DNA of 64,000 bases from Tubulanus polymorphus (lineage: Eukaryota > Nemertea > Palaeonemertea > Tubulaniformes > Tubulanidae). The notes beneath the pieces are model-generated. The model was not told the origin of the DNA. It did no database searches and worked only from the letters and a program-made list of their open reading frames with translations. The translations under genes and the position numbers were made by a program. Positions 1 through 64,000 of this stretch are shown here, piece by piece. Numbering within the stretch: the first letter of the stretch is position 1; every line of letters starts with the position of its first letter. The stretch is taken from NCBI RefSeq assembly GCF_964204645.1, contig NC_134027.1:1972485-2036484 (forward strand). The letters run 5' to 3'.

Positions 1-2794
1 TGGAGGTTTTTCCATTGCGACCAGTGATAAAATTTGAAGAAGATGATTTTGCATGACGTCCCTGAGAAAATAAAACAGCACCATCTAGTATCAGATACAC
101 ACCATCTAGTATCAGATACACACCATCCAGTATCAGATGCACACCATCTAGTATCAGATACCCATGACTCATCAATGAAAGTCAATACAAACCTGATAAT
201 TCCAAACTCATCGAAATATCCCCCTCGTCCTTGTGTTCCAATCGGTTCCTTGAATGAGATCAGCACATTGGCGATATTGTCTCGATTCCACATCGGAGCA
301 AATATACGATTACCAAACCTGAATAAATTACAGAACATATTACAAAATTTGCCGAAGAAAATATAGCAATATCAAAAACAGTGAGACAATCCATCTCTGA
401 TATTATTCATTGTCAAGTGACTGCCTATCCTCATATAAGAGAAAACCGAACAAAAATTGTTTAAGTTTTTTCATCGAAACAACTTAATTGCTAATAGCCA
501 TTTTCAAATCTGTTTTTGAAAATGGCTTAAAGCGATTGTGTTGAATTGAAACATTAAATTAACTTTCATAGTCTTTTTTCATTTTTCCCCCCTCTTACCT
601 GACTACTATCAGATTTTGCACCATTTCTTTTCCTAGGTAATGATCAATGCGATATAGCTGCTCCTCTTTAAATAACGACGCCAAATGTTTCGATAGTTTA
701 GCGGAACTCGCGGAATCTTTTCCAAATGGTTTCTCGACAATAATACGGTTCCAATGCGAGCTGAAAATGATTAACAAATTACATGAGTTATCATTTTCTA
801 TCATTCAACGTAAATTATGTGATAAAGTCAGACTAGGATAAGTCGTCACATTTACTCAAGTTTCTAATATTGAGTAATTCCAGTAATCATCAACATAATG
901 ATCGTCCCAACGACTTGCGCAAGAAGTTTCACTGTATTCAGTTAACTTACTCTGGTGACATGAGTTGCTCTTTAATATGGGTGGATACAGGTTCAAATAC
1001 ACTCGGAGGTAGTGCCAAGTAAAATAATAAATGAGCTGGTCCTTTTGAGTGAAGATTCGACTTTAAACGAGTAAAATCCTCAGATTGGTCATAACTGCCT
1101 TGAACGTAGTCATTTTTAGTGAAGAATTCATTCAGTAATTGTTCCTCTCCAGCAGCCACCTGTTAAGATAGAACATTTTTCTACTTTCAAAATCATGCTG
1201 CATCATTTCAAGTAAAGCAAATTTCACTCTAAACTCCGACAATTGCAAAAAATAGGTCTTTGTTCCACAGTTATGGGTTAGATTTGACTCAAGGATTTAA
1301 ACATTTCAACTCCGAGAGTTGTTGACTCTCACAGCTCTCAAAGACTGGCTCCAGTCTGCACAGTCATGTCACAGACCAGTCTAACCTCATTTTTGTTCTA
1401 TAACCGATCTAACAACTTAAGACCAGTCTAAGCTCATTTTGGTTCTATAACAGATCTAACAACTTAAGACCAGTCTAAGCTCATTTTGGTTCTATAACCG
1501 ATCTAACAACTTAAGACCAGTCTAAGCTCATTTTGGTTCTATAACCGATCTAACAACTTAAGACCAGTCTAAGCTCATTTTGGTTCTATAACAGATCTAA
1601 CAACTTTAGACCAGTCTAAGCTCATTTTGGTTCTATAACAGATCTAACAACTTAAGACGAGTTTAAGCCCATTTTGGTTCTATAACCAATCTAACAACTT
1701 AAGACCAGTCTAAGCTCATTTTGGTTCTATAACCAATCTAACAACTTAAGACCAGTCTAAGCTCATTTTGGTTCTATAACCAATCTAACAACTTAAGACC
1801 AGTCTAAGCTCATTTTGGTTCTATAACAGATCTAACAACTTAAGACCAGTCTAAGCTCATTTTGGTTATATAACAGATCTAACAACTTAAGACCAGTCTA
1901 AGCTCATTTTGGTTATATAACAGATCTAACAACTTAAGACCAGTCTAAGCTCATTTTGGTTATATAACAGATCTAACAACTTAAGACCAGTCTAAGCTCA
2001 TTTTGGTTCTATAACAGATCTAACAACTTAAGTCCAGTCTAAGCTCATTTTGGTTATATAACAGATCTAACAACTTAAGACCAGTCTAAGCTCATTTTGG
2101 TTCTATAACAGATCTAACAACTTAAGTCCAGTCTAAGCTCATTTTGGTTATATAACAGATCTAACAACTTAAGACCAGTCTAAGCTCATTTTGGTTCTAT
2201 AACAGATCTAACAACTTAAGACCAGTCTAAGCTCATTTTGGTTCTATAACCAATCTAACAACGTACTTACCATTTAAGACCAGTTTTGCACTTATGTCAC
2301 AACTATGGCAAACTAGCTAATGGTGTATTCATACCTTCATGTATGGTGATGCTTTCAGTCGAATATCTTCAACTGTAATTTTAGATCTAGCATATCCAAC
2401 AAATAATGTATTCTGGGGCAGAAGTCCATCTCTAAAAAGCCACCTGTACAAATGAATATCAATATAGGTCAATAACTAAATGTAATCATATTTAGAATAT
2501 AACATATATCATGTATCAGAATTCATACCATAAAGTTGGATAAATCTTTTTCTTAGCCAAATCACCCTAAAAATTAATCAAGGTACAAAATGAACGATAT
2601 CAGAGAAAGCAAACTGTATCAAATCTTGTTTTAAAACTAACTGATTTATAAGTAGGCTAATTGAAACATACCGAAGCTCCAAATATGACAAAAATATGAG
2701 TATCACTAAGTTCTTCGGGATGAAGTGAAGATTTGATCAGCTCCAAGCTTTCCAACCGTCTTAACTCATTATCAGCTTCTCCGGCTGCTGCCAT
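1..2794 (-). CDS. G6PD: Glucose-6-phosphate 1-dehydrogenase, N-terminal part (partial)
   Basis: Cytosolic enzyme of the oxidative pentose phosphate pathway: glucose-6-phosphate plus NADP+ gives 6-phosphogluconolactone plus NADPH. Seven exons are visible, read right to left: 2794-2672, 2566-2529, 2443-2335, 1159-951, 760-599, 318-193 and 61-1, all with GT-AG introns and in frame (276 codons). The start is the ATG at 2794, giving [14 protein letters not shown]. Exons 1-2 form the dinucleotide-binding motif [17 protein letters not shown]. Exon 5 carries EKPFG and the substrate-site motif [14 protein letters not shown]. Exon 6 carries [15 protein letters not shown] and exon 7 [19 protein letters not shown]. 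About half the usual ~515 residues are present; the C-terminal exons lie left of the window. Exon 2 is only 38 bp. The intron between exons 3 and 4 holds a large minisatellite. Family assignment is secure. Confidence 0.96.
79..165. repeat. Short tandem repeat, ~21-bp unit, four copies
   Basis: Four near-identical head-to-tail copies of a ~21-bp unit containing caccatctagtatcagata lie in the intron between exons 6 and 7 of the G6PD gene. An accidental plus-strand reading frame through them (HHLVSDT repeats) also crosses a G6PD exon in antisense and is not a gene. Confidence 0.85.
1374..2265. repeat. 47-bp minisatellite, about 19 copies, in a G6PD intron
   Basis: A 47-bp unit (containing agaccagtctaagctcattt and ctaacaactta) repeats head to tail for about 890 bp, roughly 19 copies. 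Copies differ at a few fixed variant sites, such as ctataaccga, ctataacaga, ctataaccaa and tatataacaga, and variant types are clustered and interleaved. That pattern suggests higher-order duplication of blocks. It fills most of the intron between G6PD exons 3 and 4. Confidence 0.95.
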
Positions 2795-4809
2795 CTTCAA
2801 TCTGTATCAACACTACAAGAAAATTACTCACTAAGTACTGTCAAACCCACTTAATTTCATCTAAACTGGATATACAGTAAAATCTCCCCCAGTGAACACC
2901 TCTCTATAGTGAACACCTATTTATACTGAACACCTATACAAATATAACGTTTTGCCCTCAACCAAAAATGTTTAACTGTAGGCCTATTCTATTGTCTCCC
3001 TATGTTTAATCAGGATTTTCTCAAAAACTGGATAGGTTTGAGGGTGAATAGTAGCTTAGATCATCCAATATCCCAGACACTGTACCTGGGAAATTGGAAA
3101 ATCTAAGCTAGCCTACTATTTACCCTTAACTCCAAATATGAGCCGCTATATGTATTTCAAAGCAACGTTCATTTGATGACTATTCAGTCATGTGTACAGT
3201 AGAGTGGGCTTAGTTACTGGCAGTCGCTATAAAACATGCAATCTGTTACACAATTTCAATTGAAATTAACAATCTTATTAAATATGAATCCAATCTCAAT
3301 TACTTACATTGATCCTAACAAAATTCCTGCCAGTAATGTATGACTTTATTTGAAGGAAGAGGCATGCAGTAAAATGGTTATTTAACACCTGAACTGGAGG
3401 GTCACGAGATCAGATAAAAGGGGAGAGAGGTTAGGGGTCTATCAATAATTATTATCTAGTAGATAACCTAACTGATATTTCAGGTCTAGACGACAACAAC
3501 ACTTGAACTGCTGGCGGTCAGATTATGAAAACTCATTATAAGCACTATTCATATGACAAACGCTGAATTTTAATACCAACATGAGTCTGACAACCTTCTT
3601 ATATTTTTAGTAATGTCACTACACAGCCTGCATGGCCAGATTCCTTAATCTAACTAACTGTTAATTCAATTCGAAGTCAGAGTCTTTAATATTATTATTA
3701 ATATTAATAATAATCAATCTGATTGATTAATAATTATATGGTTAGTTAATAATAATAGCGTTGTTGATGAAGCCAAAACCTAATTCATTAATATTATAAC
3801 GCCTTTCGGCTTTTCGCACGTACGTGAAGGTGCATCCAGTTAGATCACTGATGAAAGTAAACAGCAAAAAGTGAACACTGACTTAGAACAATTATGCTTC
3901 GTTTGAATTGATGTTTATTTTCCTTAGAGGGACCCGAATGGATAACTCCGCTATGCGTACGGATAACTCCGAGAAGGCTATTGTCCTTACGATTAACCAC
4001 TGTACTATTTATCGAAATAAAACGAAAGGGGACTGGTGCCTACGAGTACTCACATGCCACAGTAGAATTTTTTGCTGTCGAGTTCATATTCTGTTCATAC
4101 ATAGAACTATAACAGTTATATGGTTCATAGAACTCAAATCAATTGATTTGAGTTCTACTATGGTATGGTCGATCAGCAGTGCTCTTGGCCTGGTCCGGTC
4201 CAGGTGTCATCCAAAAATAATCATTAAAAATATGATTCTGATTGAATGATATATTTTTGCATTTTATCGATGTATTATGCCAACTTTGGTTTTATAGAGT
4301 CATACTTTTGATCATGCAATTTCGCGGCAATGAAGAACAAAAGGTATATACCGAGGTGGCGCTAGCGGGCGGAGAACAATTATCAAATGGTATTTGGCAA
4401 CTAGCAATTGGCAACTAGCAACTGGCATGTCCCTCCAGGTCTTCGATCCATATAATTCACTATGCGCGATGACCTATCACTACATCTACCCTCGATCTAT
4501 CGGCCACAAAAAACGCCTAAAAACAGGCGGCGCTAAATTCGGAGAGTTGTTGAGGAGAATCAAGTAATTTATCTCCAGTGGCCTTAAATTAAAGTTCTAC
4601 GATATTGTTCAGCTGGCTACTGGCGCGTGTTCTACTCGTCGGCCCTATTATAAGCTCTCGCTCAATTGTAAACCCACTCAACAATAGAGTCAAAGAGACA
4701 CAATTGCGGTATATTCACACGCCCTATTGAATACGTCACCGGTTGACCACAGTATGTATTAAGCATAGGAAACCATTCATTCACCTCCGCTCTCTCACAC
4801 TGTGCAGAC
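2795..4809. other. Intergenic region upstream of G6PD
   Basis: No gene is recognisable. It should hold the G6PD promoter and 5' UTR (minus strand, leftmost part), but no clear TATA box or leader exon could be assigned. An AT-rich stretch of TAA/ATT runs lies at 3680-3760. A perfect 30-bp palindrome lies at 4128-4157. Short repeats of a ggcaactagca motif occur near 4397-4425. Confidence 0.6.
4128..4157. repeat. Perfect 30-bp palindrome
   Basis: The two halves of 4128-4157 are exact reverse complements with no spacer, centred on caattg (left half begins tagaactcaaa). Partial copies of the arm (catagaactat, ggttcatag) occur just upstream at 4099-4130, so it may be the core of a small fold-back element. 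Confidence 0.8.
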
Positions 4810-6187
4810 ATGCTTCCGTGGATTCTCCTGGCGATCATGATCCTGGCGATCTTCGCTGCGCTCCTGTTCCTGCTTCCTGAGGAACGACGTCTTTATGTTT
4901 TATGTGTTACTGTTCGTCTCCGTACTGTCCTGTACTGTTCTGTGTTCATTAACCCGTTCTATTTTTCAGCATTTAATCCGTTCTATATTTCAGGGCCGAT
5001 TTCCCTCTCGATTTTTAATATTTTATGGAACAAAACTAATATCCGAAAGTGGCGGCTCTCCTTCGCCGGTCACTTGTCAAGAATGGCAGGTAAGAGACTG
5101 CCAGGAAATGATGTCCCTACGTGCCCTCACACAGGGAATGCAAACTAGGACGACAATGCCTCGCATCATTATCTGCCTACAGTGTGTACTGAGTGACGTC
5201 AATGACTGTCGAATCTATCGGACTGCTAGGGGTAAAAGATTGAGTGGTGTGATACTGGTCACCTTTCCGGCAGGACTGTAGTTGTGTTCCGGCAACTAGT
5301 TAACTCTAGTTCTGGCCATTGGTCGCCTTGGTTTTCCGGCAGAACTTCTCTCCTGAGTTGTTCCGTCCGGCAACTAGTTAACTCTAGTTCTAGCCATTGT
5401 TGACCTTTGGTTTTCCGGCAGAACTTCTCTCTTGAGTAGTTCTCCGGCAACTAGGGGACTCTAGTTCTGGCCATTGGTCGCTTTGGTTTTCCGGCAGAAC
5501 TTCTCTCCTGAGTTGTTCCGTCCGGAGACTAGTTGACTCTAGTTCTGGCCATTGTTGACCTTTGGTTTTCCGGGCACTTCTATTTGTTCTCGTTCGGCAA
5601 CTAGTTAACTCTAGTTCGACTCAGTAAGCGCTACTCTCTTTTGTCTCTTTTCGACGAATAAGAGATTCCAGAGATTCAACCGCCGCCGGGATCTGACGAC
5701 AGCCCGTGAAGACATCACATAAAGCTAAGTTGATTTATTATTCTTGGGTTATCATCCGTAGCCTGACGGATAGCTGCTAGGGAGATTGTGGGTGCCAGTG
5801 AAGTTCGGCATCTCCATCCAATATCTAACAGCAAATGACGTGATTGGTTCCAAAATTTCCAATTGTGTACTTCGATTTTTGCAACAAATTCTGTAAATTT
5901 GATCACCGATCACACAACTATATCTGTACTTCGATTTTGGAATTCAAAATCAAACCGTTTCACTCTCAGCAGGTGTAATGGGTATGTAGTAACTGTATAC
6001 ACCAAACACTGGAGTGTTTAAGATCTCCTAAGGCCTCCCCCTGAGTCCTCTCTCCTTTAACCCCCAATAATCATCATACTGCTGTCGTCTCTGATTTTTC
6101 TATTTCCAGGTCCGCTTGAACTCCGTCAAACTCCGTCAACCCGAAAGTCGAGGCACTGCCGAATTTCCAATTAAGAAGATTCTGTAA
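4810..6187 (+). CDS. Possible small membrane-anchored protein, unknown (tentative)
   Basis: Not recognised. An ATG at 4810 opens a strongly hydrophobic leader (MLPWILLAIMILAIFAALLF, then LLPEERR) with GC-rich codons unlike the AT-rich DNA after it. The uninterrupted frame runs 112 codons to 5148. A speculative spliced model uses a weak donor near 4887, an acceptor before 5000 and a strong donor (gtaaga) at 5091. Its second exon would encode FLIFYGTKLISESGGSPS and VTCQEWQ. A polypyrimidine acceptor near 6110 followed by an open stretch to the stop at about 6187 could be a last exon. The leader predicts one N-terminal membrane segment or signal anchor. No family, no conserved motif and no transcript evidence; it may be non-coding. 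Confidence 0.2.
5287..5620. repeat. Tandem repeat, ~78-bp unit, ~4.3 copies
   Basis: Four full copies and a partial fifth of a 74-79 bp unit start near 5288, 5367, 5442, 5520 and 5594. Each contains ccggcaactagttaactcta, tctggccattggtc and ttttccggcagaacttctct. Two subtypes (ggtcgc versus gttgacc in the middle) alternate, which suggests that a two-unit block was duplicated. Confidence 0.9.
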
Positions 6188-6239
6188 ACTCGACCGCCGA
6201 TCACACAACTATATCTGTACTTCGATTTCCGATTTAAAA

Positions 6240-6370
6240 ACTTAGACAAAATTCTCTTTTACCTTGTAAACTTTCGGACTACATGAAAAAAAGACCAAAG
6301 AATTGTATAAATTAGACAAAATTATTCAACCTTGTAAACTTTCGGACTAATTTACATGAAGACCAAATAT
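6240..6370. repeat. Short two-copy tandem duplication
   Basis: Two copies of a ~60-bp segment containing ttagacaaaatt and ccttgtaaactttcggacta, one after the other. A separate pair of segments sharing cgatcacacaactatatctg lies at about 5905 and 6200. Both pairs sit directly left of the larger exon/intron-like repeat array and look like further products of local duplication. Confidence 0.7.
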
Positions 6371-6419
6371 TGTAAAATTATCTTATTGCCAAAATCTCGA
6401 CGGGGCCGATTCAAATCAA

Positions 6420-8760
6420 ACTCAAACAACCAACCAACTTAGGAGATCCTCGCCGATAATGAACCCAGCAATCGTAAAAGGTAACTTCATAAACATGAAA
6501 TTATTACGATTAATTCTGGATGAAATATTTGTATTTACAGGATATCTTTGTTTTCTTATTTCAGCTACCGTTAATCCTATATGAAACTTCCGCGCTTGAG
6601 ATCAACAACTCGCTTAAAATCTGCCGATTGGAGAACAGCGCACAGAAAAGGCCAATTTGAATCCAATTCAACAACCGACCAACTTACGAGATACTCACCG
6701 ATAATGAACCTAGCAATCATAAAAGGTAACTTGATATACATGAAATTATCTTATATAATCTTATAATCAGTAATGATACTGAATTGTTGTACCGACTGCT
6801 CCGTCGTTACTGGATGTATCGCCCTGAAAATTTGCCCAGTGGTAGATCTAGTCTTTTTTGCTTGGTTTCCATGGAAAATGTATTTTTGAATTTATGTGGT
6901 GGGCCATTTACCAAATTTTTGTAGTCTCGCCTACTGTTCACAGAGGGCGCATGGGTCTGCTGGCATAGCCACTGACTTGAGCCAGCCACTGTTGTCACAG
7001 CTGATACAGTACGAGTTACTGCTGAGCTGGGTCATGAAACAGTTTTTCAAATGTAACAGATGATAGTAAATGAGAAAGCAATGAACCCTGCTTACTTTAA
7101 CCTACAAGGCACTGCTGCCGGTTCAAAGCAATACACTCACTGAAGTTAGCAGACTATATTGGGCGTGTTCAAATCTTCTGAGTGCAGTATAAAATTCATA
7201 CATTTTTCAGTATAAGGGCCCCAGTATCCTCGGGTACAGGTCAAGTCTCGAGATTCTGCATGTTCTCTATGGGCACGGGTGATCACACCACATAATAGGC
7301 CACTTTAAGATGCTCCTACTCAATTCACTTGCAATGAATAATAAGTTGGAAAGTTCTACGTTTAAAAATCACCCGTGGTTTCCACGGGCTTTCTACTAGT
7401 TTCGATTAATTCTGAATGAAATATTTGTATTTACAGGATATCTTTGTTCTCTCATTACAGCTTAATCCTATCTATATGAAACTGCCGCGTTTGAGATCAA
7501 CAACTTGTTTAAAATCTGCCGATAAGAAAACAGTGCAAATAAGAGGCATTTAATTATCAAAATCTACGCACCGGTCCACATTACTGATCTGATATATACC
7601 CGGCATCTTAACCTATCGTCATTAGTCTGAAACAGTGAGGAACTAATGCTACTACTACAACCAATTATTGGGGGTCGAAACTAATGTCCAATAATACACT
7701 AAAAGACAACCAAGGAGAAAAGCTGCAGATTCAGCTGCCACTGAGACTGAAATGATCTGACAACAGCCCCCAAAAATACCATATAGCATTGCATTCACCA
7801 ACCAATGACAAGGAGACGATCTGAGCCGATACTGAACATAGCAATCGTTAAAGGTAACTTGATTTACATTGAAATTATTATGATCAATGCTATATAAAGA
7901 ATTGTGTGAATATTTTCTATTAATCATTTTAGCTAAATCACATCTAAAAGGAAATGCCTAAGATTAACGAGTCGAAATCTACTGATCAGAACCGCAACAC
8001 AACTTGAATTGAACTCATCAATTCTAGCCGTTAATGAACTCAGCAATCTTGAAAGGTAGGTTGATTTACATGGAAATTATTATGGTCAATGCTATATAAA
8101 GAGTTGTGTGAATACAGGATATTTTCTTTTTTTACTCGTTTCAGCTAAAAAATCACATCCATAAAAAAAAAGCTAAGCCTAAGATTAACAAGTCAAAAAT
8201 GTTTTGAGTAGAATAGCGAACAGACGATTCCAACTTGAATTGAAATTATCAACTACCACAGAAGTCCAACTTGAATTGAAATCATCAACTACCACAACAA
8301 ATTTAACTCATGAACCAACTTAGACAATCCTAGCCGATACTAAACTCAGCATTGAAAGGTAGGTTGATTGACATTGAAAGGATTATGATTAATAAAGAAT
8401 TGTGTGATTACCGGATATTTTTTTTCACTCGTTTCAGCCAAAACATTACATCCATAAGGAAAAAGCTCATACTAAGATCAACTAACCAACTAGAATCTAC
8501 CGATTAGAACAGTCAACAGAACGAGTCCAATTCGAATTGAACTCATCGACCAAACGAGAACTCCTAGCCAATACTAAACCCATTTATCTTGAAAGGTAAG
8601 TTGATTTACATGGAAATTTATTATAATTAATGCTATATGAAGATTTGTGTATTTTGTAAGATATTGCATGATAATTGGATATCTTCTTTTACTCATTTTA
8701 GCCATAAAATCACATCTATAAGAAATAGCTCATACTAAGATCAACTAACCATCTAGAATC
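6420..8760 (+). repeat. Array of repeated exon/intron-like units
   Basis: Six units each contain a conserved donor-like site (aaaggtaactt or aaaggtaggttg), a conserved inner segment (acatgaaattattatg and, in most units, gctatataaag or gaatgaaatat) and a pyrimidine tract ending in cag or tag. The intron-like pieces are 6481-6564, 6726-7460 (carrying a Helitron), 7854-7932, 8056-8144, 8359-8437 and 8596-8701. Without the transposon the second is 84 bp, the same as the first. Exon-like pieces between them (~130-240 bp) share aactcagcaatc and gaattgaactcatc but no common reading frame. One has an open frame at 6581-6725; others are stopped. Either a duplicated exon of a non-coding transcript or a satellite that carries splice-like signals. 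Confidence 0.7.
6749..7399 (+). mobile_element. Non-autonomous Helitron, 651 bp
   Basis: The element starts with TC (tcttatataatc) after a host A. It ends with CTAG (7396-7399) before a host T, with a GC-rich hairpin (7-bp stem 7372-7378/7382-7388, cccgtgg/ccacggg) seven bases plus one upstream of the CTAG. There is no target-site duplication. These are the hallmarks of Helitron termini. The neighbouring repeat unit supplies an empty site: removing 6749-7399 restores an intact 84-bp intron-like piece matching 6481-6564. There is no Rep/helicase coding capacity, so it would have been moved in trans. Confidence 0.85.
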
Positions 8761-8881
8761 GAATGATTAAAGCAGCCAACAGAAGATTCCGACTTGAATT
8801 GAACTACATAGGCCTAGTAGTCCAGATGAGAAATTCAGCCAGCAGCAGTTTATGGCCCAATGATGGATTTCTTCTACAGTA

Positions 8882-9085
8882 GGTGGAGCACAGACAATGC
8901 GTGTCTTATAAACACTTATTCAGGAGCAGCAGAGACAATGCGTATCTTATAAACACTTATTCAGGAGCAGCACAGACAATGCGTGTCTTATAAACACTTA
9001 TTCAGGAGCAGCAGAGACAATGCGTAAACACTTATTCAGGAGCTGCACATGCATATCTTATAAACACTTATTCAGGAGCAGCAAC
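8882..9085. repeat. 41-bp tandem repeat, ~5 copies
   Basis: Head-to-tail copies of a ~41-bp unit (gacaatgcgtatcttataaa followed by cacttattcaggagcagca). One copy has lost about 10 bp and the last is diverged in the middle. No open reading frame is conserved across the copies. Confidence 0.9.
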
Positions 9086-12000
9086 GTCAGTAGAATACGT
9101 AAAGTATTGATTTATTTTGAGCATTACCTTTTTACAAACCAGTCTGATGTGTAACATGGGTTCCAAAATGCGTCTTAAAATTCACTGTCTATTTGAAGAG
9201 GCTGAAATAAAGAAATAGTTTTAATGTTGATTAATGAAATTTGAAGTTAGTTAATTAGGGCTCTGGGCCTGAGAAGGAACTATTCGTATATTGATTAGGC
9301 AAAATGTTTTTGGTTTGTAAACAGATGTGTCATGTCCTTTGTAATTTGACAGAAAGTTCCTTCTTGGATTCTCATAAAATCTACGCTCCATTAATTCATA
9401 ATGTTGATAGCTTTCAGCGTCTCGACTCGTAGGTCAGTTGAAATACACCTTAACTGAGATATAGAATCAATGGGATTTCAGATAATCTTCATACTTAGTT
9501 AAACATAGCTTTTCATGATTTGTAATAATGACATAGTCCATTGGTCTTTATTCGATTAATCTTAGAAATAGTGATTCATTTTATACTTCCTGAGAGTGAA
9601 AATAATTTAATGATTTGCATAGCCTAAATGTTCAAAAGGGAGAGCGTAGTCAGTTAAACAGTTGCAACTTTTAAACGCAATAAAGGAAGTTGGTACGTAA
9701 TTACTTTGGACTCCTAAACTCACCCAGCAAGTTAATGGGTTTTGAATAAAGATGTTTTGAAAATGATTCCTTGGCCAAAAAGTGAAGGGCCGGGCCTTCA
9801 GTACAAACTGGCTACGCCCCCCGAATATCATCACGTGTAGTTAAGGAAACCATATAATATTAGGCAGTGTTCTGTGTACAAATAATAAGTTTATATACCA
9901 AAGTGTTGATTTATTTTTTGATGCCATAATTTTAAGGCCCGTTAAAGCGATTTGACTAATGAGTAGAATATCTTGATTTTCACATAGAGTTTAGAATTGT
10001 GCTTCCATGCAGGTGATCCTAGCTAGTTATATGAAACTTATATCGTCGTTCATTGTATCCACAGAGGTATGAGAGGTAATACTAGGAATAATGTAATATA
10101 AAGGAATAAATAATCATGGCCAGCAATAATTTTGATCGTTTTGATTTTGTTTATAGCTGTTTTAACTTCTTTCATGGTCATTCATATCATTAGGTTGAGT
10201 GGCTTTCATACTAATGATCACTTAACTTCAAATCGGGGTGTTCAATAAGGAAACTATTATTTAGGTGCAGCAGTGAATTTGTAGCACTTTTTTGAGTGAG
10301 CCCATAATCTCACCGGTAAAAAATTCCTGATGTAAATAGTGATAAATAGTACAAAATACAGAGCACATAATTAAAAGAAATAAACAAAACTACATAACAA
10401 AATAAATGATATAAAAAAACCCAATAAAACTAATAGTAAATAATAATAGTAATAAAGTAATAAAAAAATAAACAAAACCAACAAACAATAAGTTAATATA
10501 GGGCTCCGTCATCAGGAATTTTTTCCTATCAACTTTATCTAATTATTAAAGGTTCTTCTTTCATAGAACAACCTTCTCCGTGTTTCCCAACCTCTTGAGA
10601 TCTTTTCTGTTGTTGTTTTAAGTGTTCTATCGGATCAGTTAGTAATAAACAAAACAAATAACCATAAACCTTAACTAAATCAAACACACAAAAAATAACT
10701 GATTCGATTGAATACTTCGAATAGCTGATGAAAGATCACGCGTCCTTTTACCTATATATCACACCCTATCACTGCTGTTACTGTTAATTGTTTTAGGGAT
10801 AATATCTGGGAGATACATTTTACTCTTTTTTTAGAAAGAATGTTAAACGGCTATAAACATGGTTAGTTATCGATAGTAAAATTATTGTCATGTTTTCCCT
10901 TAAATAACATTGAATCAAATGAGTGAACTGATAATGTTTGAAAATCTTTAGTTAAGACAAGGTGCAGCGAAAATTCTAGTTGTCTAGTAAAAATGATTTT
11001 AATGAAAATGAAATTTAGAACGTTAAGTTAATACTAAGCTTTCCAGGATGACTTAGTAGGATTTGTTTCTTTTATGTTGAGCTGTTTTTAAAGTGCAGTT
11101 CATTTGTTTACTAGGAACTTACAAGATAATTCCTCAAGATTAAATACCTTTCATTAAGCAAGGTGTAATTTTGTCATGAGAATAAAACGACAGATATGTG
11201 TTCGTTATTCATCTTAAAAATTTTCGATTGGTCAGTTTAGTTTATAGCAACCATCAAACTGATGTCCTATCAAATAAAGTGGAGCAGTAGTTTTTATAAA
11301 TGAGGATATATGAACAGTATTGATTAGTAAATTGTCCTGTTTTGATTGTCAGTTTTACAATGGCTATATATAGTATATCTATTTTTCATAACTCATGCAT
11401 ACAATGTTGGACAGGTTTTATGTGCGCTGGTTATAGAGGATCCAGTGCTAGCCAGCTGGCAGTGCTTAGAATGAAGGCACCAGACCATTTCAAATATCGA
11501 AAAAAGTTGTAGATAATTGTAGATACTTTAGCAATCAGTTATTTGTAATTTACCTAGCTATATTCATATGGATAGTTGAACAATATCTATACGATGATAC
11601 TCAATATATCTTAATTAAAAAACCTTCAAAATACGTTTCATTAAACGAAACAATGTGGAGAAAATAACGTTGATAATGTTTGAAAATCTCAGGCAAAGTT
11701 GGCAAAACTCTAGTTATCTTGTAAAATAATGTTAATGAAAATAAAGATTGATTAGTTGATTAGTTAATCTCAAGCTTTCCACAGTGAATCTGATGGTTTT
11801 ATCTATGGTTTTAATGCTTTTATGTTTTTCGAATACAGTTCACCCATTCGTTAATGAAGAACTTTCATGATAATTCCTTGAATACAAAGCAAAGTTTGCA
11901 AAATTTCAGTTTTCTTGTAAAAATTATGTTAATGAAATGAAATCAGAGATTGATATTGAGAGAGTGAATTTGTTTTATGTCCAGTTTTAATGTTTATATG

Positions 12001-12392
12001 TTGGAGATGATATGTTATGCAGTTTTTTTGTATAAACAGAATATCTCAAATCTCTCTTACATTGTCATTTGAATAGTTGATATGATGGAATGCTTCATAT
12101 TTCATGAAATAACCAAGTGTCACTTATGCCCAGTGACTTCGTGAATGTCAAATTAATAGTCTTAAACATTCAGACTAGTCCTAATTGTTGGTGTTTTATG
12201 GATCAAGGTTTACAATTCTGTGTGTAATTTTGTTATTTTCCTATTGATTCAAATTGTATGAATCAGTTGCAGTGGAAATGTTTTTGGCGAATAAAACCTT
12301 GAAATACCTTCCATGATGTAGCATATGTGATATTAAAAGCTAGTAATCTTATATTTTGGATAATCTAAGTCATTAAAAGGCTAATGATAATA

Positions 12393-12547
12393 CCTTGTTT
12401 TTCCTGATCGGCCGGGTCATTTCATAAATCAATGAAATTTGTAATCACTTAATTTCTATCTGCCGCATCTGTTATGGTTAGCTTGATCATGATTTTAAAA
12501 AAAAGTCATGTAAGGTCTAAGGTAGATAGGCGGCCGGCCAGGTAAAC
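12393..12547 (+). mobile_element. Truncated MITE, same family as 28378-28552
   Basis: Aligns by eye with the intact copy at 28378-28552. Shared blocks are ccttgttt, tcggccgggt, ttctatctgcc, tggttagc, tgatcatgattttaaaaaaa and ggtagataggcggcc. The left terminal repeat is present with one mismatch; the right terminal repeat is missing or unrecognisable. Confidence 0.75.
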
Positions 12548-12685
12548 GATTCATTAAATCTTACGCTTTCCAGGGTATTCGGCCAGGTTTATCTCTGGTT
12601 TTAGTGCGGGGAGCCATGCACTCTCACAGTTTAGAGTCCATGGTTGTGTGCTATAGACGTTTCTCTTTTAGAGTCTATGCTTGGA

Positions 12686-12732
12686 CCATGGACGTATAAA
12701 CTCTTAGTTTATAGTTTATACGTCCATGGTTG
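12686..12732. repeat. Hairpin with 17-bp arms
   Basis: The left arm ccatggacgtataaact and its exact reverse complement, agtttatacgtccatgg, flank a short loop. Related half-arms (gagtccatgg, gtctatgc) lie just upstream at 12635-12680. The structure sits inside one copy of the diverged long-period repeat and is absent from the other copies. Confidence 0.75.
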
Positions 12733-13263
12733 GACTGTTTTTGAAATACAGTCCACGTGTTTTAGGAACTTAAGTTATAATTCCTCGAGCACACCTGGCA
12801 TTTCGTATAATTGTTGTATGAGAGTAAATATAATTGTTAGAAACTCTTTGTTTGTTCAGTTAATTAGCTACTGTGAACCAGTCAGTGGTTGTGATGCTAT
12901 GTTCTGCCGATTCTTAAGATTCACTATGCTTAGATTTGCATAAACTAACACGAACTGACTCTGGCAGAAGACTCTTGGTTGCCAGAGACAATTCACATTG
13001 TAGAAAGCTTTACAATTTAAGATATAGAAAAAAACGCAATGAAATGGGAAGAAAACTTCAAATAGATTCAAGGGATTTAGAAATAAAATCTTTATTCCTG
13101 ATTATTAACAATGATAAATCATAAAATATTCTTGATAAAGCATTACATGAATTGAAATATCCAAATATGGTAGAAAAATGTTCTTTAAAAAAGCAATATA
13201 TATGTATATACATCATTTAGTACACAATTAAGTACAGAAGCGGCATGTCATCATTTTAAAGGT

Positions 13264-16200
13264 TTATTCTTTCTTAAGCACTACTACACCGACTGACCCT
13301 GTAATATTTTTCAACTCGTTCGAATTAAAACTGCAAATTATTTCACGCTTGCCGTCATACATCGGTTTCAACGTAACGTTTTTGACGAGCAAAGCACCGG
13401 GTTCTACTGGCGAACTGAAACAAAGACAAGCGTTTAGATCTAAAATATCGAATACCTAGTAGAATATATCATACCTGACGATAATCTACTCTAGCGAGAG
13501 TTCGAAACCGAGTTTGATTTCAATATTAAACAAAGAAAAGTTCTACGCTCAAAGAAAAAACAGTTCGAAAGTTGTTTTTTTTGTGTTTTAATTGAAAAAT
13601 CTTAACTGATTAATTCGACACTGATATTTTCTAGAAACGTTTCTGATATTCAATCCATTTTTAGAATAACAACAAAATAAACAAATTACAGCAGAGCTTT
13701 TTTATCCGTAACTTACAACACGGACAGAGTTAGGATTTCATCAATGGTTACTCAAAAAAGGATATTAAAGAGATGCCTGCATGCCACAATTTATCGATAC
13801 TTACTCGATATTGATGATCAAATCATCACGGATAATCCCTGGAGATTCCACTTCTATAACTCCACCGTGCAGTGGAATCGATAATTTATTCTTGAAACTT
13901 ATTTTAACGTCGAATTCATCGCCGACCTTCGGTGTCTGCTGAGAAGCCTACAAACGGACATCGTATTTTCGCTCTAGTCGTGGCAGAAATTTGAAATTTG
14001 TTCAATACAAATAGAATCGTTACCTCAACCGTCAAATCTTCTTTGTCAATGTCATAAACTTCGTCTTCGACGAAGACGTATCCAGTTTCTTCTACTTTGG
14101 CACAACAGAAAACTTTCATTTCGGCATCGTCATTTAGTTTATTCATATATTCCAGCACCGGTAATTCCATTTTTAAGTGTTTAACTGCAAAATGAGCGAA
14201 ACGTATCCAAATAAGATAGATCGAACCAGAAACATAATAACCACAACATATAATATGATATCTATGTTATCGCAATAGCTCGTTGCAAAAATTACATGAT
14301 AGAAACAGGACATTGACGAAAAGAACCTAAACAGATCCATTAATGATATTCAATCACTAATGACGTTAAGACCTCTTGGAATAAATAGTCTGAGTATGAT
14401 ATCTATTTCTAGAGATTATAAGTAAACAAACCCTCATACGAATTCACAGACACAGTATCCTTCAGCTGTTTGATTCGTTCTCCTGGTAAACCTGTGTAAT
14501 ACGTCGCCGCTACTGACATCGTAATGTTCACAGTTCGTTTATCAGTCGATATATTCTCCATTTTTAACGAGAATGTCATATCACCGTTTGCCGCTTCATC
14601 GTCCTCCAATTCAAATAGGACATCGTTTTTTTCGCCTTCCGGTACGGCCAGTAATTTTTGTTTACTGCTGTGCTGGTACGCTCGTCCCAGAGTTGCCTGT
14701 TCCTCCTCGGAGCCTGCATAAAAAATTTTACAAACGTAACAAACGGGTAAAATCATCACTCAAAATCTTTTAAAACCGCCCATATTCGATTGAATTACGA
14801 TGGCTGTTCGTCAACAGCCTTCACCAAGAACCTTACTGTCTGATGTTACCAGAGTTTGGTAAATCGACGCAGTTCACTGTGGAAACAACCACTTCACGGA
14901 CTAGGTGAACAACAGCCGAAATGTTCACATTCATAATAAACATTCATAATTCTATATAGCATAAGATCAAATTTTTGTGGGACTTCATTATCCATGCAGA
15001 CGACTATAAACTTATCGGATCATTTCTTACCATCTGGAAATTTATATTCCGATGTGATGTCTTGTCGTGAATTGCTGCCCACCGCTTTAGTACTGACACT
15101 TCTACCGACGGCTCGATGGCTTATACGCCTTACCTCCAACGAATAGTCGTCGTATACATCAACAAACCAATGAACTTTATCGCCGTTTACTTCGGCAAAA
15201 ATGAATTTGGTATCGTAACCCACGTATACGTCTCCCTGCTTAATAGCGGTTAATGGTGCCGGTCCACATTGCATAACACCTGCAGTAGAATAGATTGTGA
15301 GAATATTCTGTATGCGATGATAATCTGTAAAATGGTTAGGTAGAATTTTTTACGTACCTTCGGAGAGTTCTTGCGGTGTAGCATCGTGAGCCTGCCAACC
15401 ATCGTAGCCAGGCGGTAAATCTGGTCTTCGAAACCATGATTCGTTCCACACGTGGTAATTCCTAATATCGAAAATACATCAAGGGGCTTAATTTTAAGTA
15501 TTTGTCGTAATACTATCTTTCTTAAAGAAAAATAGGTCTGAAAAATATCTTTATTCCTGAAGAGGACTAGTCGAAATGATGCAGCTCAGGGAAACTTTTC
15601 GGTATCGTTTTTTTTCGTATTCTGGGATTTAATTGTTTCTTATTGTTACAACACGGGCTCAGAATGTTTAATTATGCTAATATATAATAGATCACAACAA
15701 ACTACGATGAATTATCGTTCATTTTATTTACCAGATAGAATCGTTGAGAAACTCCACGGCGTCACCGGAAAATTTATCCCAATGATAATCGATGGACATA
15801 CTTCCGTCGGTATCGTGAGCCGATTTGAAATTCGTCACGCTTCGAGTCGGAATTCCTAAAGCTCGACAAACTATTATCAGAAAAAATGAAGGACACATTA
15901 TTTACTTTGTGATAACGTGATTATTCATTGGCAAGATATATTATATGATAATGTATTACCTGTAGTCATGACGCCGGAAAATACCCAACACTGACCGAAT
16001 TTTACTGCCGATTTTCTTTCCATGTACTGCTTCATAATTTTCACACTTCCGACCCATTTGTACGGAGCTGTTCCTGCATCATATTTCCCGCTCCAATTCC
16101 CAGTCAATATACCACCATCATTATCATTACTATTTACCTGAATTCAGAATTCAGATTTCAATTGAATGAATGCATCGCATGTTAACAATTTGACAGGTAT

Positions 16201-18226
16201 CTTGAATGTCACTCACCAGAGCGGAGAGTACTCGGACCACTAGTGTGGCGTTTCCCTGAGAATGGTCATTGAGATCTGATATTTCTAGAAGATGCATGGC
16301 TGCATTGAGGCAAACCTCTTCAAACTGTAAAGATACGAAATATCATCATGCGTATGTCAGCGGTTATGCGTCCGTAAAGGAATTATTCTTTGAATGTAGC
16401 GGGGTCCAACAGCTATGGAGCGCTCGAAATAGAATCCCACTAAGTGAGTTGACAATTCTAGCCAAATTTCAAATTTGTAGATTCGTAAGAAAAAACCCTT
16501 ATTCGAACCTGTCCAAAGTTCCACGGCATACTGTAGTATCTTCCTTTCTTCGCCCCTTTCCATATACGACCAGTGTCGTTTAAAACATACTCATCCTTTT
16601 CATCGTCGCCTTCCATATAAACCTGGTCATCTGCGTATAAGGGTCACAGGACATTAATGAGAACGAAATGAAGCTTATACAATATTAAGTATATCCTCAA
16701 TTGAAAGAGCACTCACCCTTATTCCATGGATTAAACAGGACGTAAATATCGTCTTCAACTTTGAATCTATAAATGTTCATTTCGTCTGATTTATCCTCGA
16801 ATTTCGTCACGACGTAAATGGACCACGGAGCAACGATACAGATATTCGGTGTCATTACTTCGAGCTTAACGACTTTGCCATCGGTAGAAAAGATCTTTAT
16901 TCCCCAATCTCCGTCTGGTAAGTCATCGGTCGTCTGTACGCGGACAAGAGTTCCTTTCGTCGGCTTCGGACGAGGTCCTTAAGCGAAAAATATTGAAAAT
17001 AACGATGAACCGTGTTACAAGATTAAGAGGCACTAAAATCAAAACTAGCCTAGATTGTATCTCTTACCCGTTACAAATTTCAGGGATATTTTGTCCTTTT
17101 CTGGATTGTATTTTCTATTGAAAGTGACATCTATTTTAAAACTCTGTCCACGTCTTACGATCAGGTTTTTATGCATGTATTTTGAAGTGTTGTGCGCAGC
17201 TCTATTTTCGTTGCGATTCAGATCCACCGATTCCGCTTTCAAAATACCTTCTGTAAAATACAGTGACAAAATGATTGCAGTATTTAGTATTTATTTATTT
17301 CTGTCAAAGTTGTTCACAAACTTGTAATGACAATAAATAAAAGATAATGATACATATGACGGTTTATGCGATTTAGAGATTATGGTCCCTGAGTAGCAAT
17401 TTTCTTCTTTTAAATAATTGATATAAACACTTGCCTAGTTTTATAATGGTGGCAGGAGAGTTGGAAGATAATAAGTTGATAAATTTGAAGACAGATGGAT
17501 GGTGAACCTAGTAGTTCGAAAGAAGATTGCTTCTCAGGGCACTGAGAAGCATCAAGGGCAGTTGTGGGTAGTGCCTAGTGCAATTTGTAAGTATAGCCCG
17601 CATTGTTTCGTGTCCCTCATTAATTCCGAATTGTAAGAATAACCTAATTTTGTAAAGCAGTTGTGAAAAATGAATCACCACCATCATCTTAACATTGAAA
17701 AAGAAGCAAAATTTGATGAATTATCCGTTATCAAGGATATAATAGTTTACCAATTTTTGGTTTCGGTTTATCGGCATCGTTATGACGCGCTCGAACCTCT
17801 TCAGTTATCAGTTCGGCAGGTGCGCGTCTTCTGAAGTGATTGCGAGGAAAATATGAAAATACATTATTCCTTCGATTGTTCCCTGATGAATAGTTGCTGT
17901 AATTTCGACTATCGAATAATCTCCACCTTGAAGAAATGTAGATGTTAAGAACGAGTGTTAATGAAAATGGGAACTACAATGGAGGGTCCAGATTTCGAAA
18001 AAAGGTTTCAACTCAATTATGGTTTCAAAGAGGTTTCAATTAAGTCGATATAGGAATTAATAAAACTGGGGCATGACCTGCCCCAGAACCTTTTTGATTA
18101 TCGTTTTTATAACAACAGAATAAGCGCATAATAGACATTCTCAAATGATACATTTATCACTGAATGAGCGACTTACCAGTCGAACGACGAGGCCGCAGGA
18201 TTTCCAATATAAGCGCGAGTATACAT
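13264..18226 (-). CDS. Transglutaminase (protein-glutamine gamma-glutamyltransferase)
   Basis: Calcium-dependent enzyme forming isopeptide crosslinks between glutamine and lysine side chains. Fourteen exons: 18226-18177, 17926-17751, 17250-17068, 16977-16717, 16630-16509, 16324-16217, 16137-15960, 15855-15732, 15461-15358, 15279-15031, 14713-14432, 14184-14024, 13947-13805 and 13414-13264. They total 2292 bp, 763 aa, in frame. The N-terminal beta-sandwich ([20 protein letters not shown]) is followed by the catalytic core and two C-terminal beta-barrels. By alignment with TG2 the triad is Cys350 (FGQCWVF), His404 (NYHVWNESW) and Asp427 (GWQAHD), all intact. The start, [20 protein letters not shown], gives a ~70-residue basic extension before the domain, as in annulin or hemocyte-type enzymes. 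No signal peptide is seen. Which transglutaminase subtype it is cannot be decided here. Confidence 0.96.
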
Positions 18227-19001
18227 ACTTGTCAATATGAAAACAAAGCAATTTCACATCGAAGGAAGTATGCCTGAATTTAACAGTGTTTTACTTTGCA
18301 ACACGATTAAATTGGTTTCACTGCGAGTGAATTACTAAATGCAGTGAATAGTTTACTTGTCTCGACTGAACGAATACGTGACAACAAGCAGTCGACACAG
18401 TATTGCTTTCCGTCGGTCGTTAATGACACAATTCATGGACCGATATCGACCGTGGCAACCAGTACTGTTTTTATGCGCAAAACCACTCGCACACGCAGTG
18501 CTTTTTATACCGGGTTTGAATTAGAATGGGCCTCTGTCACGCTTTCTGGTCATTGAAAGCGTAAAACCTGAATATACTCTATTAAGTTCACTTGTTGATC
18601 TAAATTTGGCTACGGGTTCATAAAGGTGGGTGCTGGGGAGTCCCGGCCGGCAGCCAGGACATTCGACACGGCGGGTGCCAAAGAAGCAGTATCCAGGCAC
18701 CGAATTTGAAATTTGGATAAGCTCTGAATTTCCACTTTTTAATTTCCAGATACTGATACTGCTAGGAATATAGTAATGGATTTAACACATAAATGCCAAG
18801 AAAAGGTTCCGATGATTGACTCATGACTATTCGGTGCAGTAGGCCTGTACTCCCAAGTCCTATTCCGTTGATTAGGTTCCACATCCGAAACCGTGATATA
18901 CTGTATAACAATTACATCTGCATGACAACAATTTCATGAATTTTGTGATCACCGCGAATTTTAATTGAAATAAGTGATATATATGTGTCAGTGATATCAC
19001 T
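18227..19001. other. Divergent promoter region, transglutaminase / KIF4-like
   Basis: This 775-bp interval separates two head-to-head start codons (18226 on the minus strand, 19002 on the plus strand). It must contain both 5' UTRs and probably both promoters. Apart from the minus-strand TATA candidate, no element can be assigned. No additional coding exon is seen. Confidence 0.6.
18502..18509 (-). promoter_or_regulatory. Candidate TATA box of the transglutaminase gene
   Basis: The minus strand reads tataaaaa here, about 275 bp upstream of the ATG at 18226. It would place a start site near 18475. It is the only good TATA match close to this gene's first coding exon; there is no transcript evidence. 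Confidence 0.4.
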
Positions 19002-22000
19002 ATGTCTGGTGATAAGGTTATACCGGTTAAAGTGGCCGTTCGATGTCGACCACTCATACCAAAAGAAGTATCAGATGGTTGTCAGCAATGTCTCTATTTT
19101 GTCAAAGGTTTGTGCCATAACAAATTGATCGCGTCTCCCTCGGGCCTCACCTTCGCTCTGCAGTCAGACACTGAGTCTGAGAGTGAGACAGAGTCAGTAC
19201 GACAGTATCACTATCAGCTCTTTGGGTGGCACTGACAATCACCACTACTGCAGCAGACTCGTCGAGCAGAGAAGTCAGATGGTGATCCCTAGCCTATGAT
19301 TCCTTGATTCCTATGGCCAGGGACAATTACTTCTTCGGCCCTGTTTCGGTTGGATGCCACTTGCAGAGTCAAGACTGGTGCTCTTGGCATCCTGGTAACT
19401 GGTTGAATGAATTGGATCATGTATGATGTTTTTCCTTCCCCAGACCACTTAAGCCCAGAAGCGGGTTGGGAGAAGGCCAGGGTATATCATATATGTGAAT
19501 GTAGAATGATGACAAGCTTGGAATTAAGCAATTGTAAATGCATTAATAAATTTACTAATCAACAAGTTAAACTAACCCTGTGAGAAAGGGATATCTTTCT
19601 CCAAACTACGCAAAAACCAAGCAACAAAAATGAGAAACATCGATGAGGATCCTTCACAACTGATTATGATAATGATGATTTGATTTAGGAGATATGATAC
19701 CCAAAATGTTTGTGATAATGAGATTCAATTAGAAAATGAGATATATATTATTTTTATGGATGTTTGCTGTTTATATGTGACAATCTGCTTATTGATTTAA
19801 TGAATTTTCAGGAGAACCACAGGTAATTGTTGGTAGTAATCGTCCATTCACGTTTGATTATGCATTCAGCGCTGAAACATCACAGGAAGATGTTTATGAC
19901 TCGGCTGTTAATGGTCTTCTAAGAGGACTTTTCAATGGTTAGTTTACAATTCTCGCTGAAACCTGACGTCACTAGTCTTTGCTCGAAGTAATGATTATGA
20001 TTCTCGTATTTTTTCTAGGGTATAATGCGACTGTATTGGCGTATGGACAAACCGGTAGTGGTAAAACTTATTCAATGGGAAGTAGCTATCATCCTGAAGA
20101 TGCGCCTGATTCTTCTACTCTTGGTATCATTCCTAGAGTTGTGAAGTCATTATTCAAACAAGCTAATGAAGACGTTGACCATGAATTTTCTGTGCGAGTG
20201 TCATTTCTTGAAGTGAGTAATATTCATTTTGCACAGGGTTTGCAGTTTCCATTTTTTTGTGAAACTGCGCCCTGTTTGAAATTTTCGATAAAATGCCACA
20301 ACAAAAATAGAAAAATGTTTGATCCTAAACTTACTTAAACCAGAACAAGTTGTTTTATTTTTATAGTTGTATAATGAAGATATAATAGACCTGTTTGTGC
20401 CAGCTGAGAGACGTGAAACAATGGTGCTTCGTGAAGATCCGATCAATGGTATCAAGGTAACTAGGCAGACCAACTATTTCCATATTATGATCATGTATAC
20501 ATACACAGAGAATAAGTTCTTCATTATTGACAAATTCTAAATAATCTAAATTGCATCTTGATCTACACAAATTGTAATTTGTCATTCAGATTCCGGGGCT
20601 GAAAGAAATGAGCGTGCACAATCTACAAGAAACGATGGATCTATTACGTCAGGGTTCGGTAGGAAGGACGACTGGTGCTACGGCTATGAACAGTCAATCG
20701 AGCAGATCTCATGCTATATTCACTATACACGTCGACCAATTCAACAAACTAGATCAGTAAGACACAGAAACCATAATTAACGTTATACCAACTAGAACTT
20801 AGATAATTTTATGTGCAACATTCATTGTATATAACTTCATTTTCAGGAATGATATTTGGAAGGCTAAATTTCATCTGGTCGACTTGGCTGGTTCTGAAAG
20901 GGTGAAGAAGACAATGGCCACTGGGGATAGATTTAAAGAAGGTGTGCCGAGTAATTCTATCATACAAAATACTCAAGAATAAGATACGGATGCATTAGGC
21001 CTATATTTAATTTGATTCACAGGTGTAAATATTAACAAGGGTTTGCTGATGTTGGGTAACGTAATTAGTGCTTTGGGTTGTGAAAGAGGAAAATCAACTC
21101 ATATTCCATACAGAGATAGTAAACTGACTCGTCTTTTACAAGGTATATTTTAAACTCATTCAACAGTTGCCGGTATATCATATATATATAAATATAGTAA
21201 ACTCACTCGTCTTTTACAAGGTATATTTCAAACTCATTCAACAGTCGCCGGTATATCATATTGTTTTAAAGAAGTATCATGCTGTAAAAATAGCTTAAAA
21301 CAGTAAATTATTATTTTTCCTAAGTACAATTATAAGTTACTGATTGATTTATTGCGTTTTTATGTAGATTCCCTCGGTGGAAACAGTCATACATTGATGA
21401 TTGCCTGTGTAAGTCCAGCAGATAATAACATGGAGGAGACTCTGAACACGCTGCGATACGCCGACAGAGCACGCAAAATCAAGAATAAACCAGTTGTCAA
21501 TCGCGATCCTCAAGCAGCTGAAATTCTTCGCCTGAGACAATTAGTATGTGTTATTTTACTTCCTCAGTCGAATCTTAAACCGGGTGGCCACTTTTATTTG
21601 ACTTGCTTTTTCCCTATTTCCTGACATGCGTGTTGTTTGCCTGACCTGCTAGCTGTGAATCCGATGAAACACAGTCAAATACGTAAGACATAGATGGAAA
21701 CTGTTTGAATTTACGTGCTATTTTGCAATCTAGAAAATTTCCCCGACTTTATCCTAAATTTCTGTTCTTACAAAATTCCCTGACTTTCCCATGATATCAC
21801 TGATTTCCAGGTAAGTGGCCACCCTGTATTAGTCTGTACAGATAGACAGATGTTACTAATACAATAAAATGCCAACAGGTTCAAGAACTACAAATGAGGA
21901 ACATTACTGTAGATTTAAGCTCGAACAGCGAAGTGACTGAGAAACCCGGGACCTCACATTACAGTAGTAATAGTAATCTGGGCAAGTTGAAATCACTAGA

Positions 22001-25000
22001 GGTATGTATAATGATCTTCAGTGATTCTTGGCAAATTGCAAAAATTGATATTATCTCACAAATGATTTTCTAATGTTTAGGAAGAGAATATGAAGTTGTC
22101 TCATGAACTTCAGTTAGCCGTCGCACAGAATGCGGTCATGTGTGAAAAAGTGATAAATCTCGAGATGACACGCGACACTTTAAACGAAAAGATAAAGAGT
22201 TTAAGAAACCAAGCTCAGTACGTATAAAACTTTTATTAATTCAATCTATGAAGCTTGTGTATAAAAGATAATATTGATGATTTAACAACGAAAATCTGTT
22301 ACCAGAACAGATTTACACTGTTTCGATAGGGGAACTATTCAACCAATCTTCATGGATGTATTTATTTCATTTTTTTATATGTACATGGCTCAATTTATAT
22401 CTGTATTATTCCAAACTCAAACCATACTCTAAACCTAAACTGTGGGAAATTGATTGAGATATTTATGACTATTTTAGGGTGGATATTCATGCCCTGAATT
22501 CATCATTGATAAACGGTGATACGACACAAATGAATGAACAACTAGAACGAATAAAAGGAATCCAAACTCAGATTAGTGAATTACAGGTTGGAAACATATG
22601 TCTTCTAAAAGAAACCAATTTTTACTCGCATTATAAATTTCATGTATTATTTCGTTTTGAACTATTGTAGAATACTTCAGTGCCTGAAATAAAATTGACA
22701 GATGAAACTATGAATGACCAGGTAAATTGTTGTTGATACTGTAGACTCTGTTTACCTGGGGTATCGTGAAAGCAAGGAATTATCTCTGAATCAAACAAAT
22801 TCCAGGGCGGTCGGAGCGAGAATGAGCCAGCATCGCAACATACATCATACCTAGATTGTCAGGGGCACGGGTTAATCGGCAATCTACTGTCAATCATTGA
22901 ATAAATGTTATTTGTCCCAATGATGTTATTCGTTCTATCTTTTTCAGATAAGTCATAATTACACTGTTAGTGACTCTAAAAACCATGCTTTGAGACAAGC
23001 AGAACTATCGCGAAAACTTCAAGAACTTAATAAACTGTTAGCTACGAAACAAGAACTGGCTGATCAAATATCTTTGAACGATAGTCATATGGATGATATG
23101 AGAACTAAGTATGAGGTGTGTACTGTATCGATGTCAGTAAATATGAAACAATCTTAATTGTATCCGTAGATGAATAATGTATTAGTTTAATTACTAGGAA
23201 ACTATGAAACAATTGGAGGAGAATGTAACAAAGTTGCAAGCTGAAAAGGTCCAACTGGAGTTTGAACTAAAGCAGGCAAAAGCAAATACATCATCAAACA
23301 AGTAAATATCACTATTCTGACCAATGCCATTCAATTAATACCAATACCTAAGACATGTTGTTTAATTTCATTCATAGGGTTGCTGAAAACCGTCGAAAAA
23401 GACTTCAAGAGCTCGAAGCAGAACTTCAAAAGTTGCGTAAAAAGATAGCGGAACAAAATAAGCTCGTAAAAATGAAAGAACAATCAGATAAACAAGTTAA
23501 AAAGCTTGATATCGATATCAAAGTATGTGCGCGCCACCAAATTTCAAGATTCTGAATTTCTGATAAACTTTGCATCATTTTCTGACTGTATTTACGGTAA
23601 TTATTTCTACTTTTATTACAAAAGGGCTTAAAAGTGCATAGAGTTAAATTGATGAAACAAATGAAAGAAGAGGGCGATAATTTCCGCAAATGGAAACAAG
23701 AAAAAGATAGAGAAGTGATGCAACTCAAAGCGAAAGTATATCGTGAAGTTCTTATAATGTTTATCTGCTCAAACTGTGTCTCTTGTGAATCGTTATATTA
23801 GTTTAAGCGGTACGTGTCGTTTCAGGATAGAAAACGTGAATATCAGATCGCGAAGTTAGTTCAACGAAATGAACAACAGAAGAAAGTGTTGCAACGTAAA
23901 TCAGAAGAAGTTCGTACTCTTTGACTGTTGATGTTATCTTCTGGTTCATGTGTGCTTCAACATAGTGTAAATATATTGCATGCGCTTTTAATGTTTTTTT
24001 TTCTAGGCAGCTGCTGCCAATAGGAGACTAAAAGAGGCTTTGAATAAACAGCAGCGCACTCTTGAGGAGAAACGATCAACTAAATCCGAGGCCGGTAGTA
24101 TTGGTACTAGAATAAGGGTATGTATTTACTTCTAGCGCAAAGACTAAGAAATAATATCAACCATTTAGGACATTTTTCACTGAAAATGAATGATTGATAT
24201 TATTTCAGAAATGGCTGAATGAAGAGATCGAGGTTTTAGTGAGCGTTGAAGAGGCACAACATCATTTGAATGAATTACGAGAAGATCGTAAAGAATTAAC
24301 GAATCAGTTGCAGGCACTGAATGAAAGACAAGATACAATAAACACAGAACCACCACCTTCTAAAGTATTCTCTCTTGCTACTGTTAACTGTATGATGAGA
24401 AAATCCATCTTTCCAGTTACTTATTTGGTTGAATTTGTTGCAGAGAAAAACTATTGATGGAAGAAATGAACACGGACAGTCTAATGATAATAATATCGGC
24501 AAACAAATAACTGATATCAAACAAGACATTGATCTCAGGTAAGCTCTATCAAACTTGCCTTCATGTAGTAAATTGAATTAGAAATACAATTAGGGACTAA
24601 AAAGACGTATTTGATTCGTGAGTGAGCAAAGTTGCATCTCAATTCTGAATTACTTTTTCAGAAATGCTCAAATACAAGATTTACAGCAAAAAATCCTCGA
24701 TGCTGATCAAGGTACTGCCTGCAGGAGGAAACTCTGTCATTCTCTGATGTTTAGTATTTATATCATTTTATGTTCTCTTTAATCAAAGATGATGATAAAA
24801 ATAAGTCGCGTTGGTCAAATGTGAATTCAATGCTCGAGGCAAAATGTGCGATGAAGCATCTTCTTCAAAATGTAAGTGTCCAGTAAGATCTCGATGACTG
24901 CTTAAAGAAACTGCGAAGAATCGATTAAAACTTCCTTGGTTTTTAGTGTGTAACAACAACTGGAGAAAACGCCAGATTAAAAAGCCAAATAGCTAATCTC

Positions 25001-26255
25001 GTATCCGCGAAGTCAGAAGCGTGTCGAAACTCCGCAAAACTAGAGGAGCAACTGAAACTCGCAGAACAAGAACACCACGAAAACCTTCTGATTTTACAAC
25101 GAGACAATGAACAAAAGGTTTGTATTTATTGATGAATTTTATTTATGTTTTACCAGTATTCAAAAACGTATATTCGATCAAATACTACGGATACATATTC
25201 CAGATGTTATACCTGCTATGCGAATTGAAGTCAGAAAAAAGTGCAATGAACAATCAATCTTCAGATGAAGCATTGAAAATGCGGTGTCAAATTCAGGTTC
25301 GTTTTATACAACTAGTTAAACAACTACCGGCTGCCCCTGGATGATATTTTTGAGATGAGGATTTCTTTGATCAAACTTTCAATCCGTATTTTAGGAAGAA
25401 GCGATCGAAAAACTGAAAGATTTACACGACGAATTACAGAAAAAAACAGCTGAATGTGAACTTCTTAAAAAGGTGGACATTCACGAAATCGCTGCATGTT
25501 AACTTTTCTACGAAGGTTCATTCATTGATAACTTAAATTTCTTAATTTCAGGAGAATATGTTAGCTAAATATCAAGGCAGGGCGCAGTTAATGCCAGTAG
25601 TTGCGCAGGAAGATGGCACTCCCCTTGTTGCTCCCAGAATGAAATTTATTCTTCCAGGTGTAAGTTACTTTCGCTAATTCAATTCACCTTTGTATCCATA
25701 CCATAAGTCAGTACTACTAACAAGTATTATTTATAAATTCCCAGCAATATTCAGTAGACTTTATTCAGGTTTCACGAGACCAATATATTTCCTTCAAGGC
25801 ATGCAGATTCAGGGCAGTTGGAATTGGAGTATGAAAATTGAAAAATATTTTATTCAGAGGGGGGCGCGTGTATATCTGGGACAAGCGTAGTCAACTATAT
25901 TATAGGAGAGTTGGTTTATGCATTGTTAGAATATCATATCCTTGAATGAATCTTTCAGAATGAGAATTCATCAGGTTTCTCAGGGGAAATGAATGTAGCA
26001 GATAGTCCACTAAACAACACATACAGCATCGATTCGCCGCTTACATCGACGTTTATCTGCGACGACAACGAAGAGAATATCAATCCGAACAACAATAAAC
26101 AATCATCAATAAAATCAGTTCCACGATTAGAACTGAGCGATGATGAATGCGATATGGTGACAGAATCGGCGCCAGAAAATACCGAATCAATATTAGGCGG
26201 ATTAGCGAAAACAACTCCACGTTTGGGACGATTTTTCTCTGAACCAGATTTATGA
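19002..26255 (+). CDS. KIF4: KIF4-type chromokinesin (kinesin-4 family)
   Basis: Plus-end microtubule motor of chromosome arms and the spindle midzone. There are 27 exons: 19002-19107, 19812-19937, 20019-20212, 20367-20456, 20590-20756, 20847-20941, 21023-21142, 21368-21543, 21879-22001, 22081-22217, 22478-22586, 22671-22721, 22948-23115, 23198-23301, 23378-23522, 23625-23735, 23826-23909, 24007-24117, 24209-24364, 24444-24538, 24662-24711, 24789-24871, 24947-25117, 25204-25296, 25395-25472, 25552-25659 and 25959-26255. The model is in frame, 1115 aa. The motor domain has its P-loop at 87-94 (GQTGSGKT), switch I NSQSSRSH and switch II DLAGSE. A long coiled coil follows, with KIF4 signatures ([30 protein letters not shown]). 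The tail ends [11 protein letters not shown]. No cysteine-rich cluster, which vertebrate KIF4 carries before its tail, is found. Confidence 0.95.
21116..21262 (+). repeat. 78-bp tandem duplication across a splice donor
   Basis: The 3' end of kinesin exon 7, its donor and the start of the intron (21116 to about 21183) are repeated with a 78-bp offset at 21194-21261, with only a few differences. The second copy carries an intact donor-like site (ttttacaaggtatat). Use of the second donor would bring an immediate in-frame TAA, so the first donor must be the functional one. Confidence 0.9.
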
Positions 26256-26685
26256 AAATTTAGTTCGAAGAAGCAGTTATTACCGGTACTGTAAATCATA
26301 AATAAACAAAATATTCATCCAGTAATACAGTGAACGTTGTACTTATTCTACACGTATAATATTGAAAATATAATAATAAACATCATTAAATTAAATACTG
26401 CAGAAACCCGCTTAATTCAGACCAGTGAAATTCAACCAGTTCATGAGAAATCGGGATTTAATAAACATATATTATATACTGGTAGATCTATCTTATTTAG
26501 ACTATAAATAAATATCCAGATAAGATCAAATCCATATTAAACTAATCTGACTTAAGCCGGTCTGATTGTACTTGGATTATTGCCATGCTTCATACATGTA
26601 TATCATTTGTCCTCAATGAATACTTATAATATAAGGAATGATACACGCTGAAGCTATTTCAAGTCTTATTTCATAAAAGATTGTG
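26256..26685. other. 3' regions of two convergent genes
   Basis: The interval lies between the stop of the KIF4-like gene (plus) and the stop of the carotenoid oxygenase gene (minus). A polyadenylation signal AATAAA at 26301-26306 fits the kinesin mRNA. No coding sequence is seen. Confidence 0.6.
26301..26306 (+). terminator. Polyadenylation signal of the KIF4-like gene
   Basis: AATAAA 45 bp after the stop codon of the kinesin gene, the first such hexamer downstream. Confidence 0.6.
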
Positions 26686-29600
26686 TCAGTTTTGTTTGAA
26701 CATTCCATGAAAATCTCGACCCAAGTGAAAATCAAAACATGCTCTTCCTAATTCCTCCAATGTTTTGGCATCGAGGACGAGAAGATATCCTTTTGTGTTT
26801 TCAAGGTTTGACCAGTCGAGTACCGAGGAGAGGAGTACACCTGAAATAAAACCACATTGCTCAAAAGCTATCTGAACACTTGAAAAACACAAAGAAATTA
26901 CTGTGAATTTGTTTAGATAAAGGATGGAGTATGGACTAACCATCATCTTCATCTGTAGCTCCAGGTCTTGGTACGAATACCACTTCTGATGGAGCTTCCT
27001 TCTCTTCATACCAGCTCTTAACTTCACGAGTTTCACTATCAACTTTTATGATCTATAAAACGTTCAACTGATGATATAATGAAATATTTCAATGTATTTT
27101 CAGTTATTTCATTGCAATCTTGTATGTTAACCTTGTTTGCCATCAGATTGTTGTTGGCAAATGAAATTCCATAAAAGTATCTGTATTTCGTTCCAAGGCA
27201 CGAATTATAGTTTATGGTCGGTAACTCAAAACCTAAAAAATAAGAGCAATCAGGGGGGTGGCTATCTCACTTGAATTAACCCAATACCGGTACCTGTTTA
27301 TGAAACTGGCCCCTGAATTGTATTACTACACGTATTATCATTTCTATTCCATGGATATATACGGTATTGATTAAGAATTCGTGAAAATTGATAAAGTGAC
27401 TAGTTTACTTGTGTTTTCATCAGTGAGAAGCTCGTGGGTACAAAATATGTCGGATCCTTTCTTAACAGCAGTAGCTTTAGATGTTCGTAAAGATACAAGA
27501 TTTTTTCCATTATCAACCTAGAAACAAAAAGAATTAAAGATACAAATGATTAAGACGTTGATAGAATTGCCCGAGACCATCAACTGCTCGGTACAGGATC
27601 CAGTTCTGCGAGTTAGAGTTAACTCCGAGTTAACTAAAATCAGTTCACTCTCAATGAGTAAACTGTGAAACTGAGTCTACTTATAATATACCAAGAAAAA
27701 ATTCTGTCTTTAAATTGTAACAAGTCAGTCATCTAGCAGTTAACTTTAAAGAGCCTTCGAGCAAAATGGCAGGACACTCGGGAGACTGTATGTTCAACAT
27801 ACCGTATTGTCCACTTTAAGAGGTAACACATATCTACGAGCTTGACTCATCTTTGTATCATCCCGTCCTTTTTTATTCAGCCCAACATCAAACATAATAT
27901 CACTATTATCATATCCAGATAAATCAATGATAAGATGATCTACAATGAAATTTACTATTGGTCATTTTTGATTTTTATGCAATAAAGTACCAAGATTTCA
28001 TTTAGCAAAACTATACTTACCATCTTCTTCATAAACATTGGTATGATGAAAAGTGAATAACTTATCAGTTACGTATCTCACTGTATCGATTTCAGCACCA
28101 GTTTTTCTATCAATAACACGAAATCGAGTCTGAAAGGAAAATGCAGCTGTGATAATAATAATTTTTTTTTAATAGATAAAATATACTGCATTCTCAAATA
28201 CAATTGTAGGACCTTGTATACTGTAATTAGTTTATTCAAATAGAGGATTAGTAAATAGTTTAGTAAATACTTGTACAAATAGATGAAAACAGTGCTTGAA
28301 AGTTTTACATACTGTTATGCAAAATAATTTCGGAAGTTATTTTAGATAATTCCTCTCTAGGGCTTAAAAATATGACACCTTGTTTCTCCTAATCAGCCGG
28401 GTAAGTTTTGTAAACTGCACGTAATTGGTATATTTCTATCTGCCAGCTGTGTTGTGGTTAGCCTGATCATGATTTTAAAAAAAAGTAATGTACAGGGTAG
28501 ATAGGCGGCCTGTCGGGTCAACTTTTAAGCTCAGTAGAATGGAGAAACAAGGCATAAATTTTTTTAAGCCTATGTTGTTTTCTTGATACCTGTGACACAA
28601 ACTGATTGGTAAAGTTTGTTATTTAATGTGCATAGTCTTCACTATTCTACAACACAAAATAAGATTCACAACAAAAATTTAGTATGAAAAGCGTGAAGCG
28701 TCAGTGAAAGGAACAGAAATTACTTTAAAAGAAGAAAATAACATTGTTAAAAAACAAAAAAAGGTGGTGTAAAATATATATAAAAAGTGTACTCACATAG
28801 TCTTCTTTATTCCAGTTTAAAAAGGATGAAAAATCCCAATTAAAGAATTTTTGTGTTGCTATCTTTAGGATGTTGATTGTTAAAGGCTGTTCAGTAACGA
28901 GATAATAATTCTCACTCATTCCAAAGCTGTGCATATATTTGGGATAGGTATTCTTAGCTATTGGTATTCGTGCAGTAACACTAGCTTTAGATAATGGTGC
29001 TGGACTTTCTCCTAAAATCAAAAATACATTTTAGCTGTCATAATCTTAGAATGATGTACCTGGGGTATGCAGTTGTATGACATACTGCACTATTAATGAA
29101 AAACAGTCTGAAATGTTTCCTTGAGCTAACAGTTCATTCAATAGAAGATATTCATAGAAGATAACTACCAGTGCTAGTTAATAGTCGAAACACAGAATAA
29201 AATATTAGCTTAAGGAAACTTTTCTGACTCTATTTTTCATTACAAGTGTAGGTTTTCATATAATCGTTACTTCATGTAGAGTTTTAAACCTGCAAGTGTC
29301 ATCAATGGTTTCACGATGACGAATGCAAATCATTTGAATTACCATTGTTGACTTTTTCAGACGGTGGAATTTTGAACAATGCATAATATACTTGACGTCC
29401 TTCCTGTGAAATTCCAATATTGTGTACAGTTCCATCTGACTCAATGTGAGGATGTGCAGTAGCTGTGTGTAAAACAGCTATATCCGATAGATTTACCTTT
29501 AAATAAAAATAAAATCACGACCCTTTATGTTTGTGCTATTGCAGAAGAGGAATTATCTTTCTCCTCTTTTGATTTGCCACATTAAGAAGTTTCTGCCAAT

Positions 29601-30860
29601 TCTTGCATCTCTGTGATGGCAGAAATATTCTTACAGAAAGATATTCCCGCCAATGGAGCACTATCAAAAAGCAATATTCTCTTTGAAAAAATGAGTGTGA
29701 AAGACAGATTTCTCTAATGCAAATCAACTCGGACCTCCCTTTTTTGTAAATTACCTTTGCAGGAGAGTCGAGTGTTTCCGGATCAATTTGTCGCAAAAAT
29801 TTCGTTTCAGTGGCGGCGTATAATTCATCGCTGATCGGATAAATATTCACTGACGTGTTATCAGTCGTTTCGGCTTTAGTAAATTTTGAAAAGAATCTAG
29901 AGAACGAAGAATCCTTAATTAAGCGAATTATTGTAATACAACCTTACCATAATCCTAACCCATACACAAACATATACATACACTATTCTCTATTTATTAA
30001 AGTTCATACCTTTGGAAAATATTCTTGCACGGATCAGGAAATGCTAAAGTACCGAATTCAGACACGACTATTCTATTAGCGGCCATGTTCTTCTTATAAG
30101 TGTCACTTTGTACAAATCGATTACGATAAGTGACCACGCCATTCTTTATTTGGAAATGATGTATCATAGCCAATCCATCGAATAAATGATTATATTTCGT
30201 GTCGCCGACCTCAAATTTTGCCGGACCATTCCTATACAAATTACCGTTCAACCAATTTGGAATCGACCCTAGAAATCACGAACAAGATTTGATGAAATCA
30301 TTAACAAAAACAATATTAGATGGCAAAAAGAATTCAAAAAGAAAATTAAGAAAGAATTGAAAAGAGTCCATTGAAAGTCCATCATATCTTAACGTAGTGA
30401 CATAAACATTTTGGGACTTATTTAACTTAGAACCAGAGCGAGAGGTATATCGCTATCATAACTGCTAATATTAGTTCAGAATCTCTTCAGTAAGCTTCTC
30501 CCTAAGCACTAATAAGTAAGTACTCCCCGTTTGGGGAGTGCCACAAACCAGCCTCTTACAGGACTAAGCTAAGGGCGAGTTCCACACTTTAGTGGTTTGT
30601 GAAAATATCCAATCTTGAAACCTTGAAATCTTATACCAAAGACTCGTTACTGACTAATCTTCACTTACAAGATCATAAACTTTAATAATCAAACCTTTTA
30701 TAGTTCCAATGCAAGGGGTTAGTTGTTCTTGAGATGGCATTTTGTATAGATCTTGAAGTGTCACTGGAAAACTAGATGACATTCTATCATTGACTGATAA
30801 TAGTCGATAAACTCCAATCCTTAATCGACTTGAACCACCTCTACTAATTGAACGTAACAT
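26686..30860 (-). CDS. Carotenoid cleavage oxygenase, BCO2-like, copy A
   Basis: Iron-dependent oxygenase of the BCO1/BCO2/RPE65 family, expected to cleave carotenoid double bonds. Eleven exons: 30860-30695, 30268-30010, 29896-29755, 29496-29343, 29011-28797, 28129-28021, 27939-27803, 27517-27409, 27232-27132, 27052-26941 and 26840-26686. In frame, 552 aa. The four iron-binding histidine motifs are intact: [37 protein letters not shown] and [27 protein letters not shown] is closer to BCO2 than to BCO1 or RPE65 as recalled. The first ~27 residues ([20 protein letters not shown]) are Arg/Ser-rich with no acidic residue, like a mitochondrial transit peptide; BCO2 is mitochondrial in vertebrates. 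It is the inverted duplicate of the gene starting at 32336, with the same exon layout. Substrate unknown. Confidence 0.94.
28378..28552. mobile_element. MITE with 12-bp terminal inverted repeats
   Basis: The termini ccttgtttctcc (28378-28389) and ggagaaacaagg (28541-28552) are perfect inverted repeats enclosing a ~150-bp body without coding capacity. A second, truncated copy is at 12393-12547. The element sits in an intron of the carotenoid oxygenase copy A. No convincing target-site duplication could be fixed by eye, so the transposase superfamily is unknown. Confidence 0.8.
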
Positions 30861-32335
30861 TTCTCAATCTGGTGTGAACAATCTGAAAAATAAATCATTG
30901 AAATTGATGATCAGCCTGACACAAGTTTAATTCCCACTTCCCAGTATCCTGATCTTATCTGAATTCCAGACGATGTTCGGTTCCCCTGAAATAAAAATGT
31001 TTTTTTATTATACAGGGAGACAGGGGTTGGTCATTGATACTGGTTTTATTCATTCACTATCAATTGTGACAAGTCCCTGTGGTAGTGTAGTCTGTCAAGT
31101 GTTTTAGTAGCCGTCGTTCCGGTTTGTAGGGACCCGGCGTAAACAACGTAACATTAAACAACGACTCCCTGCTTAGGACAATCCTAAAATTACAAAATTA
31201 TGGTAGTAGGTACCTAGGAGTTATCGAGGTCGAAACGTTTGTATCAGGGTCTAGTGGTTAACTGCTAAGCAAATGCAGATAAAATTCTCATGCGTAATGA
31301 ACACTGTTGATCTTTTGCGACGCAGTACCAAAAATAAACAACCTGGCGAAATTATGGGAGCCTGAAATGGTTTTTCTGGTGGAGTCTAAAATGCGGTTGA
31401 GGCTACCCGCTAAAAGGATATCCGAAAATCCGGCGGGATTACGAAATCGTTTTTAAACGGCCGCTTCAGACCGTTGAAAAAACAATACGTTTAAATTTCA
31501 TAATAGTCTATCCTGCTTTCGTGTTTACTACGTATCATCTGTAAATAATCCTATAGTCTGTAGTCACTGTTTGTTGAGGAGAATAAGAAAGCACAGAATG
31601 TATTGAATAAACTCAATTAATGAATTGATTTAGGTAGGCTGTTTTTGGGGCAATGAATGAATGAAAAACTTAGATTTCCTGGAAAATCTTTTTCGTCGTG
31701 ACTCTTCAGCTCCTGAATCATTGTTTATACAATCCACTATTGTCCCTGCAACTCTTGAATTGTTTCTTGAATCCAGGATTATTGTCTCTGAATCATTGTT
31801 TGATGGACATGGCTATAGTGTAGTTGAAATTCGTATTCGTGTTCCATCTTTCAAAAACCACTTTCACAAACGGCCGCCTCTAAGGCCGGCGGCTCTCATG
31901 GCATCTCGCCGTCCTGGTCCTCTTCTCCACCAGATTTACGTGACAAATGGTGCCAAATAGGCAAACCGCCTCTCCGACAACGGAGAGGTCCGTGATTGAG
32001 TCTCACCATAAAATTGTTTTAAAAGACAGTACCGGCGTGTGATTATTGCGACTTACTTTTGACGTCTTTCGGATTAGGCTAAACCACTATAGGCTATGGA
32101 ACAAAATCACATGGTAATAAATCATCACACGCGAAAGCCCTCGTCCGAGAGCTTAAGATCTACCCATTGTTAAAACGAATAATCAACAAAACATGACATA
32201 AACATTCATATACTAACAAATCAATCAAATCATATCCAGGCAAGAACTTGCTTTAACTTGGGGACCGGGGATTAGATCTGACTAACCATAAATATAGAAA
32301 CGACTAAAACGGTCGAATCATATTATACTAACACG
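30861..32335. other. Divergent promoter region of the two carotenoid oxygenases
   Basis: A 1475-bp interval separates the start codons of copy A (30860, minus) and copy B (32336, plus). It holds one arm of the fold-back element also found at 39632-39816 (here 31003-31086). Shared regulatory elements are possible, but none can be assigned. The open frame at 31661-31960 shows no recognisable domain and no splice context. Confidence 0.55.
31003..31086. mobile_element. Single arm of a fold-back element
   Basis: Matches the right arm of the 39632-39816 element almost base for base (ttggtcattgatactggttt, tattcattcactatcaattg). The opposite arm is absent, so this is a solo or truncated copy. Confidence 0.75.
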
Positions 32336-35204
32336 ATGGCTGATATAGAAACACTTCAGGATATCTATAAGATCCCGTCTTCAGAACGACTGTTACCCAG
32401 TACAGGCACTGTTAAAGGTTTGAAGTATTTTTCATTTACCTGTTATTCAATCTATTGTATCAAACGTTTAGAAAAAAACTAGTCGGAAGCGGAAGATTCA
32501 AAACCTGAAATAAATGTATCTGTTTTTCAGGTTCGATTCCAAATTGGTTGAATGGAAATTTATATAGAAATGGCCCTGCAAATTACGTAGTTGGCGACAC
32601 GAAATATAATCATTTATTCGATGGATTGGCTATGATACATCATTTCAAAATAAAGAATGGTGTCGTCACTTATCGTAATAGATTTGTACAAAGTGACGCT
32701 TATAAGAAGAACATGGCCGCTAATAGAATAGTCGTGTCTGAATTCGGTACTTTAGCATTTCCTGATCCGTGTAAAAATGCATTCCAAAGGTAAATGAAAT
32801 AGATGTTTGAATGGAGTGAATTAATAGTGGAAGTCTCAGCCTCATGCGACATATCATAGTGAGTGGATGAGTTAGAATTTTCTATTGTTTTCTAGATTCT
32901 TTGCAAGATTTACTCAAAGCGATGAAAAAACAGATAATACGTCAGTGAACATTTATCCGGTCGGTGATGAATTCTACGCTGCTTCCGAAACTAATTTCAT
33001 CAGAAAAATTGACTTAGAGACATTGGACTCACCGGCAAAAGTAATTGATACTCACGCAAATTCGGAATGCATAGGCTATTATTCGTCCGATCCCAGAAAA
33101 CTTTTCTTGACTAAATCAATCTGATCTTTTTTGCTTACGGTATATTCGACAATGATTTAGCTTTGTTCTTATTTAAAGGTAAATCTAACGGATATAGCTG
33201 TTTTACACACAGCTACAGCACATCCTCATATCGAATCGGATGGAACTGTTCACAATATTGGTATGTCACGAAGTTCGTCAAACACCAGTTATACAGTGGT
33301 AAAGATACCACCATCTGGCGGTGAAGGTAATGTTGTGCCACTACAATTCATTTTTAATACGATATGGAAGAATTGTTTCTGATCGTGTATATATGCATGT
33401 GTCATTATTTTCAGGGGAGGAAGGATCAACGACATTTTCAAAAGCCACCGTTGTTGCAACAATACCGGTATCTCAAAAGCTCTATCCCAAATATATGCAC
33501 AGTTTTGGCATGAGTGAAAATTATTATGTGTTAACTGAGCAACCACTGGCGTTCAATGTCATGAAAGCAGCAACGCGAAAACTATTCAATTTACCTTCTT
33601 CATCGCTTTTACGTTGGCACAGAAATACCTATGTATGTTTATCGAAATTCAATTTCATTTAACCGATGTGTCTTTTTGTGATTACGCATTCGATGAAATG
33701 GATTCATTTTGCTCATCTTTTTTGTCAGACTCGATTTCGTGTTATTGATAGAAGAACTGGTGCTGAAATTGACTCAGTCAGATACGTAACTGATAAATTA
33801 TTCGCTTTCCATCACGTCAATGTTTATGAAGAAGATGGTAGGTTTATTCATTCCACACTGTGTAGCGCTTTCTAATGCCAACAATCGATTATGATAAGAT
33901 AAACCCGTAATGTACAAACTTAAATGCAAAATTTATTGTTCAGAAATTGAAAATGGGGGACACGAAGTTTCGAACACTCTCTCTTTAAGGAAGTTATCAC
34001 CACGTGAAAGAATTACTAATACCGGGCTGTTGGTATAAAAACCTCCTGTTTTTAGTTCCCCTAGTTCGATTGATCCCGTATAAAATCTTCAATTTTTGAA
34101 AAATAAATTTTGTTCTTAGGTTTTGTACATATTCGATTTTTATCATAAAATCTAAGTTCTCCACGACGTCGTTTTACTGAGATATTCAGTTGTTTTAGAC
34201 TGTTTTACGGATTATTGTAGATCATCTAGTTGTTGATCTATGCGGATACGATGAAGGTAATATTTTTCTTAATTTGGAAATGGAAAGGAAACGAGTAGAT
34301 ATGGGGACCTGCACACGACCGAAGGCCCGCAGATACGTCTTGCCACTGAAAATGGTACGAACTATAATCTTAAAATAACAAAATCACATTCTCTCCATAT
34401 CAGTTTTAACAAACGATTCGCGTAGAGAATAACATTTAATTTATCATTTTAAACATTCGAGGTTGAAAATGGGAAGAATCTTGTGTCTTTACCAAACTCA
34501 AAGGCAACTGCTATAAGAGAAGGATCTGACATAATCCTCACTTACGAACTGTTAACCGACGAAGAAACATGTAAGCATGAATGTTGCTTTGATTGATAAG
34601 GCGTTGTACATCATTTGACATGATGTTTTCTTAATTAAAGTTTTAGAGTTCCCTGTGATCAATTATAAATTATGTTCTGGTAGAAAATACAGATATTTGT
34701 ATGGTTTAGCACTTGGCGAGGATCAAGTGCGGAACAAGGTAAATTAAAACGTGCGGTGAATTTACAAAAAAATGTGAGGAATTAGAGCATCGCTCCAAGT
34801 AGCGTAGTTTTAGAATATTTATTTCATCAGTGATATATATATCATAGATTGTAAAAGTTGATTGTGAAACTCGTGAAATTAAGAGCTGGTACGATGAAAA
34901 GAAATTTCCATCGGAAATGGTATTTGTACAGAGACCTGGAGCTACGGATGAAGATGATGGTTAGTCCACGATTCATCGTTTATCTAAACACATTTTCAAG
35001 TTTTCAGATAGCAAATAATTGTTTTATTTTCAATCACTGATTTTAGGTGTACTCCTCTCCTCGGTACTCGACTGGTCAAACCTCGAGAACACAAGAGGAT
35101 ATCTTCTCGTCCTCGATGCCAGAACATTGGAGGAATTAGGAAGAGCATGTTTCGATTTTCACTTGGGTCGAGATTTTCATGGGATGTTCAAACACGATTG
35201 TTGA
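32336..35204 (+). CDS. Carotenoid cleavage oxygenase, BCO2-like, copy B
   Basis: Paralogue of the gene at 26686-30860 in opposite orientation. Eleven exons: 32336-32417, 32531-32789, 32896-33040, 33179-33326, 33415-33632, 33729-33837, 34221-34354, 34462-34570, 34641-34738, 34848-34959 and 35047-35204. In frame, 523 aa. Exons 2, 6, 8 and 10 have the same lengths as in copy A (259, 109, 109 and 112 bp), showing a whole-gene duplication. All four iron-binding histidine motifs are intact ([45 protein letters not shown]). The start [20 protein letters not shown] lacks the basic leader of copy A, so this copy is predicted to be cytosolic. The acceptor of exon 9 (aaag at 34640) is weak but is the only one that keeps the frame. 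Substrate unknown. Confidence 0.94.
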
Positions 35205-36578
35205 TTGAAATCATTTAAAAATTGGTTAACGTTTAGAATGTTTAAAGAATGTATGCGTTGAAAAGTTTTCTGTCAAATGAAATTGAATAAAAACATGGTA
35301 CTTGTTCCGCAGCTGCTAGCCTAGCAATCTTTTTTATCTTTTTCGTCATAGTCGTGTGACACCGGGCGGTGGCGATGACGATGATGATTTACTTATTCCC
35401 ATCCATTCGTTGTCCAATGATTCGGGAATAGCCGGCACGATTGAACGTGAAATTGGAAATGTATTCTTTAAGTCATAAAAAAATCGAATTAATTACTATG
35501 CTCTAGGACTAGGTAACATTTTTGGACTTTGTTCCGGGAGTCATCGTCACTCACAACACGGAATAAGTAATCCATAAATAATGGTGATAACACTAACTGT
35601 ATCTAACCATATTTTTTAGATTCATATCATACTCTAAAATCTATTGATTCAGAAAAAAAACATTAATATAGATATTACCCATGGAAATATGTGGAGAATT
35701 TGCACTGAGCGCGGCCGCCGATGATTTGACATATTGCGGGGTTCGAACTCCTTGGAACGTGTGACGTCACGGGCTTTCAACCAAGTAAGGGATAGCTCCG
35801 AGAATATCCATAACAGGGCATCCACATATCGCGCCAGTGCTAGTAGACTGGTAACCGGTCTCCACGGGCAACCAGTCTACAGTGCCAGGGCCGAATATAG
35901 TAGAATTGAAATTGAATTGGTAGCAAGAACGGCTTCGCTTTTCAAGTAACGTTAGGCCTTACAAGTAACATTAGTAAATACTATTTCATCCTGGCCCAAA
36001 AGATATTTCGAAGCATATATTTATAATGTCATATTAAACTGCTGTAAGAAACTCCTGATAGCGAATGAATAAAACCGCTGATAATAACCAATTCAATTCA
36101 ATAAAGATTTATTGCTTCCGATTATGGGACAGACACGGCAAATAAAACAACCCAACCCCACAGAACCCTGGTGCAAACTATTTTTGACCCCGATATCATA
36201 GCTAAGTACTACATAAAAACATATATAGTACCAATAGGATACTGGGGTCGGGCCCCGCAGGCTCTGGTGCCCAACCCCAGGCCAGTAGGCCTATTCGGAA
36301 TACTATTTCGTCAAGTCCCCTGTGCTATTAGAATAGCAGATCGTCCAGTCCTGAGGAGAGTGGCTGGTTCGTAGCACTCCTTCTGTACGCACTGTGAGTT
36401 GAGCTCATGTCAACTGGCCACCGAATCCCACCTGTCGTCCTCTCAAGTTGAAATGGATGTCATCGTCTGAATACCAGATGATTTGCGCGGTTTCCGGGTT
36501 CCCTTTGGGAACAGCGGCTAGATATTAGACGACTACAAACATAGTTTGTAAAAATTTTTCTTAACACTTACAGTTTAA
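35205..36578. other. Intergenic interval with a SINE-like segment
   Basis: No gene is recognisable. AATAAA at 35286-35291 is the likely polyadenylation signal of copy B. A tRNA-like B box and a hairpin occur at 35703-35880. The short open frames at 35734-35949 and 36171-36374 show no domain and look incidental. Confidence 0.55.
35703..35900 (+). repeat. Possible tRNA-derived SINE
   Basis: ggttcgaactcc at 35740-35751 fits the pol III B box of a tRNA. A weak A-box-like stretch (ctgagcgcgg) lies about 35 bp upstream, a normal spacing. It is followed by a 10-bp stem (gtagactggt at 35843-35852, accagtctac at 35871-35880). Only one copy is in the window, so SINE status rests on the box motifs alone. 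Confidence 0.35.
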
Positions 36579-38295
36579 ATGGCAAGTGAACATTCTTACA
36601 GTGAGGAGATAGCGCAGTTAGCCGGACAGGGCAATATCATTCTCGTAAAGGTGGACAAACAGCGTGAAGATGAAATCATGGAAGAATGTGAAGGCATCGA
36701 CATAGAGGGACAACCTTCGAGTTCAATAGAATGTTCGACGAGAGAATCGAGATATTTCACATCGAGTTTCATAGATTTATACCGAGAATTAGAATGTCTG
36801 TGGAATTTGAATATACCGGAATGTAAATCAAAGACAGAGCGAGCTAAAGCGTATCAGTTATTGTGCCAGAGATTTGACATGGATGGTCAGTTTCATTATC
36901 TTTCACATTACAACGTTTCATAGCAATTCTTCAGAGTCCTCCAAAGTTTCGAAATGGTAATGGGTCGATTCAAGGCCTTGAGTATCATGGAATGGGTTCT
37001 AAAATCCTTGAATCATTGTCGTGGTCCTTAAATGGTATCTGGCTTACCATGTGAATACAATTAGAAGTTTTTGGTCACACATCATCTATAGTGTACAGTA
37101 TATCAGATCATTATATTGTTAGGTCTAGTAAAACTAGGCCGGTCATTAATCTAACTCCAATGACAACAATGATTCTGGACAATGCAAATATGATGGTTAT
37201 GACGATTATATATGTCCTGGAATTGGAGTAACAAAGTCCTTGAAAGTCATAAGATGAAATTGGTCATGGACACTGCAGACCCTGCTGTCAATCAATCACA
37301 TTTCATTTATGAAAATTATTTTTTCATTTTCTCTTCAGAAAGAGATGTGAAAGCGAAGATATCGAGTTTACGAACGTACTACTCGAAAGAACTCGCTAAA
37401 CATCGAAGATCTTCAGCAAAAGGCGAGGTTTATGTCTCAAAATGGCCTCATTCTTCACAGCTTGATTTTCTCACTGATTTCATCGTTCCGAGAGGCCAAA
37501 TGCGAGTCCGGCATTTTTCAGTAAGTTTTCATTTAACGATTTAGGGGGATGGGTATCACCCAAATTCTGCATAAGTCTTTTACCTCTAAGCATTCTTTTA
37601 TTCTAAGACTTGTTATCCTAAAAACGCCTGCCATTTTCTCGATGTTGAATTGTTTTTGAGTGGTATTTTCCATGAAAGTTGCAATTTGATCATTTATAAA
37701 AAACCTCACAATTTTGGCGGGAGACCAGTTTTCAACATTTTCGGTAGACCAAATTATTGTGTGGTACTTTTAATCAAAGATTTTCATTAGATAAATTCAA
37801 TCTTAATTCATTCTAGAAGATCAAGCTTTTTTAAGCAAACCACTGAATAGTTCTGGGTAAGAAACGTTACTTTTTTCTCTCTTTTCGTTGTAGAAGCGAA
37901 GAATAACTGTTGAAAATGATTCTGATCAACTCGACGACGCTTTAAGAACAATCATGGACGATCAAAATTCGGAAATCAATTCAGAGATCAACAACCACCA
38001 CTCACCGCGTAAAAGAATTAAACTATCAACGCCAGAAGTTCATTCGTTCTCGGCGTCACCGATGTTGACCGCAACGCGACAAGTTAATTCAGGCAAAGAG
38101 GATAAACTGTTACAGGCGACTGCTAATTTGTTAAAAGTGTCCGAGAATAGCATGTTTCATAATGACGACCCTGATGCTTTATTCGGTCGTCATATTGCTA
38201 ACGAACTCCGCGCGATTGACGATGATCGCATTAAGAAAATGGCGAAAATGAAAATTCAAAACGCGATTTTTGAAGCTCAATACAATTCGAGTTGA
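36579..38295 (+). CDS. MADF-BESS domain protein (putative transcription regulator)
   Basis: Three exons: 36579-36885, 37339-37520 and 37894-38295; in frame, 296 aa. Residues ~64-150 form a MADF domain (FIDLYRELECLWNL, ERAKAYQLLC, DVKAKISSLRTYYSKELAKH), a Myb/SANT-like DNA-binding fold. The middle is low-complexity and polar with a basic patch (SPRKRIKLS) that could be a nuclear localisation signal. The C-terminal ~40 residues (DPDALFGRHIANELRAIDDD, then KMKIQNAIFEAQYN) fit a BESS protein-interaction motif. The MADF plus BESS layout is that of the Drosophila Adf-1/Dip3 group and of many transposon-derived regulators in invertebrates. Specific function unknown. A polyadenylation signal is at 38360-38365. 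Confidence 0.88.
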
Positions 38296-38734
38296 TTTTA
38301 TAACTTCCGTTTTTGTTGCGTTTATTTTAACGATGTTCAAACATTTATGAATTTCCTGAAATAAAATATTTTGCATGAAACTTTCGAGGCTTTTGATAAT
38401 TTTTTTCAAGGATTTTGATTTCGGAGTACGAGTGGATGGTCTTGGATTTTTTTACAAGATTGCCTCTCAAAGAAAACTCACAAACAACTAAACTATTTCA
38501 ACAGTTTTAGAATGGCCCATAGTATTGAATCGAAATGCCAATATAGAAATCGGATTTAATACAGATAGGTGTAAAAATGTGTTCTTTTTATTTGGGGTTC
38601 GACCCTGATTTGTTGTTTGCTGGCGAACATACAGTGCTGCCATCTACATTGAGCTGGAACAAGGAAGTCAAGTTAAAAATGGTTTTATAAGGTGTTATTT
38701 TCGGTGTATATAAGTCACCCTGTTAGTGATCGGG
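38296..38734. other. Spacer between MADF-BESS and TBC1D25-like genes
   Basis: A 439-bp tandem-orientation spacer. It holds the 3' UTR of the MADF-BESS gene and the presumed promoter and 5' UTR of the TBC1D25-like gene. No core promoter motif is convincing. Confidence 0.5.
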
Positions 38735-41700
38735 ATGGCTAATGTATTTGGATATCAGAATCGCGAGGTGGTTCGAGTGAAAGTTAAGGTACAAATAAAT
38801 TAATCATCGAAAGATCACATACGTCAAAACAAAAAGTCAAATCAAATGCAAATGAAGTCCTGTTGCTGTTTATTGAAGAAGAATTTATTTATACGATGCA
38901 TTGTTTTTATGTTTGATATTTTTGGTGAACTGGTACTGCCAATTCATTCAAATCCAGATTACTAACTGCTGTGTTATTTCTACAGTTAGGCTAAGGTTTG
39001 ATTGGTCTCTACCGATTACGTAATTCTCTACTGCTTCTGGCTGCTGGCACTGCCACTGGTCATTAATATTCTCTTCCTATTCAGGAATAAGGTTATATGT
39101 AAAACTAATTGAGTTTGTGATGCGGAATTTCTATTTTTTAACCGGAATACATTCAATCAAAACCTGCCTTATATTTGGTTAAGATTTTCAGGGGTAGTTT
39201 TTACCCTTCTATCATGAGTCGAGAGCTATGCACAGAACCATAGTTAGTGCCCAAAATCAAATATTCACAACAGTATTCTAGGTAACACTTGTGTTTGTTT
39301 GATTTTGGACATTCAGCTATAGTTAGTGTGAAAACTCCACTCGGGTACATTTCAAGTTCATTAGACCTTGGAGTAATCATTTAGACTAATAGTCGACAGT
39401 AAACTGATATTATACGTTTTGTATTTTACAGAAATGTGATGGTTTGTTTCAACCTGAATATAAGAAGTTCAGCGTTGATCCACAGTTGACTTCATTTGAA
39501 GTACTGCAGAGTTTGCTGGCGAGGGCATTTGACATAAAAGGGTAAGTTCTTTCTCAAACTCGATCTCATCTTCTCTGTACAAACTCTGATAAGTGTTTAG
39601 TAATGTCCGTAAATTGTTAGTACGTAGATTTCCACTCAGGGATTTGTCACAATTGATAGTGAATGAATAAAACCAGTATCAGTGACCAACCCAGTATCCA
39701 TAACAATACTGAATTATATATTAGGCCTACCCAGTATTTTATCATACAGGGATACTAGGGTTGGTCACTGATACTGGTTTTATTCACTCACTATCAATTG
39801 TGACGAGTCCGTGTGGTTTTCTAGAAATTACGTTATTTGGTCAGTGTTTGGTGTGGGTTATATTTGAAATTAATTGAAATGAGAGGAAATTTGATTGAAG
39901 GTTACAAATTGATAATGATTAATAACAACAGATGACATTCTCTCCCTTAATTTACTTGACCTGATGACGTTAATATTGAAATCAATTGTAATCTCCTCAA
40001 TAAAGCTTATGATGTCGTATTGGTAACATATTGTGTTATAGTTTATCCCCTCTATGCGAGGATAATTATTTCAAGTACTATCAGATCAATAGGTTCGAAT
40101 CAATAATCTGTTTCTTTGAATATATCTACTCGTGTTAAACCCATCTAATAACATCAATGTATTCCTCAGTAATGTGGTGGTGACTCATTTCTCGTGCATT
40201 TAATTGATATGAATATCGTCCGTGGTTGAATTATATAAAGAATTCTCTCAGTCTTATACCCACCACTATATACTAATGATACGATATCGTGTTACACCAG
40301 TGTTATATCATCGTCATCGGAGGGTTTTTTGATTAGTTTCTCTGATAAGAATGGTTTCGTAATAAATGTGTCGGTATTACTCCCAGGGGAATGGTTATTA
40401 CTGTATGATATAAAAGCTGATTGAGATATTTAGCCGTAATTAGAAAGATGAGAATACGAAGTATTCCGTTTGAACATCAAATTAGCTGTTGTAATGTTTA
40501 TTTTCAGGCCGTTTACGATCAGCTATTTGTCGAAAGACACAAATCTACATGAAGTGTACACGTCGCTACTTTCCGATTGGGACTTGGACGCCGCTTTTCT
40601 GAGCGCGTCCGATCCTTGCCTACGAATTAAAGTCGATCTTAAACCGTTTGATGAAGGTAAATACAGAGATAAATCCTGAAACGATGATTGTCATTGATAA
40701 TATGATGATATCACACGATAACAATGAAAAACGACGCCAAAATTTTCTTGGAGCGTAATGCTTTTATCCTATTAGTCATATCCTGAAAATTAAGAGATTT
40801 TATTTGGATGATTATTAAAATATAGTTGAATTATTGGCTCTATTTAACATTTCAGACTCATTTGTCCTTCGAGTGTTACATTTTTATTATCATTACAACA
40901 CAGATTCCTCGGAGTGTTTTATCAAAAGCTGGATCAATGATGTTTATATGTTAACAGTTGTGTACTGTATGTATCATGTTCTAATCAAATTCAATATCAT
41001 CTGTTCATCATTCAGGTTTAGATGATTGGGATATAATTGCGCCGACCGATGTCGCTCCTAATCAGAGAACGACGACGCCATCTAGCGCTCCGGTTGTTAC
41101 ATCGTTGGATAAACAGCCGTCGTTTCTAGGCAATCTCACCGGACAAATCAGTTCTCAGATCGGCAAAACGGTTTTTAATGTTCAGAAAGCTGTCGGTAAG
41201 TTTATTTGAAATATATCGGATTTCATTCATCTAATCGATAACCGGTGATTTTCAAATTCGATTATCTTCTGTATTTTTCTAATACATTACACTTTCGAAT
41301 CTCTGTCTTTAAAATTCATTCTAATTGTAAATACGTTTTTTCCACGTGAATACGGATCTATCGTATTTTCTTTTTTTCTCTTTAGTCTGTACTTTTTGTA
41401 CGAAATGAAGACTTAATTATAATTTCTGTATTTTTCTGTTGTAGGGATAAAATCAGACGATGATTTGTATAAACCGGTGAAATCACCGATGGGAGACGCT
41501 GAATTTCATACGTTCCTAGATGGAGACGGTCGTTTAATGCATCAACAAGCTCTTCGTCTGAGCGTCTACCGCGGTGGGGTAGAACCGTCTCTTCGACGCG
41601 TCGTTTGGCGACATTTATTGAACCTATTCCCGGAAGCGTTGACCGGTCAAGAAAGATTCGCGTTCCTGAAAGCGAAGTCTGAGGAGTATTATCAGTTGCG

Positions 41701-43390
41701 CGATAAATGGCGCGACGCGGTGAAGAGCGGAGTTTGTACGGAAGATGTGAAACATATCACGAATATGGTGAAGAAAGACGTCTTGCGAACGGATCGAATG
41801 CACAAATTTTACGCCGGCTCCGATGAGAATAAAAATGTCCTCGCGTTATTCAATATTCTGGTGACGTACGCCCTCGCGCATCCTAGCGTATCGTACTGTC
41901 AGGGTATGAGCGATATCGCATCCCCGATTCTCGTCATTCAGAAAGACGAGGCTCAGGCTTATTTATGTTTCTGCGCGATTATGCGCCGTATGAAAGTTAA
42001 CTTCATGCTCGACGGGTACGCCATGTCGATTAAGTTCCAGCATTTGACCGAACTTTTGCAATATCAGGATCCAGAATTTTTCCAATACCTTAAAGAGCAA
42101 GGCGCGGACGATTTATTGTTTACATATCGTTGGTTGTTGCTCGAATTGAAACGTGAATTTCCGTTCGACGACGCGTGTTTCATGTTGGAAGTAATGTGGA
42201 GTTCTCTTCCGCCGGATCCGCCTGATTCCAATATAGATCTGGTCGAACCGAGAGTCGTTTTAGACGACATTATTTATAAAACCGGTAAAGTCGTGTCTCC
42301 TGTAAATGGTAATAATGGTAAATTAGTGAGGCAGGAAAGCGCGTACCAGCGTCTGAGAACCCTGCGACGTCAAGCTACGAGTCCGTGCACGAAATCACCC
42401 CCGACTGTCATCATCGAAGATAGCGAACGTGTTGTTGAGTCGTCGGATGCTTGCGGCGCCGTCGGGAAAAAAGAATCGTTGAAGTTAGATTTACGCAACG
42501 GTTCAGCGGCGAATACGACAAAATTCAGTCCGGATATAACCCCCCTCGAAGAGGAGAAATTCATCGAGGAATCGCAGGATTTTCTGAGTTTGGAAGATTC
42601 GTTTACGTCGTCGATTCTGGCGAAATCGACGAGTATCGATCGTTCGCTCGAAGGTCCGGTCGTCGTAACGTCGCAGTCGCCGCAACCGAAATTAGAACGA
42701 CAAGAAGCGCTAGAACGACGCGATTCTAAGAGAGAAATCAACGGTTTTGAATCGTTCACCGATTCGAGTCCCGGCGGTGAAGGTATCGTTATTCCGGTCG
42801 TATCCAGTTCAACAGCTTCGTCTACTACTTATCTGATAACCGATTCATCTTCGAATCGTTCAAATACGTCTAGTCATCTTCATCAATCTGAATCTAGTCC
42901 CGATTTATTAAAATCATCCAACAACGGCAATAATTCACCTCCGTTTAATAATAAAGAAATCTCAGTTGATTCCAACGAGAACATTTCCAGTCCTTCGAAA
43001 CGTAAAACGCGACCTCCAAATCTTCAAATACCCGATTCAAATTTTAATAAATCTGACTCGCCATCTTCGGGTAGCGAGAAATCGAGTAGTTTAGACTTCA
43101 TTAAAGTTAGGGACCCATTGCTGAAATTACCTTCACCCGATTCTTTCGGCTTCGGCAATCCATTCATGATGTTTCTATGTTTGACATTACTTCTGCAGCA
43201 TAGAGATCACATAATGCGTAATAATATGGACTATAATGAACTAGCGATGCATTTCGATAAGATGGTGCGCAAGCATAGCGTGTACCGCGTGCTAAACCAG
43301 GCCCAATCCTTGTACGCCATTTATTTGAAAGCCCAACAGGCAAAGCTCGATAGAAATGGAGACAGTTCTGAATACGATGTCAGCGTCTGA
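38735..43390 (+). CDS. TBC1D25: TBC1D25-like Rab GTPase-activating protein
   Basis: TBC-domain Rab GAP; the vertebrate protein (OATL1) acts on autophagosomes toward Rab33B. Five exons: 38735-38788, 39432-39541, 40508-40656, 41016-41195 and 41445-43390; in frame, 812 aa. The N-terminal ubiquitin/PB1-like region (REVVRVKVKKCDGLFQPEYK, SFEVLQSLLARAFDIKG) matches TBC1D25. LDDWDIIAP (W109 to I112) matches the known LC3-interacting motif. The TBC domain begins near residue 205 and has both catalytic residues: Arg279 (VKKDVLRTDR) and Gln317 (YCQGMSD). A Ser-rich, probably disordered insert of about 260 residues splits the TBC domain after SSLPPDPPD. The domain resumes at FGFGNPFMMFLCLTLLLQHR. The same split exists in vertebrates but is shorter. 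A signal AATAAA is at 43637-43642. Confidence 0.95.
39632..39816. mobile_element. Fold-back MITE with ~67-bp inverted arms
   Basis: The left arm (39632-39699) and right arm (39750-39816) are near-perfect reverse complements. Shared text is tcacaattgatagtgaatga and accagtatcagtgaccaacc. A ~50-bp AT-rich loop separates them. It has no coding capacity. It lies in the intron between exons 2 and 3 of the TBC1D25-like gene. A single arm recurs at 31003-31086. Confidence 0.85.
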
Positions 43391-45341
43391 AATCTATAAG
43401 AATACTTAATCCCTTTAGAATCGTATCCCATAGTTATAAAGAAAGATTGGATTAAAGTGCAATGAATGATAGAAAGTTACCTTCCTTATTATGCTTGTTT
43501 CAATCGGCACAGATAGTTCTTACAATAAGGGTTTACAGGTTTTTGGGATATGACTATCATTATTGAGGTTAACTATTACAGAACTGTGAGCTGTACAGCT
43601 GGATACTGACTGGTGGATAACATTCCTAGATTCGAAAATAAACTGTAACTAATTGTAAGAAATTCCACAAATGAAAACCTAAAGTTCAAAAATTTATTTC
43701 AAAAAGTGATTTATTGAGACTTCAAAGTTGAGGCTGTATTTCTAACAGTAGTTGTCAGGTTGATGGCTGATATTGTGAATTTCTATAAACTTTTCAATTT
43801 TTGAACCTTTAGGATTCATTGGGTGTTTTCTTGATAATATTTTTCACAGATGATTGTGTTTCAATGACTCCCATAGCATTGTAAAATATTAGGTATAAAC
43901 TGCATGTTTTTACTTAGTTCTCATTTTTCAAGAACTTTTGCTCTCTGTACTTACTGTACCAGATACATAACTGCTATAGAAGAGTGTCTTGTTGGCTTTA
44001 TTAGTGTTCATTGAAGGCTTCCATATTGTTAGAAAATCTTTTATAATCTGTATGAGTTAACAGCTATTATTCTTGCATTAATCGTGCTATGTTGTGATAT
44101 TGTCATTTTCATTGCCCGGTCTTTAAGATAATCAACATTTTTCTTTAATTTGCGCTTTAAACATTTACTGGCCAGTGTATGATACTGATATGTCACTGAT
44201 AAGACTGAGACTTACGGTTAGAGATGATTGATTCTGTGATGAATACAATACACAATATGTCTGCATTCTTAAATTTTGTTCAGTTTATGTGATAACTTTT
44301 TTAGTTTCACTTGCATTTGTTAAAAGTCTAGTCGACAATACAACTGCCTGTAGTGTGTATATATTGATCGATATATTTTTGATATAGCTGTAGAATAGAA
44401 TTTCATAGAAATTCTTTGAATCACTGTCTACTGGTTCTTGTCTCTAAGCATGTTGTCGGGATGAATTTTTGAATTTAACGGTACAAGTAGTTTTCGATTA
44501 TCTGGCTTAGGGACTTACAAATAATAGTGTTATAATCATTGTTACTTAACCATCTATGATCAATTTAAAAAAAGAAACAGAAACCATGTTACTTAACATT
44601 TGATTATTTATGTATGAATGAGTGAGGATGTTTCAATTCCGAATAGATTCATCGTTAAATCCAGTTCGAAAATGTGGTATTCCAATTCTGTGTTCATGAA
44701 AAAAAAGATAAGGTCAGGTATGATTTAGATCTAGGAATATAATGTAGTAGGCACCGTTGTTAGAATTTGCTCTAGTCAGCTGTTGTTTTGTTATGTATAG
44801 ATGTATCTTGTGTGTGAGATTAATATTTTCAATGAGAGATTGTATTATTATACATTTTGTTTTTGTTAAACTCGTGGTGTCAGGAAATACGTTGTATTTA
44901 AAATCTAAACATCATCTGGTATGGAAAATATACTTATATGCTCTACATAATTTATCATTGATTGTAGTTGATTGTGGATCAATTCTGATATTTCCATCAT
45001 TTTAGAAGATACATCCATAGGTCCAAATATTCAAACAAGCATTCATGATATGTGTTTTAAAACATAGGTTGATTTATTGCTTAAGACATTTAAAATAACA
45101 TTATACATATATTGAGTATGCTAATGTAGCAGTACACAGACAGGTTACAACCATCAACTTCATATCACAGACCTATAGGTTTTCAATCCATCTCTTGTAA
45201 ACGTTGTCACGGCCCAAAAACAGCGAGTTGTACATAGAGTAAACTAACACATGCGGATCGAAACACATGGAAGAGGAGAGTGAGGGAGGCTACTCAACAA
45301 TTGCAACAGTTTATTTCGAATGGAAAGTTTATTATCGATAT
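43391..45341. other. 3' UTR and intergenic DNA after TBC1D25-like gene
   Basis: An AT-rich interval with no recognisable coding exon. It contains the TBC1D25-like 3' UTR (AATAAA at 43637-43642, with other AT-rich candidates later) and the short 3' UTR of the convergent PIERCE1 gene. Minus-strand AATAAA hexamers lie at 45328-45333 and 45310-45315. The open frame at 44757-45005 has no domain. Confidence 0.55.
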
Positions 45342-46608
45342 CTAGATGAGAGTATGATTTTTTCCGGTATTCAGCGAATGATTTCTGTACATTCCACATT
45401 GTCCTAGATGCTGAAATAGAAGACAAACGTATTTTTTACTGCTAGTGAAGTTATATACAAAATCTATTCTCGACAAAGTGGGACTGACGAAAGTGGCCCG
45501 AGGTAAGCGGTGCCTGAGTTAAGGATCAGAAAAATAAGATAGGAAATTTAGAAAACTGGGGCCAGTTGCTCAAAGGTTGGTTAGAGTTAACCAGTGGATT
45601 GTTGACATAGTGACAATTAAAAGTTCAATGTTACTATGGTATTTATCCGCTGGTTATCTTTAACCAATTTTCGAGCAACTGGGCCCTGATTTTTCTTATG
45701 TCTGAGTTGGTTGAGGTTTTACTGTATGCATCATTAATTCTGAAAACGTTACCTCTGAGAATTTTTGTGACTTGCAATGAAAACACGTGGGCATTGTGTG
45801 AACAGTTGGAACATGTGAGCCATATGTAGACGATGTTGTTCTGTACATCGGATTATGGGTTTGTGTGCCGTACCCTTTCAGCCATTCTGAAATTATATAA
45901 AATCATTTCAAGATTTATTTGAAGTTTTCACGATTCGAAAAACCAGTTCGATCTGATCAAAGAAGGCTTAACGTATTATCTTATAAAAAAAGAACAGAGC
46001 CCTTAAGAGAAAGAATTATAGAACAAGGCAAAATGTACCCACCATCTGGATCAGGCTGTATAGGGGGTGGAGTTGGGAAACACTCCGAGCATGTAAACAC
46101 GGGGTTTCCAGGGTTATAACATTGGCCTAAAAACAAAATTGAAATTATCTTATTTCCGAGGTAGCTTTAAACACAAATCTTACCATATGGCAAAAATCTT
46201 TCCAAATTTCCAAATTGGTGATGTGTAGAAATGTAACAACATCCTAGCTTTGCCATAAGGAAAAGATTTGTGGTAAAATAAATATAATTTACCATACCAG
46301 GATTATCAAATCGACCAGGAATTGATTGTATTCTGTAATAATCAGATGTTTTTGCACCTTTTGGAACTCCTCCTGGTCCAACTGAGTTTGAAGTATTCAG
46401 TTCATCAGTTGCAACATTCGATTGTTCAACCTGCTGCAAGAAAAACAGTGAGATGGAATAAAAAAGAGCCAAGACTGTTTAAAAAAGCGGTCTCTGTTGT
46501 GTGTTGTGACAGAAAACAGTGGAGCGCAATCCCTCAGCCGTTTACACTAATATTACTCAATATTGTCAAATGAATAATTACCATCATATCTCCTTCACCA
46601 GTAGCCAT
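45342..46608 (-). CDS. PIERCE1: PIERCE1-like ciliary microtubule inner protein
   Basis: Small protein of the axonemal doublet lumen, needed for outer-arm docking and motile cilia in vertebrates. Exons: 46608-46582, 46433-46298, optional 46126-46043, 45886-45753 and 45410-45342. Skipping the optional exon gives 121 aa; including it gives 149 aa; both stay in frame. Diagnostic segments, as recalled from human PIERCE1: KTSDYYRIQSIPGRFDNPG, MYRTTSSTYGSHVPTVHTMP and GQCGMYRNHSLNTG. The optional 84-bp exon encodes CYNPGNPVFTC, which resembles the start of PIERCE2. The start is the ATG at 46608 (MATGEGDMM). The gene lies head-to-head with ataxin-10, 395 bp apart. The acceptor of exon 2 could be three bases to either side of the chosen AG. 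Confidence 0.88.
45558..45686. mobile_element. Fold-back MITE, copy 1
   Basis: The arms ggggccagttgctcaaaggt (from 45558) and the complementary ttcgagcaactgggccc (ending 45686) enclose a body that is itself largely self-complementary. No coding capacity. It lies in the last intron of the PIERCE1-like gene. The second copy is at 55294-55422. Confidence 0.85.
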
Positions 46609-47003
46609 AATCACAGCAGCGACACTGACAAAATAGTAAATAATGAGCTGAGCCTGGGAGCAGTGCAACCTAAATGTCAAATCGTCAAATCGACGAATCT
46701 GTTTATTTATTTGCGTCGTCATAGAGATATACTATGATGCCCCCTATTAGGGGACATAGGAACGAGTTAGTATGATCGAATCCCATAATATTAACATATA
46801 TATAGATTGACAAGATAAAATAAAATGGGTGTTTTGAATGACATAAATTGCAGAGAATTAATAAGAATATCCAGACCACTCACTATATAAAAATCGAATA
46901 TAAGAAAAAGGTTGCCAATTTTGGGATTCGACCTACCAGTTATCGAAAAACCAAGATGGCAGCCTCCATGAATTTTTAGAAATATTTTGAATTTTACACG
47001 AAA
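46609..47003. promoter_or_regulatory. Bidirectional promoter region, PIERCE1 / ATXN10
   Basis: Only 395 bp separate the start codons of PIERCE1-like (46608, minus) and ataxin-10 (47004, plus). There is no TATA box close to either, as expected for a compact shared promoter. A candidate RFX X-box lies at 46715-46728 (gtcgtcatagagat), about 107 bp upstream of the PIERCE1 ATG. It matches 12 of 14 positions of the C. elegans X-box consensus as recalled. Confidence 0.5.
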
Positions 47004-49317
47004 ATGTTAAATTTCGGCGATACTGGCGAATGTCAAGCGTGTCTCTCAAAACTCGAATCTAAAATTAACCTATTCAAGACAGAAAATGGAAGGTATTATT
47101 TGGAAATCTATTTCAAATTTGATTGATACGCTATTTTGGACCAGCCAGCTGCCCCGTCTGTGACCCACCAGTAAACTAAAGCATCACTCAGTGATGTGTG
47201 TTGTTAGTTACTATTATAGTGAATGTTGTGTACAGGAATTTGCATTGATGGTCATGTTTTTGGTCTCTCCTTGTGTTTTTAAGGTCGCAGTTAAATGAAT
47301 GTGAGTCATTATTGAATGAATTAAGTTCAATATATGAGAGTCTCATCGAGTTCAATGGTGAAAATAAAGGAAGTTCGATTTACAGAATTTCAATTCAGAT
47401 TCTTACTGAAGGTTTCCGTGCATTGAGAAATGCTTGTGCAGGATGTCCACAGAATCAGAATCTTATTTCTCAAAGGTATTGCTGTCATCGATGTTAAAGT
47501 AATTCATGTCTCTTCTTCAAATTCTATTGATCTGTATGATAAAAACTACAATTTTTTCTCTAGAGAAAAAGTTTTGGAACATATCAGGACACTGTTTCTA
47601 TCCCTGGTTGAAAAGGATTATACAGAAATGAAAGATCTTGGTAATGTACTTCATAGTGACCTCCACTCTCTGTGTCATTAACATCAATGAAAATTATTTT
47701 CTGATTTTCTTCTTCAGTTTTATCATGTTTATGCTGTGGCGTTCAGTTCTTAGGAAATTTTGTCACTGGCAGTGAGCAGAACCAGAACATAGTTTGGCGA
47801 TTTTATCTAGATCTATTTAAGTAAGTTATTTTCTCTGTATGCATGTTAAACTGGAAAAATAATGGCATGGATGTAGATTTGATTCAAATTTTACAGCAAA
47901 TTCTTATCACTTGAAAATGAAAAGTTGAATTCTTACACGTGTATGGTGATATATAACTGTTCTACTGAAGAGCACAGATCTGAACTGATAACAACTGATG
48001 ATGGACAAGTACTGATAAAAGGCATCCTACAGAGTTTAATGAAACATGATTCTGAATGGGGGTAAGATCATAGTTAATAATCTGTCCTACTTAAATTGCT
48101 GTACGATTTTGATCGTAGAATAATTTGATTTTAAAGCAGGGAAATTGATTGCTATTTTCAGTTTGTATATTATACAAGATTTATTACAGTACTGTGGATT
48201 CATGGAAGATACGTTTCATGTTTTGAATAATAGTGAAAAGTAAGCAAAAATAATCACGAATATCGTGTAGAAAAAGTGAAATAGCGTCATTCAACAGTAT
48301 TATTTTCCTTTCAGATTTTTCCTGCTTGAGATAATGAAAGCCAAAGTGAAAGAGTTTGCTGAAAATGAGAAAGAAACGAAACTTCCGTTCCCTGTGTTCT
48401 GTTTATCGTTCATCCTTGAACAGTTCAAATCGAAAGCTCATTCGATTCTGGGTTTGAACAAACAGAAAACTGATGATGAATCTGTACGAAAATAACTCAT
48501 AATTATTGAATTTAGATACAGTTGTCTATGATTACTAGTAACTGAGCTCTCCAACTATTCGATCTTTCAGGATTCAGTGGTTGTAGTGCATTTACTGGAC
48601 ATACTTTGTGCAGCGACTTCTAGACCGAGTCCTTATGATAAAGTGAAAGATGATAATGATATTGTTGCATGTTGTATAAGTAAGTTTATTAAAAAAGATG
48701 TCTTTACTCTCATAATTTATGTAGTCCGATTGATATGATTTCCATATTTTATCTATTGTAGATTTATTGAAAACTGTGAAAGATTTAGGTGAACAAGGTT
48801 GTAATGAGTTTACGCCTGTTGGGAAGGTTGCCGATCTCGGCAGTGTTAATACGGAGCATCCCGTTCATGGATTGAAACGGGATCTCATTCGACTCGTCAG
48901 TAACCTCGTCTATAAGCACAAGAAAAATCAGAATATGGTTCGGGAATTGGAAGGAATACCTATAATTCTGAACCACACTAATATCGATGGCAGAAATCCT
49001 TGTATCCTTTACACGCAGCTACTGGTTGTATTATTCATCTGTTTGCTTCAGACCATGAATTAATCGATGAACTTCTAATAAAAAATTACATTTACTTGTA
49101 CTTGTACTTGTTACATATTCTTAATGAAATATCAGTTATAACTCAGTGGTGTATTTTAGCGGTGAGAAATTTGATGGACGGCAATGATGATAATAAATCT
49201 TATTTAAATGAATTGAAACTGGAAGGTGTTGCTAATAATCCCGAATTAATGACTCAATTTGGAGTAAACGCAATGAAAAAAGATGATAAAATTGTTGTGC
49301 AAAAAGTTTTGAAATGA
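47004..49317 (+). CDS. ATXN10: Ataxin-10
   Basis: Armadillo-like repeat protein associated with cytokinesis, centrioles and neuronal survival. Ten exons: 47004-47092, 47284-47475, 47564-47640, 47718-47820, 47897-48061, 48162-48239, 48315-48483, 48571-48679, 48762-49001 and 49136-49317; in frame, 467 aa (human 475). Signature segments are FRALRNACAGCPQNQNLI near the N terminus and LIRLVSNLVYKHKKNQNMV with ELEGIPIILNHTNIDGRNPF. The conserved C-terminal ATXN10 box follows, with ITQWCILAVRNLMDGNDDN. The start (MLNFGDTGECQACLSKLESK) is the first in-frame ATG. The gene is divergent from PIERCE1. AATAAA is at 49337-49342. No pentanucleotide expansion like the human disease repeat is seen in the introns. 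Confidence 0.95.
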
Positions 49318-50711
49318 TGTTAACTAGTTGTTGTCAAATAAAGTCTTACCATCAATAAATCAACATTAAGATTCTTTCATCGTTAATAGTTTGATATAAT
49401 TTTCTTCGTTGTTTTTGCGGATTGGAAGCAGTCGAGAAGGATAAATTCAGTGGTGAGGAACATTAATAAATACAAAACCACTACCGGTGTTAGAAAACGA
49501 AATCCAGTAAAAACCGAGAATAAAGTGGAGGAGTTCTGTTTTAAAATATTTTGACGCATTTTTACCGCGCTACCCGCCGAACTCCTTGATAACGTTTAGT
49601 TCAATTGATAAAGTCTGGAGTGAGGTAATGCTTTGACAATTCTGATCTTGAGAAAATAGTGATACGTAAGTATGTCTGCCAGGGGTGCGTGCAGCTGATT
49701 GAGTCGAGCGGACTCATAAAAAGACTGAAAGGAGAACACGTTCCGTAAACACAACCTTTATGTACACACCAACAACCTTGTGAGGTTTATACCTAGAAAG
49801 TTTAACAACGAAATTTGATGAAAACCGTCGTAGACCTATATGAAATATACGTGTATTGTATATCTATCATAGCCCGGGGTTAGACATTATTTATTAGAAA
49901 TATCCCACGCACACAGCTCCCGGATGGATGAAAAACGATCATTGTCCAGTTTAAAATTGACATACCTGTTTTTAATCATAAAATTGAATAACGCGAAGAA
50001 AAAACGATGAAATCGAAAAGGAAGACTTTGTTTTCTACAAAATTGTTGGATCAGACGTTTTACAAAAACAGCTGTGTGACAATATATGTACCCACCCAGA
50101 CCAGGTGTTTTACAAATGTAAATTACTGCGTATCTAAAGACTGATCCGTGTTATTGTTAGTAATTATAGGTTATTATAATTCATGGACTTAAACTGTCAA
50201 AACTTTGACAACATTTCAACAAGACTTTCTGTCGTGAAACCCAAGGGTTTATTCGCATTTATGAGACTAATTTCCATGCTTTGTCACCGGAACTGCGTAT
50301 ATTTCTATAATTGCAATTCTATTGCCGCGGGTATTTTTTCGAATCGAATTTTTGTGCCGATGGCCTCCTCCTCCTTTTGGCATAGACTCGGGCAAAATAC
50401 TGCGAAACGTGTCCCGGAACGAAAGGCGGGTTTACCATGTCACAAAGACAGACGATTCGGCCAATCACCGAGCGTCGATATAAACTTGTGAAATTTACCC
50501 TAGACAGTTAACTCAGAAGTCAAGTGAGCAATTAAAAGGACAAAATGTTCATCGGATTTAAGAGGATATATCGTAGAAAAATTAACGCATACAGGTCTTC
50601 AATTACATTAATTACATAACTGTGGATATAAGCGATTAACAGTCGGATTAATTCATGTCAAAGACGGATTAACGTTTGTAGAATGTGATATGATACAGAA
50701 ACATCCCCAGA
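49318..50711. other. Intergenic region and Wnt7-like promoter
   Basis: Holds the ataxin-10 3' UTR (left end) and the presumed promoter and 5' UTR of the Wnt7-like gene (right end). No coding exon is convincing; the open frame at 50183-50491 has no domain and ends at the promoter motifs. Confidence 0.5.
50461..50485 (+). promoter_or_regulatory. CCAAT and TATA motifs upstream of the Wnt7-like gene
   Basis: A CCAAT box (50461-50465) is followed by atataaa (50478-50484), about 230 bp before the first coding ATG at 50712. Together they predict a start site near 50510. Motif evidence only. Confidence 0.4.
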
Positions 50712-53700
50712 ATGGACTGGTCACGACTAATATTGCTAACATCAAGTCTTTTGGTTGTAATTTGCAGTTTTCTCGGCAATTGTTTGTAAGTAAATATGAA
50801 TAAATCGAAGAAAAAGAAACGCTGTTGAATAAGCTAATCAAAAAGGCAATGGGATTAACTGTAATATAACTATAGCTATTCGGCTAACGGATATATATTC
50901 AACTTTCAATACTTAGCTTCTATACATTTATATTTCATTGCTATTTATAATGCCTGCGGCTTGTAAAGTATATACATATTAAAACTTATTTTTTAGGAAT
51001 ACACAGGAATGGTGAGTAAACATTATTCTATAAATTCATAAATGCAATTTATTCAAATCGTGATGAAAAATTAGTCATATGAGATATACGTCATTACCCT
51101 TCTCTGCATAACTTGGCAAATAGTGTAAGGTGCCTGCATTTACAGCGACCAAGTTTTAAAAATTTCCGTACATTGAAGTCATATTTTGCCTAACTACGAA
51201 TCGTTGTCATAAATTTTGTTCAAATCATGTTAGAATCCAAACAAATAATTGGATGCAAAAATGACGAAATTCGCGTAATCTCTTAAAAAACATTCTTATT
51301 TTTCCCTAATTCGGGCTGCCGGAAATGTCCTACATATTCTACCAGTAATTTGAAGGATTTTTTTTTTTAGTAAGACATGATTTATTATTGATCGTCGAAC
51401 TCAAAAACGACATTCAACAAATTTCCTTTACCGTAACTTATAATAAGAAACGCCGCAGTTGTTCCGAAGATAAATGCAGATTTAAATGGTCGTGACTATA
51501 TCAATGTTTTACTCGTTGACGTTTGGGGTCATTCTCGTAAAACTCCTCCGCCTATCCTGAAGAATCTTTTCATTCAGAGTATTAGATGAATTAGAAAAGA
51601 ACTTCTCTATTACTTCAATGTTGAATCCTATCGTTTAATAATCTGCTAAACTATTACGCGTGATTTATGGTTCACGGAAAATATCTGTTCAGCGCTTTTT
51701 GAAAAATAGCACGTGTATGCCCGGCCCTTACTGCACAGTTTGTGCGAAAACAGCTTTATATGAAAACAACAAAAATCGAATAATACTCTTTGATATTAAT
51801 CGAATGAAATTCTAAGAAATTCTTTGAAAAATGTTCAAAAGTTTTCATTTCATAAATTTAGGGGTTCACCATCCGCGGCCGCTTTGGGGGCGAGGCTGAT
51901 CTGCAACAAAATTCCCGGTATGACGCATAAACAAAGAGCTATCTGTCAAAATCATCCAGACGCTTTAGTGGCTATCGGACGCGGCGCTAAGTCAGCCATC
52001 ATAGAATGTCAGAATCAATTTAAGGGTCATCGCTGGAACTGCACGATAAAAGAAGATGATTGGATGTTTGGACACATTTTACCTCTGGGTAAGTTTCAAA
52101 TCAAAAGTTCGAAAAAATGTAACGAACGATTTTTCAAAGAATTCCAGATCACTGTTTGAAGGTGTTCTTTTCATGTGACTTGTTTTGATTTAATTCGAAA
52201 TATTGTCTAGTGCTTTTTGAAGTAACTTTGCACCCGAAATAGCGCTCCGCGGATCAAAGCCGATCCTTCTCAATTGATATAATGTCTGTCTCTTGTATTT
52301 CGTCGGAGGTTCCACACTTTCTAGCGTTTCAAGTCACATTTTTGGCATTGTAAAGTAGTCGGTGATTTTGTCGTAATCCTCATTAATCATCCGCTGTCAT
52401 TCAACCTTGTCTAAAAGTTGTACACATGAAAAGATATATCCAAAAACTACTTCATCAAAGGCGGGTTTTATTTTTTGAAGTATATAACAATGGGTAGGGA
52501 TTACTTCATGGCCATGTGTATCACCTCGACATGTCTGGAAGGTATAAGACCCAGTCGAAATATCAAGGTTTTTTCAACGTAATTTTTGAATATGAATTTC
52601 TTTTTCGAATTGCTTAGCGCGGAAATTGATTCGTTTTCAAAGATTATGAATTCAGAATCATTTTTACACTTGCTCGAAATAAACAAGTATGAAGATTCAG
52701 ATTTTACTTTTCCGTTATCTGCGAAAAAGCATCGTTATAAGTTAAAAACAAAATACGCGTAGAATGCTAGATTATGATAGCAGTTACTTTTAATTGGGGC
52801 CTCCCTGCACGCTAAGTTCGGTTTAGTAGTGCGGCCAACATACGCGTTCCAAAACGTCGTATTGTCCACGTTCATAATTCACGATTCCAGCCAGACCGAA
52901 AGGTGTTTAAAATGTCAAGCTATAAAAAGACATCAATCAAACCATCAAAAAGTGATTAGATCGAAATGGTCGTGAATCCGCGAAGTGTCATTAGATAATC
53001 ATTAGAGTTCAGAGTGCTATTTATACGGACACGATCCCACAATTCACTCTCGGCGCATTAATTTACAATGAATATTCACTTTGCTTGTACGAATTTGACT
53101 TCAAGTGTCAATATTTATGATTGTCGAGTTAAGCTGTTTCTTAAGCGCTTTACAAATCGGTGCGAATCAAAAGTTTAACTAATAAAACGAATCAACTATA
53201 AAAGCATCGCCGTTACATTTACCGATAAACACATAGTACATCTTCATAAACTAATAAGGTCACAGCGCCAGTTTGATATGTGTTCATAATCGACAATCTT
53301 TCTTCGTATACGAATCATGAAAATAGATCAACGAAAGATCAATTTTTTGATAAGAAGACGATACATTTTACAAATCGAAATATTGGGTCTATATATTCGA
53401 ATCTTTATACCAATGAATCGGGTAAACATGTAAAAGCTTGTTATTCGCTACAACTCAAGGTTGAATAATATACGTTTTTGCGACTTTTATCGTTGAATTT
53501 ACAAGCGTCGTACGCCACATGCAGTATTTACGATGGAATAATTTTACTATAAACATGTCAAACAACAATAACCTGAGAATAATTCTGATCTCATAAATCG
53601 CACCCTGTGACCTCTTTCCCAGGTAGTTTTTGAACTTTGGTCGTTAAATTGTAAATTTTACGATGCTTAGAGCCATAACTCCCATCCTATACAAAACTAT

Positions 53701-54828
53701 TTAAACAGTTATGTATTTAAGATCTGCTAAACTATTGATATAATTTGACAGACAATGATTTAAATGATATTTCTTTGAATTGTCAAAAAATGTGTTTACC
53801 GGTCTCATCGTAAAATCGTCTTCTTTCTTTTTAAAATGAGATGTTATTATTTTGTATTTGTAGCGAGTCGAGAAGCGGCTTTTACGAATGCTATCAGTTC
53901 TGCGGGTATAACATACGCCATTACGCAAGCATGTAGCATGGGTAACTTGAGTCACTGCGGTTGTGACAGAAGCAAGATGGAGGGCCGTCTATCGCCGAAT
54001 AGTGAGTGGAAATGGGGCGGGTGCAGCGTGGATATCAAACAAGGAATTAAATTCTCAAAGTGGTTTGTCGACGCTCGGGAAAGAAACGGAGATCCGAGAG
54101 CTCTAATGAATTTACACAATAACTGTGCCGGAAGACAGGTTCGTCCGTATTTATGTCTATAGTGTTCTAATTCAAATACGTTTTTCCCACTGCGAGCGAT
54201 TATGCAAGAAAAAGATATCGCGTATAGATATATGATTTCCAGTGAAAGACTTGTTTACAATTATTCTTTGCAAATTTGATATTATTGACTTCATAAAATG
54301 ATATTGTTTCGAACTTTTCAGGCAGTGAAAAAGACAATGAGACGTGATTGTAAATGTCATGGTCCTTCCGGTTCGTGTAGTATAAAAACGTGTTGGCTGA
54401 GTTTGCCATCTTTCCGGAAAATAGGCTCCCACCTAATGGACCGATACTGGAACGCGAAGGAAGTTGAACCACACGTGAATAAAAAACGGCCTCATAAGCC
54501 GCTGACTTTAAAACTGAAACGTGTCGTCAAAGTGCCGAAGAAACAACGTCGAAGACGCCGACCGAGAAGAACCGATTTGGTCTACTTGGAAAGCTCGCCG
54601 AATTATTGCGAAAGGGACATGTCAGTTCTGTCCCCGGGCACTAGGGGGCGCCAGTGTAATCGTAGTTCGAATAATAAAATGAACAGTTGTCATTTGTTGT
54701 GTTGCGATCGAGGATATAATACACATCAGTACACACGAACTTGGCAGTGTAACTGTAAGTTTATTTGGTGCTGCGATGTCACGTGTCAAATTTGTCGTCA
54801 AGAAACTGAAATTTACACCTGTAAATAG
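50712..54828 (+). CDS. Wnt7: Wnt ligand, Wnt7-like
   Basis: Secreted lipid-modified signalling protein binding Frizzled receptors. Four exons: 50712-50785, 51862-52088, 53864-54138 and 54322-54828; in frame, 360 aa (vertebrate Wnt7 ~349). Exon 1 encodes a signal peptide ([20 protein letters not shown], then LGNCL). Its phase fits exon 2, which starts [19 protein letters not shown]. The palmitoleoylation site is Ser210 in [10 protein letters not shown]. Subfamily signs are [40 protein letters not shown] and the C-terminal [11 protein letters not shown], closest to Wnt7 among recalled family members. A very basic stretch ([14 protein letters not shown]) precedes [13 protein letters not shown] and is longer and more basic than in vertebrate Wnt7. 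Conserved cysteines appear intact. Confidence 0.93.
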
Positions 54829-56927
54829 TTAAATTCAAAATCTTACAGGACTCCCTCGTGGCAATCTTTAATGTTCAGCTCTTATTAGGATATTCAAATT
54901 TCCACAGAACAGGACCGTTTGAGAGTGGATTTGATTGGTTGAATATCACGTTATGTGTCACATGCGCAATCATTCTCCACAGTGATTGGATGAATTCGTT
55001 CGGACACAGCGCCATCTATGGACCTATTTGGATTTCGAATAAATCTTCAATGTCGTGCTTTATTCATTCAAATTTCAACATCGATCGTATATAAAATGGA
55101 TGTAACACATAAATGCATTCAGCAAGATTATTTCTACTTTACTTCGATAAAGCTTATAATCCTTTTTTCACTCTGAAAAATGTAAATATATACCTCAATG
55201 TAAAATGTGTAAGAAATGTAATTGTCCGTATGCCATTCTTAATGTTTCAAACAATTTTTTCTGAAACAGGGGACGAGAGACTTCAACGAACTTGGCCTGG
55301 TTGCTCAAAAGTTGGTCAAAGTTTACCATCGGATTAATACCAAGGAGAATACAGTTATAGTCGTTATTGTGTCAGTTATCCACTGGGTAGCTTTAACCAA
55401 TTTTCTAGCAACTGGTCCCTGGACTTAACTTCAGACTGGGTTGATATAAAGGCGAATTTTGGATTTCGTACTTAGTCGACTAAGTGGCCGAAGCTAATAA
55501 TCGAACGCACTCGGTCCTGACAGCGTCGACCATCATGGAACTGTCCAAACTACAGCGACCGTGCTCAGTCGCGTGGTTCGCTATTTCCGGACTATAGTTG
55601 CAACTGACATTCGTTTTCGCTGAGTTTGCAAATAGTCGACTGCGATAACCGAAGTTCGCCTAAATGACACACGGTTCCGGGTTTGGCAGCATTTATTCGC
55701 AGAAACCCATCAGCGGTCCAGCGTCTATCTCTCTCTCCGCGCCGTGAACGTCTAACGGAGAATAGAAACTGCGATGATCGATGTAGATATGTCTGAAGGT
55801 TGGCACTTTGATTTAATTCAGATCAATCGAAAAATGATGAATTATCCGAGCAGTGAATTATTCGTCAAGAAAATTATAACAATCGTCGACAGCCGGTTGA
55901 CGAAATAGACACAAATTTATCCATTCTGAAGCCGTATATGAATTTAATGTCATTAATCAAGATCTGCCTCATTAATCACTCGGAAACGTTAGAACCCGAC
56001 TGACAATCATTGTCAGAGTCAGAGACAATCACCAATATCCTGTCTTCCGGGGCTGTGACTCACACGATCAATACGAACAGTCAAAACTTTTAGATGAGTT
56101 CCCGAGTGAGAAACTGTTCGACTGAAGGCGAACTTAATGTGAACACGAATGAAACGAAATGGAAGCAATACGAATATACGTAATATGTATTATTTAAGTG
56201 AGCGGCAAAAATTGAAACCAACCATATTATCTCAAAAATGATTTTATTAACGATTACAATAAAGATTTGAAGAAATAATGTATCGTATCCACGGGAATGA
56301 TAATTTTTTCAGGCGGTCTGGTTAAATTTGGAAGATTGGCACTAGATTTTAGAAAAACCATTTATAACGAAGCGCATATGAGTGGCATAGAAGCACACAT
56401 TAATCACGGTCATGAAATCTTTACTAGTTGAACACGATATATTGACAGGCCTGACAATACCCTACCACTGAACTAACTCTATCCTATACGTCTTGTCGTC
56501 AGAGACACCGACACAGTTCTTCTGACATCAGATGATTGATGGCATTCTTTAGTTATTCACGTTTTTGTGCGCGCGTCTCTCGTTTGAAAGCCGAATGAAA
56601 AATTTAAAAAAAAAAGAAAAGAAAAAGACGCTTTCTCATCCAGGATATTCATCGTATGTGGATTCAGAAACTCATCCGCTAATAAACACCAATTTTTTAC
56701 TTTATACATTTAGACATCATAACAATTGCCCGCGTTGAGCGTCGTGCTCAATTCTACTGCATGGATTGTGTTCTTTCGAAATAAGTATGAATTATAAGAT
56801 ACGAATTCAGCGAAATCATTACCACGATAGTACAAAAAGAAGTGTTCGCCAAAAAAGATATGATTCATATATTGCACATTTCATTACAATTAATTACTGA
56901 AATTTAATATAAAAAACATGTTTATTG
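54829..56927. other. Intergenic region between convergent Wnt7-like and CUB-LDLa genes
   Basis: No coding exon is recognised on either strand. Contents: the Wnt7-like 3' UTR (candidate AATAAA at 55038-55043), the second copy of a fold-back MITE at 55294-55422 and a purine-rich A/G tract near 56604-56630. A plus-strand TTTATT at 56921-56926 is the AATAAA of the minus-strand CUB-LDLa gene, two bases past its stop codon. Confidence 0.55.
55294..55422. mobile_element. Fold-back MITE, copy 2
   Basis: Same family as 45558-45686. The arms ggcctggttgctcaaaagtt and the complementary ttttctagcaactggtccct enclose a diverged centre, with aaagtttaccatcggatt on the left and ccactgggtagctttaacca on the right. 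Confidence 0.85.
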
Positions 56928-58162
56928 TCATTCACGTCCTGCATCCGGGTCACTTGCATCTGACGGCGATGATAATGAATTTTGAGCCATTAGTTCGGTA
57001 TTCAGCGACCACACGGAAGGCCTGTAGTATTTTCTAGTCACCGGATAGTCACTCGTGCGCTTCAGAATTTTGTCGAGATTCTTTGATTCGTTGCTGTGAC
57101 TGAGATGGATACAGCATCTATAACCGATGAACGCTATTGCTAATGTCACGAACAATCCAGCGAATGTAGTTCCTAGACCGACTTTCAATGTATTATCCAT
57201 GTCCCAATCAATATCTTCTGTAAATCACCAAGGAGTAATATCTCAATTTATCAATTATATATATACTATTAATTCATTTGCATTATAATATATTATCTAC
57301 AGTACAAACTGGGAAAGGTGCAACAAAAAGTCGTTTTTGAAAATACCTTTCTTCTTCGTACAATGTTGGCCTTCATCTTCCAACTTCCAACACTGACCGA
57401 TGTCGTCACACTTCAACGTATCATTTATGCATATGTTGTCGTGACATGCGAATTGGTCCGGTTTACATGGCCCTGAAATATATCACCAATGTGCCATCTA
57501 TACTAATCCGCTCGCAAACGAAGTTAAGTTCTCTGGTGCCAGAATATAAAATCTGATGTATATCATCAGAGTTTTCGCCATCTATAGGAAGCTATCGATG
57601 AAAAACCGATAAATACTTTACCTTCCTCGAAAGCGACGTACACAATTTCAAAACCAGTCGTTCCAGAGTTTTCGTCAGTGACGAAATGAATCATAACTTC
57701 GGATCGGGAGGATCGTGTTGTCAAAGGATTCAAATCGCCACAAAGATCGTTATTACTGATGAGACGTTGTGAAGACGTCAAACTGGGTCCATCGTATACC
57801 CGCAGGTAATCCACGCAAAGCCCGTTCCGCGCACTTTCCACACGGAACCGTCGGAAATGGAGAGCAATCCTTTTTCCCGGGGGTACTCTGATTTTAAGAG
57901 AACAGTCAAGATTATCCGGATAAGTCAAAGACAGACTGACCTCAATACGTCCAGTTTCACTCACTGGTATCTCTTTGTTACAGTTTTCCGTCAAGAAAGC
58001 TACAGGAAAGAGAAATAAGACATTTCAATCCGCGGATACCATGTACTGATTCAGTGCATCTGAATAATACTTACTAGATATTTGTAAGCCATAACTCGTA
58101 GTTGGATTACAGACATAAATAATGAACCACGAAAATAACTTCATGATCGTCACGATTCTCAT
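56928..58162 (-). CDS. CUB and LDLa single-pass membrane protein
   Basis: Four exons: 58162-58075, 57999-57622, 57472-57347 and 57217-56928; in frame, 293 aa. Exon 1 gives a signal peptide (MRIVTIMKLFSWFIIYVCNP). Exon 2 is one CUB domain (SLKIRVPPGKRIALHFRRF, then CVDYLRVYDGPS, then DENSGTTGFEIVYVAF). Exon 3 is a small LDL-receptor class A-like module with six cysteines (CKPDQFACHDNICI, then CDDIGQC and DEGQHC). The usual acidic calcium-site motif of LDLa is only partly kept. Exon 4 has a transmembrane helix (GLGTTFAGLFVTLAIAFIGY) and a ~60-residue cytoplasmic tail rich in Ser and Asp. The order resembles a shortened NETO protein, which has two CUB domains. Partner and function unknown. Confidence 0.85.
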
Positions 58163-59488
58163 TTTGTCACTTTATAATAACTCACGGCAGTCACTGCGGC
58201 GTTAACGGTAGAATCACATCTCAATAACATTCAGTAAAATTTCGTGCTGTTGAATCTTGGCGACGGATTTTTTCTCAGCGTGACACTCGACTATACACGG
58301 CACGTATAGGCCTTATCAACGGTAATAATGCATGAACTCTACCGCATAAAACCAAAACTCGATATTTATCGGCAATAAACAATCAAATATTTGCTATCAC
58401 CGATGGGCTTGCGAAACTGGTTCAAATTACCGAGATAAGAATTAAAGTGTGCCTCTAATGGATTTCCTTAGAGTAATTTTGTTCAAACCCCTGGGGTGTT
58501 GGGGAATTAGTCGAACTGGTTCTTCAATTGAAAAATTTCCCTTAATATTAAGTTCAAACGATTTCAATTATAGAGAAGATATTCTGGTTTTTTGTATTCG
58601 AAGCCTTTGCGTGAGTTTATAACTAAATTATATACTTCCTCACGAAATGAGAAACTTCGTTAAGAAAACGAGAAAAAAAGAAAATATTCTTGTATTTATT
58701 TTATTGTTATTATATTGCAATACAACATTTCAAAAAAATTACCCTTTTCAGAGAAAACGTATTAACATATTATATATGTCATGTGAAAACTCAATGCTTC
58801 CAAAATGATATGCTTTATCAGTAAAATACCCTGCTTGGTGGATTGACGAGCAGGAATTTTTTCAATGAGAACTTGATTTCGTTCCCTCAATCTCATACGA
58901 ATGTTGCAAGTATTCGTGTATATTCTAAAATCACATACAGTCAGCCCCGATATAGGATTTATAGGTGTATAGAGAATATGGCTGTAGAGATCGGGGGAAT
59001 TATAACTAGTTTCAAGACAAAAGTACACATGTTCAGTTCTCTGAAAAAACCTGATGTTAAGCGAGGATCGGATGACGGTCGATAGGGAGGCGGTAAATCG
59101 GGGAGTGACTGTAAAAGTGGGGGTCAAAATGTGAAAGTAAAAATAATGTATATGGATAAAATTGATCCTCTAGCCTTAAAGTATTCGATATCTGATCGCA
59201 TTCAAGAGTCTTATTGCCGTTAAATCGTAAAACAATTAGGAAAATAAAAGCCTCTAATTATTCTAGGCAGTGTTTATGTATATGTATGTACGTATGTTAT
59301 CATATATGTTTTGATCGAATTATTTGTATATACGTATTCCGTCACCTACGCGTAGATTTCCCAATATTCCCGTTTGACAACGTGTGTGTCTCTCCTTGTA
59401 CCGCGATATGAAGTTATTTTCAGATTAAATATCACACAAAACATCGATTAATTCATCTCTTATACACATCGACACGAAAAGCGGTCAT
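58163..59488. other. Intergenic region, CUB-LDLa promoter side
   Basis: Contains the presumed promoter of the CUB-LDLa gene (left) and the 3' UTR of the SLC17-like gene (right), both on the minus strand. No coding exon is recognised. The antisense open frames at 58762-59127 have no domain. Confidence 0.5.
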
Positions 59489-62400
59489 CTAATAAATATG
59501 AGATTTCGATTCGTTCGACTTTTCCTCTTCTATATACTCGTCTATTTGCTGCGAATACGCGTCTGTAGTGGCCCACGATTGTCGTTCTCCGCTACCGAAT
59601 ATCAGATAGGCGATACTACCCAAAACATTCACCCCGGCAGCAATAGCGAATACGATGCGCCATTCCGTTACCGACTGAAAATAATCATACATTCATTAAA
59701 CGCTATGCCATATTTCCAATTTAGACATAACGATATGCACATTATGTTCGCGTCACCTTATTGACGACGATATATCCAGCTAAAGTTGGACTGATTATAC
59801 CGGAAACAACGGTCAAACAGTTGGACACACCCATAATCATACTGGCGTACTGTAAGATAAATCGGCGGATTATCAGTGATGATATTGAAGACAGGTGATA
59901 AATGAATGGGTTTATTAGGCTAAACTAAACACTCTGAGTGGTTGTTATATTATTTACTGTTGTGGCTCTTCTTGTGTTCGTGTTACCGAGAATTACCAGA
60001 TACTCATTTTCGTACATCATTAAACATTTATAGTCGACAGTGACATCTAAGGAAATAGTAAGATGAACGTTACGTGATGAATTTCTACCTGAGGAGCTAT
60101 ATCCAGCGCGTTGACCGGGAAAGTCGGGTAAGACATGCCCAGAAATGCGAACGACACGTTCAGAAGTATCATGGCCGTTGCGTAACTTTGAGCGTACGTT
60201 GACCCGATTAAGAAGGTATTCATACCAACACAACCTGTCAAGTAAAGGTAACATTTAAAACCTTATAATACCTGTATCATGATACAAAAAGACTAATTAC
60301 GCGGAACCGGTAGCTTAATTGGTAGACTAATCACGTTACGTATGGAGAACTTGCGTACGCAACCTACAGATGTTGGGCATCAAAGTCCAATACGGATTTT
60401 GAATATGATAGAATTTAATCAATTACATATCGAATTTGTATCATACTTACACAATGTACAAAATAGTTTTCTTGTTTTAGTTCTGGAGAGATATTCTCTT
60501 GAGATCAAAACATCGGCAACTTGACCACTCAGTATTCCCGTAATAAATAACACTATATACGGAAATGCGGATAACCATCCGGTCTGGAATAGAATACAAA
60601 AATCAAATCAGAAATCTTCCGTCAACCTCGATTTATGACAGGACTCGACAGCGAAACTGATTCTTTACCTTTTCGATTCTAAACTGGTACATATCTTCTA
60701 AATACGTGGGTAATGTGGTTAACATGAGATAATAACACCAGTACGTACACAAATCTAGAATAATGATTGCTATAGTTGCTGGACTGGTAAAAATACGGAA
60801 ATATGGCGGCCGATTGTGCTGAAAAAGAGAACAATAAACAATTTTCTAAAACCTCCTCTGAAAGGTTTTTCCTTCAGCCGATCCGTTTTCTTTTTTGGTC
60901 ACAACTTCCAAAGACAATTCGTAATATCATAAACCCCTTTTACGTAGATGGAATATTTTCTTTGAAGTATTCACGAGATGCTACGATTGATAATATATCA
61001 TCTCCATCGTCAGGCATTTACCGATAAAGCGGCGTTATGCGTGACTGAACACCGTGCGTTAAGAGGCAACAAAAAAGTCAGTTTCCCTAATAAACGATGA
61101 TGAAAACAAACATAAACCTTGAATGTATAGCGCACTAGTCAATGGGTCGCGATTATGAATATTTCACTCGATGAGTTGAGATACGACACTTTGACACACG
61201 GTAACTCAATAACACATGTTAGATATCGAAAAAAACGTATCTCATTTTTTTATAGACCACTTCGATGACGCCTACAATTGATTGTCACATCGCTACATTG
61301 TTCGAATAGTTTTCCAAAATATAAACGCCGATTTTTTTTCGTTTTTATTTCAAAGGCGCCCCTACATTAGAATTACCGAATTTGAATTGGAGAACGCCGC
61401 GCGTCTATACTGAAATACGTAAACATTTCCCACTAAGCTGAGATCAGTAAATGATATTTCACAGGTAGAAAACACTGCGACGCTTGACGGTATTTCAACT
61501 TCCGTTTATAGACTTTTAGCATCGCGTACAGCAACGATCTATATCTGAAATTATTAATTTGCAGCGCAAACGACGACCACTTAACTCTGACAATAGCTGT
61601 TCTCGTCGTGTACCTTGACATTAGTTCATTTTTACCCAGTATCTATTACAAACTGTCACGCACAACATACATTTTCCCGATAAAATCGTCTCAATAAAAG
61701 CAAACATAATTAACGAGTTGAGGCAAAATGCCGATAACGCCAAATTGGTCATTCTTCTGTACTGCGCTAATTTACTGGAATTGGAATTTTCAAGATTTGT
61801 TTCGTTAATGGTTCTGTGCGTGCACAGAACATGGGTTTTTATAGTTTTCGTTATTGGCGCTCCAGCTTACTGTATCTGATTTCACTAGGTTGATGTTGTT
61901 TTCTAAATATTCTAACTCAGTTTGTGAGATCCTGGGATGTTGACTAGGTGTTTCAGTCACCAGTAACCACCATAAAAACACCCAAATTATTGCTATCAAA
62001 CCTAGAATAAACAATTAAAAACAATGTCAATGATTTCCATCAAAACAATTGTATTTCTCAAATCATACTTGGTCTTAAGTTACCGTAAGTATAGAAGACT
62101 GATTGCCATCCGAGACGAGCTGTGAGGACACCTGATAATCCTAAACACGCTATTATACCAAATTCTTTACCTAAATAATACAATATAAAAATTTCGAAAA
62201 GTATAAGACTGTTCACTATAAGCATGGACTCTTCGTTTTAGAGTCGATGCTATTATATAATTAATGTCATACATGCACGTTTTAAACTGTTTGAATTTGT
62301 TTTCTATATGTATATATGTACCACGTAAAGTGCACACTCAGACTTCGTGAAATCGCTCAAATATTTATTAATGCCCAATTCCTATGTTATTAGTAAGTTT

Positions 62401-62968
62401 CGCGTGAATAATTATAGCTAAGTGTTATCCATTCTCTGAAATATCGTATGAGCATCCGTACTTTGATATTTTGCCTGAAGCTATATGATGTCGTTCGTGA
62501 CAACCATTGAAATCTTAACAGGATTTCGTATATATACTATTGACGGTATCCTGGAGGTGTAGAAACCTACAGTCGATCTGTCAAGTTCCTATTGTTCCAC
62601 GAAACGTAAGAAAATTCTACAGAGACAACTGAGACACGGGAAGATGTAAATTGAATCACACCGCTGAATTTCCCCGGTTCATTGGCGTGCAAATCAGCCA
62701 GCGAAATATAGACCAATGTGTCTCGATAGAGAGAGACGTATCGCGCAGTTTATAAATAAAAAGTTACCATTAACCCGTTATAAAAATCAGATGTTCTATA
62801 TTAGAAATCTAAGTCCCTTCTGCTGTTGGTATGGTGGCAATGGACATAATAATGAGGCGGATTCGAACCAAAGCACGTACCAGCAATACTTGATGTCATT
62901 AGTTTACTGCGTTCTTGATGTGTCACCCAATGTCTCATTATTCCATAAATAGCAGGAAAACAGACACC
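59489..62968 (-). CDS. SLC17-family (sialin / vesicular glutamate transporter-like) transporter, C-terminal part
   Basis: Major-facilitator organic anion transporter. Eight exons are visible: 62968-62881, 62170-62084, 62001-61871, 60818-60669, 60583-60451, 60234-60089, 59849-59757 and 59674-59489 (338 codons with stop). The N-terminal exons lie right of the window. Family signatures are GVCFPAIYGIMRHWVTHQER followed by SKL, FYTYGLIAIIWVFLWWLLV, TPSQHPRISQTELEYLE and LTTLPTYLEDMYQF. Later ones are FPVNALDIAPQYASMIMGVS and FGSGERQSWA near the C terminus. Six or seven membrane segments are predicted in this part. The tail (IDEYIEEEKSNESKSHIY) is acidic. The family moves sialic acid, phosphate, glutamate or urate; the substrate cannot be told here. 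Confidence 0.92.
60301..60390 (+). repeat. tRNA-like segment (decayed tRNA gene or SINE head)
   Basis: ggtagcttaattggtagact resembles the D-arm/A box of a tRNA. ggcatcaaagtcc about 65 bp later is a poor match to the B box. The segment lies in an intron of the SLC17-like gene. A clean cloverleaf does not form by eye. Confidence 0.25.
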
Positions 62969-64000
62969 CTGAAAATGAATAAGAGAAAATAGATTGATTT
63001 CGTTCCGTTGTAAGAAATATTCGATTTCTCAGGTGCAAAAGTTTGTCGACACCGTGCAACCGGTGAAGTATTCCCGTGTTTCAGAGATATTCGTGATGGT
63101 TAACACCGAGGTTTCTGCATCTCGTGACTCAAAACATTATCGAGTTCATCATGTTGACACCTAAAATTTGCCTTTTAAATTGGAATTTACCCAATGCGCG
63201 CAGACATGTAGAAGGTGTTCAACAATTGGGTGATAATTTAATCTACACGAAAAACATTAGTTGATCATGAAAAGTAGAAAATTCTCTTTCACCTGGTCAC
63301 ATTTCACCGCGAATTACAGCTTTGTTCGATCACAAATTAACATCACTTGCACATTTTTATTCGAGATTTAATTAATCTAATTTAGGAATATAGGTAGATG
63401 ATGAAAGATGAACGAACATATTTTTTTACATACAAATATAACCGTGCAAAAATATCGATAGTCGGATTGACATTAAACAGGTGTAGCCTACTCTCGACTC
63501 CGTTTCAAGTATATTATGATCGATCTTCTTGTGCAGTAATTAATTACGGAAATTTCATGAAGTAAAACCAAATTATTATAGCTACAACTGGTTTTTTGAG
63601 GGTTTTGAGAATAACGTAATAGAAACAAAATCAAATTGTTGAAGATGAATAGGTAAGACTACGAACTGAGCTGTGTGGTAAAATCGTCGTGATGATATGT
63701 GACAGTTCCATTCCGTGTCAAAAATCATCTACAAAGCTTTAAATATTCATCTTTGTTTAATGACCTGTCTAGACTGGTTGTTTTCTAGGAATAAGACACA
63801 CGTATATAGCGTCTATCAACCGCCTAATGACATACCCTCCATCAAATCTGTGGCAAAGTTTTTCTAAATGGTTTGGTAAATATATGACGTCATGCAGCTT
63901 CCTCGCACGTTATCAACTGATAAATTGCGATTATCCTTAAGTGAAACATCAAAGCCATTTAGTTGCAGTGAAATGAAACTTATATAAAAATAATTTGAAA
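62969..64000. other. Right-edge interval, probably intron of the SLC17-like gene
   Basis: No exon matching the N-terminal half of SLC17 proteins, and no other coding exon, is seen. Because the first visible exon at 62968 begins with an acceptor site, this stretch is most likely intron. Confidence 0.5.

Follow-up and report, generated by a model that had tools for sequence, protein, structure and literature searches.

A tandem array of intron-like units with conserved splice signals inside an interspersed DNA element of the nemertean Tubulanus polymorphus

Firre is reportedly a host-gene long non-coding RNA with repeated exons. The locus that we describe here resembles it in that a multi-exon non-coding transcript made of local repeats is predicted, but the array of repeats lies in an interspersed mobile element and not in a host gene. 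Among mobile elements, Pack-TIRs and Pack-MULEs share with this locus the form of a non-autonomous DNA element with matching ends, target duplications and a gene-like, intron-bearing cargo (PMC8277862). In contrast to these elements, no captured host gene was identified here, the cargo is non-coding, and an intron-exon unit has been amplified in tandem with detectable constraint on its splice sites. Introners are intron-generating transposons, most of them DNA-transposon-like (PMC9860276), and they too are mobile elements with repeated sequence bounded by functional-looking splice sites. Introners insert singly in coding exons and become introns, whereas the units here remain inside one larger element. 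At the loci inspected the units were tandem or the single remainder of an element and were not scattered through host genes, which ruled out an Introner. Oyster transposons with satellite-like internal repeats (PMC5139131) have short ends flanking a tandem core of variable unit number, as is the case here; our unit differs in being an intron with its flanking exon and in showing conservation specific to the splice sites.

Six intron-like units in the window

The window, a stretch of 64,000 nucleotides (C3:1972485-2036484), belongs to a genome of 267.8 Mb in 77 contigs, which was searched for related copies. A preliminary description of this DNA had proposed six tandem units with splice-like signals. 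Run on the window, a profile made from five of its units returned an array of all six, each with an AAAG/GTRA donor and a TTTYAG-type acceptor (the slash marks the splice boundary):

6481..6564, + strand: intron unit 1, 84 nt, AAAG/GTAACT to TTATTTCAG/CT
6726..7461, + strand: intron unit 2, split by an insert of ~640 nt at ~6765-7402 (donor at 6726, end of acceptor at 7461)
7854..7932, + strand: intron unit 3, 79 nt, profile match
8056..8144, + strand: intron unit 4, 89 nt, profile match
8359..8437, + strand: intron unit 5, 79 nt, profile match
8596..8701, + strand: intron unit 6, last of the array, 106 nt, profile match

The five donor/acceptor pairs proposed earlier agreed with these limits to within one base. 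The spacing of 79-106 bp that had been given for every unit held for the compact introns (5/6 units, 79-106 nt) and failed for the sixth, which is split by the ~640 nt insert. In this split unit the profile matched a donor half at 6694-6750 and an acceptor half at 7403-7502, and positions 6765-7204 of the insert are absent in a related copy on contig C6 (L034). We also scanned for a strong donor followed 70-115 nt downstream by a pyrimidine-backed acceptor, using Markov-1 sequence as the null. All five compact units were recovered within 2.3 kb, against a chance expectation of 0.8 pairs per 64 kb.

The exons between the introns measure 161, 392, 123, 214 and 158 nt. These lengths have no common phase and the consensus exon junction holds stops in every frame, in agreement with the earlier remark that the exon-like pieces share no reading frame. 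The introns had also been called more conserved than the exons; the direction of this claim was right (83.5% versus 81.3% aligned identity), but the contrast is weak, as the difference is mostly one of exon length and indels. In a copy on contig C8 (L033:4479-6216), ~1.4 kb containing the first two units is directly duplicated, another sign of unit amplification.

The element that carries the array

The array unit was found at ~33 places on contigs C1-C11 (our grouping of 94 matches, among the candidates scored; about half of the loci are known from match rows only). Homology with seven of these places reached beyond the array and delimited the following feature:

4162..12999, + strand: window copy of an interspersed element, ~8.8 kb, with both outer ends missing

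Homology to the C8 and C6 copies begins at 4162-4163 and ends at 12999. Because those two copies remain alike outside both points, the window copy has lost its outer sequence on either side; it is flanked by a G6PD gene upstream and a transglutaminase gene downstream. Full-length copies are roughly 12 kb and carry 4 to 8 units, with the array at a fixed position between conserved, non-repeated flanks. Some derivatives, 0.8 to 2.5 kb long, are internally deleted and retain both ends, and three single-unit loci (L016, L020 and L029) retain the last intron and the 3' part. The same non-coding layout recurs in distant subfamilies (C2, C8b, L016, L020, L029), and the element also holds tandem repeats of 41, 76 and 155 bp. 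No unit copy was recognised outside the element among the candidates scored. Judged by these comparisons, an interspersed DNA element of ~12 kb carries the array as internal cargo, which the preliminary description had missed. That description had named many copies in random contexts as one mark of an ordinary satellite; copies are indeed numerous, but those inspected share one element context. A free satellite was ruled out by the fixed place of the array in a larger element and by its 4-8 units in full copies.

Several other features were recorded in and around these loci. A perfect palindrome, GAACTCAAATCAATTGATTTGAGTTC, occupies 4131-4156 and adjoins the left break of the window copy. To the right of the C6 copy, past its end, lie a long reverse transcriptase frame (L039:3892-5694, - strand) and a pair of frames for a zinc-knuckle/GDSL protein and an endonuclease (L039:7095-9897, + strand). 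We rejected the L039 reverse transcriptase frames as part of the element, as they are separate LINE-type insertions past its end. Elsewhere in the window, a 47-bp tandem repeat (1373-2262; 18.9 copies, 96% matches) lies between exons of the G6PD gene, and a 78-bp unit (21116-21261; 1.9 copies, 95% matches) lies in a kinesin gene region.

The outer ends of related copies carry a block of ~50-70 bp, TAGACTGGTTGCC...GGTAACCAGTCTA, on both sides; the window copy itself has the terminal block at neither end. The starting motif of this block has 190 near matches genome-wide versus 0 for a reversed control. Target duplications of 9-10 bp flank four insertions, one exact and three with one mismatch: a short copy at L072 (exact, 10 bp, AAAGGCGGGT), a short copy at L069 (TACTCTAACC/TACACTAACC), a 2.1 kb copy on C5 (GCGGTATCC/GTGGTATCC) and a copy on C1 (GTGGGAATC/GTGGGAAGC). 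A target duplication was not evident in at least three other insertions; among the end-pair flanks inspected, those at C7:19229470 and L078 had no clear one, and the duplications at L044 and L077 are doubtful. Related copies thus have the matching terminal sequences and 9-10 bp target duplications by which DNA transposons are recognised, and the family looks like a non-autonomous DNA transposon with cut-and-paste movement. Members of the Mutator superfamily (MULEs) make target duplications of ~9 bp (8-11). The duplications observed here are compatible with that superfamily, although length alone does not define one. We found no transposase in the open frames of the element that were examined and identified no autonomous partner; because no transposase was found, the element is not filed under Mutator.

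The terminal block also stands alone, as a unit of ~50-60 bp with 10 bp target duplications (L069 and L072; ~190 motif matches genome-wide). By these signs the lone block is a minimal mobile unit, and it is also the sequence that closes the large element on either side. Because a solitary block has a target duplication of its own, two such short elements flanking a cargo may make up the large element.

Splice-site constraint and a predicted non-coding transcript

Constraint was measured on an alignment of 76 distinct full-length units with a mean divergence of 13% from their consensus. Both GT (76/76) and AG (76/76) were intact throughout. Parsimony on the unit tree gave 436 changes over 165 columns (mean of 2.72 per well-filled column), and the four GT/AG columns had 0 changes where ~11 were expected (permutation p ~0.0004, random four-column sets). 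For the eight splice columns (AG/GTA and YAG) the permutation p was 0.0002. When weak and partial units were included, GT was present in 95/97 and AG in 103/103, and the two of 97 donors that were lost both belong to this wider partial set. The commonest donor across units is AAAG/GTAAGT. At the acceptor, the -3 base is always a pyrimidine (C/T, 65/11), and a second CAG ~24 nt upstream has been lost in several unit types; because the one is always kept and the other is not, we took TTTYAG to be the acceptor. Signals of the U2 type, namely GT...AG, an extended donor and an acceptor with a pyrimidine tract, are therefore present in 76/76 units. Near position -53 a TYAA is conserved and might serve as the branch site, which we offer as a conjecture. 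Further intron columns are likewise unchanged, and constraint is strongest at the splice sites without being confined to them; the constraint could be shared by a further signal, in DNA or RNA, that overlaps them. The best reading of these patterns is that splicing of the short introns, which we infer, was under purifying selection during the spread of the family.

Around the array, the following features would complete a transcription unit:

4811..5086, + strand: putative first exon region, overlapped by a 112-codon open frame that is probably not coding
5087..6111, + strand: putative long first intron, CAG/GTAAGAG to TATTTCCAG/GTC
8702..9230, + strand: putative last exon, with 41-bp tandem repeats at 8887-9083, then a conserved block and AATAAA near 9206
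9231..12999, + strand: remainder of the element to the right, rich in AT and non-coding; identity to the C2 copy 80-82%, no codon periodicity

Where close copies align with its two putative splice sites, the long first intron has kept GT and AG. Its donor is retained in C8b too and altered in L016, and the intron holds the 155-bp tandem repeat at 5288-5573. At the other end, subfamilies that match at ~72-86% where the last exon begins reach 91-97% identity over the block at 9170-9250. The AATAAA is present in most copies, and the hexamer is altered in copy C6b.

The 112-codon frame, which lies near 4811 and has a hydrophobic start, is open in 4/5 close copies. Its variable sites are distributed over the codon positions as 26/24/31, and codon periodicity was found neither in this frame nor in the 9-13 kb region compared with the C2 copy. 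Pfam gave no match in the element open frames tested, which included the 112-codon frame and the longer frames of the right part. A coding repeat was ruled out by exon lengths without shared phase, junction stops and the lack of codon periodicity, and the predicted spliced product is non-coding. At gathering scores the window had no Rfam match; this ruled out a known structured RNA and sets the locus apart from recognised snoRNA host genes. With splice signals significantly conserved and a non-coding product, the preliminary idea that duplicated exons form a non-coding transcript fits the locus, so that the earlier reading stands in this part.

We consider it probable that the element is a non-autonomous DNA transposon containing a multi-exon non-coding transcription unit, with tandem-amplified introns whose splicing is under selection. 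The cargo would be an RNA polymerase II unit of ~4.8-9.2 kb; its transcription and its outer limits we infer from the features above. A first exon and long intron (~4.8-6.1 kb) would lead into the array, the run of short introns would have grown as a single intron-plus-exon unit was duplicated in tandem, and the 41-bp repeats would belong to a last exon closed by a poly(A) signal near 9.2 kb. As the transposon family diversified, selection would have maintained the splicing of these short introns.

Tandem repeats are known from the interior of other non-autonomous elements, further repeats (41, 76 and 155 bp) occur in this one, and its copies are dispersed and non-coding. The array could accordingly be an ordinary internal minisatellite whose splice-like signals were a functionless chance feature of the founding unit. 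We hold this to be unlikely, given that the 76 units show 0 GT/AG changes versus ~11 expected (permutation p 0.0004), that strong donor-acceptor pairs are far above chance, and that donor and acceptor are retained even in the unit split by a long insert. Conservation of the inner intron block might instead reflect a small structured RNA, snoRNA-like, hosted by each intron and itself the object of conservation in place of splicing; arrays of intron-hosted small RNAs are a known gene type, and such a host had been suggested in the preliminary description. Rfam lent this suggestion no support, with no family at the cut-off anywhere in the window, the sharpest constraint falls at the splice columns, and the introns are merely 79-106 nt. 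A small-RNA host is in our judgement very improbable.

The array might also be the spliced untranslated leader of a coding gene, for example a transposase, in an unseen autonomous relative, the copies examined having lost the coding part. Non-autonomous DNA elements normally rely on a coding relative, and the first-look candidate lists were scored only in part. Against such a leader, the subfamilies C2, C8b, L016, L020 and L029 all share the non-coding layout, and the open frames tested have no Pfam domain. We regard it as rather unlikely and favour the non-coding transcription unit.

Possible reasons for keeping the introns

Intron-bearing mobile elements are usually coding elements, and introns in general aid expression and export. 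Tandem introns in a purely non-coding transcript might benefit the element through better expression or export, or by lending it the look of a host gene against HUSH-like silencing; such a benefit is a speculation that we think doubtful. In mammals, HUSH silences long intronless transcripts, and an added intron counteracts silencing even without splicing (PMC8770142). By this analogy, to which we give low weight, evasion of a HUSH-like system may be a reason for the introns, but alone it would leave the constraint at the precise splice bases unaccounted for, because under HUSH it is the intron, and not splicing, that protects. An equally simple reason for keeping the introns would be a spliced leader belonging to a coding relative that went unseen.

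A search of the open-access literature turned up no earlier case of a non-coding transposon with introns in tandem, a weak indication that none exists. The cargo of this element, which has the marks of a non-autonomous DNA transposon, is gene-like, and its tandem non-coding introns show constraint at the splice sites. Dozens of natural copies with one to eight units offer a testbed for the relation of intron number to silencing or spread. A non-coding mobile element in which duplicated introns have conserved splice sites suggests that splicing may be selectable at the level of the transposon.
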